This document shows positions 1 through 49,836 of a DNA stretch of 49,836 bases, in pieces (position 1 is the stretch's first letter; each line of letters opens with the position of its first letter). The translations under genes were made by a program, and so were the position numbers. The notes under the pieces were generated by a model. It was not told the origin of the DNA. It was given only the letters and a program-made list of their open reading frames with translations, and did not search any database. The DNA comes from Bodo saltans (taxonomy: Eukaryota; Euglenozoa; Kinetoplastea; Eubodonida; Bodonidae), in contig CYKH01001902.1 of assembly GCA_001460835.1 (NCBI GenBank), forward strand, positions 6,363 to 56,198, written 5' to 3'.

Positions 1-72
1 GTTATTGGGGGTTTTTTTTGTGTTTGCTGCCTACCCACAACTCAGTCGTTATTCGCCTCATGGTGGAAGCTA

Positions 73-109
73 TTTTGACCTCCCTTTATTTTTGTCAATT
101 TGTAAACAG
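73..109 (+). promoter_or_regulatory. Probable trans-splice acceptor of the first gene
   Basis: A pyrimidine-rich stretch (about 73-102) is followed by the first AG at 108-109, and the first downstream ATG is at 129. This is the expected arrangement for spliced-leader addition. It supports starting the gene at 129 rather than at the upstream in-frame ATG at 18, which would be removed. It is inferred from base composition only. Confidence 0.5.
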
Positions 110-128
110 AACACAGAACACATTAGAA

Positions 129-494
129 ATGGATGGTGATTTGACCAGCGTTAATCCCGACTTGCTGAAATTGGCCAGCAATCCAGAGGAGTGGAAACAG
201 AAGCGCCGTGAAGCTCTCCTGAAGGTATTCCACGGAGGTAATGCTCCCACAAACAACGCTTCACAATTCTTACCAACCGACAATGATCAGCAATCCGCAA
301 GCAGCAGCGGAAATGTGACTGGGGGCGACGAGAAGTTTGTTCTGCAACAGCTCGCTAGCATGAAACGGCGCAGAGACGGTGATTACAGCATAAATGGAAC
401 GGCACATACTGCTGCTGCAGCGCCCGTGGTCGCGCCCCCTGCACCGATGTCCCTGAAGGACAGACTGCAACAGAAATTTTCAGCTCCACAATGA
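129..494 (+). CDS. Small hydrophilic protein of unknown function
   Basis: I do not recognise this 121-residue protein. The N-terminal 35 residues are charged and probably helical (EEWKQKRREALLKVFHGG). The middle is Asn/Gln/Ser-rich and likely disordered. A short basic helix follows (LQQLASMKRRRDGD), then an Ala/Pro-rich linker and a C-terminal helix, SLKDRLQQKF. No signal peptide or membrane segment is visible. The reading frame is open to position 18, but that extension covers the pyrimidine tract and putative splice acceptor, so I start at 129. Two short helices around a disordered centre suggest an adaptor or interaction peptide. That is a guess from composition, not an assignment. Confidence 0.6.
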   Translation: MDGDLTSVNPDLLKLASNPEEWKQKRREALLKVFHGGNAPTNNASQFLPTDNDQQSASSSGNVTGGDEKFVLQQLASMKRRRDGDYSINGTAHTAAAAPVVAPPAPMSLKDRLQQKFSAPQ

Positions 495-700
495 GAAGTG
501 CACACACAGCACACAGCACAGTCATTTATTTACTCCGGTTAAGCAAACAAGTGAGCGGTTTGGAAAATAACAGCATTCGTGTGGTCTGTGGAAAATTGCA
601 GGGTCTCCCTTTTTCGATTTACTATTTCACTTGCAATGTGTCACGTTTTTTCGAGAAAAGAAGTTAGAGAGACACACGCACAATACGAAGCGATGAAAAA

Positions 701-2371
701 ATGCCCACGCTAACGCAACGTTCAACGAAGAGCGTCACTCAGTTCAGTTGGTCACCAACATACCAACGCAACAGCCGATCTCACACACTCGGTGTCAGCA
801 CGTCAGCCTCCTTGACCGCCTCGGTCCGACGCCCGTCATTGTCATATTCGCAGAAAAGCCCCTCTCGAAGCACGTCCCAATCCAACTCAGAAGAATGGTC
901 AAAGAGCGTCTCGAATTCGACGTTGATCACTCCTTCGCTCACCAAGCTGGACACATTCACTAAAACGATCCGGTTCACAGAGAGCGCCTCGTTCATGCCG
1001 ACTCCCGCCATCATCCCCGATGTCTCGTTTAGCTTTTCTCAAGCGGAAATAGCAATGTTTACAATATCTGCATTTATTGTACTCGTGACATCACTCTACT
1101 CGGGGCGGCTGATGTTCCTTACGTACAAGAAGGCAGCGCGTTCCAAAGAAGCTAGTGCTGCGGTAGAAGCTCAGAAACAACACATCGAATTTGAAAAATC
1201 TCTCGCTGCTGCAAAAAAGGTTGAGCTCGACGACATGGATGTTGAGTTTGATGATTTCTTCGATGACGATCCTGTCCCAACACACGACCCGCTAGACTAC
1301 TTAGTCCCAGACCACTTACGGTATGATGCAGAGGCGATGGGAGGAGGGGGCTACCACCTGGTGGAAGAACGCCTCAAGAAGCAGCACTCCGTGTTCGGCG
1401 TGCCCCTACACAAAGCGCAAGAGGAAGTGAGGAGGCGCGTAGGAGCATCCTCTGACTTGAGGCTGGACAGAATCGAGCGCTCTATGAGACTACGAAGTGA
1501 GGCACTTCGAGCGGTCGGTGGTCCTGATGGTGATGAGATCACACGCGGCCTCGTTTCAATGACCAGCGGGATTGACGTCATGCACACGACTGTGCAAGTG
1601 CAACCGGTTGGTGACCTTGGTGAATTGCCGTGGCTTACCCGGGAGGAGGTGGACATCATTCAAAGTGCACAAATGAGCGAACGACGACAAATGATTGAAA
1701 ACAGCGGAAGAGATGCGGAGAGAGCACTCACCGAAAGAACGACCATTGATCTTGCAGGCGATGGTGGCGGTGGTGGCTCTCCCGACGACAACATGACATC
1801 GGTGAGCCGCAATCGAAAGCACCACCAAAGCTCTCCTCCTGCCAAGGACAATCGATCGAGCGTCACCGAGAGTGTTCTGCGCACCGCACATCGAGCCGGT
1901 GACTTGGCAAGCAACGCATCGTTCTTGATGATGTCATCTGACCGACAACGGCGCGGAAGTTTGCACCAACGAGTCATGCAGAATGCATTGGATGCCGCCT
2001 CCGCATCTGACATTGGGTCGTCGAATGGGTCGTTCTACGGACATCGCTCCTCATCAGCCCTGCGAGCTACATCTCCCAGTGGCCGATCACAAGAAGCGGA
2101 GACGTGGGAGGATGTGAAAAAGAGAGGAGGAAGAAATACCGCCGCGTTGTATCAGTTCTCACACTCCCCAATGGAGCGCATGAGAACTGTTCGGGATCGA
2201 GTGGAGGTTGGTCCACTGCGCGGTGCTGGCGCTTCGTTCAGTGGTGCGGTCGTCGTTGCGCCTCTTGCGACGACAGAGATGCAGTACACGACGCAGTACC
2301 TTCCAGATCCTGATGAAGACACGTTTGTTGGGATAGATTTGGATTACCGTCTCACTGATGCTGATTTGTAA
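701..2371 (+). CDS. One-pass membrane protein with Ser/Thr-rich N-terminal stalk
   Basis: This 556-residue protein is not a family I can name. Residues 1-110 are extremely rich in Ser, Thr and Pro with alternating S/T patterns, like the heavily glycosylated stalks of surface proteins. One hydrophobic segment lies at about 117-139, followed by basic residues (TYKKAARSK) and a charged helix, which suggests a type I or III topology with a long cytoplasmic tail. The tail has an acidic patch near residues 175-190, a Gly/Ser linker and basic disordered stretches. No signal peptide is visible, so either the protein is a reverse-anchor type or only the juxtamembrane end of a larger surface protein is present. 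A six-codon frame starting at ATG 693 overlaps the start out of frame and could dampen initiation. Confidence 0.65.
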   Translation: MPTLTQRSTKSVTQFSWSPTYQRNSRSHTLGVSTSASLTASVRRPSLSYSQKSPSRSTSQSNSEEWSKSVSNSTLITPSLTKLDTFTKTIRFTESASFMPTPAIIPDVSFSFSQAEIAMFTISAFIVLVTSLYSGRLMFLTYKKAARSKEASAAVEAQKQHIEFEKSLAAAKKVELDDMDVEFDDFFDDDPVPTHDPLDYLVPDHLRYDAEAMGGGGYHLVEERLKKQHSVFGVPLHKAQEEVRRRVGASSDLRLDRIERSMRLRSEALRAVGGPDGDEITRGLVSMTSGIDVMHTTVQVQPVGDLGELPWLTREEVDIIQSAQMSERRQMIENSGRDAERALTERTTIDLAGDGGGGGSPDDNMTSVSRNRKHHQSSPPAKDNRSSVTESVLRTAHRAGDLASNASFLMMSSDRQRRGSLHQRVMQNALDAASASDIGSSNGSFYGHRSSSALRATSPSGRSQEAETWEDVKKRGGRNTAALYQFSHSPMERMRTVRDRVEVGPLRGAGASFSGAVVVAPLATTEMQYTTQYLPDPDEDTFVGIDLDYRLTDADL

Positions 2372-2519
2372 CAGTTGTATGCTATCTTTCGTTTGCAATC
2401 TCTGTGGAAAGCAATAATGTGAACATTTTCGAACGAACCCTGTCTGAGAATTGCACCGCTATTTTTCACCATCGAAATCAAGGAATAGTGTACTGTAGAA
2501 AGAGATAGTCACTCAAGCA

Positions 2520-4484
2520 ATGAAGAAGGTTCAGAAATCGCCAAAGTCTGCCGTAAACGCTCAACCTCCGGAGCAGCAAGAAAAATCGTACGCAGGAGGC
2601 TCCTTTTGGCTGTTCGTGTCGATTCTAGTAGTGACAGCAGTCACGCAGTTGTCCCAGCTGGAGCTCTATGAGCAGCAACGCGTCACCCTGCAAACCGGTG
2701 TTGGCTCGAAGACGTCCCTCGATGCTCTGAAGGCCCGAAACGAAGTGCAGGGATCAGAAAGCTGCAGCAACGACAGATCCCGTGCCTCCACAGGGGATTC
2801 AGCGCCATCCACCACCGGAACAACACTACAAGACTACGTGCTCCAGTCCATGTGCTACATGGATGAGCTCTTCCATGTGCCTCAAACACTAAGGTACGCT
2901 GTGCTTGGGAATTTTACCTACTACGACCCAATGATCACGACGCCGCCCGGAAGTTACCTCCCCGGCGCTGTTGTCCTGCACCTCCTCAAGACGCAGCGCA
3001 CAGAGGCAGCGCCAGCAGCTTCAGCAGCGAGCGATGTCTCACTGCCTTCGTTAGCAGAGAGCAGCGCCGTGTTCCCGTTAATGATCAAGTGGAGGGAGTC
3101 AAACCTTTGCAGCGATGCCCCTGAGAGTCTCGTTGGGCTTGTTCCAACGTGGGCTGAGGGTCCTGTGAGGTATCTGTGGACGTCTTCTTGTGGATTCTTG
3201 AAGGAAGTATGTTCCGTCGTTGGAGGTGCGTTGGAGGCCGTTGGAGTCCCTTCGTCGTGGTTGGCCACAGCACATCGCTACTTGTACCCTAACTCGTTCG
3301 GTGCGATGGTTCATCTCCTACGTCGTGTTGGGAGCACCGTCCATGGCCTAGGATTCGTATTTGTCTTGTGGCTGGTGTACAAGCTTCAACTTGGCAACAC
3401 GGTTGCGTGGGGCGTCACGCAGTCAGCCCTGTACCCCCCTTTGCTCTTCTCAACTGTTCTCGTGTACACGGACAGCATCTCTGCATTGTGCGTTGTGCTC
3501 ATGCTGGTCGTGGCGTCCAGCGGGTTGGATCCCGTCACACCCGGCACCTTTGTGCGCATGTGTGTTGTTGCTGTGATCGGTCTCTACTCCCTGACAGTTC
3601 GGCAAACGAATATTGTTTGGCTATTCTTTGTGTGTGGCCGTTTCTTCTTGGAACGAACTGTGTTCGGTGGGCTGTTTGTACGAAAACTGCTGCGCACTAT
3701 TGCCATCTTGGCACCCTCCGTCGTGGTGGCGGTGGTATTTGTGGGCTTTTTGGTGTGGAATGAGGGCATTGTGCTCGGCGATAAGTCGAGTCATCAAGCA
3801 GTTGTGCATCCTGCGCAGTTGGCATACCTCGGAGCAACGTGCGCTTTCTTTTTCCCGTTCCAATCGCTCCTCGCTGTCCACCAACAGTTAATTGTACGCA
3901 AGCGTACGCGTGTGATACTGCTGCTCTCTGCCATCATTGCGTGGTCGCTGACCAACCATGTGTGGTTTCATCCGTACCTTGTCGCCGATAACCGCCATTT
4001 CACCAACGTGCTCTACCGGAAGATTCTTCAAGATGAAAGCGTCAGAATTCGTGTGATGATCCCAATCGCAACGGCAGGATGGCTGCTGCTGATTGACTGT
4101 TTCCTGGGAGTGTCGAGTCCAACACACGCAAACGATGTCATTGGTTTGGCAGGAACACCTGGTGGTCTCAAAGCTGACACGATCCTTCGTCGTATTGGCA
4201 TCTTCCGAGCTGCTCTGTTCACCTTGTTTCTCGTGTGCTGTAGTATTTGCTGTGTTCCGCAGAAACTGATTGAGTTTCGATACTTTGTTCCCTGTGTTAC
4301 GGTTGCGATGACATCTGGAAAGTTTTTTACGCTTTGCCGAAAGCCAAGTCACGCACGATTCGTGCGGTACGCCCGCATTTTGGACCTTGGTGTTGCCGTG
4401 ACGATGCATGTCATCTGCTGCATGGTGTTCTTGCATAGAACGTTTGTCGCGCCAGACGGATCGGTGGGTCGATTTATGTGGTGA
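2520..4484 (+). CDS. ALG10: Dol-P-Glc:Glc2Man9GlcNAc2-PP-dolichol alpha-1,2-glucosyltransferase
   Basis: This 654-residue polytopic protein carries the hallmarks of the ALG10/DIE2 family. They are YMDELFHVPQ at 113-122, DPMITTPPG at 136-144, RQTNIVW at 361-367, a HPAQLAYL loop near 430, HPYLVADNRHFTNVLYRKI in the C-terminal half, and the EFRYFVPC segment near the C-terminus. The family adds the third, terminal glucose to the lipid-linked oligosaccharide in the ER lumen, the step that makes the glycan a good oligosaccharyltransferase substrate. About ten hydrophobic segments follow residue 280. Residues 150-270 form an insertion with little similarity to the animal or yeast family. Trypanosomatids are generally described as lacking the glucosylated dolichol precursor, so an ALG10 here fits an earlier-branching kinetoplastid. 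Confidence 0.92.
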   Translation: MKKVQKSPKSAVNAQPPEQQEKSYAGGSFWLFVSILVVTAVTQLSQLELYEQQRVTLQTGVGSKTSLDALKARNEVQGSESCSNDRSRASTGDSAPSTTGTTLQDYVLQSMCYMDELFHVPQTLRYAVLGNFTYYDPMITTPPGSYLPGAVVLHLLKTQRTEAAPAASAASDVSLPSLAESSAVFPLMIKWRESNLCSDAPESLVGLVPTWAEGPVRYLWTSSCGFLKEVCSVVGGALEAVGVPSSWLATAHRYLYPNSFGAMVHLLRRVGSTVHGLGFVFVLWLVYKLQLGNTVAWGVTQSALYPPLLFSTVLVYTDSISALCVVLMLVVASSGLDPVTPGTFVRMCVVAVIGLYSLTVRQTNIVWLFFVCGRFFLERTVFGGLFVRKLLRTIAILAPSVVVAVVFVGFLVWNEGIVLGDKSSHQAVVHPAQLAYLGATCAFFFPFQSLLAVHQQLIVRKRTRVILLLSAIIAWSLTNHVWFHPYLVADNRHFTNVLYRKILQDESVRIRVMIPIATAGWLLLIDCFLGVSSPTHANDVIGLAGTPGGLKADTILRRIGIFRAALFTLFLVCCSICCVPQKLIEFRYFVPCVTVAMTSGKFFTLCRKPSHARFVRYARILDLGVAVTMHVICCMVFLHRTFVAPDGSVGRFMW

Positions 4485-4635
4485 AGCGGTGCACCGACTG
4501 CTGTGAGGTGCAGAAAACGTTGTTCGCGAAGGATCATCAAGAAGAAATCTGCATGCACGAGTGATTTCTGGCTGAGGAAACTGGCTTTCTCATCATGATT
4601 ATTTTTGCTTGAAAAACTGCTGCAGTGCATTGGAG

Positions 4636-4676
4636 TTTTTTTTTTTTTTTTGTCATTTCGTCATTTCACCATGCAG
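4636..4676 (+). promoter_or_regulatory. T16 tract and AG acceptor before the MLF-domain gene
   Basis: A run of 16 T (4636-4651), then a pyrimidine-rich stretch, ends at the AG at 4675-4676. The acceptor lies 3' of the ATG at 4671, so that ATG would be lost and the ATG at 4690 becomes the first start in the mature message. This decides the start of the next gene. Confidence 0.55.
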
Positions 4677-4689
4677 GACTTCAAACAAT

Positions 4690-5241
4690 ATGTTAACTCG
4701 CTGGGAGCCACAAGAAAGCAGGCATCAGCCCACACAAGTGACGACTCGGCGTTTGCCGCGGCAACAACAAGAAACGGGCCTTATGTTGGCCCAACCAACG
4801 ACTACCCCACCACAACACCCGTACGAACATTCCTCTGCAAGTTTCGTTGGATTTCCATCGCCAATTGAATGTTCTGGAAATGTTGTGTACCGGAGCTCAA
4901 CATCTCGTGTGTACAGTCTGCATGGCAACTGCGCCGAAGAACGGAGAGCTGAGCAAGATCGACGCAATAATACAGAGCATATCTCAGTGACGCGTGTGCT
5001 CGATGGACGCTCCACGACGTACACACAGCACAGAGACCTTGCCACAGGCAAGGCTGAAATGCGGCGCAGTGCAGTCAATGTGACAGAAGACTCACACAAA
5101 CAATTTGATTCGGATTGGATGCGTGTTGCAGAAAGGTTCCTCCCTCCTTACAACAATGGCTCTCGGAGGGAGCAACCGCGAATTGCAGCATCATCGAGCG
5201 GCCCCGACTCGCGCCGTCGCAACAGCCACTCGCTGATGTGA
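4690..5241 (+). CDS. Myeloid leukemia factor (MLF) domain protein
   Basis: This protein has 183 residues. The second half matches the MLF1-interacting/DIFF6 family pattern: a basic region, then ISVTRVLDGRSTTYTQHRD, then LATGKAEMRR, an acidic-tipped helix (VNVTEDSHKQFDSDW) and a disordered tail. MLF proteins are small adaptors implicated in chaperone-linked handling of misfolded proteins and nucleocytoplasmic control in animals. The role in protists is not established. The first 60 residues are Gln/Pro/Thr-rich and unconserved. A different frame from ATG 4671 runs 66 codons and also looks protein-like, so a sequence indel near 4800-4830 that swaps N-termini cannot be excluded. The MLF frame itself is secure from about 4860 onward. 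Confidence 0.8.
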   Translation: MLTRWEPQESRHQPTQVTTRRLPRQQQETGLMLAQPTTTPPQHPYEHSSASFVGFPSPIECSGNVVYRSSTSRVYSLHGNCAEERRAEQDRRNNTEHISVTRVLDGRSTTYTQHRDLATGKAEMRRSAVNVTEDSHKQFDSDWMRVAERFLPPYNNGSRREQPRIAASSSGPDSRRRNSHSLM

Positions 5242-5250
5242 CGCCAGTAT

Positions 5251-5278
5251 TTCTTTTATTATTATTTTTACATTTCAG
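5251..5278 (+). promoter_or_regulatory. Probable trans-splice acceptor of the acyloxyacyl hydrolase gene
   Basis: A T-rich tract (about 5249-5276) ends at CAG, with the AG at 5277-5278. No nearer tract of equal quality precedes the ATG at 5427, which would give a 5' UTR of about 150 bases. Downstream AGs are alternatives. Confidence 0.45.
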
Positions 5279-5426
5279 GTTAGTTCACAGTTTCACTCTT
5301 ACCATCACAAGTCTTTCAGAGCACAGTATCGTTTCCCTTGCGTTTACTCTCAACGGCAATTATCTTGGCTCGTGGGCTTGTAAAAGGTCGATTTAGACAA
5401 AGAAACCGTCATTTCCTTTACACATC

Positions 5427-7079
5427 ATGCGCAGCCTTCTTGTGGTTGCACTGTTGGTGGTAGTCGCGTTGCTTGGCTTTGCACCACATCGTGCGCAAGC
5501 CGATGCCAACGGCGGCGCAACCTGTGCTGTGTGTACGCTGCTGGTTGCCCTTGTGGAACAAAACATGCAACTCAAACAGATCAACGCATCCGCATCGATG
5601 GAGATGATCTGCAGCTACCTCCCCAGCCCACTTAACGATGCCTGCGCGGTGGCGCTGCTTGACATTGGCGCGAAGGTAACTCCCTTCATTGACGCCGGTG
5701 AGAACCCCGATGCGGTCTGCGCATCGCTCGGCTACTGCTTCAACCAGACCGGTGTTTGTCGCCTCTTCCCAAGCAACATGACTGAGATTGAGCACATTCA
5801 ACGCGTGATGGCCATGCGCGCCGTGATGGGTCCCGTGCGTGCGTTCAACATCTGCACGATCGTCCCTGGCGTGTGTGACATGGAGAACCACGAGCCCTTT
5901 TCTGACACCGACGGTGATAAGTTCTCGACCATCGAGACCCTCCGTGGCACCTTCTTCCGTGGAAAGGATTGCGATGACTTGAACAACACGATCTTCCCCG
6001 GCCGTAACTCCCACGATGCCGTGTTTGACGAGAACTGCAATGGCATCTACGGTGTCGATGCACTTACTGGCCAGCCTTACGAGGACAAGTGGTGCGCGGG
6101 AACGAACGCTTTTGGTGTGGCATCACTTGGTGACAGTGCCACCGCTCACTTCCGCCTCCCACCTAACTATTTGGTGGCTGCCAACCTCAGCTCCGCCAAC
6201 TTCGCCCACATTCTTCGTTTGCTCGAAAACGAGGCTGACTGGCCCATGCTCTCCTGGTCGACTGGCCACCTCAACTCCACTGAGTTCAATCCCGACATCT
6301 ATGGCCCAGTGTCCTCTCTGTACTCCCGTATGCTGGAGCACAACCGCTGCAATCACCGAGACTACCAAAACCTGGGTGTCAACGGCGCCCGTGTGAGCGA
6401 CCTCATCAATTTTGACACGGAGCTCTCCCGCAACAGGAAGGACAACGTCAAGCCCCTCGTGATGATCTACTCTATGGTAGGTAACGACGTTTGCAACGGT
6501 CACCACACCTTCAACACCATGACGACTCCCACCGAGTACTACAACAACATCATGGCTGCCCTCGAGAAGGCGGAAGATATTCTGCCCGCAGGCAGCCATG
6601 TGATTCTGATCCCCCTTGTGGACGGACGCATTCTTTTTGAGACGATGCACAACCGCATCCACCCCATCGGCAGCACCAACAATGACGTCACGTACTCGGC
6701 GCTGTACGACTACCTGAACTGCATTGATGTGTCTCCGTGCTGGGGTTGGATGAACTCCAACGAGACCGTCCGTAACACAACGTACGAGATCGCCTCGTCC
6801 CTCAATGCCCAACTCCCCCTCATTGTCAATGCGTCGTCCAAGTTCAAGAACTTCGAAGTCCACTACTTTGGCAACGTGTTCAACGACGCCATCAAGTCGT
6901 ACCCATACCCATTGTACACCCTCATTGAGCCCGTTGATGGATTCCACCCTTCCCAGTGGGGTAACTCTTGGATTGGAGATTACCTCTTCAATCTGACGCT
7001 GGCGTCGGGCATCCTTGGTGCCCCGAATCCCAACAACGCTGCGATTGTTGCGAAGTTTGGTGATCAGGGTGGCTACTAG
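5427..7079 (+). CDS. AOAH: Acyloxyacyl hydrolase (secreted/lysosomal lipase of the GDSL fold with saposin domain)
   Basis: This 550-residue protein begins with a signal peptide (about 1-26). Next is a Cys-rich saposin-B-like domain (about 32-115) with the spaced cysteines of that fold. A calcium-loop-like region follows (DTDGDKFSTIETLRG, then GKDCDD; about 155-185), and then the GDSL esterase domain. The nucleophile is in LGDSATAHF (Ser237), and the C-terminal catalytic Asp/His pair is in VDGFHPSQWG (Asp504, His507). The order saposin, Ca-loop, GDSL is diagnostic for acyloxyacyl hydrolase, which removes secondary acyl chains from bacterial LPS lipid A and can act on other lipids. Several N-x-S/T sites suit a secretory or lysosomal glycoprotein. 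Codons strongly favour C at the third position compared with neighbours, suggesting high expression. In a bacterivorous flagellate it would act in the food vacuole (inference). Confidence 0.93.
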   Translation: MRSLLVVALLVVVALLGFAPHRAQADANGGATCAVCTLLVALVEQNMQLKQINASASMEMICSYLPSPLNDACAVALLDIGAKVTPFIDAGENPDAVCASLGYCFNQTGVCRLFPSNMTEIEHIQRVMAMRAVMGPVRAFNICTIVPGVCDMENHEPFSDTDGDKFSTIETLRGTFFRGKDCDDLNNTIFPGRNSHDAVFDENCNGIYGVDALTGQPYEDKWCAGTNAFGVASLGDSATAHFRLPPNYLVAANLSSANFAHILRLLENEADWPMLSWSTGHLNSTEFNPDIYGPVSSLYSRMLEHNRCNHRDYQNLGVNGARVSDLINFDTELSRNRKDNVKPLVMIYSMVGNDVCNGHHTFNTMTTPTEYYNNIMAALEKAEDILPAGSHVILIPLVDGRILFETMHNRIHPIGSTNNDVTYSALYDYLNCIDVSPCWGWMNSNETVRNTTYEIASSLNAQLPLIVNASSKFKNFEVHYFGNVFNDAIKSYPYPLYTLIEPVDGFHPSQWGNSWIGDYLFNLTLASGILGAPNPNNAAIVAKFGDQGGY

Positions 7080-7398
7080 ACAACCGCGCACATTGAGAAA
7101 AATGGAGATTTTGAGAGAGAGAGATTTAAAGAGAATGAAAGAGGATGAAAAATGGGATGAAGTCATGATGATCTCTTGGAACACAAACCTTCTCCTAAGT
7201 TGCTATGCTCGCCTCACACAATGTAATCCATCAAACAGTGGATGAAAGAAAATATTTGTTATCGCGTCTCCTCCACATCCACAATCCTGGTGTGAGCACT
7301 CATCAACTCAAAAAGTGTGAATTAAGCTTTCTCATTTGTATCGACAAGGAGAAAGCGATCAAAACACATTTTATTGGAATCTGAAAAAAAAACACGTA
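7080..7398 (+). other. Spacer: purine-rich block then pyrimidine tract
   Basis: This is a spacer of 319 bases. It begins with a GA-rich block (about 7095-7170) that I read as 3' UTR. A pyrimidine-rich part (about 7260-7345) ends at the AG at 7347-7348, the probable trans-splice acceptor for the next gene. No gene is supported. Confidence 0.5.
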
Positions 7399-8442
7399 AT
7401 GTCGTCACCAGCCGCATTCACCAAACTCTCCCGGCGAGTCACTCGAGTGATGGGCCTCAATCCTGGTCCCATGACACTCGAGGGCACCAACACGTACCTC
7501 GTGGGCTCTGGGCATCGTCGATGCCTCGTGGATACTGCGGAAGGCCTCCCTCAATATCTGGAGGTCCTCAAAGCCGCGTTGGCGGCATCTCCAACGTCCG
7601 ACGCGAAACCAGAGATTGCCTCGATTGTCTTGACGCATTGGCATCGGGATCACGTTGGTGGTGTCCCACACGTCAAAGAAGCCTTTCCGAACGCAGTTCT
7701 CTACAAAGTTCCATCCATGTGTGCGGCAGCGCAACATGAAGAGGCGTTGGCAACCAACAATGGGCTGATTTCCCTCGTTGATCCCATGACATCATTGCCC
7801 AAATGTTCGAGCACTCAGCGCCCCTTTCTTACTGTCGACGATGAGAGCACATTGGAGTTTGTCTTGACTCCTGGGCACACAGACGACCACGTGACTCTAA
7901 AGCTTGTGGAAGAGAACGCACTCTTCACGGGAGATTGCATTTTAGGTGCCGGATCGTCCGTGTTTGCGTGCTACGCTGAGTACATGGCGTCATTGGAAAC
8001 TCTGAAGGAGCTGCAACCGTCACTCTTGTATCCAGGACATGGCCCTGTTGTTGAGGATGCGATGGGACGAATCATGGAGCAAATTGCACATCGCGGCAAG
8101 CGCGAAGAGCAAATTCTTAGCGCTCTGAAAGCACTGTCTGCTGCCTCCTCGAATGGTGGCGGGAGTGCAACGATCGTCGAGATTGTCGGCATCGTGTATC
8201 GTGACGTTCCTCAACATCTTCATCCAGCGGCAGCCTATAATGTGCTGCACAATATGAAGAAACTCTTGAGAGATGGTAAATGCTTCGTCGCGTCAAGTGA
8301 TGAAGAAGCTGCCACCAAACTACTGCGAGCGATGGGAGACTACGATGGTGGTGAAGGCACGACAGAGGATGTCAATGTCGTGACGAACATTGTGCGGCAC
8401 TTGAAATGGGGTGCTGTACAACATGCTCGACCCTCCCTCTGA
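7399..8442 (+). CDS. LACTB2: LACTB2-type metallo-beta-lactamase-fold hydrolase / endoribonuclease
   Basis: This 347-residue protein has the N-terminal signature NPGPMTLEGTNTYLVG and the metal-binding LTHWHRDHVGG motif. Further ligand positions are TPGHTDDHVTL, FTGDCILG and LYPGHGPVV. After residue 230 comes a winged-helix-like C-terminal region (IVEIVGIVYRDVPQHLHPAA). This combination identifies the LACTB2 branch. The human member is a mitochondrial single-strand-specific endoribonuclease, and relatives include glyoxalase-II-like enzymes. I start at ATG 7399, just after the spacer's acceptor. The frame is open back to 7336, but that part includes an A-run typical of untranslated sequence. No clear targeting peptide is visible. 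Confidence 0.88.
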   Translation: MSSPAAFTKLSRRVTRVMGLNPGPMTLEGTNTYLVGSGHRRCLVDTAEGLPQYLEVLKAALAASPTSDAKPEIASIVLTHWHRDHVGGVPHVKEAFPNAVLYKVPSMCAAAQHEEALATNNGLISLVDPMTSLPKCSSTQRPFLTVDDESTLEFVLTPGHTDDHVTLKLVEENALFTGDCILGAGSSVFACYAEYMASLETLKELQPSLLYPGHGPVVEDAMGRIMEQIAHRGKREEQILSALKALSAASSNGGGSATIVEIVGIVYRDVPQHLHPAAAYNVLHNMKKLLRDGKCFVASSDEEAATKLLRAMGDYDGGEGTTEDVNVVTNIVRHLKWGAVQHARPSL

Positions 8443-8499
8443 TCTATGCATTTTTTATTTGCTTATTTTTGATGGTGGTTTTCCTCGTCGCGCCAATTT

Positions 8500-8557
8500 C
8501 GATGGGCTTTTTTTCGTTGTCACTTATTGCCCCCTGTGCCTCGTTTTCTCATGAGAG
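8500..8557 (+). promoter_or_regulatory. Pyrimidine tract and AG before the gene at 8574
   Basis: A T/C-rich stretch (about 8508-8550) ends in overlapping AGs at 8554-8557, only 17-20 bases before ATG 8574. Because the acceptor lies inside the upstream open frame, the hydrophobic-looking N-terminal extension of that frame is untranslated. Confidence 0.5.
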
Positions 8558-8573
8558 AACCAATCAACCACAC

Positions 8574-8978
8574 ATGCTGTTCTCGAAGAATGGCCTTGAT
8601 GATGAAATCTCGCACAGGAACATAGCATCGTCCGCCGTCGCTGCAGCTCGAGCGATCGTGCAATCACATCCGAGTCATCCTATCACTGCGTCCGAAGTTC
8701 TGGATGCGTCTAATGGCTGCTGTCGAAGTTCGGCGTCATCGATGAGCAGGCACGTCGGTCTCCAACGCTTCGTCGATGAGGAGCATTTTCACCGTGACGC
8801 TGTATGGGCAGGTGAGATGAAGGAGCGGTTCGCCGTAGAGCAGCTGATGAGAACATACACGAATGTTGTGAAGCACTTTGTGCGATGCACTCGGCAGAAC
8901 GGTGAGGCATCTGGCAGCGCTATTGCAGCCTATTCAGCAGTGCTTAAAGTTATTGTCGAGCATGAGGTGTTGCTGTGA
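8574..8978 (+). CDS. Small protein of unknown function
   Basis: This 134-residue protein is not recognised. It appears mostly helical. An Ala-rich helix is near residues 18-30. A second half with alternating charged and hydrophobic residues follows (VGLQRFVDEEHFHRD, then MKERFAVEQLMRTYTNVVKHFVR) and ends in LLKVIVEHEVLL-like hydrophobics. No signal peptide or membrane segment remains once the start is placed at 8574, just after the acceptor. Composition and the clean open frame support a real gene, but function is open. Confidence 0.5.
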   Translation: MLFSKNGLDDEISHRNIASSAVAAARAIVQSHPSHPITASEVLDASNGCCRSSASSMSRHVGLQRFVDEEHFHRDAVWAGEMKERFAVEQLMRTYTNVVKHFVRCTRQNGEASGSAIAAYSAVLKVIVEHEVLL

Positions 8979-9234
8979 GTCACACTTTTCTTCTGTACAT
9001 TTTACCAGTATGTTTCGAACTTATCGCGGCAATGATCCACACCGTAGAATATTGCATTACTCTTGGATCAATGACTGGCTTATTCTTTAAAAGGGTGCAG
9101 TGACTCGTCAAAAAACGAAAGGTCAACGTCATTCCTACCAATCATCAAAACACGCTCATCGCCTAAGTAGCCGCATCAAAAATAAACCCAGTTGTACATT
9201 TCGCCCCTCCGCATCCCACAGTTGTACTCTAATA

Positions 9235-11193
9235 ATGTCGTCGCAGTTGGAGGAGGAGCAAGCACCTCACCTGCGCGCATTACGACCACACATGGCGTAC
9301 CAGTTCACCTCGACGGAAGCGCCGACTGTGTCAATCGACTTTTCTGCCCCGTTTGAGTTTGCGGCTCCCCCACCAGGCGTTGTCCCTGCAATCCATCATT
9401 CAACCACAGCATCGCCGAGTACTCTCAACGCGCAAAAAGACAATCCGCCCGTTCTTACACCACTTTCGTCAACAGCTTTGTTGGGCATCTCGATTGAGCG
9501 AGGGACGCCCCTGACATACGCGCCCGTCGTTTCTGGTGTCAGTCCTAAGCTTCGAAGGACTTCCAACGAACCCATAGCAACGCCTCCGCCTCCTTTGCCT
9601 CTGTCCTGCAGCAGTGTGAAGAGTGGAAGCTGCAGCGACATCCTCCCATTGACCACAACGCAGAAGCCTACAAGCATTCTTCCTGAACCGTCACCCCACA
9701 TCATCCCGGATAGTCCCCATAGCTTATTCTCGGCAGTCAATCCACCAGGCCCTCAGTCAGGGACAGGCCCAACCAGCTTTCCTAATCGATCGATGACGTC
9801 GGAGGCAACAGGGTCACTCATTCCTGTCTCTGAATTTGGACTTGAATCTCAAAAAGCGGTTGTGTTGTTCGTGTCCCCCACGACGGAAGCATGCAGAATG
9901 GTTGCGAGGATCTTTGCATCGCGCCTGACACACTATCTAGCTTGGGGTGGTGATTGCGCGAGGATGTTTACTGTTGCCGGCCCTCAAGTGACTCTTGACG
10001 CCAAGGCGTTCTTGCCAAGCACCGACTTTGCGTGGGAAGAGTCTCTGTTCTCTGTTTGTCTCGCTGCTGCTGAGTTCCTCGGCACGCAGCAAGTCCTAGG
10101 CCTCACAGCGACCCCCACCGCAGTTATTTTCGGAGACTTCGCAACGGAAGCATCACTCGCCACTGCTGAGCGCATCATGCTCTCCTCTTGGGAAGCGCTC
10201 CCTGGAGTCGGCACGTCGAGTCATACAATAGGCTACCGCTATTTCAGATTTGGAGAGTCTTGGTGGGAGGAGGACGACACTCTTCTCCATGGGAAAGCGT
10301 CGCTGTTGACGAGATCGTTTGTGGACGTCAGCCTATCGAATGCCGCCATCCGTGTGACCAAGTCAAAAATGGGTGTTGTCTGTTCCACCGTCGTCTCATA
10401 TTTGACCCAAGTCCTACCCATGCTCGCCTACGTTCACCACAACGAACCTCGGACTGAGCACGACATCTCGTTAGACAGCACTGCGGGCCAGGGGAGAACA
10501 GTGTCTTCGTTGCCACCACTCTTCTTCACGAGGCATGGTCAATCCGAGTACAACATCGAAGATCGTCTAGGCGGCAACCCGGTCCTAACTCCTGCAGGAG
10601 AAGACGATGCACGCGTGATTGGCAAGTTCTTTGAGCGTGAGGTCAGCACTAATGCCCAACTATTCGGTGCTCGTGATGAAGCGTGGGAGATGAACGAGGG
10701 CTTCGAAGTGTGGTGCAGCCAACTGATTCGGACGCAGCAGACTGCGCAGCCTACAGCCGACGTTCTCACCAAAGGTATGACTCGCCGTTGGCGCTCTCTC
10801 AATGAAATCCACGCTGGGGTGTGTGAAGACATGACCAATCAGGAAGTGATGGGCCAGTTTCCATCCCTTCACAACTTCCGCAAGCTTAACAAAGTGGCCT
10901 TCCGCTACCCTTCTGGTGAGTCATATCTGGACCTGATGATTCGACTGAAACCTGTCCTCTTAGAACTGGAAGCGACAAGGAAATGCGTCGTGGTAGTGGC
11001 CCATCAGGCCGTGCTGCGGACTCTTTTGTCATACTTTGGCGGCCCGCCTGTCGAAGAAGCAGTCACGGCGGAGTGCCCCCATCGAACAGTGTGGTGTTGC
11101 ACATTCGATCATAGCGGCTGCCCTCGATTGGCTACCATTGCACTTCCATCGGGGCACGAAGATCGAGGATCTGGCCAGTGGAAGGGGTGGTAA
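9235..11193 (+). CDS. PFK-2/FBPase-2 family protein with intact bisphosphatase and degenerate kinase half
   Basis: This 652-residue protein has three parts. Residues 1-205 are Pro/Ser/Thr-rich and probably disordered. Residues 208-420 correspond in position to the 6-phosphofructo-2-kinase domain, but the P-loop place reads VSPTTEAC (213-220), without the Gly and Lys of a nucleotide-binding loop. Residues 428-640 are a well-preserved histidine-phosphatase domain. It carries FTRHGQSEYN (His434, phospho-acceptor), VWCSQLIRTQQTA, LNEIHAGVCEDMT (general acid Glu), RYPSGESYLDL and VVAHQAVLR (His590). These are the fructose-2,6-bisphosphatase forms rather than generic phosphoglycerate mutase. I infer a protein that can lower fructose-2,6-bisphosphate but not make it. 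Trypanosomatids are known to encode isoforms with one inactive half. The start is the first in-frame ATG. Confidence 0.87.
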   Translation: MSSQLEEEQAPHLRALRPHMAYQFTSTEAPTVSIDFSAPFEFAAPPPGVVPAIHHSTTASPSTLNAQKDNPPVLTPLSSTALLGISIERGTPLTYAPVVSGVSPKLRRTSNEPIATPPPPLPLSCSSVKSGSCSDILPLTTTQKPTSILPEPSPHIIPDSPHSLFSAVNPPGPQSGTGPTSFPNRSMTSEATGSLIPVSEFGLESQKAVVLFVSPTTEACRMVARIFASRLTHYLAWGGDCARMFTVAGPQVTLDAKAFLPSTDFAWEESLFSVCLAAAEFLGTQQVLGLTATPTAVIFGDFATEASLATAERIMLSSWEALPGVGTSSHTIGYRYFRFGESWWEEDDTLLHGKASLLTRSFVDVSLSNAAIRVTKSKMGVVCSTVVSYLTQVLPMLAYVHHNEPRTEHDISLDSTAGQGRTVSSLPPLFFTRHGQSEYNIEDRLGGNPVLTPAGEDDARVIGKFFEREVSTNAQLFGARDEAWEMNEGFEVWCSQLIRTQQTAQPTADVLTKGMTRRWRSLNEIHAGVCEDMTNQEVMGQFPSLHNFRKLNKVAFRYPSGESYLDLMIRLKPVLLELEATRKCVVVVAHQAVLRTLLSYFGGPPVEEAVTAECPHRTVWCCTFDHSGCPRLATIALPSGHEDRGSGQWKGW

Positions 11194-11620
11194 CGCAAAG
11201 GACTCATCAAAACAAGGAGATAGAAAGAGGGGGGAAAAAACCCCATGCGAATAACGAGAAGAGTTTGTGTGTGCGACCAGCGTGTGAGAAAACGACGAAG
11301 AAGAAGGAAAGAGAGAAGCAACGAACAACGATCATCAAATTGTCGCAGCCATTACTTCATTACTCCCCCCGTTTCACTCACGTGCCCCTTGTGAAGTGTC
11401 GAGCGGTGGCGTGCCAATGCATAGCGGCACTTCCAATCCCCTTCTTGTTGCTTTGATTTTTATGTTCGCGTTTTGATTTTACTACAAAAATATTCAATTC
11501 CGTGCTCCATCATACGGTTAGCTTGTGTCGCACACAGTTTTTGTTTAGGGGTTTTTCTTTCTGTGTCTTTTTTTAAAAAAAGAGATCGGAGCAAGGGACT
11601 GCCATTGACCAACTTACGTT
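11194..11620 (+). other. Spacer of 427 bases with UTRs and a strong acceptor region
   Basis: The left half is purine-rich (about 11200-11335) and looks like 3' UTR. The right half turns pyrimidine-rich, with a T-rich tract about 11535-11575 ending in an A-run and the AG at 11581-11582, 39 bases before ATG 11621. Short frames here are low-complexity and not supported as genes. Confidence 0.5.
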
Positions 11621-14227
11621 ATGCTCAAGCAACTCAAGCAGGCAGTCCAGGGTGCAGTAGCACCGGACCCCCTTAGCGATTACAAACTTAGCGACACCGC
11701 GCGCCACGTCGGATTTCAGCGCCTCCTTCGAGCGGTAGATGCCACCGAGCGCCCCACGTCTGGCGCCGTCACTGTTTTTGTGTGGTCCAACCAGCACGCC
11801 CTTGAGAGGTGCGGTGGGAACCAAGACGTGTACCGCTACGCCTTGCAGAAAGTGCGGGAGGGCGTGCAAGCGTTGACGCGAGTGCGGCACCCTAACGTTC
11901 TGCGGGTGGTGCTGCCTTGGACTGAGGACAAATCCCGCCATCGTTGTGTCTTTGTCACAGAGTGCGTGGAACGTTGGATTGGTGGTAGTGCCGATGATTC
12001 TACCAAATTGGGAAGCTCTTCTACTACGCAATCATCGTCACAACAACAGCAACTTGAATCGGTCGGCCGGCGANNNNNNNNNNNNNNNNNNNNNNNNNNN
12101 NNNNNNNNNNNNNNNNNNNNNNNNNNNNNNNNNNNNNNNNNNNNNNNNNNNNNNNNNNNNNNNNNNNNNNNNNNNNNNNNNNNNNNNNNNNNNNNNNNNN
12201 NNNNNNNNNNNNNNNNNNNNNNNNNNNNNNNNNNNNNNNNNNNNNNNNNNNNNNNNNNNNNNNNNNNNNNNNNNNNNNNNNNNNNNNNNNNNNNNNNNNN
12301 NNNNNNNNNNNNNNNNNNNNNNNNNNNNNNNNNNNNNNNNNNNNNNNNNNNNNNNNNNNNNNNNNNNNNNNNNTCTACTACGCAATCATCGTCACAACAA
12401 CAGCAACTTGAATCGGTCGGCCGGCGAGTGGAACATGCGTATGGGATGCTGCAGATTGGGCGAGTCTTGGAATTTCTTCACAGCAAGGTTGGCATGACGT
12501 TGTTGCAATTGTCCCCGTCGTCCATCATCATCACGCCAACGGGTGACTGGAAGCTAGCCGACATGACGCACTCTGTCACGTTCTCTAACGCCACCGCTGA
12601 CGGATTTGGGCTGCTGTCCGCACTCCCAGCGAGCACGGGCTCATTGTTTATGTCTGCTGCCGCCCCAGTGCTCGACTACACCGCTCCTGAAGTCGTTGCT
12701 GGGTTTGAAAAATTAGCTGCAGACCAGCAAGCTGCGTCAGTCGTCACTAGCAAGCCAGCGATGCCTGATTTATTTGATTTCGCCTCAACAACCTCATCGC
12801 CGCCCAAGGTCGGTCCCGTCTTCGGCGACTCCGACGTGTTTAGTTTTATTCTCACCACTGCCGCTGTTGTGGAGGGTACGAGGGTCATCAACACAGGAGG
12901 CGAGCTAGCTGTCTACCACCGTCAAGTAAATGCGGAAGCCAACCAGACCATACGCAGATTGTTTCCTCAGTGGATTCCTAGTGGAGCATCTCTAGCGTCA
13001 CTACCCCGAGCAACTCTCGGGCAAATCCTGCAAACAGAATGCTTTGCCTCTCGCGAAGTGCGTCTGTTGTCTGAGCTGCCCCAACTTCTTTCCATGGAGC
13101 CCCGAGCGAAGCTTACGTTGTTGAAGGGGTTTCACGACGAAATTGCTCGTGGTGCATTCGCATCGAATTTGCTACAGACCTGGATCATTCCTCCGCTGCT
13201 GCAACAAACTAGTGACGAGAGGATGGTGAAGTTCGTGGTGCCGATCCTACTCGAGGCGTCATTCACATTAACTCGTGCGTCGTTTGATCGGGCGCTGAGG
13301 CCGTTTTTGACAACGATTCTCGCACGTGCCATAGCGGTGTCCACCAAAGACGTCACTCCAGATCCTATCTCTGTGACGCTTCTTGCACAGCTTATCGACA
13401 AGTTTCCACGATTCTGGGAACAATTCTCCAGTCCGAAAGACGTGCAAGGCCTCCTTGGCCCGTTGCTGTCGTCGGGGCTCTTAAGCGCCCGCATTGCTCA
13501 CGATGGGAAAGAGTCTGTCGGTCAGAGCCTGAAAGCAATGGAGCTGTTGCTTGCCAAGGTCGATCGCGCCTTTCCAAGTGCCGACCACATCGCCAGGGAT
13601 ATTCTCTCTGGTCTTATCAGCGCACCTGAAGAAGCGCCTCGTGGGTTGAGGTGCCTGGAGAAGTTGCTGCCTTGCACCACTCGGGAAGGGCGTGAGCGGG
13701 AACTGGAGCCAAAGCTCGTCGCCGGGCTTCAAGAGATGTGCAAAACCACCGCTGTCTCCCCGCACGACGTGGAGCAGCTTCTTAAAGTGCTGATGTCGAT
13801 TGTTGCCGAGTCTACGGTGGAGCATGTCGCCACCGTGACCTTACCGTTGCTGTGCCCCCTCCTTATCATTCGACATGTGACGGTGCGAGAGCATATCTCC
13901 AAATACGTTAACGAGCTGGTCCAGCTGGTCATTCGCAAGAGGTCACAAGAAGAGCAAGAGGACGAACGGCGAAAGCAGCAAGCGTCTGCTGCATTCGTCA
14001 CTGCACCTAGCGCCGCTGAGCGACACCAAACTTTGACTGGCATGAGCGATGGAAGCAACGCAACATCATTTTTTGCATCACAGTCACCTGCTCAGTCACG
14101 ACTACCGCCTCCAATTCATCGTGAGGATCCCAATTCATTGTTTGGTGATATGAAATCTGCCCCTCCTGTTCCTTCTCAGGCACAGCCACCCAAGCACGCA
14201 GGGTACGATGATGTGTTTGGGTTTTGA
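11621..14227 (+). CDS. SCY1-like pseudokinase (SCYL2-type), containing a scaffold gap
   Basis: The N-terminal kinase-like domain lacks catalysis. The beta-3 Lys position falls in TVFVWSN, the catalytic loop reads LLQLSPSSIIIT instead of HRD, and the DFG position reads LADMTHS. Matches to SCYL2 include VRHPNVLRVV and EHAYGMLQIGRVLEFLHS. After it come helical HEAT-like repeats up to about residue 780 (as assembled) and a charged helix. A disordered tail carries NSLFGD and a terminal DDVFGF, resembling clathrin/adaptor-binding peptides. SCYL2 acts in clathrin-coated vesicle traffic. The frame passes through 300 N flanked by identical 54-bp sequences. Collapsing these removes 118 codons in frame and leaves about 750 residues, with the linker length expected for the family. 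Confidence 0.85.
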   Translation: MLKQLKQAVQGAVAPDPLSDYKLSDTARHVGFQRLLRAVDATERPTSGAVTVFVWSNQHALERCGGNQDVYRYALQKVREGVQALTRVRHPNVLRVVLPWTEDKSRHRCVFVTECVERWIGGSADDSTKLGSSSTTQSSSQQQQLESVGRRXXXXXXXXXXXXXXXXXXXXXXXXXXXXXXXXXXXXXXXXXXXXXXXXXXXXXXXXXXXXXXXXXXXXXXXXXXXXXXXXXXXXXXXXXXXXXXXXXXXXSTTQSSSQQQQLESVGRRVEHAYGMLQIGRVLEFLHSKVGMTLLQLSPSSIIITPTGDWKLADMTHSVTFSNATADGFGLLSALPASTGSLFMSAAAPVLDYTAPEVVAGFEKLAADQQAASVVTSKPAMPDLFDFASTTSSPPKVGPVFGDSDVFSFILTTAAVVEGTRVINTGGELAVYHRQVNAEANQTIRRLFPQWIPSGASLASLPRATLGQILQTECFASREVRLLSELPQLLSMEPRAKLTLLKGFHDEIARGAFASNLLQTWIIPPLLQQTSDERMVKFVVPILLEASFTLTRASFDRALRPFLTTILARAIAVSTKDVTPDPISVTLLAQLIDKFPRFWEQFSSPKDVQGLLGPLLSSGLLSARIAHDGKESVGQSLKAMELLLAKVDRAFPSADHIARDILSGLISAPEEAPRGLRCLEKLLPCTTREGRERELEPKLVAGLQEMCKTTAVSPHDVEQLLKVLMSIVAESTVEHVATVTLPLLCPLLIIRHVTVREHISKYVNELVQLVIRKRSQEEQEDERRKQQASAAFVTAPSAAERHQTLTGMSDGSNATSFFASQSPAQSRLPPPIHREDPNSLFGDMKSAPPVPSQAQPPKHAGYDDVFGF
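12020..12073 (+). repeat. 54-bp direct repeat, left copy flanking the gap
   Basis: Identical over all 54 bases to 12374-12427. It encodes a Ser/Gln-rich linker. Lying exactly at both edges of the N run, it is best read as the same sequence present at two contig ends. Confidence 0.9.
12074..12373. other. Scaffold gap of 300 N
   Basis: Exactly 300 N, a round number typical of an estimated or default gap. The flanks overlap by 54 identical bases, so the true gap length is probably zero or negative. Confidence 0.95.
12374..12427 (+). repeat. 54-bp direct repeat, right copy flanking the gap
   Basis: Identical to 12020-12073. The sequence continues from here into the conserved YGMLQ helix of the pseudokinase. 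Confidence 0.9.
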
Positions 14228-14387
14228 TTTGCTCATTTTGCTTTGGAGTGAAGATACGCAAACGCCTCAACAATACTTGATTTGTGTTTTAATTCGGAAA
14301 ATGGTTCTCCTTCTCTCTTTTCAATGTAATAGGAGAAAAACACTTTGACTTCTGAAAACTTCAGAAAATAAAACAGATTATCACACC

Positions 14388-15563
14388 ATGTCAGCCGAAG
14401 CTCATGAAAATCATTCTGCGACCGCTCCGCCATGCGAAGAAGACGAAAATCCGACGATAAGCACTGCGCCCGCCGGAAATGAGGAGGATACCTTTGCTGG
14501 AGAAACCTTCACAATGTCCTCCACGCTTCTTGAAGCACTGCTGCTTATGGGATTCAGTGAGAACGCGATCAAGAAGTCTATCGCTGCAGGATGCATCAAT
14601 GAAGACACGTGCACACAATGGATTGGCATGCACCAAGGACACCCAGAGCTCGACACTCCGCTGGATGCTAATGTTCGTGTGGTGGTCAAAGTCGCCAAGG
14701 TATTAACCGCAGAAGAAAAGGCTGCCAAAGCCGCCGAACTCAAGGAGTTTATTCGGGTCAAGAAAGCTCAAGAAGCGGTGCACTTAGCTCAGCAAGAGCG
14801 TGAAGCTGAAAAAAAGAGAATTGAGATGGGAAAACACGTGCTCGAAGCGAAGGAGCAACGTGAGTCTGCTCAACGCGCCCTTCTCGCCGAGGAACGAAGG
14901 AAAGAAAAAGAGGCAGACGCCCGTGCCCGCGAGAAGATCCAAATAGAACTCGCCATCGACAAGTACACGCGTCAGGGGAAAACGCCTGAGCAAGCCAAGG
15001 CGACCGCACTGGAAGAGCTTGAGGAGCGGAAGAAGCGCGCGCGTGATGAGGCAGCAGAACGCCTTAAGGCGCTGCAGTCGTCATCCGCCTCAGCACCTCA
15101 AGGTTCTTCTGGAGATGGTGGGAGCAGTGCAACTTCTTCTGCGTGGAACCTAGAACGTGTGCTAGGTGTGATGGCTCAACCAACCACATCCGCCACGGAC
15201 ACACTTTCCTCGGTGTTTCAGGAGCCCACCATTCCTCCCCCAACGGTGGAGTCCTTCACAGAGCTCCTCGCTAGCATTTCAAAGGAAGCCGCCTCTCCAG
15301 AAGCTGCGAGCACGTGCATTGCGACTATCAAAACGATTCTATCCAACATCGTAGACGCTCCATTCGACAACAAGAAACGCACCTTGAAAGCATCGTCGAA
15401 TGTCTTCCGCACACGAATCTCACCGTACCCATCTGCGGTTCGACTCCTTCGGGCTGTCAATTTTGAACTTACACCGGATGCCGAGGGGGAACTCTTTGTC
15501 TCGTTGAGCTCTGTCGTTCTTCGATACTTGCACCGCGCCTTGGAGGCGCTGTCGAAGAATTGA
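14388..15563 (+). CDS. UBA-PUB domain protein (probable p97/VCP cofactor)
   Basis: This 391-residue protein begins with an acidic disordered segment. A UBA-like three-helix domain at about 43-82 follows (LLEALLLMGFSENAIKKSI, with the family's MGF motif). Residues 100-225 form a long, highly charged Ala/Glu/Lys/Arg helix, and a Ser/Gly linker comes next. The C-terminal PUB/PUG domain (about 285-387) contains FRTRISPYPSAVRLLRAVNFEL and ends with LHRALEAL. PUB domains bind the C-terminal tail of p97/VCP, and UBA domains bind ubiquitin, so this is likely a p97 cofactor in ubiquitin-dependent extraction or degradation. It resembles UBXN1/UBXN6-like proteins but has no UBX domain. The start ATG at 14388 is the first of the open frame. 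Confidence 0.87.
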   Translation: MSAEAHENHSATAPPCEEDENPTISTAPAGNEEDTFAGETFTMSSTLLEALLLMGFSENAIKKSIAAGCINEDTCTQWIGMHQGHPELDTPLDANVRVVVKVAKVLTAEEKAAKAAELKEFIRVKKAQEAVHLAQQEREAEKKRIEMGKHVLEAKEQRESAQRALLAEERRKEKEADARAREKIQIELAIDKYTRQGKTPEQAKATALEELEERKKRARDEAAERLKALQSSSASAPQGSSGDGGSSATSSAWNLERVLGVMAQPTTSATDTLSSVFQEPTIPPPTVESFTELLASISKEAASPEAASTCIATIKTILSNIVDAPFDNKKRTLKASSNVFRTRISPYPSAVRLLRAVNFELTPDAEGELFVSLSSVVLRYLHRALEALSKN

Positions 15564-15699
15564 TTGGCGCGGACAGGATGAAAGAGTCTGAGGCTTGTGC
15601 GTTTGTTGCAGTCATATTTACACTTCAAAAAAGAAGGACTGTTGTCTGTCAAGTGAACCATGCCGCTTTTGCTTCCGTCGCACACTTTGTGTTTTGTTG

Positions 15700-15746
15700 A
15701 TTGAGAGGTTTTTTGTTATGTCTTTCTCATACTTGCGATCATGCAG
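15700..15746 (+). promoter_or_regulatory. Probable trans-splice acceptor of the cap methyltransferase gene
   Basis: A T-rich tract (about 15706-15738) ends in GCAG, with the AG at 15745-15746. The next in-frame start is ATG 15809. Confidence 0.45.
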
Positions 15747-15808
15747 TCCAACACACAAACTAATAATATTCAAGCCTTGCAAACAGGAAAAGAGGAATAC
15801 GACGAAGA

Positions 15809-16852
15809 ATGAGTGACGTCACCGCGGTCCACCAAGCAGCTGCAGCGTGCTACGATCGAATGGCCCGCCAGCATGCACGAGATCAAACCTCTTCCGAAAC
15901 GCCATTCCGCCACTTCAATAACTTTGTAAAGAAGTCGCTCATCCAAACTGCACTTGACAATGCCCGAGCAAACGGTACGTCGAACGCTGCTGTGCTTGAC
16001 CTTGCCAGTGGCCGAGGAGGAGATCTTATGAAGTGGTGCTTCGGACAATCTCCAAAACTTTCAAAATCCACCGCAAAATTGACTCGGAAGGAGCTCACAA
16101 AGGCAAGTGAATATCATTGCTACGATATCAGCCCCCAGAGTATAGAAGGAGCGCGACAACGTGCGGAAGAAAGCCTCAGCGACGCACAGGCAAAGGAGAT
16201 GAGTTGCTCGTTCGAAGTGGCTAACTGTTTTGACGAGTCATTTCTGCAAGAGACGTTATCTCAGCATTCAAAGTTTGGTGCCTTTGACATCATCACCATT
16301 CAATTCGCGTTCCACTACGCGTGCTCCAGCGATGATCGTGTTCGAATGGTGCTTCGCTACTGCTTGGCTGCGCTGGCACCTGGTGGCTTGTTCGTTGCGA
16401 CGATGGTAAATTCTGAGAAGGTGCGAGCAGCAGTGGATGTGACCACCGGAGTTGTCAATGGTGGAAAGTTCAAAATTGAATTTCGGCGACCGCTTGGAGA
16501 TGGAACCTCTGAGCCGTCAGAATTGCCACCGTTTCAAGCATCCTCTCTTCAATTGGGAGCGCAGTATCGCTTCTTCCTCGAAGATTTCGTCGACTGCGAT
16601 GAATATTTTGTGCCGATCGAAGATTTGCGCCGCATAGCGTCCGAAGTTGGATTTGAGGAGGATGTTGGCAAACCTTTCGACACGTACATCAATGCGTACA
16701 GGATGGATCCAAAGAACCTCGTGCTCAGTGCAGACGACAAGGAACTCACTTCACTTTACCGCACGGTGCTGTTGCGAAAGCCTGGCGGACTTAAAGCCGT
16801 GTCCACCACTGACGCCGACTCTGGAAGTCGATTTGCGGCCTTCAGGCGATGA
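15809..16852 (+). CDS. mRNA cap guanine-N7 methyltransferase
   Basis: This 347-residue protein fits the Pox_MCEL/ABD1 family. The N-terminal substrate segment ends FNNFVKKSLIQTAL. The SAM-binding motif VLDLASGRGGDLMKW is at about 62-76, then YHCYDISPQSIEGARQR (motif II), FDIITIQFAFHYA (motif IV) and LAPGGLFVATMVNSEKV. The C-terminal half contains YRFFLEDFVDCDEYFVPIEDLRRIASEVGFE, the family's late conserved block. It methylates the guanosine cap at N7. No guanylyltransferase domain is fused, so it resembles the single-function kinetoplastid enzyme rather than the bifunctional cap enzyme that modifies the spliced-leader RNA. That assignment rests on length and domain content. Confidence 0.9.
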   Translation: MSDVTAVHQAAAACYDRMARQHARDQTSSETPFRHFNNFVKKSLIQTALDNARANGTSNAAVLDLASGRGGDLMKWCFGQSPKLSKSTAKLTRKELTKASEYHCYDISPQSIEGARQRAEESLSDAQAKEMSCSFEVANCFDESFLQETLSQHSKFGAFDIITIQFAFHYACSSDDRVRMVLRYCLAALAPGGLFVATMVNSEKVRAAVDVTTGVVNGGKFKIEFRRPLGDGTSEPSELPPFQASSLQLGAQYRFFLEDFVDCDEYFVPIEDLRRIASEVGFEEDVGKPFDTYINAYRMDPKNLVLSADDKELTSLYRTVLLRKPGGLKAVSTTDADSGSRFAAFRR

Positions 16853-17089
16853 TTGGAACGTGAGACTCTCTCGATAAACGTGTGGATACGATCTGTACAA
16901 TGGAGGGCACGTTCCCCCCTGGTCTAGGTGCAGAATTGAGACTCAAAAGTAATGACTCTTGCAACTGACGCGCATCATTTTCAATTGTCAGAACTCCTTG
17001 TTTGTTTGCTTGTCTCAAACGTGAGTTGAAGGTGTGCGGATCGCAATAGATACTTCTCACACAATAGAAAAAAAATTAAAAAAGTTAGA

Positions 17090-20000
17090 ATGGAAGACGG
17101 AGCCCAACCGATAGTTCCAAAGCCACCTACAGTGGTGAAGCCGTCAGAGAAGATTGCCGCAAATCGCCGTGCACTCTCCGTCTTGCTGCGGCAAGTTAGC
17201 AATGATGGATCTTCTTCTGTCAATGATCTCTCGTCCACGGATGATGGGCATGGAGGTCGCGCCCCTAGAAGAGCACATCGAACCGTTGGTCTCCTCCGAG
17301 AAATGACCAAAATTAAGACCCTTGAGGAACTTCTGGAGCATGAGTCGCAATATCGAGGGATCATCGAAAGCAATCAGACAAGACAGCGCGCATCCATCAC
17401 CACTCAAAAGTACGGTGTCATCACTGTGATCGAAGAGCAAGCTGTTGTTCATGATGCCGAACAATCGAAGCGTCACTTTGTCGAGCTAGACGAAGCCCAC
17501 TCTCGTCTCAAGCATCTCTCGCTCCTTCAGCTGATCACCGAAGAATTCTCACAGCGGACTCGAGTAGAACGTCAGCATCCTCCCCAGTGTTTTGTTGACT
17601 CGTACGTTGATATTCAACTTCGTCTCTTGCGTCAGCGTGAGCGAGTGGAGCGAAGTGACCTCCTGGAGCCCATGTACAGCTTGGAGACGTTAGAGGCATT
17701 TCATAGGTACCTTATGGAACAGGAGTATTGGATGGAGTGGGCTGGTAGCTTACGAGAAGTGATTGCAAAGAAGATGAACAGTGAACGCAGCTTCCTAGAG
17801 GCACAGAAGGAAGAGCGGGCCACATGCGAATTGCAGGAGTACGTGCATCGCGATGGCCTTGAGTCCGTTATGCACTCGCAGTACGTCCTATTCGTAGGTC
17901 AGTGCCGACGCGACCTTCGTTACCTCGAACACAACGACGTGCAAAAGGTGGAGGAACGGAAACGTGCAGCAATCGCCCGAGACGAAGAGCGCTGGTTCCA
18001 CACGATCGCAGAGGAGTCCGTCAGAGTTCGACGAGCTGTATCAGGAACCATTGAAGCGTCCAAGATTGGGTTCTCCGAACTTCAATGGCGCAATGTAATC
18101 GAATCTGAAGCGTCCAGTGCATTCCGTGAGGTGATGACTGCTTGTCTAAGAGGCTGGCACGCAGTCCACCAAACATCCATGAACAGAACCGAAGTGTTTT
18201 CGTCAACCATTCGCAGTGAGCAACTCCGCCGTGTCGACGTGGAAGACTCGTTCCGCGCAAGCATGAATGCGCTCCTCAGGCGAGCATTGGAGGAGCACCA
18301 GTTTGTCGCACATCGTGACTGGGAGCGCACACATGTGAAGGAATCGTACCTCGATGGAAGGGTTGCGATTTGGAAACAACAGGAAGGCCTCATTGACACC
18401 ATGTATCAACAACACCAAAGGCAAGTTCGCCTTCTCCGCCTCACCAGCAAAAGTGTTGTGCTTGAGAGCGTCGAGGCCGCTAAGAGGGACTTGATTGTTG
18501 TGGAACAATGGAAAGTGTTTCTTCTCTTTTATTTGTGGAGTTCCGTGCAGCGGTACAAGATTCTTTCCGTCACGACTGCCGCTGCCATCGAAAAAGAAGA
18601 GCAAGAAGCGTGGTCGTCACTTCAAAAACGCTTCGATGCTGGTGCCCTCGTCATTCACACAAACCCTCAGTACCGTATGGTGGAAGACGAAGACGCCCAA
18701 CGCGATGTCCTGAATGACCAGGAGTTAGATGCCCGGCTTTTCTTGTACCGGAACTTCAAAGCTGGTCGCAGAGACATTACCAAAGCAGTGGTGGAGGTCG
18801 GCAGTCTCCTTGTCACGTCAAGTGAAGACACTGCAAGGCGGCGCATCGAATCGCAAGCACTGTACGGCCGAATTGCCATTCAACACGCTGCGTTGCTCAG
18901 TGCGTGCGGCGCGGAGAAGAATGACACAATTGGAAAGAGCGAGGCGCTTGAACGCAGACTCATCTACGCGCGTATTCTCGATTACGTCCGAAACTTGTTT
19001 CGAGAAGATATCGAATATGAACAAGAAGGGGCCTTCCACGACATGGAACAGCACAAGCTTCTCGACGAGGAGCTACAGACCAGAGTTGCCATGCTTGGTG
19101 AAGAAGACGAACGAAGTGCATTCCTGTTTAAGATGTCGGACGCGAAGCATTACAGACTTGCGCACCTCATGCGTGAAGAGATGGAGCAGCGGACGTCGAT
19201 CCTCGCCGCCGCTGATGTTGGCTTCAATGCGCTCTCCACTAAGATTGCGTGCAGTAGTTTTGGTAGCTCCTCTCCGTCACTGTTTTTCTCGACTTTGCAG
19301 GACCGTGCACTGCTTCGTCAACTCCGCATGTACGACGCGAAATCTTTTATGGAAGACCTTGAGAAGGAAACGCAACAGGTTCTATGCGCTGATGAACCTT
19401 CGCGGCGTCGATTGATGGTCATGAGCGAGTTTCATCAACGCAGCGAGCTCACCATGATTCATCACGAGGCCGTTTCTCGTAATGTCATTGCACTTCAGGA
19501 AGAACGAGAAGCAAAAAGCGTCATGGATGCAGCGTTTCGTTTGTTGTCGCGAGACGTGGCCCACCACGAACATATCGCGGTTCGTGAAGTTGGAAACGTG
19601 GAAGCTGTTGCTCGGAACAATGCCGACGTGGAGGAACGAGTGCAGCTGCTACGGCTTCTTGAAACGCAAGAGGAACAATACCGCGTCGCTGAGCAACAAA
19701 TTCGATTACGGATGCTGTTGGACGAAGGTCCGTTGCTACGAGAGTACTTCAGACAAGCGGAAGAATTTGCATCGTCAGAAGACATTCAACGAGATACGAT
19801 TCGATGTTTGTGGATCGCGGAAAGTGCGGTTCAGCGCACTGCTGAACTTGAGCGGCAACAACGTGAAGCGGAAATGCAGGCGGCGCTTTATCAACAGCAA
19901 GTTGAAGAGACCGCAGCTAGTACCGAACACAGCGAAACGACGGCACAAGCAGAGAGTCCACATGCGGACGAGGAGCCCCCAGTGATGGAGGCCTACACCA

Positions 20001-20455
20001 TCATGTCGCCCCCCGCTAAGATGAAGGCGCCGAAACGAGCACAGGTCTTCGATGTGGTCCTGCACAGCGTCCAGCTCTCGACCCTCACCAAAGCCATTGC
20101 GGCCTCAGGGGGCCCTTTTATGCTCCAAGCTAGCAGCAACATGGAAGAGGCTGCCTTGCAGTGGACCACCGTTCCGTACGATGAAACACAGCACATCGCC
20201 ATCGGTAGCAAGACGCTGAAGGTTCTTCAGCCAGTCGACACGGCGGCGTGTCGTTGGGAGGTGGAGGGCGAGGTTGGAGTTAGCGTTTCGTTGCAAGTAC
20301 TTCTTGGCGGCGAGCCGATCCTCAGTGGGCTGCGCCACGTGCCATGGTCGGAGTGCGTGGAGACAACCAACGATGGACTGATCACGCTGCCCCTCATCAC
20401 CGAGCATGCTGGAATGGCGTCCGGGAAGGCAACGCTATTGATTGAAATTCGGTAA
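17090..20455 (+). CDS. Large coiled-coil protein with a beta-rich, possibly C2-like C-terminus
   Basis: This 1121-residue protein has no family I can name. From residue 80 to about 945 it is almost entirely helical and highly charged, rich in Glu, Arg and Gln with many aromatic positions, and shows spaced repeats of patterns such as LL-x-E-x-x-R and IEYEQEGAFHDME. An Ala/Glu/Thr-rich hinge follows. The last 135 residues change character to alternating hydrophobic strands (FDVVLHSVQLSTLTKAIAAS, then MLQASSNMEE, then KATLLIEIR at the end), the look of a beta-sandwich such as C2. Length and architecture resemble axonemal or cytoskeletal proteins of kinetoplastids. There is no signal peptide or membrane segment. 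Confidence 0.8.
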   Translation: MEDGAQPIVPKPPTVVKPSEKIAANRRALSVLLRQVSNDGSSSVNDLSSTDDGHGGRAPRRAHRTVGLLREMTKIKTLEELLEHESQYRGIIESNQTRQRASITTQKYGVITVIEEQAVVHDAEQSKRHFVELDEAHSRLKHLSLLQLITEEFSQRTRVERQHPPQCFVDSYVDIQLRLLRQRERVERSDLLEPMYSLETLEAFHRYLMEQEYWMEWAGSLREVIAKKMNSERSFLEAQKEERATCELQEYVHRDGLESVMHSQYVLFVGQCRRDLRYLEHNDVQKVEERKRAAIARDEERWFHTIAEESVRVRRAVSGTIEASKIGFSELQWRNVIESEASSAFREVMTACLRGWHAVHQTSMNRTEVFSSTIRSEQLRRVDVEDSFRASMNALLRRALEEHQFVAHRDWERTHVKESYLDGRVAIWKQQEGLIDTMYQQHQRQVRLLRLTSKSVVLESVEAAKRDLIVVEQWKVFLLFYLWSSVQRYKILSVTTAAAIEKEEQEAWSSLQKRFDAGALVIHTNPQYRMVEDEDAQRDVLNDQELDARLFLYRNFKAGRRDITKAVVEVGSLLVTSSEDTARRRIESQALYGRIAIQHAALLSACGAEKNDTIGKSEALERRLIYARILDYVRNLFREDIEYEQEGAFHDMEQHKLLDEELQTRVAMLGEEDERSAFLFKMSDAKHYRLAHLMREEMEQRTSILAAADVGFNALSTKIACSSFGSSSPSLFFSTLQDRALLRQLRMYDAKSFMEDLEKETQQVLCADEPSRRRLMVMSEFHQRSELTMIHHEAVSRNVIALQEEREAKSVMDAAFRLLSRDVAHHEHIAVREVGNVEAVARNNADVEERVQLLRLLETQEEQYRVAEQQIRLRMLLDEGPLLREYFRQAEEFASSEDIQRDTIRCLWIAESAVQRTAELERQQREAEMQAALYQQQVEETAASTEHSETTAQAESPHADEEPPVMEAYTIMSPPAKMKAPKRAQVFDVVLHSVQLSTLTKAIAASGGPFMLQASSNMEEAALQWTTVPYDETQHIAIGSKTLKVLQPVDTAACRWEVEGEVGVSVSLQVLLGGEPILSGLRHVPWSECVETTNDGLITLPLITEHAGMASGKATLLIEIR

Positions 20456-20629
20456 TCGTCCTCCGCCCTCCGGGTGTCCATGCAGCACTTTTTGTAGTTG
20501 TAGACTTTTGATGAGATTGTGCTGTTTTGAACTTTTTGTGTATGACCAATGTGATCCCTTACCCTCACACAAAATATTCTCAGTCATTTGGTGATAGGTG
20601 CTGCTTGAAACCCCAATGAAATGGGAGTC

Positions 20630-20655
20630 AACATTCTCTCCTTCGTTTGTTTAAG
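20630..20655 (+). promoter_or_regulatory. Probable trans-splice acceptor upstream of REV1
   Basis: A pyrimidine-rich stretch (about 20632-20652) ends at TTAAG, with the AG at 20654-20655. The first ATG after it is 20671, which opens a 72-codon frame, and not the REV1 ATG at 20874. Confidence 0.5.
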
Positions 20656-20670
20656 TATCACAAAAAGCAC

Positions 20671-20889
20671 ATGAACACAGAAAGCACTGACACTGCGATC
20701 CTTTCTGCAATCATTCGTCAAGCAACTGCTGACATCGGCAACCATCGATTTGTTCTCTCACCTGAAGCCGAAGCCATTCTTGTCGCGAAACTTCAACTTC
20801 ACTTGGCTCAGTTATCTTCAAATCACGACGAGGAGTCAACGACAACAACAAACTTGTTGACGTGCCCGTACACATGGAAGGTCAAGTGA
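20671..20889 (+). CDS. Short frame overlapping the REV1 start: possible REV1 N-terminus in another frame, or upstream ORF
   Basis: This frame encodes 72 residues and is the first ATG-initiated frame after the acceptor. It has natural-looking helical content (ILSAIIRQATADIGNHRF, then EAEAILVAKLQLHLAQL) followed by a Thr-rich stretch, and it ends 16 bases inside the REV1 frame. It could be a true N-terminal part of REV1 separated by an indel between about 20830 and 20875, or an overlapping upstream ORF that limits REV1 translation. No BRCT domain is recognisable in it. Confidence 0.4.
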   Translation: MNTESTDTAILSAIIRQATADIGNHRFVLSPEAEAILVAKLQLHLAQLSSNHDEESTTTTNLLTCPYTWKVK

Positions 20890-23018
20890 ATTCGCTCGCA
20901 CATTTTCAGCAGCACTCACGGCTGCATTTCATAGGCCAGTGGAAAACGAAAGCTCAAGATTATTTACAAGAGCTCTACGAAGCGCATCCTGAGTGGAACC
21001 ATGGTCGGTTGCACCGTCAACAGATTTACATTCATGTCGATATGGACGCGTACTTCTGCAGCGTTGCGCTCAGCAAGCCCGAGAACGCTCGATATCGTGA
21101 TCAACCAGTTGCCATCGCTGCAGGAAAAAACAACAGCGACGTATCCTCATGCAACTACATCGCACGATCGTTCGGCGTACATGCTGGGATGTGGGTAGGC
21201 GAAGCGAAAAAATTGTGTCCTCAGCTCATCACGCTTGGGTACGACCTTCCACGGTGTGAAGAGCTTAACAAGATGATCTATCAAGCCATTCTACGCTCGG
21301 TGCCCACAGCAAGCATGAACATCGCCCTCGAGGTCTACAGCGTCGACGAAGTCGTGATTGCGACAGACTGCGCTGATTATGACACGGCTCAGCGTTTCTG
21401 CGATACCCTTCGCGAGGAAATTGCGCTTGTGACAAGTGGTTGCACGGCCTCATGCGGAGTTGGGCCGAATATCCTTTTGGCACGGTTGGCAACGGCAGGA
21501 GCAAAACCAAATGGTGTGCTTGTGATACGGCCGGAAGAAGTACCGGCACTCCTTCGCAAGACCCCCATCACCGAACTTCATGGCATTGGACGTGTCACGT
21601 TGAAGAAAATAATCCCGTTAATTCCTGCCAGTGTGTTACGCGCGCGCGACATGAACATCAGCGATCATGTTCCTCCACGCCCCCCTCCTCCAGGGCTTGT
21701 GCGCAACCTTGCGGACGGTAGTGACGTCACCGATGAACGACAACAACCTGCGAACTCGAATCACGAAGACGCCATTGACGACCCCGATGAGGACGACAGT
21801 GACCAACCAATGCCATCATGCGCAGAGCTTCAGCACGTATCGAAAGCATCGCTGCAAGACGCCCTTGGCAAGAAACTAGGTGAACAGCTCTTTTCCCTTT
21901 GTAGAGGCAACGATGCGCGGGTTGTGAAACGTACGGGAGACCTCGAAGAGCAGGCACAACTTCCCAATGCCGTGGGTTGCTCGATGAACTACGCAGTGCG
22001 ACCACTATCCCTGCCTGATATGTCCCACATCATGAGGCAAGTGATTGGCGCTGTCGCCGCGAAGCTGCGTCGTCGACACGCCTGCGCGACACACGCACGT
22101 CTTTCCATTCTTGAACGTCACCCAGAGTACCCGAAAGAAACAACGAAGTTTATGGGCACGGGTCGGTGCGTCGAGCATCACGTCAGTGTGCCGCTGGAAC
22201 TAGGTGCCGTGACTGGCGAGCAAGAAGGGCATATTCTGGAAAGATGCGAGGCCACACTGTTCCCGCGCCTCACACTTCTCACTTCAGAGAAATTACTTCA
22301 ACCAGAAAAGCTGATGCTGGTGGAAGACATTCGGGGCGTCACCCTTCAGCTGAGTGGACTTCGTGCCATTATGCGAAGGACAGAGGGCAGCTCAGAAATG
22401 GGCCCTCAGTTCCGCCGCCGGATCGGACCTGGTGCACTGGAGGGGCAAATTTCGTTGACGGCCGCATTTCAGGCTGTTCGGCAACGCTCCTTTAAACGTC
22501 CTCGTGACGAACTTGAAGCGCCAGTGCAAGTCGTCGTGTCCTCCGACGACGAAGATAGCGACGCAGTATCGCCCACGGAAGACAATGACATAACGATGAT
22601 CAGCGCTTCCGATACCACGGACGCGAACATCATCGCGACGGCAGACGACACACATGGTGGTCCATCGGTCTCTGTCGTTGATGTTACGCCTGGTACAGTT
22701 GACACCCCACAATCGTCCCTTTTTGATGTGATTCAACAATTACGGAGGCATCTCCATAATGTGACAGTCTTCAGAGACATGGCAGCAAAGGCCGTCTCAT
22801 GCTTTGTTGCTCGGTCTGACTTGTTGGCATGCCGAGGACTTCTGCGGCAAGCAGTACTTTGGTTGGACACGGATATGACTGCGGAAGGAACAGAACGTCG
22901 GGGTGGCAAAACAATCACTCTCGAAACATTTCAATTTCTGCAGCACATCGTAACGCGGCACGTGAACCAATGGGCACAGCAGCGAGGCCGACCGACGCCA
23001 GTCATTCTTTTGTTGTGA
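20874..23018 (+). CDS. REV1: DNA repair protein REV1 (Y-family dCMP transferase)
   Basis: This 714-residue protein starts at the first ATG of its frame. The N-digit motif SRLHFIGQWK (Arg16-Leu17) matches the REV1 Arg/Leu pair that templates dCMP insertion. Polymerase motifs follow: IYIHVDMDAYFCSVAL, SCNYIARSFGVHAGM (the REV1 form), YSVDEVV with the catalytic Asp-Glu, and CGVGPNILLARLA. The little-finger region has KFMGTGRCVEHHV and LVEDIRGVTLQLSGL. An acidic Pro-rich insertion (about 265-320) separates palm/thumb from the rest. Near 548 an acidic patch preceded by valines (VQVVVSSDDEDSD) looks like a SUMO-interaction motif. The final 100 residues are four amphipathic helices resembling the REV1 C-terminal partner-binding domain. 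No BRCT domain is present in this frame. Role: translesion synthesis scaffold. Confidence 0.9.
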   Translation: MEGQVNSLAHFQQHSRLHFIGQWKTKAQDYLQELYEAHPEWNHGRLHRQQIYIHVDMDAYFCSVALSKPENARYRDQPVAIAAGKNNSDVSSCNYIARSFGVHAGMWVGEAKKLCPQLITLGYDLPRCEELNKMIYQAILRSVPTASMNIALEVYSVDEVVIATDCADYDTAQRFCDTLREEIALVTSGCTASCGVGPNILLARLATAGAKPNGVLVIRPEEVPALLRKTPITELHGIGRVTLKKIIPLIPASVLRARDMNISDHVPPRPPPPGLVRNLADGSDVTDERQQPANSNHEDAIDDPDEDDSDQPMPSCAELQHVSKASLQDALGKKLGEQLFSLCRGNDARVVKRTGDLEEQAQLPNAVGCSMNYAVRPLSLPDMSHIMRQVIGAVAAKLRRRHACATHARLSILERHPEYPKETTKFMGTGRCVEHHVSVPLELGAVTGEQEGHILERCEATLFPRLTLLTSEKLLQPEKLMLVEDIRGVTLQLSGLRAIMRRTEGSSEMGPQFRRRIGPGALEGQISLTAAFQAVRQRSFKRPRDELEAPVQVVVSSDDEDSDAVSPTEDNDITMISASDTTDANIIATADDTHGGPSVSVVDVTPGTVDTPQSSLFDVIQQLRRHLHNVTVFRDMAAKAVSCFVARSDLLACRGLLRQAVLWLDTDMTAEGTERRGGKTITLETFQFLQHIVTRHVNQWAQQRGRPTPVILLL

Positions 23019-23089
23019 ACGCAAACGCTCGGAGAGAGCACTCATTTGATTCTTATTACATTTCATTGTATTGCCTGTTATCATAAAAC

Positions 23090-23114
23090 TTTTCTGTTTT
23101 GGTTTTTTTTGAAG
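23090..23114 (+). promoter_or_regulatory. T-rich tract and AG before the exportin gene
   Basis: T-rich 23090-23110 ends in GAAG, with the AG at 23113-23114, ahead of ATG 23178. It is the likely trans-splice acceptor. Confidence 0.45.
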
Positions 23115-23177
23115 TTCATTGTGGAATAGAAGAGAATTTGCGTGGAACAGTTAATTGCGTCTTTCGTTATCAAAAAA

Positions 23178-24257
23178 ATGGATGCCATTCGCCGCGCAGC
23201 ATCACTATTTCGAAGTGGAGCACACAAAGAAGCAACCGCAGCACTAGCGGAAGCTCAAAGTATTCCAAGCCCAGAGATTGTTCACATTGGCACTCAGCTT
23301 CTCCAAGAAGTTGTGCCTGATGACTCATGCTATGTGCCCTTTTATGCAGCCCGCGTCGTACGTGGTGCAGTCATCCGTGACTGGTCATGCCATTGGAAAG
23401 CATCCTCGCAAGATATTTTGGCCTTCACTGCAAACTTTCTCACGACACGGGCTGCTGACCTCGTGCTTCCCTCCAACAAGCCGCTCCTCAGTGAAATGGC
23501 AACGTTGTGGGCAGTCGTTTGGAAGCTCCAGTGCGCAGAGGGTGACGACTCAACCCCCCAATTTGAAGCACTGAGGGCAGCTGTAATTGGACTCTTGCAA
23601 CTCGTCGACACCGCCGACACTGGAGACATGCTGTCTATGCGTATTATCGTTCGAGTCGTGTTGCTCAATCTCGTCGAAGAGTTTGGCCTTTACCAAGCGC
23701 AAAGCCACACACGCGTCCTCGCGTTGTCGGCGCATGAACGGTGCCGCAAAGGCTTCAAAGACATCATTCTACTTCCCTTGACTCAGCACTGCTTTCAATG
23801 GGGGCTGATGATGGACGTTGAAAACGAAAAGAGTGCCACCGCGTTGATTCAGCTCTGGTACTCACTATTGTGCTGGAACTTCTCCAATTCAGCGATTGGT
23901 GTGTCCTCCTCAACAGCTGATCGTATTCCTGACATATTATCCTGTGAAGGAGATGGGTGGCAGTACTTGTATGGTCGTTGTGGCGTGGTTCACCCGGGGT
24001 CAGGCGCCACCGTTCACGTTCTTGAAATTCTTGGGAATTGGGTGAGCGGTTTCCTTCATCAGACTTCAGGCAGCGCTCAAGAGGCATTGCAACTAACGCT
24101 TCAGTGTGTCCTGCAACTGACCGGACTCACGGCAGCGGAGTGGCCCATCGAACTTCGCTTTGCTCACTATGATCTCCAACGGAGCTGCGCTTGTGTTTCG
24201 CACGTTTGTGGAAGCAAAGCTGACAGAGTGCGTACAATCACAGCAATCGCTCAGTGA
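23178..24257 (+). CDS. Exportin-4-like karyopherin, 5' portion (frame broken)
   Basis: The N-terminal part of an importin-beta-family exportin. The segment FYAARVVRGAVIRDWSCHW corresponds to the conserved second HEAT repeat of exportin-4/exportin-7, where XPO4-type proteins have a similar AATAIMEAVVREW-like helix. Further helical repeats run to about residue 332 (nt 24172). From there on the frame enters duplicated sequence, and the last 27 codons are not the natural continuation. I start at ATG 23178, because the open frame upstream has no ATG. The gene resumes in another frame at 24455. Together the two parts give about 1050 residues, near the usual length of exportin-4, so this is one gene interrupted by rearrangement or misassembly. 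Confidence 0.75.
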   Translation: MDAIRRAASLFRSGAHKEATAALAEAQSIPSPEIVHIGTQLLQEVVPDDSCYVPFYAARVVRGAVIRDWSCHWKASSQDILAFTANFLTTRAADLVLPSNKPLLSEMATLWAVVWKLQCAEGDDSTPQFEALRAAVIGLLQLVDTADTGDMLSMRIIVRVVLLNLVEEFGLYQAQSHTRVLALSAHERCRKGFKDIILLPLTQHCFQWGLMMDVENEKSATALIQLWYSLLCWNFSNSAIGVSSSTADRIPDILSCEGDGWQYLYGRCGVVHPGSGATVHVLEILGNWVSGFLHQTSGSAQEALQLTLQCVLQLTGLTAAEWPIELRFAHYDLQRSCACVSHVCGSKADRVRTITAIAQ

Positions 24258-24328
24258 CGGCGTACCAGAGAGCAGCTTCAGCACTGAGTACGCGGAATCT
24301 CAGACGCAGTTGCTGGCACTTCTTGGCC
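24173..24328 (+). repeat. 156-bp duplicated exportin segment, copy A1
   Basis: About 96% identical to 24606-24761. The few differences are mostly synonymous. It is joined on its left to unrelated exportin sequence in the wrong frame, and on its right to a run of ten A. Confidence 0.85.
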
Positions 24329-24443
24329 AAAAAAAAAATGCAGCCCACGCAACAGACCGTGACATCACAGAAGATGAGTCTCGTATTGAAACACTCGATC
24401 ACTTGTTAAAAACGTGGCTGGAGCTGATCTCCAAGGCGTTTGC
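24329..24443 (+). repeat. 115-bp tandem duplication, copy B1
   Basis: It consists of A10 (24329-24338), one T, then 104 bases of exportin coding sequence. It repeats directly as 24444-24558 with three mismatches. The period of 115 is not a multiple of three, so the tandem breaks the frame. Confidence 0.88.
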
Positions 24444-24558
24444 AAAAAAAAAAGGCAGCCCACGCAACAGACCGTGACATCGCAGAAGATGAGTCTCGTA
24501 TTGAAACACTCGATCACCTGTTAAAAACGTGGCTGGAGCTGATCTCCAAGGCGTTTGC
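24444..24558 (+). repeat. 115-bp tandem duplication, copy B2
   Basis: It consists of A10 (24444-24453), one G, then the same 104 bases as copy B1. This copy is continuous with the downstream exportin frame. Confidence 0.88.
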
Positions 24559-26620
24559 TGATGTGAGCGTGCTGGTCGGGCTCTCAGATGCGTTGCGAGA
24601 GGGACTCTCCAACGGAGCTGCGCTTGTGTTTCGCACGTTTGTGGAGGCAAAGTTGACAGAGTGCGTACGATCACAGCAATCGCTCAGTGACGGCGCGCCA
24701 GAGAGCAGCTTCAGCACTGAATACGCGGAATCTCAGACGCAGTTGCTGGCACTTCTTGGCCGCGAGCAACCTGCTGCCACTGCAACATTCTTAGGGACAA
24801 CGCTGCGCCAGCTCTTTGATCAATTTTCAACGCTGCTAAGCCATCGTCAATCTTGCTCTGAGGGCCTGAGTGAAGGTTTGTGGTTTGTGCTGTCTGTTGC
24901 GTCACATTTCGTTGCCGATGGAAGTGAATCGGAGCGCAACGCCATCCCCAACTCTATCGTGACGCATGCTTTGCGGTGGGAACGTGAATTTCCCGATGAC
25001 GAGCCCGCTCAGGAACGCAGCAACGAAGTTCTCGCTCTCATTCAACTGGTGATGAAGTGTGCACTGGACACCGTTCCACTGGCTCCCTCTGGGCTAGTGA
25101 GCCCCGGTGTTTGCCAAGCCCTTCTGATGTTTCTGCGGCATGCATGTGGAGCGTATCTATTCCCTGACGACTCTTTGCTAATGGATTTCAGCAATGTCTT
25201 CACCTCTGCATTTGGTGGGGGCGTCGCTCTCGGTGATGCAGCCCTACAGGCCACCGTTGGCTGCCTCACAACATTCCCCTACGACCAAGATGTCACCAAA
25301 GCGGCCAGTGCTCTGCTGGGTGCATTGGCTGAGAAGCCGCGAGAATTTGGTGAGTGGGTCGCAACGCACCCACACTTCACGTTCCTAGTGCAGCTGGCAT
25401 CTGGGAACGCTAACGGTGTTGAGCTTCCTGGTGTGGTTAAAGGACGCGTGTTTGGATTTCTCGTGTCAGTGTGCCCAATCGAAAGGGTCACTTCCGCCGT
25501 TGTCACGCCAATCGCCACGTCACTTGGAAACGTGTTGTACCGTGCAGGCCAGACGCCTGCTGGGCAGCTCCTTGACATTGGTAGCGTAGTGTCCGCCGTA
25601 GACTCCCTCGCAGGCGCCTTCACCGCGTTGCGCACAGAAGAGCAGACCAAGACTGTGTTTGCCTCTTTGGCGCCTCTTGTGGATGTATCCGCCACCATCC
25701 TTCAGCATCATAGCTCCCACAAGCCCCTGTTGACATCCATTCTGCGCATGATGAATACCATCGTGGTCAGTTGTTCCTTCCTGGCATCCTCCAGCTTTAT
25801 TCATGTGGTGGAAATTGGATTGGTGTGCATTCGTGTGACGAAGGCAGCGATGGATGAATCTCGTGCCAACGCCGCAAGACTGCAGAACGAGGCCGCCAGC
25901 CTCGAAGAAGACGAGCGTGTCGATGTGCTGAGCGCGGCAGCCACGTTTGTGGAGTCCGTCGCCACATGGGGATTGCTTGACATGAACTGCGATGATGGCT
26001 TCGATGCACAAGGCGCATCAGGACCAGACCTGATTGCCGATCTCTCAGTCCAAGGTCTTCTAGTGGTTCTCACATACTGCGATGAGCACGTGCTGGCAAT
26101 CCCCCAACTCCGAGACACAGTGTTCAATTTGCTGCAAGAAGTGTCGTCCACGTACAAGGCTCGATTCCTTAGCGCCTCCCCGTTGGAAGCGAATGCACTG
26201 CTGGCTGCGACTGACTTTGCCCTTGCCTCAAACGTTCCAAGCCTCAATCGCTCTGGGTACAAGGTGATGGAAGCTATCGCAACGTATTGTTGCCAGAATG
26301 ACATCCAGGGTTTTGAGCTGCTTGTGAAGTTCACTCGCTCCGTAGCGACTGTGCTGGCCACAGCTGACGTGGATTCGTCCGTATTTCCTAGTGTTGCTGC
26401 GGCACTGTTTGCCCTCGGTGGTGCGTGCGGTCCAGATAACGTTGTTGCGGTCATCTATGAAGTGTTTTCAACGTCGCCACTCTTGGCTTGGCCGTTTCAA
26501 GCCCTGCAGAAGCTCCTTACCTCCACAAACTTCAGAACTCACTCGCGCGATCTCCGATCCAAGTTTGTCCGTGATGTCGAGGCGGTCTTGCTGATGGTTC
26601 GAGGAACCAAAATCTCTTAA
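24455..26620 (+). CDS. Exportin-4-like karyopherin, 3' portion (no start codon of its own)
   Basis: This segment supplies about 720 residues of HEAT-type helical repeats. They are rich in Leu, Ala and Val with regular amphipathic pairs (LATADVDSSVFPSVAAALFAL, then EVFSTSPLLAWPFQALQKLL), as in the C-terminal arch of nuclear export receptors. There is no ATG near its left edge, which confirms that it continues the gene beginning at 23178. The family carries cargo out of the nucleus with Ran-GTP; for exportin-4 the known animal cargoes include eIF5A and Smad3. The specific exportin-4 assignment is moderate; membership of the importin-beta superfamily is more secure. Confidence 0.72.
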   Translation, partial: AAHATDRDIAEDESRIETLDHLLKTWLELISKAFADVSVLVGLSDALREGLSNGAALVFRTFVEAKLTECVRSQQSLSDGAPESSFSTEYAESQTQLLALLGREQPAATATFLGTTLRQLFDQFSTLLSHRQSCSEGLSEGLWFVLSVASHFVADGSESERNAIPNSIVTHALRWEREFPDDEPAQERSNEVLALIQLVMKCALDTVPLAPSGLVSPGVCQALLMFLRHACGAYLFPDDSLLMDFSNVFTSAFGGGVALGDAALQATVGCLTTFPYDQDVTKAASALLGALAEKPREFGEWVATHPHFTFLVQLASGNANGVELPGVVKGRVFGFLVSVCPIERVTSAVVTPIATSLGNVLYRAGQTPAGQLLDIGSVVSAVDSLAGAFTALRTEEQTKTVFASLAPLVDVSATILQHHSSHKPLLTSILRMMNTIVVSCSFLASSSFIHVVEIGLVCIRVTKAAMDESRANAARLQNEAASLEEDERVDVLSAAATFVESVATWGLLDMNCDDGFDAQGASGPDLIADLSVQGLLVVLTYCDEHVLAIPQLRDTVFNLLQEVSSTYKARFLSASPLEANALLAATDFALASNVPSLNRSGYKVMEAIATYCCQNDIQGFELLVKFTRSVATVLATADVDSSVFPSVAAALFALGGACGPDNVVAVIYEVFSTSPLLAWPFQALQKLLTSTNFRTHSRDLRSKFVRDVEAVLLMVRGTKIS
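24606..24761 (+). repeat. 156-bp duplicated exportin segment, copy A2
   Basis: The counterpart of 24173-24328, lying in the correct frame and continuous on both sides with exportin coding sequence. It is therefore probably the original location. Confidence 0.85.
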
Positions 26621-26818
26621 GTGTCTCGCAATTACGTCAACACCTCGGGATGATTTGCTTGGACTGGCACAAGCAACGATGTCACGCCAGCAACTTAATT
26701 TCATGAACTGTGTGAATTGCGATCCATTGAAATTCTGTTCGGGGGAAAAAATCATCAAAACAAAATCACTCCCTCGTTGTTACTTTTACGTAAAGGAACA
26801 TAAAACACTCAAGAATAT

Positions 26819-27733
26819 ATGGCCCTACAGCAGACTGCTCATGATGCCTGTTCACGGCGCGTGCACTGTGTTTCCAAGGGTTACCTTGACGACCCTTTTG
26901 TCCGTTTATTTGCCCGAGACTTGACCATCGTGAATAGCCCGTTAATGAATCGTGGAAGTTGGCTTCGCTCTATGGCGTTCGAAAACATGGTGTATCGATT
27001 CTCGCAGGTGCATGGTGGAGCTCCTATCCAAGTGGTGTCGCTTGGTGCAGGTGTGGACACGCTGTTTTTTCGACTTCGTCAACGAGGTAGCATTTCATTT
27101 TCAAAGTTTGTTGAGATTGATTTGCCGGACTTGATTGAAGAGAAGCGTGGGATCATTCACCGCAACCATGAGCTCAGTTCCCTCGTTGCCGACGATGTCT
27201 ACCATGCAGTGCCAGGAGATTTGGCCGATGCCAATTCCATCGCATCCCTCCTGCAAACACTCACGGATCCCTCGGCACCAACGCTGCTGATCGCCGAGTG
27301 TGTCTTTGTGTACATCCCCGCCCCAGCGGTTCTGGCACTTCTGACAGCTCTCACACAGTTGTTCGTTGGGGATTTGATGCTTGTCAACTACGACGTCATT
27401 GAACCAAACGATCGATTCGGGTCGATGATGATTGAAAATTTGAAGGAGCGTGGGATTCATCTTGCTGGTATCACTGGTGCTCCCACCATTGTCAGCCATG
27501 CAGAGCGTGCAAAAGGTCTCGGGTTCACCTCGGTACGTGCCGTGACGATGAAGGGCCTCTATCTCACAGTTCCACGCGACACGCAAGTCACCCTCAACAA
27601 ATTAGAAATGATAGACGACTGGGATGAATGGAATCTTGTGCACGAGCACTACGCGTTTGTGATCGCGTGGCGCGGAGGTGACGGCACGTCTGCGTCTATC
27701 CCGCAGGTGTTCATTGCACCTCCACCTTCGTAA
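26819..27733 (+). CDS. LCMT1: Leucine carboxyl methyltransferase of protein phosphatase 2A
   Basis: This 304-residue protein has the LCMT1/PPM1 signature set. It has GYLDDPFVRLFARD near the N-terminus, then MNRGSWLRSMAFENMVYRF and the SAM-binding VVSLGAGVDTLFFRLR. FVEIDLPDLIEEKR, PTLLIAECVFVYIP, NYDVIEPNDRFGSMMIENL and LAGITGAPTIVSHAERAKGLGF follow. The enzyme methyl-esterifies the C-terminal Leu of the PP2A catalytic subunit and so controls assembly with B subunits in the cytosol. Its length is normal for the family. The C-terminal MIDDWDEWNLVHEHYAFVIAW corresponds to the family's closing block. The upstream spacer has only a weak pyrimidine tract, but ATG 26819 is the sensible start. Confidence 0.92.
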   Translation: MALQQTAHDACSRRVHCVSKGYLDDPFVRLFARDLTIVNSPLMNRGSWLRSMAFENMVYRFSQVHGGAPIQVVSLGAGVDTLFFRLRQRGSISFSKFVEIDLPDLIEEKRGIIHRNHELSSLVADDVYHAVPGDLADANSIASLLQTLTDPSAPTLLIAECVFVYIPAPAVLALLTALTQLFVGDLMLVNYDVIEPNDRFGSMMIENLKERGIHLAGITGAPTIVSHAERAKGLGFTSVRAVTMKGLYLTVPRDTQVTLNKLEMIDDWDEWNLVHEHYAFVIAWRGGDGTSASIPQVFIAPPPS

Positions 27734-27879
27734 CGAACGTGTGTGCGTTTTTCTCGCTCTACGCATTGTTCACGGTGTTTTTGCCATTGGCATTATTTTT
27801 TTGCTCCAAACGCCGCTCTGGTTGGTACTACCCCCTCGAGTTGTTCGTTCTCACATCGCTGTTCTCTACGTGTGCTAAC

Positions 27880-27917
27880 TTGCTTTTGTTGTCTTTTCTT
27901 TCCCTTCGTATTTACAG
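27880..27917 (+). promoter_or_regulatory. Strong trans-splice acceptor of the TPR gene
   Basis: A T/C tract (about 27880-27913) ends in ACAG, with the AG at 27916-27917, 29 bases before ATG 27946. Translating the tract gives an apparent hydrophobic N-terminus that is not real. Confidence 0.6.
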
Positions 27918-27945
27918 GACCGCAGGTAACACACAGAGTTCAGAA

Positions 27946-28719
27946 ATGAGCGTAGATCAGTTCAAGACTAAGGGCAACGATGCCTTCAAGGTAAAGAACT
28001 ACCGCGAAGCGATTGACTGGTACACAAAGGCCATCGACTTGGACCCCTCCAGCGAAGGCTCTGGTGCCCTGTACTCCAACCGTGCCGCATCCCTCACCAG
28101 CCTGGGCGAGTTCAACAAGGCTTTAGATGATGCCAATAACTGCATCAGGGTCCGCCCAGATTGGTTGAAGGGCCACTTCCGCAAGGGCGTTGCTCTTGAG
28201 TCCCTGAACCGCCTCGATGAGGCCCAGCGTGCGTTCCAGGACGCCTTGAAGACAGAGCCTGCCAACGAGGAAGTGCAGACGCGCCTGACCGCAATCAATG
28301 CTAACATTAAGCAGCGCAACGAGAAGTCCACCCCTCAGTCTTGCAAGACTCCCGATGAGGCCCGTATTGTTGGCAACTCCCTCTTTGGACAGGGCAAGTA
28401 CGAGCAGGCTGCTGTGTTTTACACCCGCGCCATCGAGCTGACCTCTGGCAACACTCCCGAAAAGGCCAACTACTTCGCCAACCGCGCAGCGTGCCACCAG
28501 CAAACGCACAGCTACCGCCAGGTCATCGCTGATTGTGAGGAGGCCCTCCTCATTGACCCCAACCACGTGAAAGGGCTCTTGCGTCGCGCTATTGCGTACG
28601 AGGGTCTGGAGAAGTGGCAGCAGGCCCTTGAGGATTACCAGGCCGTCAACCGCCTGTCCCCTGGTATGAGCAACGTCTCTCAGGGTGTCCTTCGTTGCCA
28701 ACGCGCAACCCGCAACTAA
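27946..28719 (+). CDS. Tandem TPR co-chaperone-like protein
   Basis: This 257-residue protein consists of two three-repeat TPR modules (about 5-118 and 137-250). Module 1 has the carboxylate-clamp residues used to hold EEVD tails of Hsp70/Hsp90: Lys and Asn in FKTKGNDAFK, Asn in YSNRAAS, and Lys/Arg in KGHFRKGVA. Module 2 keeps the corresponding RIVGNSLF, FANRAAC and KGLLRRAIA. No DP, J, U-box or PPIase domain is attached, so it resembles a minimal STI1/TTC1-like adaptor. Codons favour C and G at third positions much more than in its neighbours, consistent with high expression. The start follows directly on a strong acceptor. Confidence 0.88.
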   Translation: MSVDQFKTKGNDAFKVKNYREAIDWYTKAIDLDPSSEGSGALYSNRAASLTSLGEFNKALDDANNCIRVRPDWLKGHFRKGVALESLNRLDEAQRAFQDALKTEPANEEVQTRLTAINANIKQRNEKSTPQSCKTPDEARIVGNSLFGQGKYEQAAVFYTRAIELTSGNTPEKANYFANRAACHQQTHSYRQVIADCEEALLIDPNHVKGLLRRAIAYEGLEKWQQALEDYQAVNRLSPGMSNVSQGVLRCQRATRN

Positions 28720-29098
28720 AGCTCAGAATCAGTTTTCGGTTAAGGCGGTAGCGCGATAGGAGCTGTTCCTTTTGCTCGCAGCACAAACCGTGGTGAAGAG
28801 CTGTTCCCACTTCAAACTCATTTTATTTCGATGGATGATTGTCGTCGAAAGCAGCTACATGCAGTGTGTACACACAATTAGAAACACACACAATGGCGAT
28901 TATTGTAGGCAAACATCAACGAAGAGAGGAGCGAGATTAGGAAACACGGGATGACTCTTACTAGTTTTGATTGTTGAACATTGTGTGGCGGACAGTGGAA
29001 ACTATTTTATTTTGGGGAAAGAAGGGATGTGTGGCGAAGGAAGAACAACGCTATTCGTGACTCGCTTGTGGTTTTTGTTGTCTTTGTCGAAAAGACCA
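28720..29098 (+). other. Spacer of about 380 bases
   Basis: The left part has a mixed composition without a supported gene. A T-rich stretch (about 29069-29090) precedes AAAAG and the start region of the next gene. Nothing else is recognisable. Confidence 0.4.
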
Positions 29099-30442
29099 AT
29101 GATTGATGTTTGTCGACTCTACTCCCAAAAACAAAGACAGTCACACACCACACACATGCAACAACAGAAGCGTAGGCTGCTCGTTGTAGAGGAAGACACA
29201 TCTGATTTGGGCTTCGGTGATACGACACGCAATTCTGGCTTATCAGATGCATCGTCGGGTCGTTTTTCGGTGCCCCGCCTCTCATGCATGCCAGGCAGTG
29301 GTGCTTCTGCACATGATGACATCATTCCGATGTCGGTGATGTCGCCCCGCTTGTCGATTGCCTCAAAAGAATCTTCTCGTGCGCGCTACTCGGTCACCCC
29401 ACGTCACACCGTTGCTTCTGCTGGAGTCAATGAAGAAGACGACCACGCCGTGCGTCGAGAGCAATCTGCGCAATCATCTACCTCGTCCGTGGCTATTGTT
29501 GAACTTGAAGAATCTTGGCCAATTGTGACGGTGCTGCTTGATGGTGTTGCGGTTGCAGTGAGTGACAGTGATGGAATGCCAATGCTAGACGACGCATCTC
29601 TTCGTTCTGTCTCGCTGAAGGATCTTGATCGAGCGCGTCTAGCTGCGGGACGCATCAACCGCAAGCTCCATGAAATGATTGCACGTCTCCAGAGAGGCGA
29701 AACGGATGACAACAGCGCTAAAGACTGCTTGGAGGTTGATGAGAATTGTCAATCCACCTCGGGCGATGAAAGTTCGTCGGACGAAGACGAAGGTAGTGAA
29801 AGCGATGATGAGGACGAAGCTAGCGCATCTGACGACAGCTTTGATAGCGACGAGGACTTTGGGTCAAGGCGCAAAAAACGTGTTAAGGGGAAGGTGGCAA
29901 AGCGTGCGCCTTCATCGTCCGTCAAGAAGAGAAGTGCGCAAGACGTTTCCACGAATGAAGGTCGTAACACCAACAACCTCACCAAACAGGAGCTGCAGGC
30001 CATCCTCCGAGCGGCAAAGTTACCCATTTCTGGTCGAAAGTCAGCACTTGTGCGACGAGTTCGTGACCAACGCCCGGCGGCGGAACCTCCCCGCGTCTCT
30101 CATGAATTGTCAGCTGCTGCTGTTGTGACGGAGTCTCACATATCGTCAGCGTCACCTGATCCTCAGCGACTTTCGCAACGCGGTCACGTGGCTGTCAGCA
30201 CAAACAGTGAAGTTGATGCCACTCAACCTCAGCACATCAATTCGTACGATGCGACGCCACTGCTCCACGGCACCCCTGCCAGTTCACATCAGCGCACCGA
30301 GTCCGAGGATTCAAGCAGTGCTATGCGACATAGTAGTCTCACACAGAAAATTGGCTTTGTGACTCCTGCACGCATATTTCGCACCATAAAGAGCCTTTTC
30401 TCGTCTAGATCAGCCTCCGAGGAGCATGAGTTCGTCAGTTAG
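29099..30442 (+). CDS. SAP-motif protein with acidic Ser/Asp/Glu stretch
   Basis: The protein has 447 residues from ATG 29099, or 428 from ATG 29156; both are in frame and both follow plausible AGs. Most of it is disordered and Ser-rich. A folded-looking segment (about 135-205) contains SWPIVTVLLDGVAVAV and a helix, LDRARLAAGRINRKLHEMIARLQRG. Residues about 222-258 form an acidic Ser/Asp/Glu run, followed by basic KKRVKGKVAKR. A SAP-like helix-turn-helix is at about 294-325 (LTKQELQAILRAAKLPIS, then GRKSALVRRVRDQ). SAP motifs bind DNA or RNA, and with the acidic run and nuclear-localisation-like basics this suggests a chromatin or nuclear RNA protein. The C-terminus FVTPARIFRTIKSLFSS is a possible amphipathic helix. 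The exact role is unknown. Confidence 0.72.
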   Translation: MIDVCRLYSQKQRQSHTTHMQQQKRRLLVVEEDTSDLGFGDTTRNSGLSDASSGRFSVPRLSCMPGSGASAHDDIIPMSVMSPRLSIASKESSRARYSVTPRHTVASAGVNEEDDHAVRREQSAQSSTSSVAIVELEESWPIVTVLLDGVAVAVSDSDGMPMLDDASLRSVSLKDLDRARLAAGRINRKLHEMIARLQRGETDDNSAKDCLEVDENCQSTSGDESSSDEDEGSESDDEDEASASDDSFDSDEDFGSRRKKRVKGKVAKRAPSSSVKKRSAQDVSTNEGRNTNNLTKQELQAILRAAKLPISGRKSALVRRVRDQRPAAEPPRVSHELSAAAVVTESHISSASPDPQRLSQRGHVAVSTNSEVDATQPQHINSYDATPLLHGTPASSHQRTESEDSSSAMRHSSLTQKIGFVTPARIFRTIKSLFSSRSASEEHEFVS

Positions 30443-30583
30443 ACAATTAGTTACTGTTAGATGCCACACTCTGTCGTCCTTACAAATCTTACAAAATGAA
30501 ACTTTACTTCGATGTAAGTTGTTAATTTCTATGTTGCTCATGAAGTTGCTAAGTAACAAGGAGAAGCGAACAATAGCCACACG

Positions 30584-32689
30584 ATGTCAGCTGCCCCGCA
30601 ACCTACTGCTGTGATCGAGAATCAGAGCAACAGTACCGCGGCAACAGCTGGAGCCTCGTCTGCGGAGGAAGAAGAGCGCTCCCTCACCGCCTTGTACGCG
30701 CAGCGTCAAGAGCTGCTGAAGGAATTGACCGAAGTAGACAATCAGATTAAGTCGTTGGAGCATCGTCAGATGCAACGTCAGCAAACCGCACAGCAGGAAC
30801 GCCGCGCACAGCTGTCGGTCTCCACAGGTGACAAAGACCTCGACACCATCCGTGAAATGGTAGAAAAGGCAACCCACGACCAAGCAGGATTGCGTGAAGC
30901 ACAAAAAGCAATCGAGGCTGCTTGCCGATCCCCCGAGAGAGTGGAGGGCGAGACGGATGAGGAACTATTGCAACGCCGTCGTGTGCGCAATATGTTCATT
31001 CGTCAAGTCATCTCCAGATCACATGAGCTAATGATCGACCCCCACGGTAATTATTTCGTGCAGCGCGCCCTTAGCTTTTTCAAGAACAACGGTTCCGTTG
31101 CTCCTCCGGATAACGATGACTACGATATTGCAGAAGACTCCAACCTCTCCGAAGTTGTGGCGCTGCTGGAGCACCTCGGCACCACTGTGGGCGATATCTC
31201 CTGCAACATGCACGGCACTCGCGCAGTGCAACGCATTATTGACGCATTAGCAAGCGTAGAGGAGTTTGAGCTCTTCTGCGATTTAGTAGCCAATGACTTA
31301 GTTGCGCTCATTAAAGACCTTAACGGAAACCATTCCATCTCGCGTCTGCTTGTCTCGCAGGCGTTTATGAAGCTCGGCGAGCCAGAGCCGAATGTGCCCT
31401 CAACCGATGCTGAAGGCGACGAGGTGCGCAAGGAGAAGGGACAGAGTGTCCGAAAAGATGTCTACCATATTGTGGCGTCCAACTGCGTCGAGATTTGCCG
31501 CAACCGTCAAGGATGCTGTATCATTCAGCGGTGCCTGCAATGGGCACCTGAGCCTTTCCGCACCGAAATTATCAATGCGGCGTTGCTCAACTCATTGAAG
31601 CTCGTTCAAGATCCCTTTGGCAACTACGTCGTCCAGTACATCCTTGACTTCCAACAGCAATTGGTGCAGACCAATCCGAAGGAAGCAGAGACGCTGAACT
31701 ACACCAATCGAATTATCCGTCAAATCCTCCACAACATTGCCTCATTGAGCTGCAACAAATTTAGCAGCAATGTGATCGAGAAGTGCCTTAAGACAGCATC
31801 TGCTGATGTGCGACAATTACTTATTGATGAGTTGACCGAGCCCCAATCCCTCCCCAAGCTCCTCACCGACAGTTTTGCGAATTACGTCATTCAAACCGCC
31901 ATCACTACGGCAACCGATGACCAACAATTTGCCCAGCTGCGCGACGCGATTGTTCCTCTGCAACATTTGCTCAAGAATTCTCCCTACGGAGTGAAGATTG
32001 AGGCAAAGCTGATGAAGCGGCACCGTGATAGCGCCCGTAAGCTGAGCAGGCAGCTGCGCAGCCAACGGGAGCAGCAATCTGGTTCCACCTCTGCCCCATC
32101 AGCAGCTCGTCCTCAGCAACATCAGCAAGCAGTGCCCACGCAGCAACAAAACGTCCTGGCGCCACCCCAAGTGATGTCCCTTCCCCATCCAGGGATGCAA
32201 CAACAACTCCAGCAGCACATGCACCACAACAATGCTCAGCAGCAACAGCAGTTCTCCAATCACGTGCAGCAGCAGCAGCAGCAGCATGGGATTCGCATCC
32301 CTCACAACAACCACCAGCATGCCCAAGCTTTCAAACCGACTGACGACGCAACGGCGCGATTGTATGCAGGCCTACCGGGTGGTGTGCCTCCTTTTATGAT
32401 GCCCCCCGGCGGCGGTGCGCCGCACTCTTTCTTGGGTGCCCCGAACGTTCCGAATGGACAGCAACAACATCATTTGCAACAGCAGCAACAGCAGCAGTTC
32501 ATGATGCCACCACAGTTTCAGCAACAACAACAGCAGCAGGGGGGTGTTGCCTCAAGCTGGGCAGTGTCAAGCCAAGGGGGGTACACAGCTGTTCAGCAAA
32601 ACCATCAACAACAGCATGGGAAGCCTGGAACACCCTCAGCCGCGACCCATTCGCCGTACAATGCCTACACATCTCAAGGGGCGTTCTAG
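30584..32689 (+). CDS. Pumilio/PUF-family RNA-binding protein
   Basis: This 701-residue protein has an N-terminal charged helix, a PUF domain at about 140-490 and a long Gln-rich tail. Seven repeats are evident from their recognition helices: DPHGNYFVQ, NMHGTRAVQ, DLNGNHSIS, NRQGCCIIQ, DPFGNYVVQ, NKFSSNVIE and DSFANYVIQ. In order they match repeats 2 to 8 of canonical Pumilio, and repeat 1 is not obvious. PUF proteins bind mRNA 3' UTRs and control stability or translation, the main level of gene control in kinetoplastids. The tail has several poly-Gln runs and His/Pro/Gly-rich patches, typical of condensate-forming regions. Repeat insertions of acidic residues occur between repeats 2 and 3 and between 4 and 5. 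Confidence 0.93.
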   Translation: MSAAPQPTAVIENQSNSTAATAGASSAEEEERSLTALYAQRQELLKELTEVDNQIKSLEHRQMQRQQTAQQERRAQLSVSTGDKDLDTIREMVEKATHDQAGLREAQKAIEAACRSPERVEGETDEELLQRRRVRNMFIRQVISRSHELMIDPHGNYFVQRALSFFKNNGSVAPPDNDDYDIAEDSNLSEVVALLEHLGTTVGDISCNMHGTRAVQRIIDALASVEEFELFCDLVANDLVALIKDLNGNHSISRLLVSQAFMKLGEPEPNVPSTDAEGDEVRKEKGQSVRKDVYHIVASNCVEICRNRQGCCIIQRCLQWAPEPFRTEIINAALLNSLKLVQDPFGNYVVQYILDFQQQLVQTNPKEAETLNYTNRIIRQILHNIASLSCNKFSSNVIEKCLKTASADVRQLLIDELTEPQSLPKLLTDSFANYVIQTAITTATDDQQFAQLRDAIVPLQHLLKNSPYGVKIEAKLMKRHRDSARKLSRQLRSQREQQSGSTSAPSAARPQQHQQAVPTQQQNVLAPPQVMSLPHPGMQQQLQQHMHHNNAQQQQQFSNHVQQQQQQHGIRIPHNNHQHAQAFKPTDDATARLYAGLPGGVPPFMMPPGGGAPHSFLGAPNVPNGQQQHHLQQQQQQQFMMPPQFQQQQQQQGGVASSWAVSSQGGYTAVQQNHQQQHGKPGTPSAATHSPYNAYTSQGAF
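32201..32630 (+). repeat. CAG/CAA-rich low-complexity region encoding poly-Gln
   Basis: Several short CAG/CAA runs occur in frame with the PUF gene, including six uninterrupted CAG at 32267-32284. They are prone to length variation. They encode the Gln-rich C-terminal tail. Confidence 0.85.
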
Positions 32690-33263
32690 AGGAGAAGTCC
32701 GCGAGCTCATTATTTTCGTAACTGCACGTGTGAGATAACAAAAAAAGAAAAAACCAGAAATGCTCTACCCCACACTTGTGTGATGAGCTGGATTGACAAT
32801 TGTGTTTCTTCCCATCACGAATTCTCGTTGCCAATACCTCCACCAAAAAAATCTGTCGTCGCTGATGCGCACGATACGCGAGAAAGAACCCTGTCCCACA
32901 TCGCGTGGTGTTTTTGTTTCTTTTCATATGTTCCTTTTCATCCCCTTCATTGCTCCAAGCGCCCTTTTTTTCCTGTTGTTGTTGTTGATTTGTTTTGCTT
33001 TGTTTTATTTCTATTGTGAGGTGTGTCTCAGAACGTTGTTGCTTTTGATTTGACGACCCTCCTTCCCTCCCTCACATCTTACTGTTAGGCACCACCATTT
33101 TCTTAAGGCGACGAAGAAACACTCTGTTGTGATCACACAAAAACAAAATATTGGGTTGATGATACCGTCTGCAGAGCATATGAAGGGGCAAAATAATTAT
33201 TGACAACGTCTTCATCTCAACGACTCACTTTGTTTATCATGAATCGAAAGCTATTCTACGCAA
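32690..33263 (+). other. Longest spacer (574 bases), UTRs and trans-splice region
   Basis: A-rich 3' UTR-like sequence is followed by a strongly pyrimidine-rich region (about 32905-33015) and further C/T blocks near 33050-33080. The last AG before ATG 33264 is at 33249-33250. It lies downstream of an out-of-frame ATG at 33239 and therefore excludes it. Open frames inside the T-rich part are composition artefacts. The length would leave room for a small RNA, but I see no sign of one. Confidence 0.45.
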
Positions 33264-34772
33264 ATGGTCTCGGTAACGTTGTTTGCTGCTGCGCTCGTGT
33301 GCCTTCTTGGCGTCTCCGTGCAAGCAGTCGAGATGTCGATGCATCTTGTTTCGAAGGTGTCGCCTGAATTTCTACACGCTGAGTTGATGGCTCGCTCGAC
33401 GCCAGGCTCCAGTCGCTTCCGTCAGCACATGTCTCAGGCAGAGCTGAAGCGCCACACGGAGGCTAGTGACGCATGCACGACAGCAGTGTTGCATTGGCTG
33501 GACACGCACGGTGCAACCGATGTTCGAGTAGGCTCGATGGGTGACCACGTGTTCTTTTCTATTGCGCAGAGTGACGTCGCATTCAGCGCACCTTCGGCAC
33601 CTGCGCCCAGATTCGGACGCCAATCTCTTCCAGTCCCCCATGATTTGGCTGATTGTGTTCGTTACGTTTTCCGAGCCACTTCTGGTACACCTCAAATTCC
33701 AAAGAAGCGAAACAACGTGAAGGGCAACTTTCCAGGAATGAACCAAGACCCGCTGACGATTGCTGCTCGCTACAATGTATCCCATGACCCCATCCCGGTG
33801 ATTGCCAACTTCTCACAAGGCGTCGCAGAGTTCGAAGGAGAACAATTCTACCAATCGAACATCGACGCGTTCAACACTCGCTATGGTTTAGCAAACAACA
33901 CCATTGAAGTGTCCGGTCCCAACAAAGGAGGGTACTTCGGCGAGGGGAACTTGGATCTCGAATACATTCAATCCATCGCCGCCTCCGCTACGACGTGGTG
34001 GATCGCGGAAAAGGACTTTGACTTTACGAAATGGACCGAGAATGTACTGTCCATTCACCCAATGCCGCTTGTGCTATCCATCTCATGGGGCTCGGGGGAG
34101 AGTGGATTTGACAACGTGACAATGGAATCCGAATCGGAGGAGTTCCGCAAGTTAGGGCTGCTTGGTGCCACCATTTTCTCTGCCAGTGGGGATCAAGGTA
34201 CCGGTACCACCGGTTTTTTCTCGTGCGGCACGTTTGATCCTACGTGGCCGGCAACTAGTCCATACGTCACTGCAGTGGGAGGGACGTACGCGAATTCCCA
34301 AACATCGGAGGAAGTGTCTTGGAGCGGCAGTGGTGGCGGCTTCTCTACTGTCTTCGCGGCGCCGTCATACCAGCAGAGCGCCATTCACAACTACACCTCA
34401 ACGACAGCCCTTCCACCTGCGGAGTATTTCACTGCTGGTGGTCGAGGCGTTCCTGACGTCGCCGCCTTGTCCAACAACTTTGAGGTCTATTCATACGGTT
34501 GGGGTACAGAGACGGGAACTTCAGCGGCAACGCCAACATTCGCGGCCATTGTCACACGCATCAACGCTCAGCGCCTCTCCCAACAGAAGCCATCTCTTGG
34601 GTTTATCAACCCGACTTTGTATTCCGTCGGGCACATCGGCTTTGATGTTGTGTCCGGCAACAATCAAGTCTCCGGCTGCCCGGCAGGATTTAACGCCACA
34701 GTTGGATGGGATGCAATCTCTGGCCTGGGAACACCCGTGTTTGGAGTCCTTGATGCTGCACTGAGCGGATAG
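33264..34772 (+). CDS. TPP1: Tripeptidyl peptidase I-like serine-carboxyl protease (S53, sedolisin)
   Basis: This 502-residue preproprotein has a signal peptide (about 1-21) and a pro-domain to about residue 150 with YVFRATSGTPQIPKK near the processing site. The mature S53 catalytic domain follows. The catalytic triad is visible: Glu227 and Asp231 in GEGNLDLEYI, and Ser420 in GTETGTSAATP. The oxyanion Asp310 is in FSASGDQGTG. The C-terminal VGWDAISGLGTP holds the calcium site. The family removes tripeptides from protein N-termini in acidic lysosomes. Its length is close to the 560 or so of the animal enzyme, slightly shorter in the pro-region. Several N-x-T sites fit lysosomal sorting. The start is fixed by the AG at 33249-33250, just downstream of another ATG. 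Confidence 0.93.
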   Translation: MVSVTLFAAALVCLLGVSVQAVEMSMHLVSKVSPEFLHAELMARSTPGSSRFRQHMSQAELKRHTEASDACTTAVLHWLDTHGATDVRVGSMGDHVFFSIAQSDVAFSAPSAPAPRFGRQSLPVPHDLADCVRYVFRATSGTPQIPKKRNNVKGNFPGMNQDPLTIAARYNVSHDPIPVIANFSQGVAEFEGEQFYQSNIDAFNTRYGLANNTIEVSGPNKGGYFGEGNLDLEYIQSIAASATTWWIAEKDFDFTKWTENVLSIHPMPLVLSISWGSGESGFDNVTMESESEEFRKLGLLGATIFSASGDQGTGTTGFFSCGTFDPTWPATSPYVTAVGGTYANSQTSEEVSWSGSGGGFSTVFAAPSYQQSAIHNYTSTTALPPAEYFTAGGRGVPDVAALSNNFEVYSYGWGTETGTSAATPTFAAIVTRINAQRLSQQKPSLGFINPTLYSVGHIGFDVVSGNNQVSGCPAGFNATVGWDAISGLGTPVFGVLDAALSG

Positions 34773-34947
34773 TCGACCTGTTTTCTATTGATGCAAACGT
34801 CGCATGACGGGCATTTATCTTGCTTTCTTACTCCGATTCACTTGTGCAGTGTTGTTGTTCTCGTCATTGCAATTTCAAATTATCGTTTGACTTGTGTGAG
34901 CAACGCTTTCAGGTACCCTCACAAAATACAGTATTAGAGCAAAAACA

Positions 34948-35898
34948 ATGAAAAGATGCGCTCCCCTTTTAAGCACGTCTTTGTTCCTCCTTCCAAAAAG
35001 CATTGCGGAGTGGTCGGCGCTAGTAAATCGAGCATTGACCATTCCCGCGAAGGAAGTTCCTCGACCTCAGCACTTGAGCTTCGTGGACGTCAACACTAAC
35101 CAGACAATGAGCCGCAACGCAGGCATTCCCCCCAACTCAGAAAGTCTTCGCAAAAGTGCCGTCCTACTCCTCTTGAGCGGCGTTGCATCGCCGCCACCCT
35201 CGCAGGAGTTCATGGACATGAACATACTCCTCACGATGAGGTGCAGCAAGATGCGCACCCACGCTGGCCAGATGGCGCTTCCGGGCGGGCGCATGGACGA
35301 GGGGGAGACGGTGGTGCAAGCGGCCACGAGAGAATGCTTGGAGGAAGTCGGCGTTGTCGAGGAGCACTACAACGTCCTTGGGGCGCTGAAGCCGATCTGG
35401 TCGCACCCATCCAAGAGCTGGGTCACCCCAGTTGTCGCCGTTGCGCCGGATGTGATCTTCCCTCAGATTCGAAGCCCGGACGAGGTTGAGTCCATCCACT
35501 ACTTAAATGTCGCCAACTTGCTGTGCAACAGCACCAAGACTCACCACGAGCAGATTAGACATTCGACGGTGCTCGGTACGATTCGAATTCCATGTTTCTT
35601 TGCTTCGGACGATCCGTTGGCTGCCGCAGAGGGCTGGAGGAGCTCCACCACTCCCACTGTCCACCCTGGCAAGCATGGAAATGGCGCCCTTGTGCAAGTG
35701 GAAGAAGACAATGACCGCACACCAGTACGTCTCGATGAATGTGATGGAACACTCGTTTGGGGACTTACCGGTGCTGTGATTGCGGAATTTATTGCCCGCG
35801 TTGCAACAGCATACAATCTCCGTGTCCCACATTCTACGCCGAAGGTGAAGTTGATTCCTTCAGGATTCTTAGTTCGAGACCCAGACCGCACAACATGA
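34948..35898 (+). CDS. Nudix hydrolase, coenzyme A pyrophosphatase type
   Basis: This 316-residue protein has a Nudix box at about 113-136 with the full pattern (GGRMDEGE, then RECLEEVGVV). It is preceded by LLTMRCSKMRTHAGQMALP, which matches the extra UPF0035 motif marking CoA-specific Nudix enzymes (NUDT7/NUDT8/PCD1). The reaction splits CoA or acyl-CoA to 3',5'-ADP and phosphopantetheine. The N-terminus is basic and hydrophobic with few acids (MKRCAPLLSTSLFLLPKS), suggesting a mitochondrial presequence. The C-terminal EFIARVATAYNL resembles the closing helix of the family. No PTS1 is present at the end (DRTT). An AG at 34911-34912 after a short pyrimidine tract supports this start. Confidence 0.9.
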   Translation: MKRCAPLLSTSLFLLPKSIAEWSALVNRALTIPAKEVPRPQHLSFVDVNTNQTMSRNAGIPPNSESLRKSAVLLLLSGVASPPPSQEFMDMNILLTMRCSKMRTHAGQMALPGGRMDEGETVVQAATRECLEEVGVVEEHYNVLGALKPIWSHPSKSWVTPVVAVAPDVIFPQIRSPDEVESIHYLNVANLLCNSTKTHHEQIRHSTVLGTIRIPCFFASDDPLAAAEGWRSSTTPTVHPGKHGNGALVQVEEDNDRTPVRLDECDGTLVWGLTGAVIAEFIARVATAYNLRVPHSTPKVKLIPSGFLVRDPDRTT

Positions 35899-35949
35899 CA
35901 TCACATTTGGTCCCGGTGGTTCCATTTGTACATTTGTGACCCAACTCTC

Positions 35950-36012
35950 TTTCTCGTTTCATTTCTGTGCTTTTTTTGGATTTTGGCCTGCGTTTTTCCC
36001 TCGGATTCACAG
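35950..36012 (+). promoter_or_regulatory. Pyrimidine tract and AG before the MMPL-type transporter
   Basis: T/C-rich 35940-36008 ends in CACAG, with the AG at 36011-36012. The start of the next gene is ATG 36099. Confidence 0.5.
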
Positions 36013-36098
36013 CTGGCAGCGAAATCGGTTGTTTATTTGCGACTCTTATTGTTTGAATCCCACATCATTAGATCTGCGCCGCATTCAAAAGTGGGAAA

Positions 36099-38966
36099 AT
36101 GCATGCGCACGACTTTACTCAGTCACTCATGTCGATCGTTGGTCGTCAGCGTGCGAGTGTGCGTGACAACGACCCCTCAAATCCAATCAAACCGTCCACG
36201 TTTGTGAACGTTCTCGCCGCCCTTGTGAGCAAAGGATCGTACGTCATTATCGTAGTGTGGATAGCGTTTGCCATCGGTTGCGTGTTTCCTGCGATGGAGG
36301 TCAATGACTACGTCACTCAAGACACGTCACCACCTGCAGGAACACAAGCCGCTGATGCCACAAACTTTTTCCGTCAATATTTTCCTGATCAGATCAAAGG
36401 TACTGGTTTTGTGCTGTTCTCACGTGCGCTTAACGACTCCCTTGACTTAGCGTCGGATCCTCGCTACAACAGCTTTGATCTAGCGTTGGAAATTTTCTCG
36501 AAGAACGGGACGTATGATTTCAACTACACGCACCTTCCCAACGCAACCGCTTCAGGGACAACGCAAACAGCAGCGTACAGCTCCTACCGGGCAGTCCTGA
36601 AGGCAAACCTTCCCGTCCCTGTCGCGTTGTCGTTTCTCGCTCCAGATAATCGCTCAGCATTGATGACGATTGCATTCGGCAACTCGTACACTGCCAAGAA
36701 CACAACAGAGTTCAACGCAAATATGCAAAACGCCATCACCTTCTTCACGAACACCTTCAACCTTACTGGGCAAGTGCGTACGACCATCTTTGGATACCCA
36801 ACGTTCCTTGCTGCCATCACTGCTTCATCTACCAGCGATACCGAAACGATGATCTTCATTGTCGTTCCTCTTGCGTTTCTCGTGTTCGCTGCGGCTCTGG
36901 CGTCTGGGCGCTTTTTAATTATGCCCCTTCTGACAATCGTTGTGGCGTACGCCATCTCCTTCGCCATTCTCGATGGTGTTGCCCAAGCTATGCCGCTCAA
37001 CACCATGGCGCCATCCATTTGTGTGTTCTTGCTGATCTCCTACGTGCTGACGTACTCCTTCTACTTCATGTCGCAGTATCGAAAGCAACTGAAGGAAAAC
37101 CGAGTGGAAGCATGCGACCCCGAGCTCGCTCTCTCTGAGTTGTACACCACCGCGGGTCGATCTGTGTTCCTTTCATGTGTCACGGTATGCCTCAGCGGTG
37201 TGGGGTTGACAATCTTCCAAGCGTCATTGATCCGTAGCACCGGCATCGCTATTATCGTTGTCATCCTCGTGACTATGGCCGTCACACTCACCCTCATCCC
37301 CGCATTGATCGCATCGTTTCCTGTATTTTTCTCTGGGGCTATTGATGTGTGGGTGGATGCATACAATCCCGAAGTCTTGGCCAAGCAGCGCGATCGACGC
37401 CAAAGCACTACAGAAGAGATGAAGGGTGAGAACACACCTGTCCGTCCTCGACCAGACACAGCCTACGAAGAAGCTGAGGCTGCTCGAGCTCAACATGAAA
37501 AGATTCATCGATCTATCGTCACCTTCATCGGTGGAAGCCCACAGCGCTATCCGATTCTTCTTCTCGGTCTCGCACTGTGCTTCATTCCTGCATCATTCGC
37601 GTTCAATGGAGTTAATAGTAACGATTTGGAGCAGTTCATGCCCAAGTCGCAGCTTTTGGATGAGTGGACGCAATTGCAGAAGGTGTTCCGTGCAGGAGAA
37701 GTCTTCCCGTACCAACTGTTTGTCCAAGCTCGAACAGACGACCTTGACGCACACTACTTCCACACAACGCAGGAACTTATTTACACTCTGTGTGAGTTGC
37801 TCCCTTGGACCTCTCCGCGTGACTTTGATGGCATTAGCATCGATGGAACGCAGTCGGGATATCTGGCGAACGGTGGCAACGCGTCGGTGGACGCTCTGTT
37901 CCCGTGTTTCTTCGCACCGACCGACCCGCAGTGCTTGTACACGTTGCTTATGACCTACGGTGTCTACAAGAGTGGCACCGCGTCGTATTTTACCTTCAAA
38001 GCTCGCTTCGATCCTCTCTCCTCTCAAGGAACTGAGTGGTACCGCCAGGCGAAAGCGCTCCTTCCCATCATTGGACCAAAGTTCAATTACACACTGTACC
38101 TGTACGGCTATGGTGCGGATAGCTACGACTCGGTGGAGTACTCCCAGGGTGTCGTGAGCAAGTCCGCCGGAATCACCGTTGCTGTGGTGTTCCTTGCCAT
38201 TATGGTTGCATTCGGATCGCTCGTGCTGCCGTTGTTAGTGTGCCTCTCTACCTTTCTTGCCGTTGCATCTGCCTTCGGCATCGCCAACCTTCTCTATGGC
38301 CACAACGTGCTGAGCTTCCTCAAGGTTGACTCCCTCGCGGGAGAAGAGCATAGTATCGCATGGCAAGTACCAATTCTTTGCCTTGTGATTTGTGTTGGCA
38401 TTGTTCTCAACTTTGAAGTGATTGTCCTAGTGAAAGTGTTCGGTAAGCGCTGGAGAGGTGTGGATTCTAACGAGGCGGTGCTTGAGGGTGTGATTGGCGT
38501 AGGACGCGAGGTGTCTGTCTCGGCGCTCATGTCGCTCATTGCGTTTGGGGGATTGTTAGCCAACTCTATCCCCGCCATCAACCAAGTTGGTGCCTTCTTC
38601 TTCGTCTCTACGCTGGTGCAAGCATTCGTGCTGCGTCCTTTGGTGACACTGCCACTTATGACCATCCTTGGCGAAAAGAATTGGTGGCCGTTGCAACTAC
38701 TGAAGGACCACATGTGCGCACCTATTGGTGTTGAAGAAGATGCTGAAGAACGACCTACAATGATCGATAGAGTCGATTACCGTCGCTCTCTTCGTCGATC
38801 CCATTTCCGTAATAGCATAGCTGCCGGGGAGCCCGAAGCTGAAACAATGACCACGCCGCAGCCAGAAAAGCACACCAGGTCCGCCCAAAGTGTTCGATTC
38901 TCTGTGAGTAAGCAAGGAGAAGGTGAAAGTATCGCTAGTCAAGGAAACGGCTATGGTACCGTATAA
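36099..38966 (+). CDS. RND-superfamily membrane transporter (MMPL/Patched type)
   Basis: This 955-residue protein has the duplicated 1+5 membrane layout of RND proteins. There is a TM near 50-68, a large extracytoplasmic loop with many N-x-S/T sites (about 70-235), then five TMs (about 245-405) including a stretch like FLVFAAALASGRFLIMPLL. A cytoplasmic linker follows, and the pattern repeats: TM near 485, a loop at about 500-680, and TMs about 685-880 ending in VLRPLVTLPLMTIL. The second half has GVGREVSVSALMSLIAFGGLL, in the place of the conserved MMPL fourth-helix motif. RND proteins of this class move lipids or sterols. I see no clear sterol-sensing signature, so substrate is unknown. The C-terminal 80 residues are charged and cytoplasmic. 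ATG 36129, ten codons later, is an alternative start. Confidence 0.82.
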   Translation: MHAHDFTQSLMSIVGRQRASVRDNDPSNPIKPSTFVNVLAALVSKGSYVIIVVWIAFAIGCVFPAMEVNDYVTQDTSPPAGTQAADATNFFRQYFPDQIKGTGFVLFSRALNDSLDLASDPRYNSFDLALEIFSKNGTYDFNYTHLPNATASGTTQTAAYSSYRAVLKANLPVPVALSFLAPDNRSALMTIAFGNSYTAKNTTEFNANMQNAITFFTNTFNLTGQVRTTIFGYPTFLAAITASSTSDTETMIFIVVPLAFLVFAAALASGRFLIMPLLTIVVAYAISFAILDGVAQAMPLNTMAPSICVFLLISYVLTYSFYFMSQYRKQLKENRVEACDPELALSELYTTAGRSVFLSCVTVCLSGVGLTIFQASLIRSTGIAIIVVILVTMAVTLTLIPALIASFPVFFSGAIDVWVDAYNPEVLAKQRDRRQSTTEEMKGENTPVRPRPDTAYEEAEAARAQHEKIHRSIVTFIGGSPQRYPILLLGLALCFIPASFAFNGVNSNDLEQFMPKSQLLDEWTQLQKVFRAGEVFPYQLFVQARTDDLDAHYFHTTQELIYTLCELLPWTSPRDFDGISIDGTQSGYLANGGNASVDALFPCFFAPTDPQCLYTLLMTYGVYKSGTASYFTFKARFDPLSSQGTEWYRQAKALLPIIGPKFNYTLYLYGYGADSYDSVEYSQGVVSKSAGITVAVVFLAIMVAFGSLVLPLLVCLSTFLAVASAFGIANLLYGHNVLSFLKVDSLAGEEHSIAWQVPILCLVICVGIVLNFEVIVLVKVFGKRWRGVDSNEAVLEGVIGVGREVSVSALMSLIAFGGLLANSIPAINQVGAFFFVSTLVQAFVLRPLVTLPLMTILGEKNWWPLQLLKDHMCAPIGVEEDAEERPTMIDRVDYRRSLRRSHFRNSIAAGEPEAETMTTPQPEKHTRSAQSVRFSVSKQGEGESIASQGNGYGTV

Positions 38967-39437
38967 AACAAAATTTGTTGTAAATCAAAAAAAAAAGTGA
39001 AAAGAAAAAAAACACAGATTGGAAAGAAAACAACATTGCATCACGATAGCGCGCACAATGGACGCGCTAAGAAAAAAAGAGACAATAAGAACAACTCACA
39101 CAACCCTCATACAACACCCACAGAACCCCCCAACACTCCCACTGAGAGGTATTCCATTGACGTCCACGTTGCGCAAAAATTTTCACCAAGAAACTTAAAT
39201 CTCCCTGGGTGGGTCCCCCCGAGCAGAGGTGATCGTTTGGAAATTGAAGACCTGTTGAATTACGCAGGAGACCAAGATTGTTGCTGAACCTTGCTCCCTA
39301 GATTGACCCAGCTTCTTTTTTTTTTCTTTGGCGCGTGTTTAACGGTACATTTGGTGTGTGTAACTGACTTTGGCACGGTGGGAAATGCGTTCCATTGGTT
39401 GGTTTGTTTGTTTGCTTGTCGACAAGTATCAAGAAAA
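38967..39437 (+). other. Spacer of 471 bases
   Basis: It begins with A-rich sequence (about 38970-39090), probably the 3' UTR and polyadenylation region. C/A-rich sequence with many CCC and CAC (about 39090-39145) comes next, then a T9-type run (about 39313-39328). A TTTG-repeated tract (about 39398-39420) ends at the AG at 39425-39426, the likely acceptor for the next gene. A frame covering 38997-39287 lacks an ATG start and is not supported. Confidence 0.45.
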
Positions 39438-40763
39438 ATGAGCGGTGCCCCGTCAGAGTCCGTCAATGTGACTATCATTCGAGGAAACATTGTGACACCG
39501 AAAGGCGTGCTGTATGGCGGCTTCATTGAGGTGACGGGCGAATTGATTACTCTCGTAGCAGCCAGTGATGTTCCTCTGCCTACGGTGGAATCGAAGCGGA
39601 AGCAGCTTGGCGATCGAGTGGCACTTTCTTTTTCGTCAGCGGACTCGCAGTTTGTGATTCCTGGCTTTGTTGACATCCATAACCATGGCGTAGGTGGTTG
39701 CGATGAGGTTTGCGATCACTGGATTTACCCGGAGGTGTCGCAAAAATATTTAGCTCGTTGTGGTACCCTAAGCACTCTCGCATCTGTCATTTTCTCCAAA
39801 GCACGCCCAGAGATGACCAAGAAGGTGGTAGAAACCATCGAAACGAGAGTGGGTAAGGTATTTGAAGACTGCTGCGTGATCGAAGGTGTCCACGCAGAAG
39901 GACCTGTCATTGCCGATCAAGGAGGGCTTCCCCCAACAGAAACTGAGCCCTCACTCGACGATTTCAAAGCTCTTTGCGCCACGATGCCGTCGATGAAGAT
40001 CATGACTATTTCTCCCTCGAAAGAAGCACGCGTCAACTATGAACGGCTTAAGCATTTGCTCGACATTGGTGTTCGCCCAAGTCTTGGCCACGACCGCGTT
40101 GCGACTGAGCAGGACATTCTGGGAGCACTCAAACTTGTGAAGTCTCCGGAAGATCGCATGCACACGACACACATGTGCAACGTGATGTCGTTCCACCATC
40201 GAGAGCCCTCGCTGATCAACTTTAACCTCTGTAGCCGTCTCCCTCGAGGCACAAAGTACAACGGAGCGGTGCCCCCGACATTGGAAATGATTGCTGATTT
40301 TATTCACGTGCACCCTGTAGTCGTGCAGTCAGTTCTCTCTGCTCGTGACCCAGCCGATATCGCCATTATCAGCGACTGCATCTCATCGTATGAGCCTGGA
40401 AAGCGGCTTAAGTACAACGGTAGGAGTATCGCCGTGAGGGCAGAGGGTGGTGCGTATTTGTGTGACCCGCACGGCCGTCCGACGAAGACACTTGCTGGAA
40501 GCACCGTCACCCTCGCAGATCAGTTCTTCTCGTTATTGACGCACTTCTCTTTGGATGTTACTACTGCGTGTCTGCTCTTAGCAACAACGCCGGCAAAGAT
40601 TGCAAGAATCGCAGATCGTGTAGGAAGTCTTGAAGTCGGGAAACGAGCGAATATTCTTCTTGTCAACGGAGAGATGAACACGATTCAACGAAGAATGGTT
40701 TACGGAAATTGGGTAAACGCGGAGCCATACCGCATGCTGCGACCGTCGCCGTCGCATTTGTAG
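39438..40763 (+). CDS. N-acetylglucosamine-6-phosphate deacetylase
   Basis: This 441-residue protein belongs to the NagA/AMDHD2 amidohydrolases. The metal-binding and catalytic positions are seen in DIHNHGVGG (His81, His83), HAEGP (Glu154), SLGHDRV (His218), THMCNVMSFHHREPS (His245) and IISDCISS (Asp313). LAGSTVTLADQF and GSLEVGKRANILLVNG complete the family pattern. The enzyme converts GlcNAc-6-P to glucosamine-6-P and acetate, feeding amino-sugar carbon into glycolysis or recycling it to UDP-GlcNAc. In kinetoplastids it may lie in glycosomes, but the C-terminus RPSPSHL is not a clear PTS1. I start at 39438, 12 bases after the acceptor AG. The frame is open upstream only through the pyrimidine tract. 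Confidence 0.93.
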   Translation: MSGAPSESVNVTIIRGNIVTPKGVLYGGFIEVTGELITLVAASDVPLPTVESKRKQLGDRVALSFSSADSQFVIPGFVDIHNHGVGGCDEVCDHWIYPEVSQKYLARCGTLSTLASVIFSKARPEMTKKVVETIETRVGKVFEDCCVIEGVHAEGPVIADQGGLPPTETEPSLDDFKALCATMPSMKIMTISPSKEARVNYERLKHLLDIGVRPSLGHDRVATEQDILGALKLVKSPEDRMHTTHMCNVMSFHHREPSLINFNLCSRLPRGTKYNGAVPPTLEMIADFIHVHPVVVQSVLSARDPADIAIISDCISSYEPGKRLKYNGRSIAVRAEGGAYLCDPHGRPTKTLAGSTVTLADQFFSLLTHFSLDVTTACLLLATTPAKIARIADRVGSLEVGKRANILLVNGEMNTIQRRMVYGNWVNAEPYRMLRPSPSHL

Positions 40764-40824
40764 CTCTCACCTGTGGATTCTCTTTAACGCAGAGCATGCT
40801 GTTACTTGAGCAGATCATCACCGT

Positions 40825-40850
40825 TGTACTTTCTTTGTATTTACTATCAG
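40825..40850 (+). promoter_or_regulatory. Pyrimidine tract and AG before the MGC protein
   Basis: A T-rich stretch (about 40825-40846) ends in ATCAG, with the AG at 40849-40850, 28 bases ahead of ATG 40878. Confidence 0.5.
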
Positions 40851-40877
40851 CTTTAGATCAACACATAATCGCGAACG

Positions 40878-41363
40878 ATGGGCTGCAGGGGTAGCAAAGA
40901 ACCGAAGCAGAACCAGGATGCTTCCAAGAACGGTCCGTCAGCGGAGGCCGCCAATTTCCTTCGTCTGGTGAATGATTCCTGTCATCCAGTTGCGAGAAAG
41001 ACGCTCGAAGAATGGGGTATTTTCGTTGACGCACACAGCCGTCGCCGCGATGCATACGACCACTCAGGAGTAGCGCGTCTTGCTCAGCGTCCGAACGAAA
41101 TGTGGGCCACGACGCAGCAAGAGGAAGGTGTCACCCACCAGTCAGTGGATGATGTAGGTCAAGCATTCCTGCAGTACCTCCGCAATGATCTCACATTGCG
41201 AGGGTGGGGTGGGGAGTTCGACTACTCCGTTGCTGGCGTCGCCACACAGGGGTATCTCCGTATCGCCGCGAAGATCGACATGGGTGCTCTTCGTGATATG
41301 CCCAACGATGAGTACACGTGGGAAATCCGTATTCACTACCACAGCAAAGCAGCCAGCAACTAG
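40878..41363 (+). CDS. Predicted dually acylated (MGC) small protein
   Basis: This 161-residue protein begins MGCRGSKEPK. Gly2 with a Ser at position 6 fits N-myristoylation, and Cys3 fits palmitoylation, the same lead that targets kinetoplastid calflagins and small myristoylated proteins to the flagellar or plasma membrane. After a Lys/Gln/Asn-rich spacer, residues about 25-158 look like one compact alpha/beta domain with several Trp (WGIFVDAHSRRRDAY, then LRGWGGEFDYSVAGV, then YTWEIRIHYHS). I do not recognise the fold. No membrane segment is present. Its cleanly placed acceptor and the biased start sequence make it a confident gene of unknown function. Confidence 0.72.
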   Translation: MGCRGSKEPKQNQDASKNGPSAEAANFLRLVNDSCHPVARKTLEEWGIFVDAHSRRRDAYDHSGVARLAQRPNEMWATTQQEEGVTHQSVDDVGQAFLQYLRNDLTLRGWGGEFDYSVAGVATQGYLRIAAKIDMGALRDMPNDEYTWEIRIHYHSKAASN

Positions 41364-41569
41364 AACCAGTCTCTCAAAACGAAAACTGGATGACTGGACG
41401 TTGTTCTGAGGTTTTACTGTTCGAGACTTCTGTGTGTCTAATCCGTTTTCTGAGATTTCCCAAGCAGCTGCCGAAACGCCGCCCTCCTTTGTATCTCGTT
41501 GTCACAAAAAGAAATCTTCATTGCATGCATCACCTGTGACAGTGAAAATCTGTCAAATCATTTCGATGT

Positions 41570-41587
41570 CTTGTTTTTACTTTTCAG
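41570..41587 (+). promoter_or_regulatory. Pyrimidine tract and AG before the gene at 41601
   Basis: T-rich 41572-41584 ends in TTCAG, with the AG at 41586-41587. The ATG at 41601 follows 14 bases later and fixes the start. The frame upstream of it is not translated. Confidence 0.55.
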
Positions 41588-41600
41588 GCAGCGCGTTCGA

Positions 41601-42206
41601 ATGCATCACGACGAGACAATTGTTGTGTCACCGGTCGCACTACGATGTGTAACGGAGTCCGTGTCCCCCATGGCAGATTTTGCGACACCTCGAACCTCGC
41701 TCAAAGCGATGCGTCGACAGTCGCGAGCTCGTCCCGAAGGACCATCAAAGTGGCTCGACGAATCTCCAGTCCTTGTCGTTCCGACTGCTGCCCTCACGCC
41801 GGCCGGCAAAGCGTTTCCCGATGGTCTCATTCGCACGCCAAGCGTTTCGCCGCCATCTGCGTGGGCCACAGACGATGCAACAGAGCCCCGCCGGCTTGGA
41901 GCCACCTCTATTCCGCGTTCCGAAGACGACTTTTTCATCACACAGCATGTCTGCGAGCTGATGTTGGCGTCCCCACCCACCAAACTGGCGAATGGGCACG
42001 TCACCTTCGCCACCGCGAACGTCGATGACACTTCGATGTTAAAGCAGCGCCAAATGCATCGCATGCAAAAACTTCAGTTCGACCACCCAACACTGAATAC
42101 AACACCACAGCGACTTGCAGGAACATCAAGAGGACTTCGAGAAATTTTGAATTCCAATGCGACGACTGTGATGTTTATGCCAAAACCGCCGCCGAAGGTT
42201 GCGTGA
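41601..42206 (+). CDS. Disordered basic protein of unknown function
   Basis: This 201-residue protein is not recognised. It is rich in Pro, Ser, Thr and Arg, with little predicted structure except a short helix near 115-130 (FFITQHVCELMLASPP) and another near 145-160 (MLKQRQMHRMQKLQF). Several Ser/Thr-Pro sites (TPRTS, LTPAG, RTPSVSPPS, TTPQR) could be targets of proline-directed kinases. No signal peptide or membrane segment is visible. It is preceded by a good acceptor and keeps a codon composition like its neighbours, so I accept it as a gene. Confidence 0.6.
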   Translation: MHHDETIVVSPVALRCVTESVSPMADFATPRTSLKAMRRQSRARPEGPSKWLDESPVLVVPTAALTPAGKAFPDGLIRTPSVSPPSAWATDDATEPRRLGATSIPRSEDDFFITQHVCELMLASPPTKLANGHVTFATANVDDTSMLKQRQMHRMQKLQFDHPTLNTTPQRLAGTSRGLREILNSNATTVMFMPKPPPKVA

Positions 42207-42525
42207 TGACGCAGAGAAAGAAAATAAGGAATACACTTTTGGTACTTCCTTTTTTTTCTTTTCAGGATCCCTCTCATGCGAGCTTTTTGTACAACTCTCC
42301 CTTTTCGTGTGTTTACTTCTTTGTTTCGCTTATCATTTTTTTAGATGCACCTAGATCAAAACTTATTTGACGTTACAGCCCCCTCAATCACTCTTCATTA
42401 CAACTCCTGAATTAATTTTGACTGTGGTGTGAGCTGTGACCACTATCATTGTTCGCGTGATATCTGTCTCACATCATATTTGTCTCACCTTGCCTTGCTA
42501 AGAGTCAGATTGTTTTTGGTTCGCA
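42207..42525 (+). other. Spacer of 319 bases
   Basis: Two T-rich runs (about 42248-42262 and 42296-42345) occur, then AT-rich sequence. A CT-rich tract (about 42465-42500) ends at the AG at 42501-42502, the probable acceptor for the gene at 42526. No gene seen. Confidence 0.45.
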
Positions 42526-43965
42526 ATGAAATTGTCGAGTGGGGGAACTGATCTCCTCGACATTTGCAACGGCAAGTCACCGGTGGCCGATCTCATCCGA
42601 TCATTCCTTGTCTCGATGGGTGACCAAGTTGTTCACTTCAGCGGCGAAGTGCAGGAGCGCTCGTTATCGGACCTGGTCCCTCGATGGTTTGTGTTAACCA
42701 ACAAATCAATTGTGTGCATCCCGAGAAGTGGGCTGGAGACTGGAATATTTTTCGACTGTCGGCAATCCCTTGACGCCGTATCTCAGATTGTGGTGGACGA
42801 CGACAGTCCCACAGCGAACATCCTAACGCAGCCAATCATCGGAAGCGACTCGATGCATGCGAAATCGGTCCTGTTCGCCTCCAACGAAATTCGCAAGATG
42901 TTTCTTCTCTCACTTTGTGTGGCGAAGCCATCGCTCCCAATCCTGCAGCGCCGAAAGGTGGAAGATTATCATCAAAGCGCAACTCATGCAGCTGTGCCTG
43001 GGACTCCTCAAGCTCACCATAACCACGGCACAGCAGCTCAATCGCAACAACGAGGCCAATCAGGCCTGCGACGATCATTGGAGCAGTCAGCAACTCCAGG
43101 TCACCACCATTCGCGCCACTCCCTGCACGATGTCTCTTCGCCGGTGCCCAAGGCACCTAGTGTGTCTGTTCTAGCATTTGACATCGCAGACGATGTGTAC
43201 TCGGCGTCACGTGAGCGGCTCCGAGAGATTTTGACCGACACCTGGGGAGACGCAACATACGACAGTGAACGCGCATCATCACGTCCTGCAGAGGAAGATC
43301 CAGCTCGGGCTGCTGAACGCGAGAAGATCAAAGCGGACTTGGATCATCGCGAACGGAAAATTATTCAGAATATCGAATTCAAACTGAAGTACCCCACGAA
43401 GCCGGCAACAAAGGTGCAGCCAGGAGTTGAGTACGACAAAGCCCACGAAGAACGTCTCATGCTCCCAGATGATCTCGTCGATGATGAGTTGTTGGGCCCC
43501 TCTCTTTACTCACTATGGCGAGAGTGGAAGCGCACAAACGGGCTTGTTGGACACGCGGGTGGAGCAGCATTGTCGGAGTGGAACTTGTACTCTTCCAATG
43601 AACTCATAGCTGCGCTAGAGGAAAAGGAAGATGAACTGTTTGGATTTGTTGGCCAGCGTAGTATCAGAAAAATCCGCAACATGCGCGAGCTGGTCTCTCG
43701 CGAAAGAAAAATGTATCTGAACGCAAACAAGCAAACGAGCCACTCTCCGCCTCGACAAAAATCAATGTCTTTCATTACCGTACCAAAGCCATTTTCACTC
43801 TCGGAGTCTCCATTCGCAACACTCAAATCGCAAGTGCGTCTTATCGAAAAGCACGACTTGATGGCGCATATGAAAGAAAAGCATGAACAGCATTTGAAGT
43901 CTCGTCATGAGCTTCACAAGCAGCACCTCAATCGCCAACTGCATCGATTATCTCCGGAGCGGTAA
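42526..43965 (+). CDS. PH-like domain protein with helical C-terminus
   Basis: This 479-residue protein has an N-terminal segment (about 30-140) with the strand-strand-helix look of a PH domain: DQVVHFSGEVQER, then VPRWFVLTNKSIVCIP, and a closing helix, NEIRKMFLLSLCVAKP. A Gln/His/Ser-rich linker follows. The second half is charged and helical (REKIKADLDHRERKIIQNIEF, then WNLYSSNELIAALEEKEDEL), with a C-terminal His/Lys/Glu-rich coiled coil (HMKEKHEQHLKSRHELHKQHL). PH domains bind phosphoinositides or proteins, so membrane or cytoskeletal adaptor roles are possible. The family is not recognised beyond that. The start is the first ATG after the acceptor at 42501-42502. Confidence 0.68.
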   Translation: MKLSSGGTDLLDICNGKSPVADLIRSFLVSMGDQVVHFSGEVQERSLSDLVPRWFVLTNKSIVCIPRSGLETGIFFDCRQSLDAVSQIVVDDDSPTANILTQPIIGSDSMHAKSVLFASNEIRKMFLLSLCVAKPSLPILQRRKVEDYHQSATHAAVPGTPQAHHNHGTAAQSQQRGQSGLRRSLEQSATPGHHHSRHSLHDVSSPVPKAPSVSVLAFDIADDVYSASRERLREILTDTWGDATYDSERASSRPAEEDPARAAEREKIKADLDHRERKIIQNIEFKLKYPTKPATKVQPGVEYDKAHEERLMLPDDLVDDELLGPSLYSLWREWKRTNGLVGHAGGAALSEWNLYSSNELIAALEEKEDELFGFVGQRSIRKIRNMRELVSRERKMYLNANKQTSHSPPRQKSMSFITVPKPFSLSESPFATLKSQVRLIEKHDLMAHMKEKHEQHLKSRHELHKQHLNRQLHRLSPER

Positions 43966-44084
43966 GGAGAACGGGGGGAACAGATGTGATGCCATGTTGT
44001 TGATCGTTGTACCTTGTCAAACAGTTTTGTTTTCACCACACATGTGATTTGTCTGTGTGATGCCTTGGCCGTTGCATATTTTCG

Positions 44085-44117
44085 CTTCTTTTTTCTCTTG
44101 AAGCTAACTCTTAACAG
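44085..44117 (+). promoter_or_regulatory. Trans-splice acceptor of the ABCC gene
   Basis: A T/C tract (about 44084-44100) and a short pyrimidine stretch end in AACAG, with the AG at 44116-44117. ATG 44141 follows. Confidence 0.5.
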
Positions 44118-44140
44118 GATCAAATAACATATTCTCAAGA

Positions 44141-47100
44141 ATGCGCGACGCAATCGTCCACTTCTTTGCGGTGACAGCCGCAGTGGTGAGCATCAGCTCT
44201 GATCTCATCCTTTGGTGGATGGCTTCGCGAATTTGGAAGCAACGTCTGCTGCCAACTTCTCATTACACTGAAGTTGGTTTGCGATTTGTGGTAGCGTTCA
44301 CGATGATTGCCTACGCCGCGCACACTCAACAACAAGCGATGATCATCGCATATATTTCAGCGGCTCTTGCATCTGCACTCTTGTGGCTCTCTCACTGCCA
44401 TGGGCTCGTGCAGAACAAAGCCATTGGTGAAACGCAACGTCAATTGATTGCGTTCGCCTTCTCCATCCTCCTTGCGATGGGTATTGTCATTCTCTTTTTG
44501 ACGTCGACGAGCGTCGGGTGCATTGTGGTGGCCGCGGGATTCGCCGGGCTGAACCTATTCAGTGCCGCGATGAGGTCCGTTGGGCCTCAAGCACGCTTGC
44601 AGAGCCTTGACGGAGATGAAGTCATTCATGGCGGCCGTTTGATTGCTGCGGCGTTGTGGCTGCTCTACGGTTGCGTTGAGGGTGATATGTACGTTGCCTT
44701 GGTTCACACCATCATATTGGTGACGTCCTCAGTCGTTCTATTTGCACGCATTGCGAATCTCACCCTACCTCCCAAATCTACTTCCAGTCCTTCACACATG
44801 TGGGGTGCTGAGCCGCTGTACAACAAGAGCCGTGAAGACGATGCATCGCTTTGGGACTTGTTGTCTTTTGCGTGGGTAAAAAGCTACGCAACTGCCGCTG
44901 CAGATGAAACTCTGACATCGGCGACACTACCGCCACCGCTTCTGGGGTGCCGGACCTGGGATCTTGGGAGGAAACTTGAAGCGCAAATGAAACAAGAGCT
45001 TGACATCTACCACCTCTGGGATTCGCGCGCTCTTGCAGGAGACGAAGTCAGTGCTAAGTGGGACACCAGCAGCCGTGGGAACATGCGCTGGGTCGGTTGT
45101 ATTTCTCGCTCCCCCAACCCAACTCAAATGATGGTGGGCATTGAATGGACCATCAAGCCAACAACGCATGCTGGACTATTCGCACCTGAGTTCCACAACG
45201 GAACGTTTGAAGGAGAATTTCTTTTCGCCGAAGAGAACAAAGGGAGCTCGCACAACTCATCGTGCATTCCCGCTGATGAGGTGGTATTGCTCTCCTCTGC
45301 AGATGAGTCAGCTCCCCGTCCCCAGTATCCTTCCGTGGTGCGCGCTCTTTTTACTGCCACGTGGTCTCAAATCTGGGTTCAAGCTCCATTCCGAATGATA
45401 GCCGATATCTGCATGCTGAGCTCGCCCGTTGTTCTTGAAGCTTTTGTGAAGTTTCTGAAGTCAGATGACGCCTCTGTCGTCAATGGCGTCATGCTGGCTG
45501 TTCTTATTTTTGTCATTGGAGTGATTCAAAGCTCACTTCTGCATCGTTACTACCACCTCAGCATTCGGTGCGGAATCGCGCAACGCAATGCTGTCCTTGG
45601 GGTCCTTTTCACTAAATGCTTTAGCATTTCCCCAAAGGACCTCGCGCATCCCGACATGGGGCCTGGCCGAGTGGTCAACATGGTCAGCAGCGACGCTGAG
45701 AGATTCAACGACTTTCAGCAAATGCTTCTTTACTTTTGGAGTTACCCATTTCAGGTCGTTTGCGGAATTGCTCTGCTCTATCGCCTCGTGGGTTGGTGCG
45801 CAGTGGGCAGCATCGTTGCACTCTCCGTCTCCATTCCCCTTCAGAAAAAGGTCGCACAACTTCAGCACACGTATCGCCTCGAACTCGTCAAGACCTCTGA
45901 CCTGCGCGTCAAGTTAACGAATGAACTTTTTGGTGGTATTCGTGTTGTGAAGTTCATGGGGTGGGAGCTCAATTTCCTTGAGCGCCTTGAGCAGCGTCGC
46001 TCACAAGAGCTCGTTTTCTTGAAAAAGGCTCAGTACTGCAGAATTCTTGCGGCTCTTGTCACCGCTGCCACACCAACCATGCTTGTCGCAGTGGTGTTCA
46101 TTCTTTACTACTTGAGTGGCAACACACTCACTCCAGAAGTTGTATTTCCTACCATCTCTGTGCTGAATATTCTCCGCATTCCATTCATTATGATTCCCAA
46201 TCTGTTCACCGCGCTAATTCAATTCTCTGTCGCGGCAACCAGAGTCACGAAGTTCTTGATGAGTGACGATCAATCCGACCTTGCAATCACGAACATCGAC
46301 GAATACGTGGTTGATGCACCCTCTGCTAAAGACGCGTCCATTGTCTTCGAAAATGCAACCCTTTGCGCGTACCTCCCAACTAAGTTACCTGCAGTTGAAC
46401 GAATCCTACCACGAGAGAAAACCCTTCGAAATGTGCTGCTGCCCTGCGTGCCTTCGAAGGCGAAGTCTTTCACATCGACAGGAAGTTACTTTGTGATGGA
46501 ACTCAGGCCATTACTAAAGAGCATCTCACTCCGCTTCCCGAAAGGAAAGCTCACAGTGATTCTTGGACCTACAGGCTCTGGAAAGTCGACGTTGCTTGAA
46601 GCTGTGTTAGGGCAACTGTACTTGTCCGAAGGTAAAATTGCGACGGCCGACTCAATCGGTTTTGTCCCGCAGCAGCCTTGGATCATGAACGCAACTGTGA
46701 AAGAGAACATCGAATTCTTTTCTCCTGCGGATGAAAAGCGCCTCGCAACGGCCCTTCGGACTTGCCAGCTAGACACAGACTTGCACATGCTCCCTGGCGG
46801 ACTTGACACTGAAATTGGTGAGCGTGGTGTCAATTTGAGCGGCGGACAACGAGCCCGTGTGAGTATGGCACGAGCAGTGTACGCCAGACGTGATGTATAC
46901 CTCCTCGACGATCCCCTTTCAGCACTGGATGCGCACGTTGGTGCCGCACTTCTGAATGACTGTATTCTCGACACTCTCGCATACTCCACAAGAGTCCTTG
47001 CCACTCATCACGCACATGTGCTCCCCAAAGCTGATTACATCATTGAGCTGAACCTCGATGGATCGATCAAATTCTCTGGCACATACCCTGAGTATTCAGG

Positions 47101-49511
47101 CACTCACCCCAACGACGACAGCAATGCTGCATCTCCAACCGGGCGCTCACCAACAACCCAGATTCCCTCCTCTCCCAAAAAAGAATCTCAAACAGGTGCA
47201 AAGCTCACCTCGAAAGAAGAAAAGGCATCTGGGAGTGTCCCGCTGGCAACGTACATCGCGTACTTCAACGCTTGTGGCGGACTGCTTCGCATCTTGCTAG
47301 TTGTCCTCGTATTTCTTGCGACAGAGTTCCTGATTGTCTCCAACACGATATGGCTGTCGCTTTGGTCTGTGCAAACCATGTCATTATCTCAGACGACATA
47401 CCTGCTTGTGTATCTTCTTGTCATCACCATTGGCATCATATCTGCTCCGCTGCGGTATCGTGTCGCGTACGACGCAATGCGCAAAGGCTCGTTCCAACTC
47501 CACGCAGCTCTCCTTCGCTCGGTAATCCGAGCACCCATGTCATTCTTCGACACGACACCGCTAGGGAGAATCTTGAATCGATTCGTTCAAGATATCGACC
47601 AGGCCGACAATGGACTTCAACTCAGCATGGTCAGCATGTTGCAAATGCTATTTTCAGCATTCTCAACCACGTTGATCATGCTCGTCTCTCAACCGGGAGT
47701 CATCCTAGTGATCCTTCCGTGCTTCTATGTCTATTACCGTCTCCTCGTTTTTTATAATGCAGCCAATCGAGAGGCGCGTCGAATTGGGAACGTTGTCAAG
47801 TCACCCGTGTTCTCGCTGCTGACAGAAGTCTTGAATGGAGTTAAGACAATCTGTGCTTTTAAGAAAGGAGAAGTCATCATGCTGGAAGCTGAGAAGAGGC
47901 TCGACGTGACATATTCTGCAGCGTATCTGCAGAACCTTCTCAATCGATGGCTTCGACGCAATGCGCAAAGGCTCGTTCCAACTCCACGCAGCTCTCCTTC
48001 GCTCGGTAATCCGAGCACCCATGTCATTCTTCGACACGACACCGCTAGGGAGAATCTTGAATCGATTCGTTCAAGATATCGACCAGGCCGACAATGGACT
48101 TCAACTCAGCATGGTCAGCATGTTGCAAATGCTATTTTCAGCATTCTCAACCACGTTGATCATGCTCGTCTCTCAACCGGGAGTCATCCTAGTGATCCTT
48201 CCGTGCTTCTATGTCTATTACCGTCTCCTCGTTTTTTATAATGCAGCCAATCGAGAGGCGCGTCGAATTGGGAACGTTGTCAAGTCACCCGTGTTCTCGC
48301 TGCTGACAGAAGTCTTGAATGGAGTTAAGACAATCTGTGCTTTTAAGAAAGGAGAAGTCATCATGCTGGAAGCTGAGAAGAGGCTCGACGTGACATATTC
48401 TGCAGCGTATCTGCAGAACCTTCTCAATCGATGGCTTGGCCTTCGTATTGAACTCCTTGGAACTGCAATTATCGGAACAGTTGCTCTTGGTACTGCGCTT
48501 AGCAAGCTTTTCAGCTTCGGAACGTCGAACGTTGCAGTTCTGTCACTTGGGCTCACAATGTCAACAACGATCACGACAATGCTGAACTGGATGGTACGTC
48601 AAGTGTCTGCAGTTGAATCGGATATGAACAGCATTGAGCGTATTCTCTACTACAGCGATTCCATCGAGCAAGAAAACCTTGAGTTAGTACCGTGTCAACA
48701 AACGAAAGCTGCGTTGAAAGACACTTCTATTGTTTTCAAAGACGTTGACATGAAGTATCGCGCAGATCTTCCGTTAGTCCTACAACGACTGTCGTTCAAC
48801 GTCAATTGCAACGAAAAAGTTGGTGTTGTGGGCCGGACTGGCAGTGGCAAATCAAGTCTTCTGATGACATTTTTACGGATCGTCGAAATTTGTGGAGGGT
48901 CGATTACCATTGGTGGCGTCGCTGCTTCATCAATGTCTCTCGCTCAGCTCCGTGGTCTGTTTTCAATGATTCCCCAAGATCCAATCCTGTTCGACGGAAC
49001 GATAAGGTCGAACTTGGATCCGTTTGGGCAGCACGGCGATGCAGATGTCGTAGAAGCTTTGGCACTTGTGGGCATGCAAGAGAAAGTTTTCGAAGATCCA
49101 CTTGGAATTCAACGTGTTGTTCTTGATGGAGGCTCAAATTTCAGCGTTGGACAACGCCAGCTGCTTTGCATGGCACGAGCGATTCTGAAGAAAGGATGCG
49201 AATTCATCCTAATGGACGAAGCAACAGCAAACATCGACCCGGACATGGATGCTCGAATCCAATCAGCTGTGAAAACTGCATTTGCTACCAAAACGGTGGT
49301 CACCATCGCACATCGAATTCAAACAATTGCATCTTATGACAAGATCATTGTCATGGACCGTGGCGAAGCCGTCGAAATTGGCCCTCCGCAAACGCTTTTC
49401 TTGAACCCCACCTCAAGCTTCCGCGCCCTCGTTGATGCGCAAGAAGGAACCACCAAAGAAGAAATCCTTGGAGTGTTGGACCCAACCCGCAACCGATCAC
49501 CTAAACAATAG
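44141..49511 (+). CDS. ABCC/MRP-type ABC transporter with CAP-Gly-like insert; frame broken by a 484-bp duplication
   Basis: A full-size ABC transporter. Residues 1-225 form a TMD0 of about five or six TMs, then an L0 linker with ASLWDLLSFAWVKSY. A CAP-Gly-like segment lies at about 312-383, TMD1 follows, and then NBD1: Walker A GPTGSGKST at 809, LSGGQ at 899 and Asp-Asp at 923-924, the non-catalytic ABCC form. TMD2 comes next, then NBD2 (Walker A GRTGSGKSS, signature FSVGQRQ, catalytic LMDEATANID). The first frame runs from 44141 into the second copy of a perfect tandem duplication (47470-47953, 47954-48437) and stops at 48241. The correct frame resumes within the second copy to 49511. Removing one copy gives a single frame of 1628 residues, the normal ABCC size. 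The family exports glutathione, thiol or lipid conjugates. Confidence 0.9.
45077..45290 (+). other. CAP-Gly-like segment inside the ABCC transporter
   Basis: Residues about 312-383 read GNMRWVGCISRS, then MVGIEW, then HNGTFEGEFLF, then SSCIPADEVVLL. The order G-x-x-R-W-V-G, V-G-I-E-W, H/N-G-T-x-x-G-x-x-x-F and a closing P-x-x-E-V follows the CAP-Gly consensus. The lysine of the usual GKNDG motif is replaced. Two tetrapeptide-scale deviations and a short loop keep the confidence moderate. Confidence 0.55.
47470..47953 (+). repeat. 484-bp tandem duplication, first copy
   Basis: Identical over its whole length to 47954-48437. It encodes the middle of TMD2 of the ABCC transporter. The first copy is read in the frame of the upstream gene. 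Confidence 0.95.
47954..48437 (+). repeat. 484-bp tandem duplication, second copy
   Basis: No mismatch with the first copy. The period of 484 is not divisible by three, so the upstream frame reads this copy out of frame and terminates at 48241. The correct frame of this copy continues into NBD2. Confidence 0.95.
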
Positions 49512-49555
49512 TTCTCAGCACTCAACGGAGCTCTTTCCTTCCGTCTGGCGAGTAA

Positions 49556-49836
49556 ACAGCAACGTCACAACTGCAACGTCAAATACAAATTCCACGACAG
49601 AAAAACAATGAAGTGGTGTACACTGTCCTGCAAAAACAACTGTTCAGTCAACCCTCGTTGCAACTTAAAGATTTTCAAGATTCTCCAAAAGAAAAACAAA
49701 CCAGCAACGATTGCGATGAGGAGCTCAACGACGCACCACAGGAAGAAAAAAATAACGTTTGCACATTGTGCGGCATCGCATACGATGCTAGTGTCAACGC
49801 GGATGTTGAAGGGGCCGAAACGCAGAAGTCACTGAC
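49556..49836 (+). CDS. Incomplete gene at the right edge, start unresolved
   Basis: A frame open from 49556 to the window end (93 codons) reads like real protein. It has EVVYTVLQKQLFSQPSLQL, an acidic stretch (NDCDEELNDAPQEEKN), then VCTLCGIAYDASVN with a CxxC pair that could begin a zinc finger. It contains no ATG. The first ATG downstream of the spacer's AG sites (49608) lies in another frame, which ends at 49835 and looks like a shadow. A one-base indel just after 49608 would join that ATG to the plausible frame. The true start could also lie elsewhere. Function is unknown. Confidence 0.4.

Follow-up and report, generated by a model that had tools for sequence, protein, structure and literature searches.

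CAP-Gly domains, which have a five-stranded beta fold, are classic readers of tubulin tails, and the lasso is regarded as a control site of ABCC transporters; in one of these, MRP1, a low-complexity linker lies ahead of the first TMD1 helix. To our knowledge, there is no prior description of a CAP-Gly domain inside an ABC transporter. An earlier note on this DNA had stated that no such transporter was known, and this holds within the open literature that we searched, partly by title: no description of a fusion between CAP-Gly and an ABC transporter (or an ABCC protein) was found there and, among the matches listed for CAP-Gly in the Trypanosoma literature, none concerns a transporter judging by its title. 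For TBC-B and for CLIP-170, the ligand's EEY/F tail sits in a basic groove by the GKNDG loop, and the groove of known CAP-Gly domains is described as primarily basic; replacement of the Lys or the Asn of this motif by Ala harms binding, whereas replacement of the Asn by His has no effect on peptide binding (PMC3806363, from the available part of the article). The same part of that article reports that T. brucei TBC-B carries the motif GKGDG and gives no heat change with EDVEEY. A like role of GKNDG is given in the available parts of PMC9062740 and PMC13406575.

The locus described here brings these two families together. It probably encodes a divergent CAP-Gly domain that serves docking in the cytosol by way of an altered groove, acquired by one kinetoplastid ABCC lineage and kept in three genes. 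The window, that is, the whole stretch of 49,836 nucleotides of Bodo saltans DNA that was analysed, is part of contig C751 in an assembly of 29.3 Mb and 934 contigs. On its forward strand, where all the features discussed below lie, an ORF at 44141-48241 encodes 1366 residues, remains open across the CAP-Gly-like segment and matches both ABC_membrane and ABC_tran of Pfam. Judged by these two families and by its best similarity to ABCC proteins, the gene encodes an ABCC-type transporter. Comparison of the paralogue C279 with PDB sequences gave ABCC3 and MRP1 as the closest solved structures.

As in the ABCC subfamily (MRP1/ABCC3, YCF1), the order is TMD0-L0-TMD1-NBD1. TMD0 (residues 1-210, 44141-44770) shows up as six hydrophobic peaks in a hydropathy scan of the ORF; it is missing from a second paralogue, C630, whose protein begins near L0. 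Residues 211-299 (44771-45037) form a lasso-like linker, which we take to be L0 from general ABCC anatomy, and of these, residues 211-296 can be aligned to the start of the C630 protein. The CAP-Gly-like domain follows at residues 300-384 (45038-45292), as delimited by Pfam on the isolated stretch, by its C630 equivalent and by aligning it with six CAP-Gly domains found elsewhere in the genome. In the ABC core, TMD1 (residues 396-730, 45326-46330, with approximate ends) is placed by ABC_membrane and by the alignment of C279 residues 391-712 to ABCC3 residues 290-611, and NBD1 (residues 792-926, 46514-46918) by the Pfam ABC_tran match. In contrast to the ABCC subfamily, the window protein has an extra domain before the first TMD1 helix, replacing the low-complexity linker that another ABCC-like gene of this genome, C520, has at the corresponding place, preceding PSLLRAL. 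The earlier note had described an extra segment of about 70 residues ahead of the ABC core. Its position in the linker between L0 and TMD1 is borne out by the C279-ABCC3 alignment, which begins at C279 residue 391, directly past the segment, but the length comes to about 85 residues.

The sequence motifs on which the CAP-Gly proposal had been based are all present in the open ORF. RWVG (45086-45097) corresponds to the R-x-x-G strand of CAP-Gly, VGIEW (45134-45148) to the x-G-V-E strand, and FEGEFLF (45206-45226), just after HNG, to V-x-G-x-x-Y-F. The Gly of each of the first two and the final Phe of the third are kept in 9/9 aligned sequences. The place of the tubulin-tail motif GKNDG is taken by EFHNG (45188-45202), in which Phe replaces Lys, His replaces Asn and the last Gly is retained. 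R-x-x-G, G-x-E, the Gly that ends GKNDG, and x-G-x-x-[FL]-F occur in the same order as in CAP-Gly domains of PF01302 (TBC-B, CLIP-170, p150Glued). The ABCC segments differ from those domains in having a degenerate GKNDG, a net acidic character and a longer interval (EWT..PTT) from the G-x-E strand to the motif, and in being located within a polytopic membrane protein.

A search of the genome with a 190-residue stretch of the window protein found three places: the window itself, C279 (93%) and C630 (36%; query residues 2-138, E 1.1e-16). The reverse search with the C630 stretch returned the identical three, and all three ABCC genes have the segment at an equivalent protein position. C279 and C630 are open, with 1629 and 1620 residues, respectively, from the first Met, C279 along its whole length. 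Since two open paralogues have the segment, we reject the idea that it is an anomaly confined to one broken gene. C279 is more likely a paralogue than the other allele of the window copy, whose upstream neighbour gene was found at a single place in the genome. The segment is not a feature of every ABCC gene of this genome either: CAP_GLY was found in 0/4 other ABCC-like N-terminal stretches scanned (C520, C653, C483 and C452), a set that left out C652 and further ABC genes. Collections of genome contigs and of viral contigs, both poor in protists, yielded 33 and 59 pattern matches, respectively, with 0 confirmed relatives.

How well does the segment match CAP-Gly at the level of profiles? The Pfam CAP_GLY profile (PF01302) has a length of 65 and a curated cut-off of 26.5 bits, set for the whole protein. 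The isolated window segment of 103 residues scores 20.0 bits (E 6.4e-4, profile positions 2-56 of 65), below this cut-off, and 17.8 bits (E 0.0033) within the 190-residue stretch. The C279 segment is similar, with 19.6 bits (E 8.7e-4) in 104 residues and 15.3 bits (E 0.02) in 445 residues. CAP_GLY is not among the matches at E<=10 in the Pfam scan of the whole window ORF, and for the whole C279 protein it is absent among the matches listed (25 of 33 families). The C630 segment reaches 29.2 bits (E 8.5e-7) in a 153-residue piece and 27.1 bits in the N-terminal 258-residue piece, the latter with no second family; both scores are above the cut-off. The near-whole C630 protein, at 23.3 bits (E 6.3e-5), is below it. 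In each of the three isolated segments, CAP_GLY is the sole Pfam family at E<=1. Taken alone, the window copy is therefore a marginal CAP_GLY match, and it is the three genes as a family, C630 in particular, that carry the case. On that footing, the CAP-Gly homology proposed in the earlier note is supported: CAP_GLY is the best match, a C630 piece passes the cut-off and the segment recurs in three ABCC genes.

The genome has six CAP_GLY matches above the cut-off (L001-L006), among them a Ubl-CAP-Gly protein (TBC-B-like), a kinase-CAP-Gly protein and a CAP-Gly-CRAL-TRIO protein; L006, a partial match, gives only 22.1 bits, under the cut-off, when scanned as a 651-residue piece. Window, C279 and C630 are absent from this genome-wide search, even at E<=10. 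A MAFFT alignment of the three segments with the six domains has four columns (G28, G42, G63 and F71) invariant in 9/9 sequences. As read from the alignment, the positions equivalent to Trp185 and Phe216 of T. brucei TBC-B are Met/Met/Phe and Cys/Cys/Phe in the three segments, so that the core is retained only in part. The Arg-Glu pair that forms the R172-E189 salt bridge in T. brucei TBC-B (PMC3806363, available part) is, by the same reading, retained in 3/3 segments. A profile-profile comparison of the three with the six gave a probability of 74.5 and E 2.7e-5 over 47 columns. The six-domain profile gave C630 17.0 bits, with the best of its 2000 shuffles at 10.5 bits, the window segment 10.1 bits (best of 2000 shuffles, 9.9) and C279 9.4 bits (best, 10.5), so that C279 does not exceed all of its 2000. 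When the same profile was run over a background of 2147 reading frames, some repeated through overlapping loci, the C630 frames (10.7 to 9.0 bits) ranked directly after the six, and the whole window frame scored 6.0 bits, under three unrelated frames (7.6, 6.8 and 6.3 bits). In the opposite direction, with the three-segment profile, the six domains score no higher than 6.9 bits and as low as -1.3 bits, values without significance among the 2147 frames.

These weaker scores are where another interpretation might find room, namely, that the segment is some other small beta barrel, or an unrelated insert whose glycine/aromatic pattern arose by chance. The window and C279 segments do not reach the Pfam cut-off at any of the lengths scanned and are barely distinguishable from shuffles with the six-domain profile, and a second, weaker family, UPF1_1B_dom, appears at E 0.026 in the 190-residue window stretch and at E 0.23 in C279. 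When PDB sequences were searched with the window segment, the C630 segment or the profile built from all three, no CAP-Gly chain came up, only weak matches to unrelated proteins. Such an origin is nonetheless improbable in view of CAP_GLY being the top match in 3/3 segments and of the C630 piece, which lies above the curated cut-off and exceeds all 2000 of its own shuffles.

The highest score of the six for the three-segment profile, though weak (the 6.9 bits above), belongs to L004, in which a kinetoplastid CAP-Gly is likewise fused to a membrane-lipid module, CRAL-TRIO/Sec14. L004 differs from the ABCC proteins in being a soluble protein of the lipid-transfer type and in having a motif, DRNDG, nearer to the canonical one. 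Its Leishmania counterpart is LdBPK_360640.1 (PMC10341546, available part). Together with the combination of a protein kinase and CAP-Gly in L003, it represents the other CAP-Gly fusions seen here.

We then come to the positions that contact the ligand. At the GKNDG position, the window and C279 have EFHNG and C630 has TLSDG, so that none of the three carries the motif. The Lys is lost in 3/3 segments (Phe, Phe and Leu); the third position has the tolerated His in the window and C279, and C630 has neither Asn nor His. The six other domains read GKGDG (L001), GKNNG (L002), GSNDG (L003), DRNDG (L004), GDNEG (L005) and GNCNG (L006), with the Lys retained in 2/6 (L001 and L002) and the Asn in 4/6. 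The tubulin-tail motif is generally loose in this lineage, as the TBC-B-like L001, with the same GKGDG as T. brucei TBC-B, and L005, with GDNEG, illustrate. The net charge is -3 in 3/3 segments, compared with 0 to +3 in 5/6 of the other CAP-Gly domains (L006 uncounted). An EEY ligand is present in the genome: 2/4 tubulin loci, which we take to be alpha-tubulin, end in VEEY. A search of the genome for the EB1 family had no matches, but its control gave none either, which makes this negative uninformative.

The earlier note had suggested that the domain could tether the transporter to the microtubule corset, and the lost Lys and the acidic charge weaken this proposal. A classical CAP-Gly would bind the EEY tail of alpha-tubulin, or a partner with an EEY/F tail, and so fasten the transporter to cortical microtubules. 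The CAP-Gly profile similarity and the encoded VEEY tails speak for such a tether, and a His such as that of the window and C279 is reported to leave peptide binding unchanged (PMC3806363, available part). However, the motif Lys, whose change to Ala is deleterious according to the same source, has become Phe, Phe and Leu, C630 also lacks the Asn or His, and a net charge of -3 is at odds both with the five other domains and with a groove that is primarily basic where it is known. We therefore regard the tether as possible but unlikely, and as less likely than docking through a changed groove.

Between the window and C630 proteins, the identity of the segment of 36.5% (31/85) compares with 36.0% (119/331) for TMD1, 32.9% (25/76) for L0 (residues 211-296) and 46.2% (92/199) for NBD1. 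The segment is thus conserved at the level of TMD1, and one would expect a free linker to lag behind the core. Within the ABCC set, the conserved stretches are SRG..RWVG, RS..P and EWT..PTT, which may form a different surface. The window and C279 are 95.5% identical over residues 297-384, with dN/dS 0.22; for the whole stretch upstream of the duplication described below, dN/dS is 0.17. Over the segment, dS is unusually low (0.09 vs 0.31; one-sided Fisher p 8e-4), and a 128-nt tract within it (window 45122-45249) is identical to the C279 copy (L040). This suggests recent gene conversion between the two copies at the segment, and the pair therefore tells little about selection there.

Another reading is a structural spacer derived from CAP-Gly, a barrel that would pack on the transporter's own lasso, transmembrane domains or NBDs, have no outside ligand and stiffen or gate the transporter. 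The segment does adjoin the lasso, several core positions are kept and the ligand positions lost, conservation equals that of TMD1, and the segment is retained in C630, which lacks TMD0. Yet the conserved RS..P and EWT..PTT are just as easily explained as a ligand surface. We consider a spacer unlikely, too.

Docking through a changed groove would then involve the following. One kinetoplastid ABCC lineage would have acquired a genuine but divergent CAP-Gly domain in its transporter, at a cytosolic position that follows the L0/lasso and precedes the first transmembrane domain, and the three genes found would have retained it. The segment is predicted to fold as a small CAP-Gly beta barrel and, facing the cytosol, to serve the transporter as a docking module; its groove, having diverged from reading EEY/F, would bind a short peptide or a partner, and docking would place or regulate the pump. 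Because C630 keeps the domain without TMD0, the domain is tied to the lasso/TMD1 part of the protein rather than to TMD0. As to where the pump might be placed, the ancestral trypanosomatid apparently lost intracellular pumps and ABC transporters suggested to reside in the vacuolar membrane (PMC4728078, available part). Since those lost transporters are suggested to be vacuolar, a cell-surface location of this pump should not be assumed.

More tentatively, kinetoplastid ABCC pumps might have a built-in module for reading the cytoskeleton or docking peptides, a retooled CAP-Gly by the lasso through which a cytosolic ligand places or gates the transporter; this is conceivable, but we would not yet count on it. 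We know of no ABC transporter controlled by ligand-driven placing or gating through a CAP-Gly module. If the fold is confirmed, it would represent a new domain architecture for both the CAP-Gly and the ABC transporter families, and would provide either a link, open to test, between a membrane pump and the cytoskeleton or a new element of regulation in the lasso. The loss of the Lys with much of the core kept would make it a natural case of CAP-Gly roles beyond tubulin.

The window copy of the gene is itself disrupted. An exact 484-bp tandem duplication (47470-47953 and 47954-48437, together 47470-48437) shifts its frame and breaks the ORF; the remainder of the gene reads in an ORF at 47961-49511, and an intact full-length frame was not found for this copy. 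The duplication may be an assembly error; if not, it is a very young change. It lies downstream of the CAP-Gly-like segment and does not overlap it.

The kinetoplastid origin proposed for this DNA is supported by TTTCTGTACTWTATTG, the kinetoplastid spliced-leader end: it occurs at 55 places in the assembly, 54 forward and 1 reverse, vs 0 for the reversed control. In 18/55 places it stands at positions 1-4 of the contig (for example, L052 1-16 and L054 3-18). In L049 and L053 (1501-1516), it directly follows a run of N, the L053 copy being just before an ATG. The assembly seems in part to consist of trans-spliced transcripts or to have been scaffolded with them. Elsewhere in the window, the ORF at 33264-34772 has a pro-kumamolisin activation domain (Pfam E 1.9e-10).
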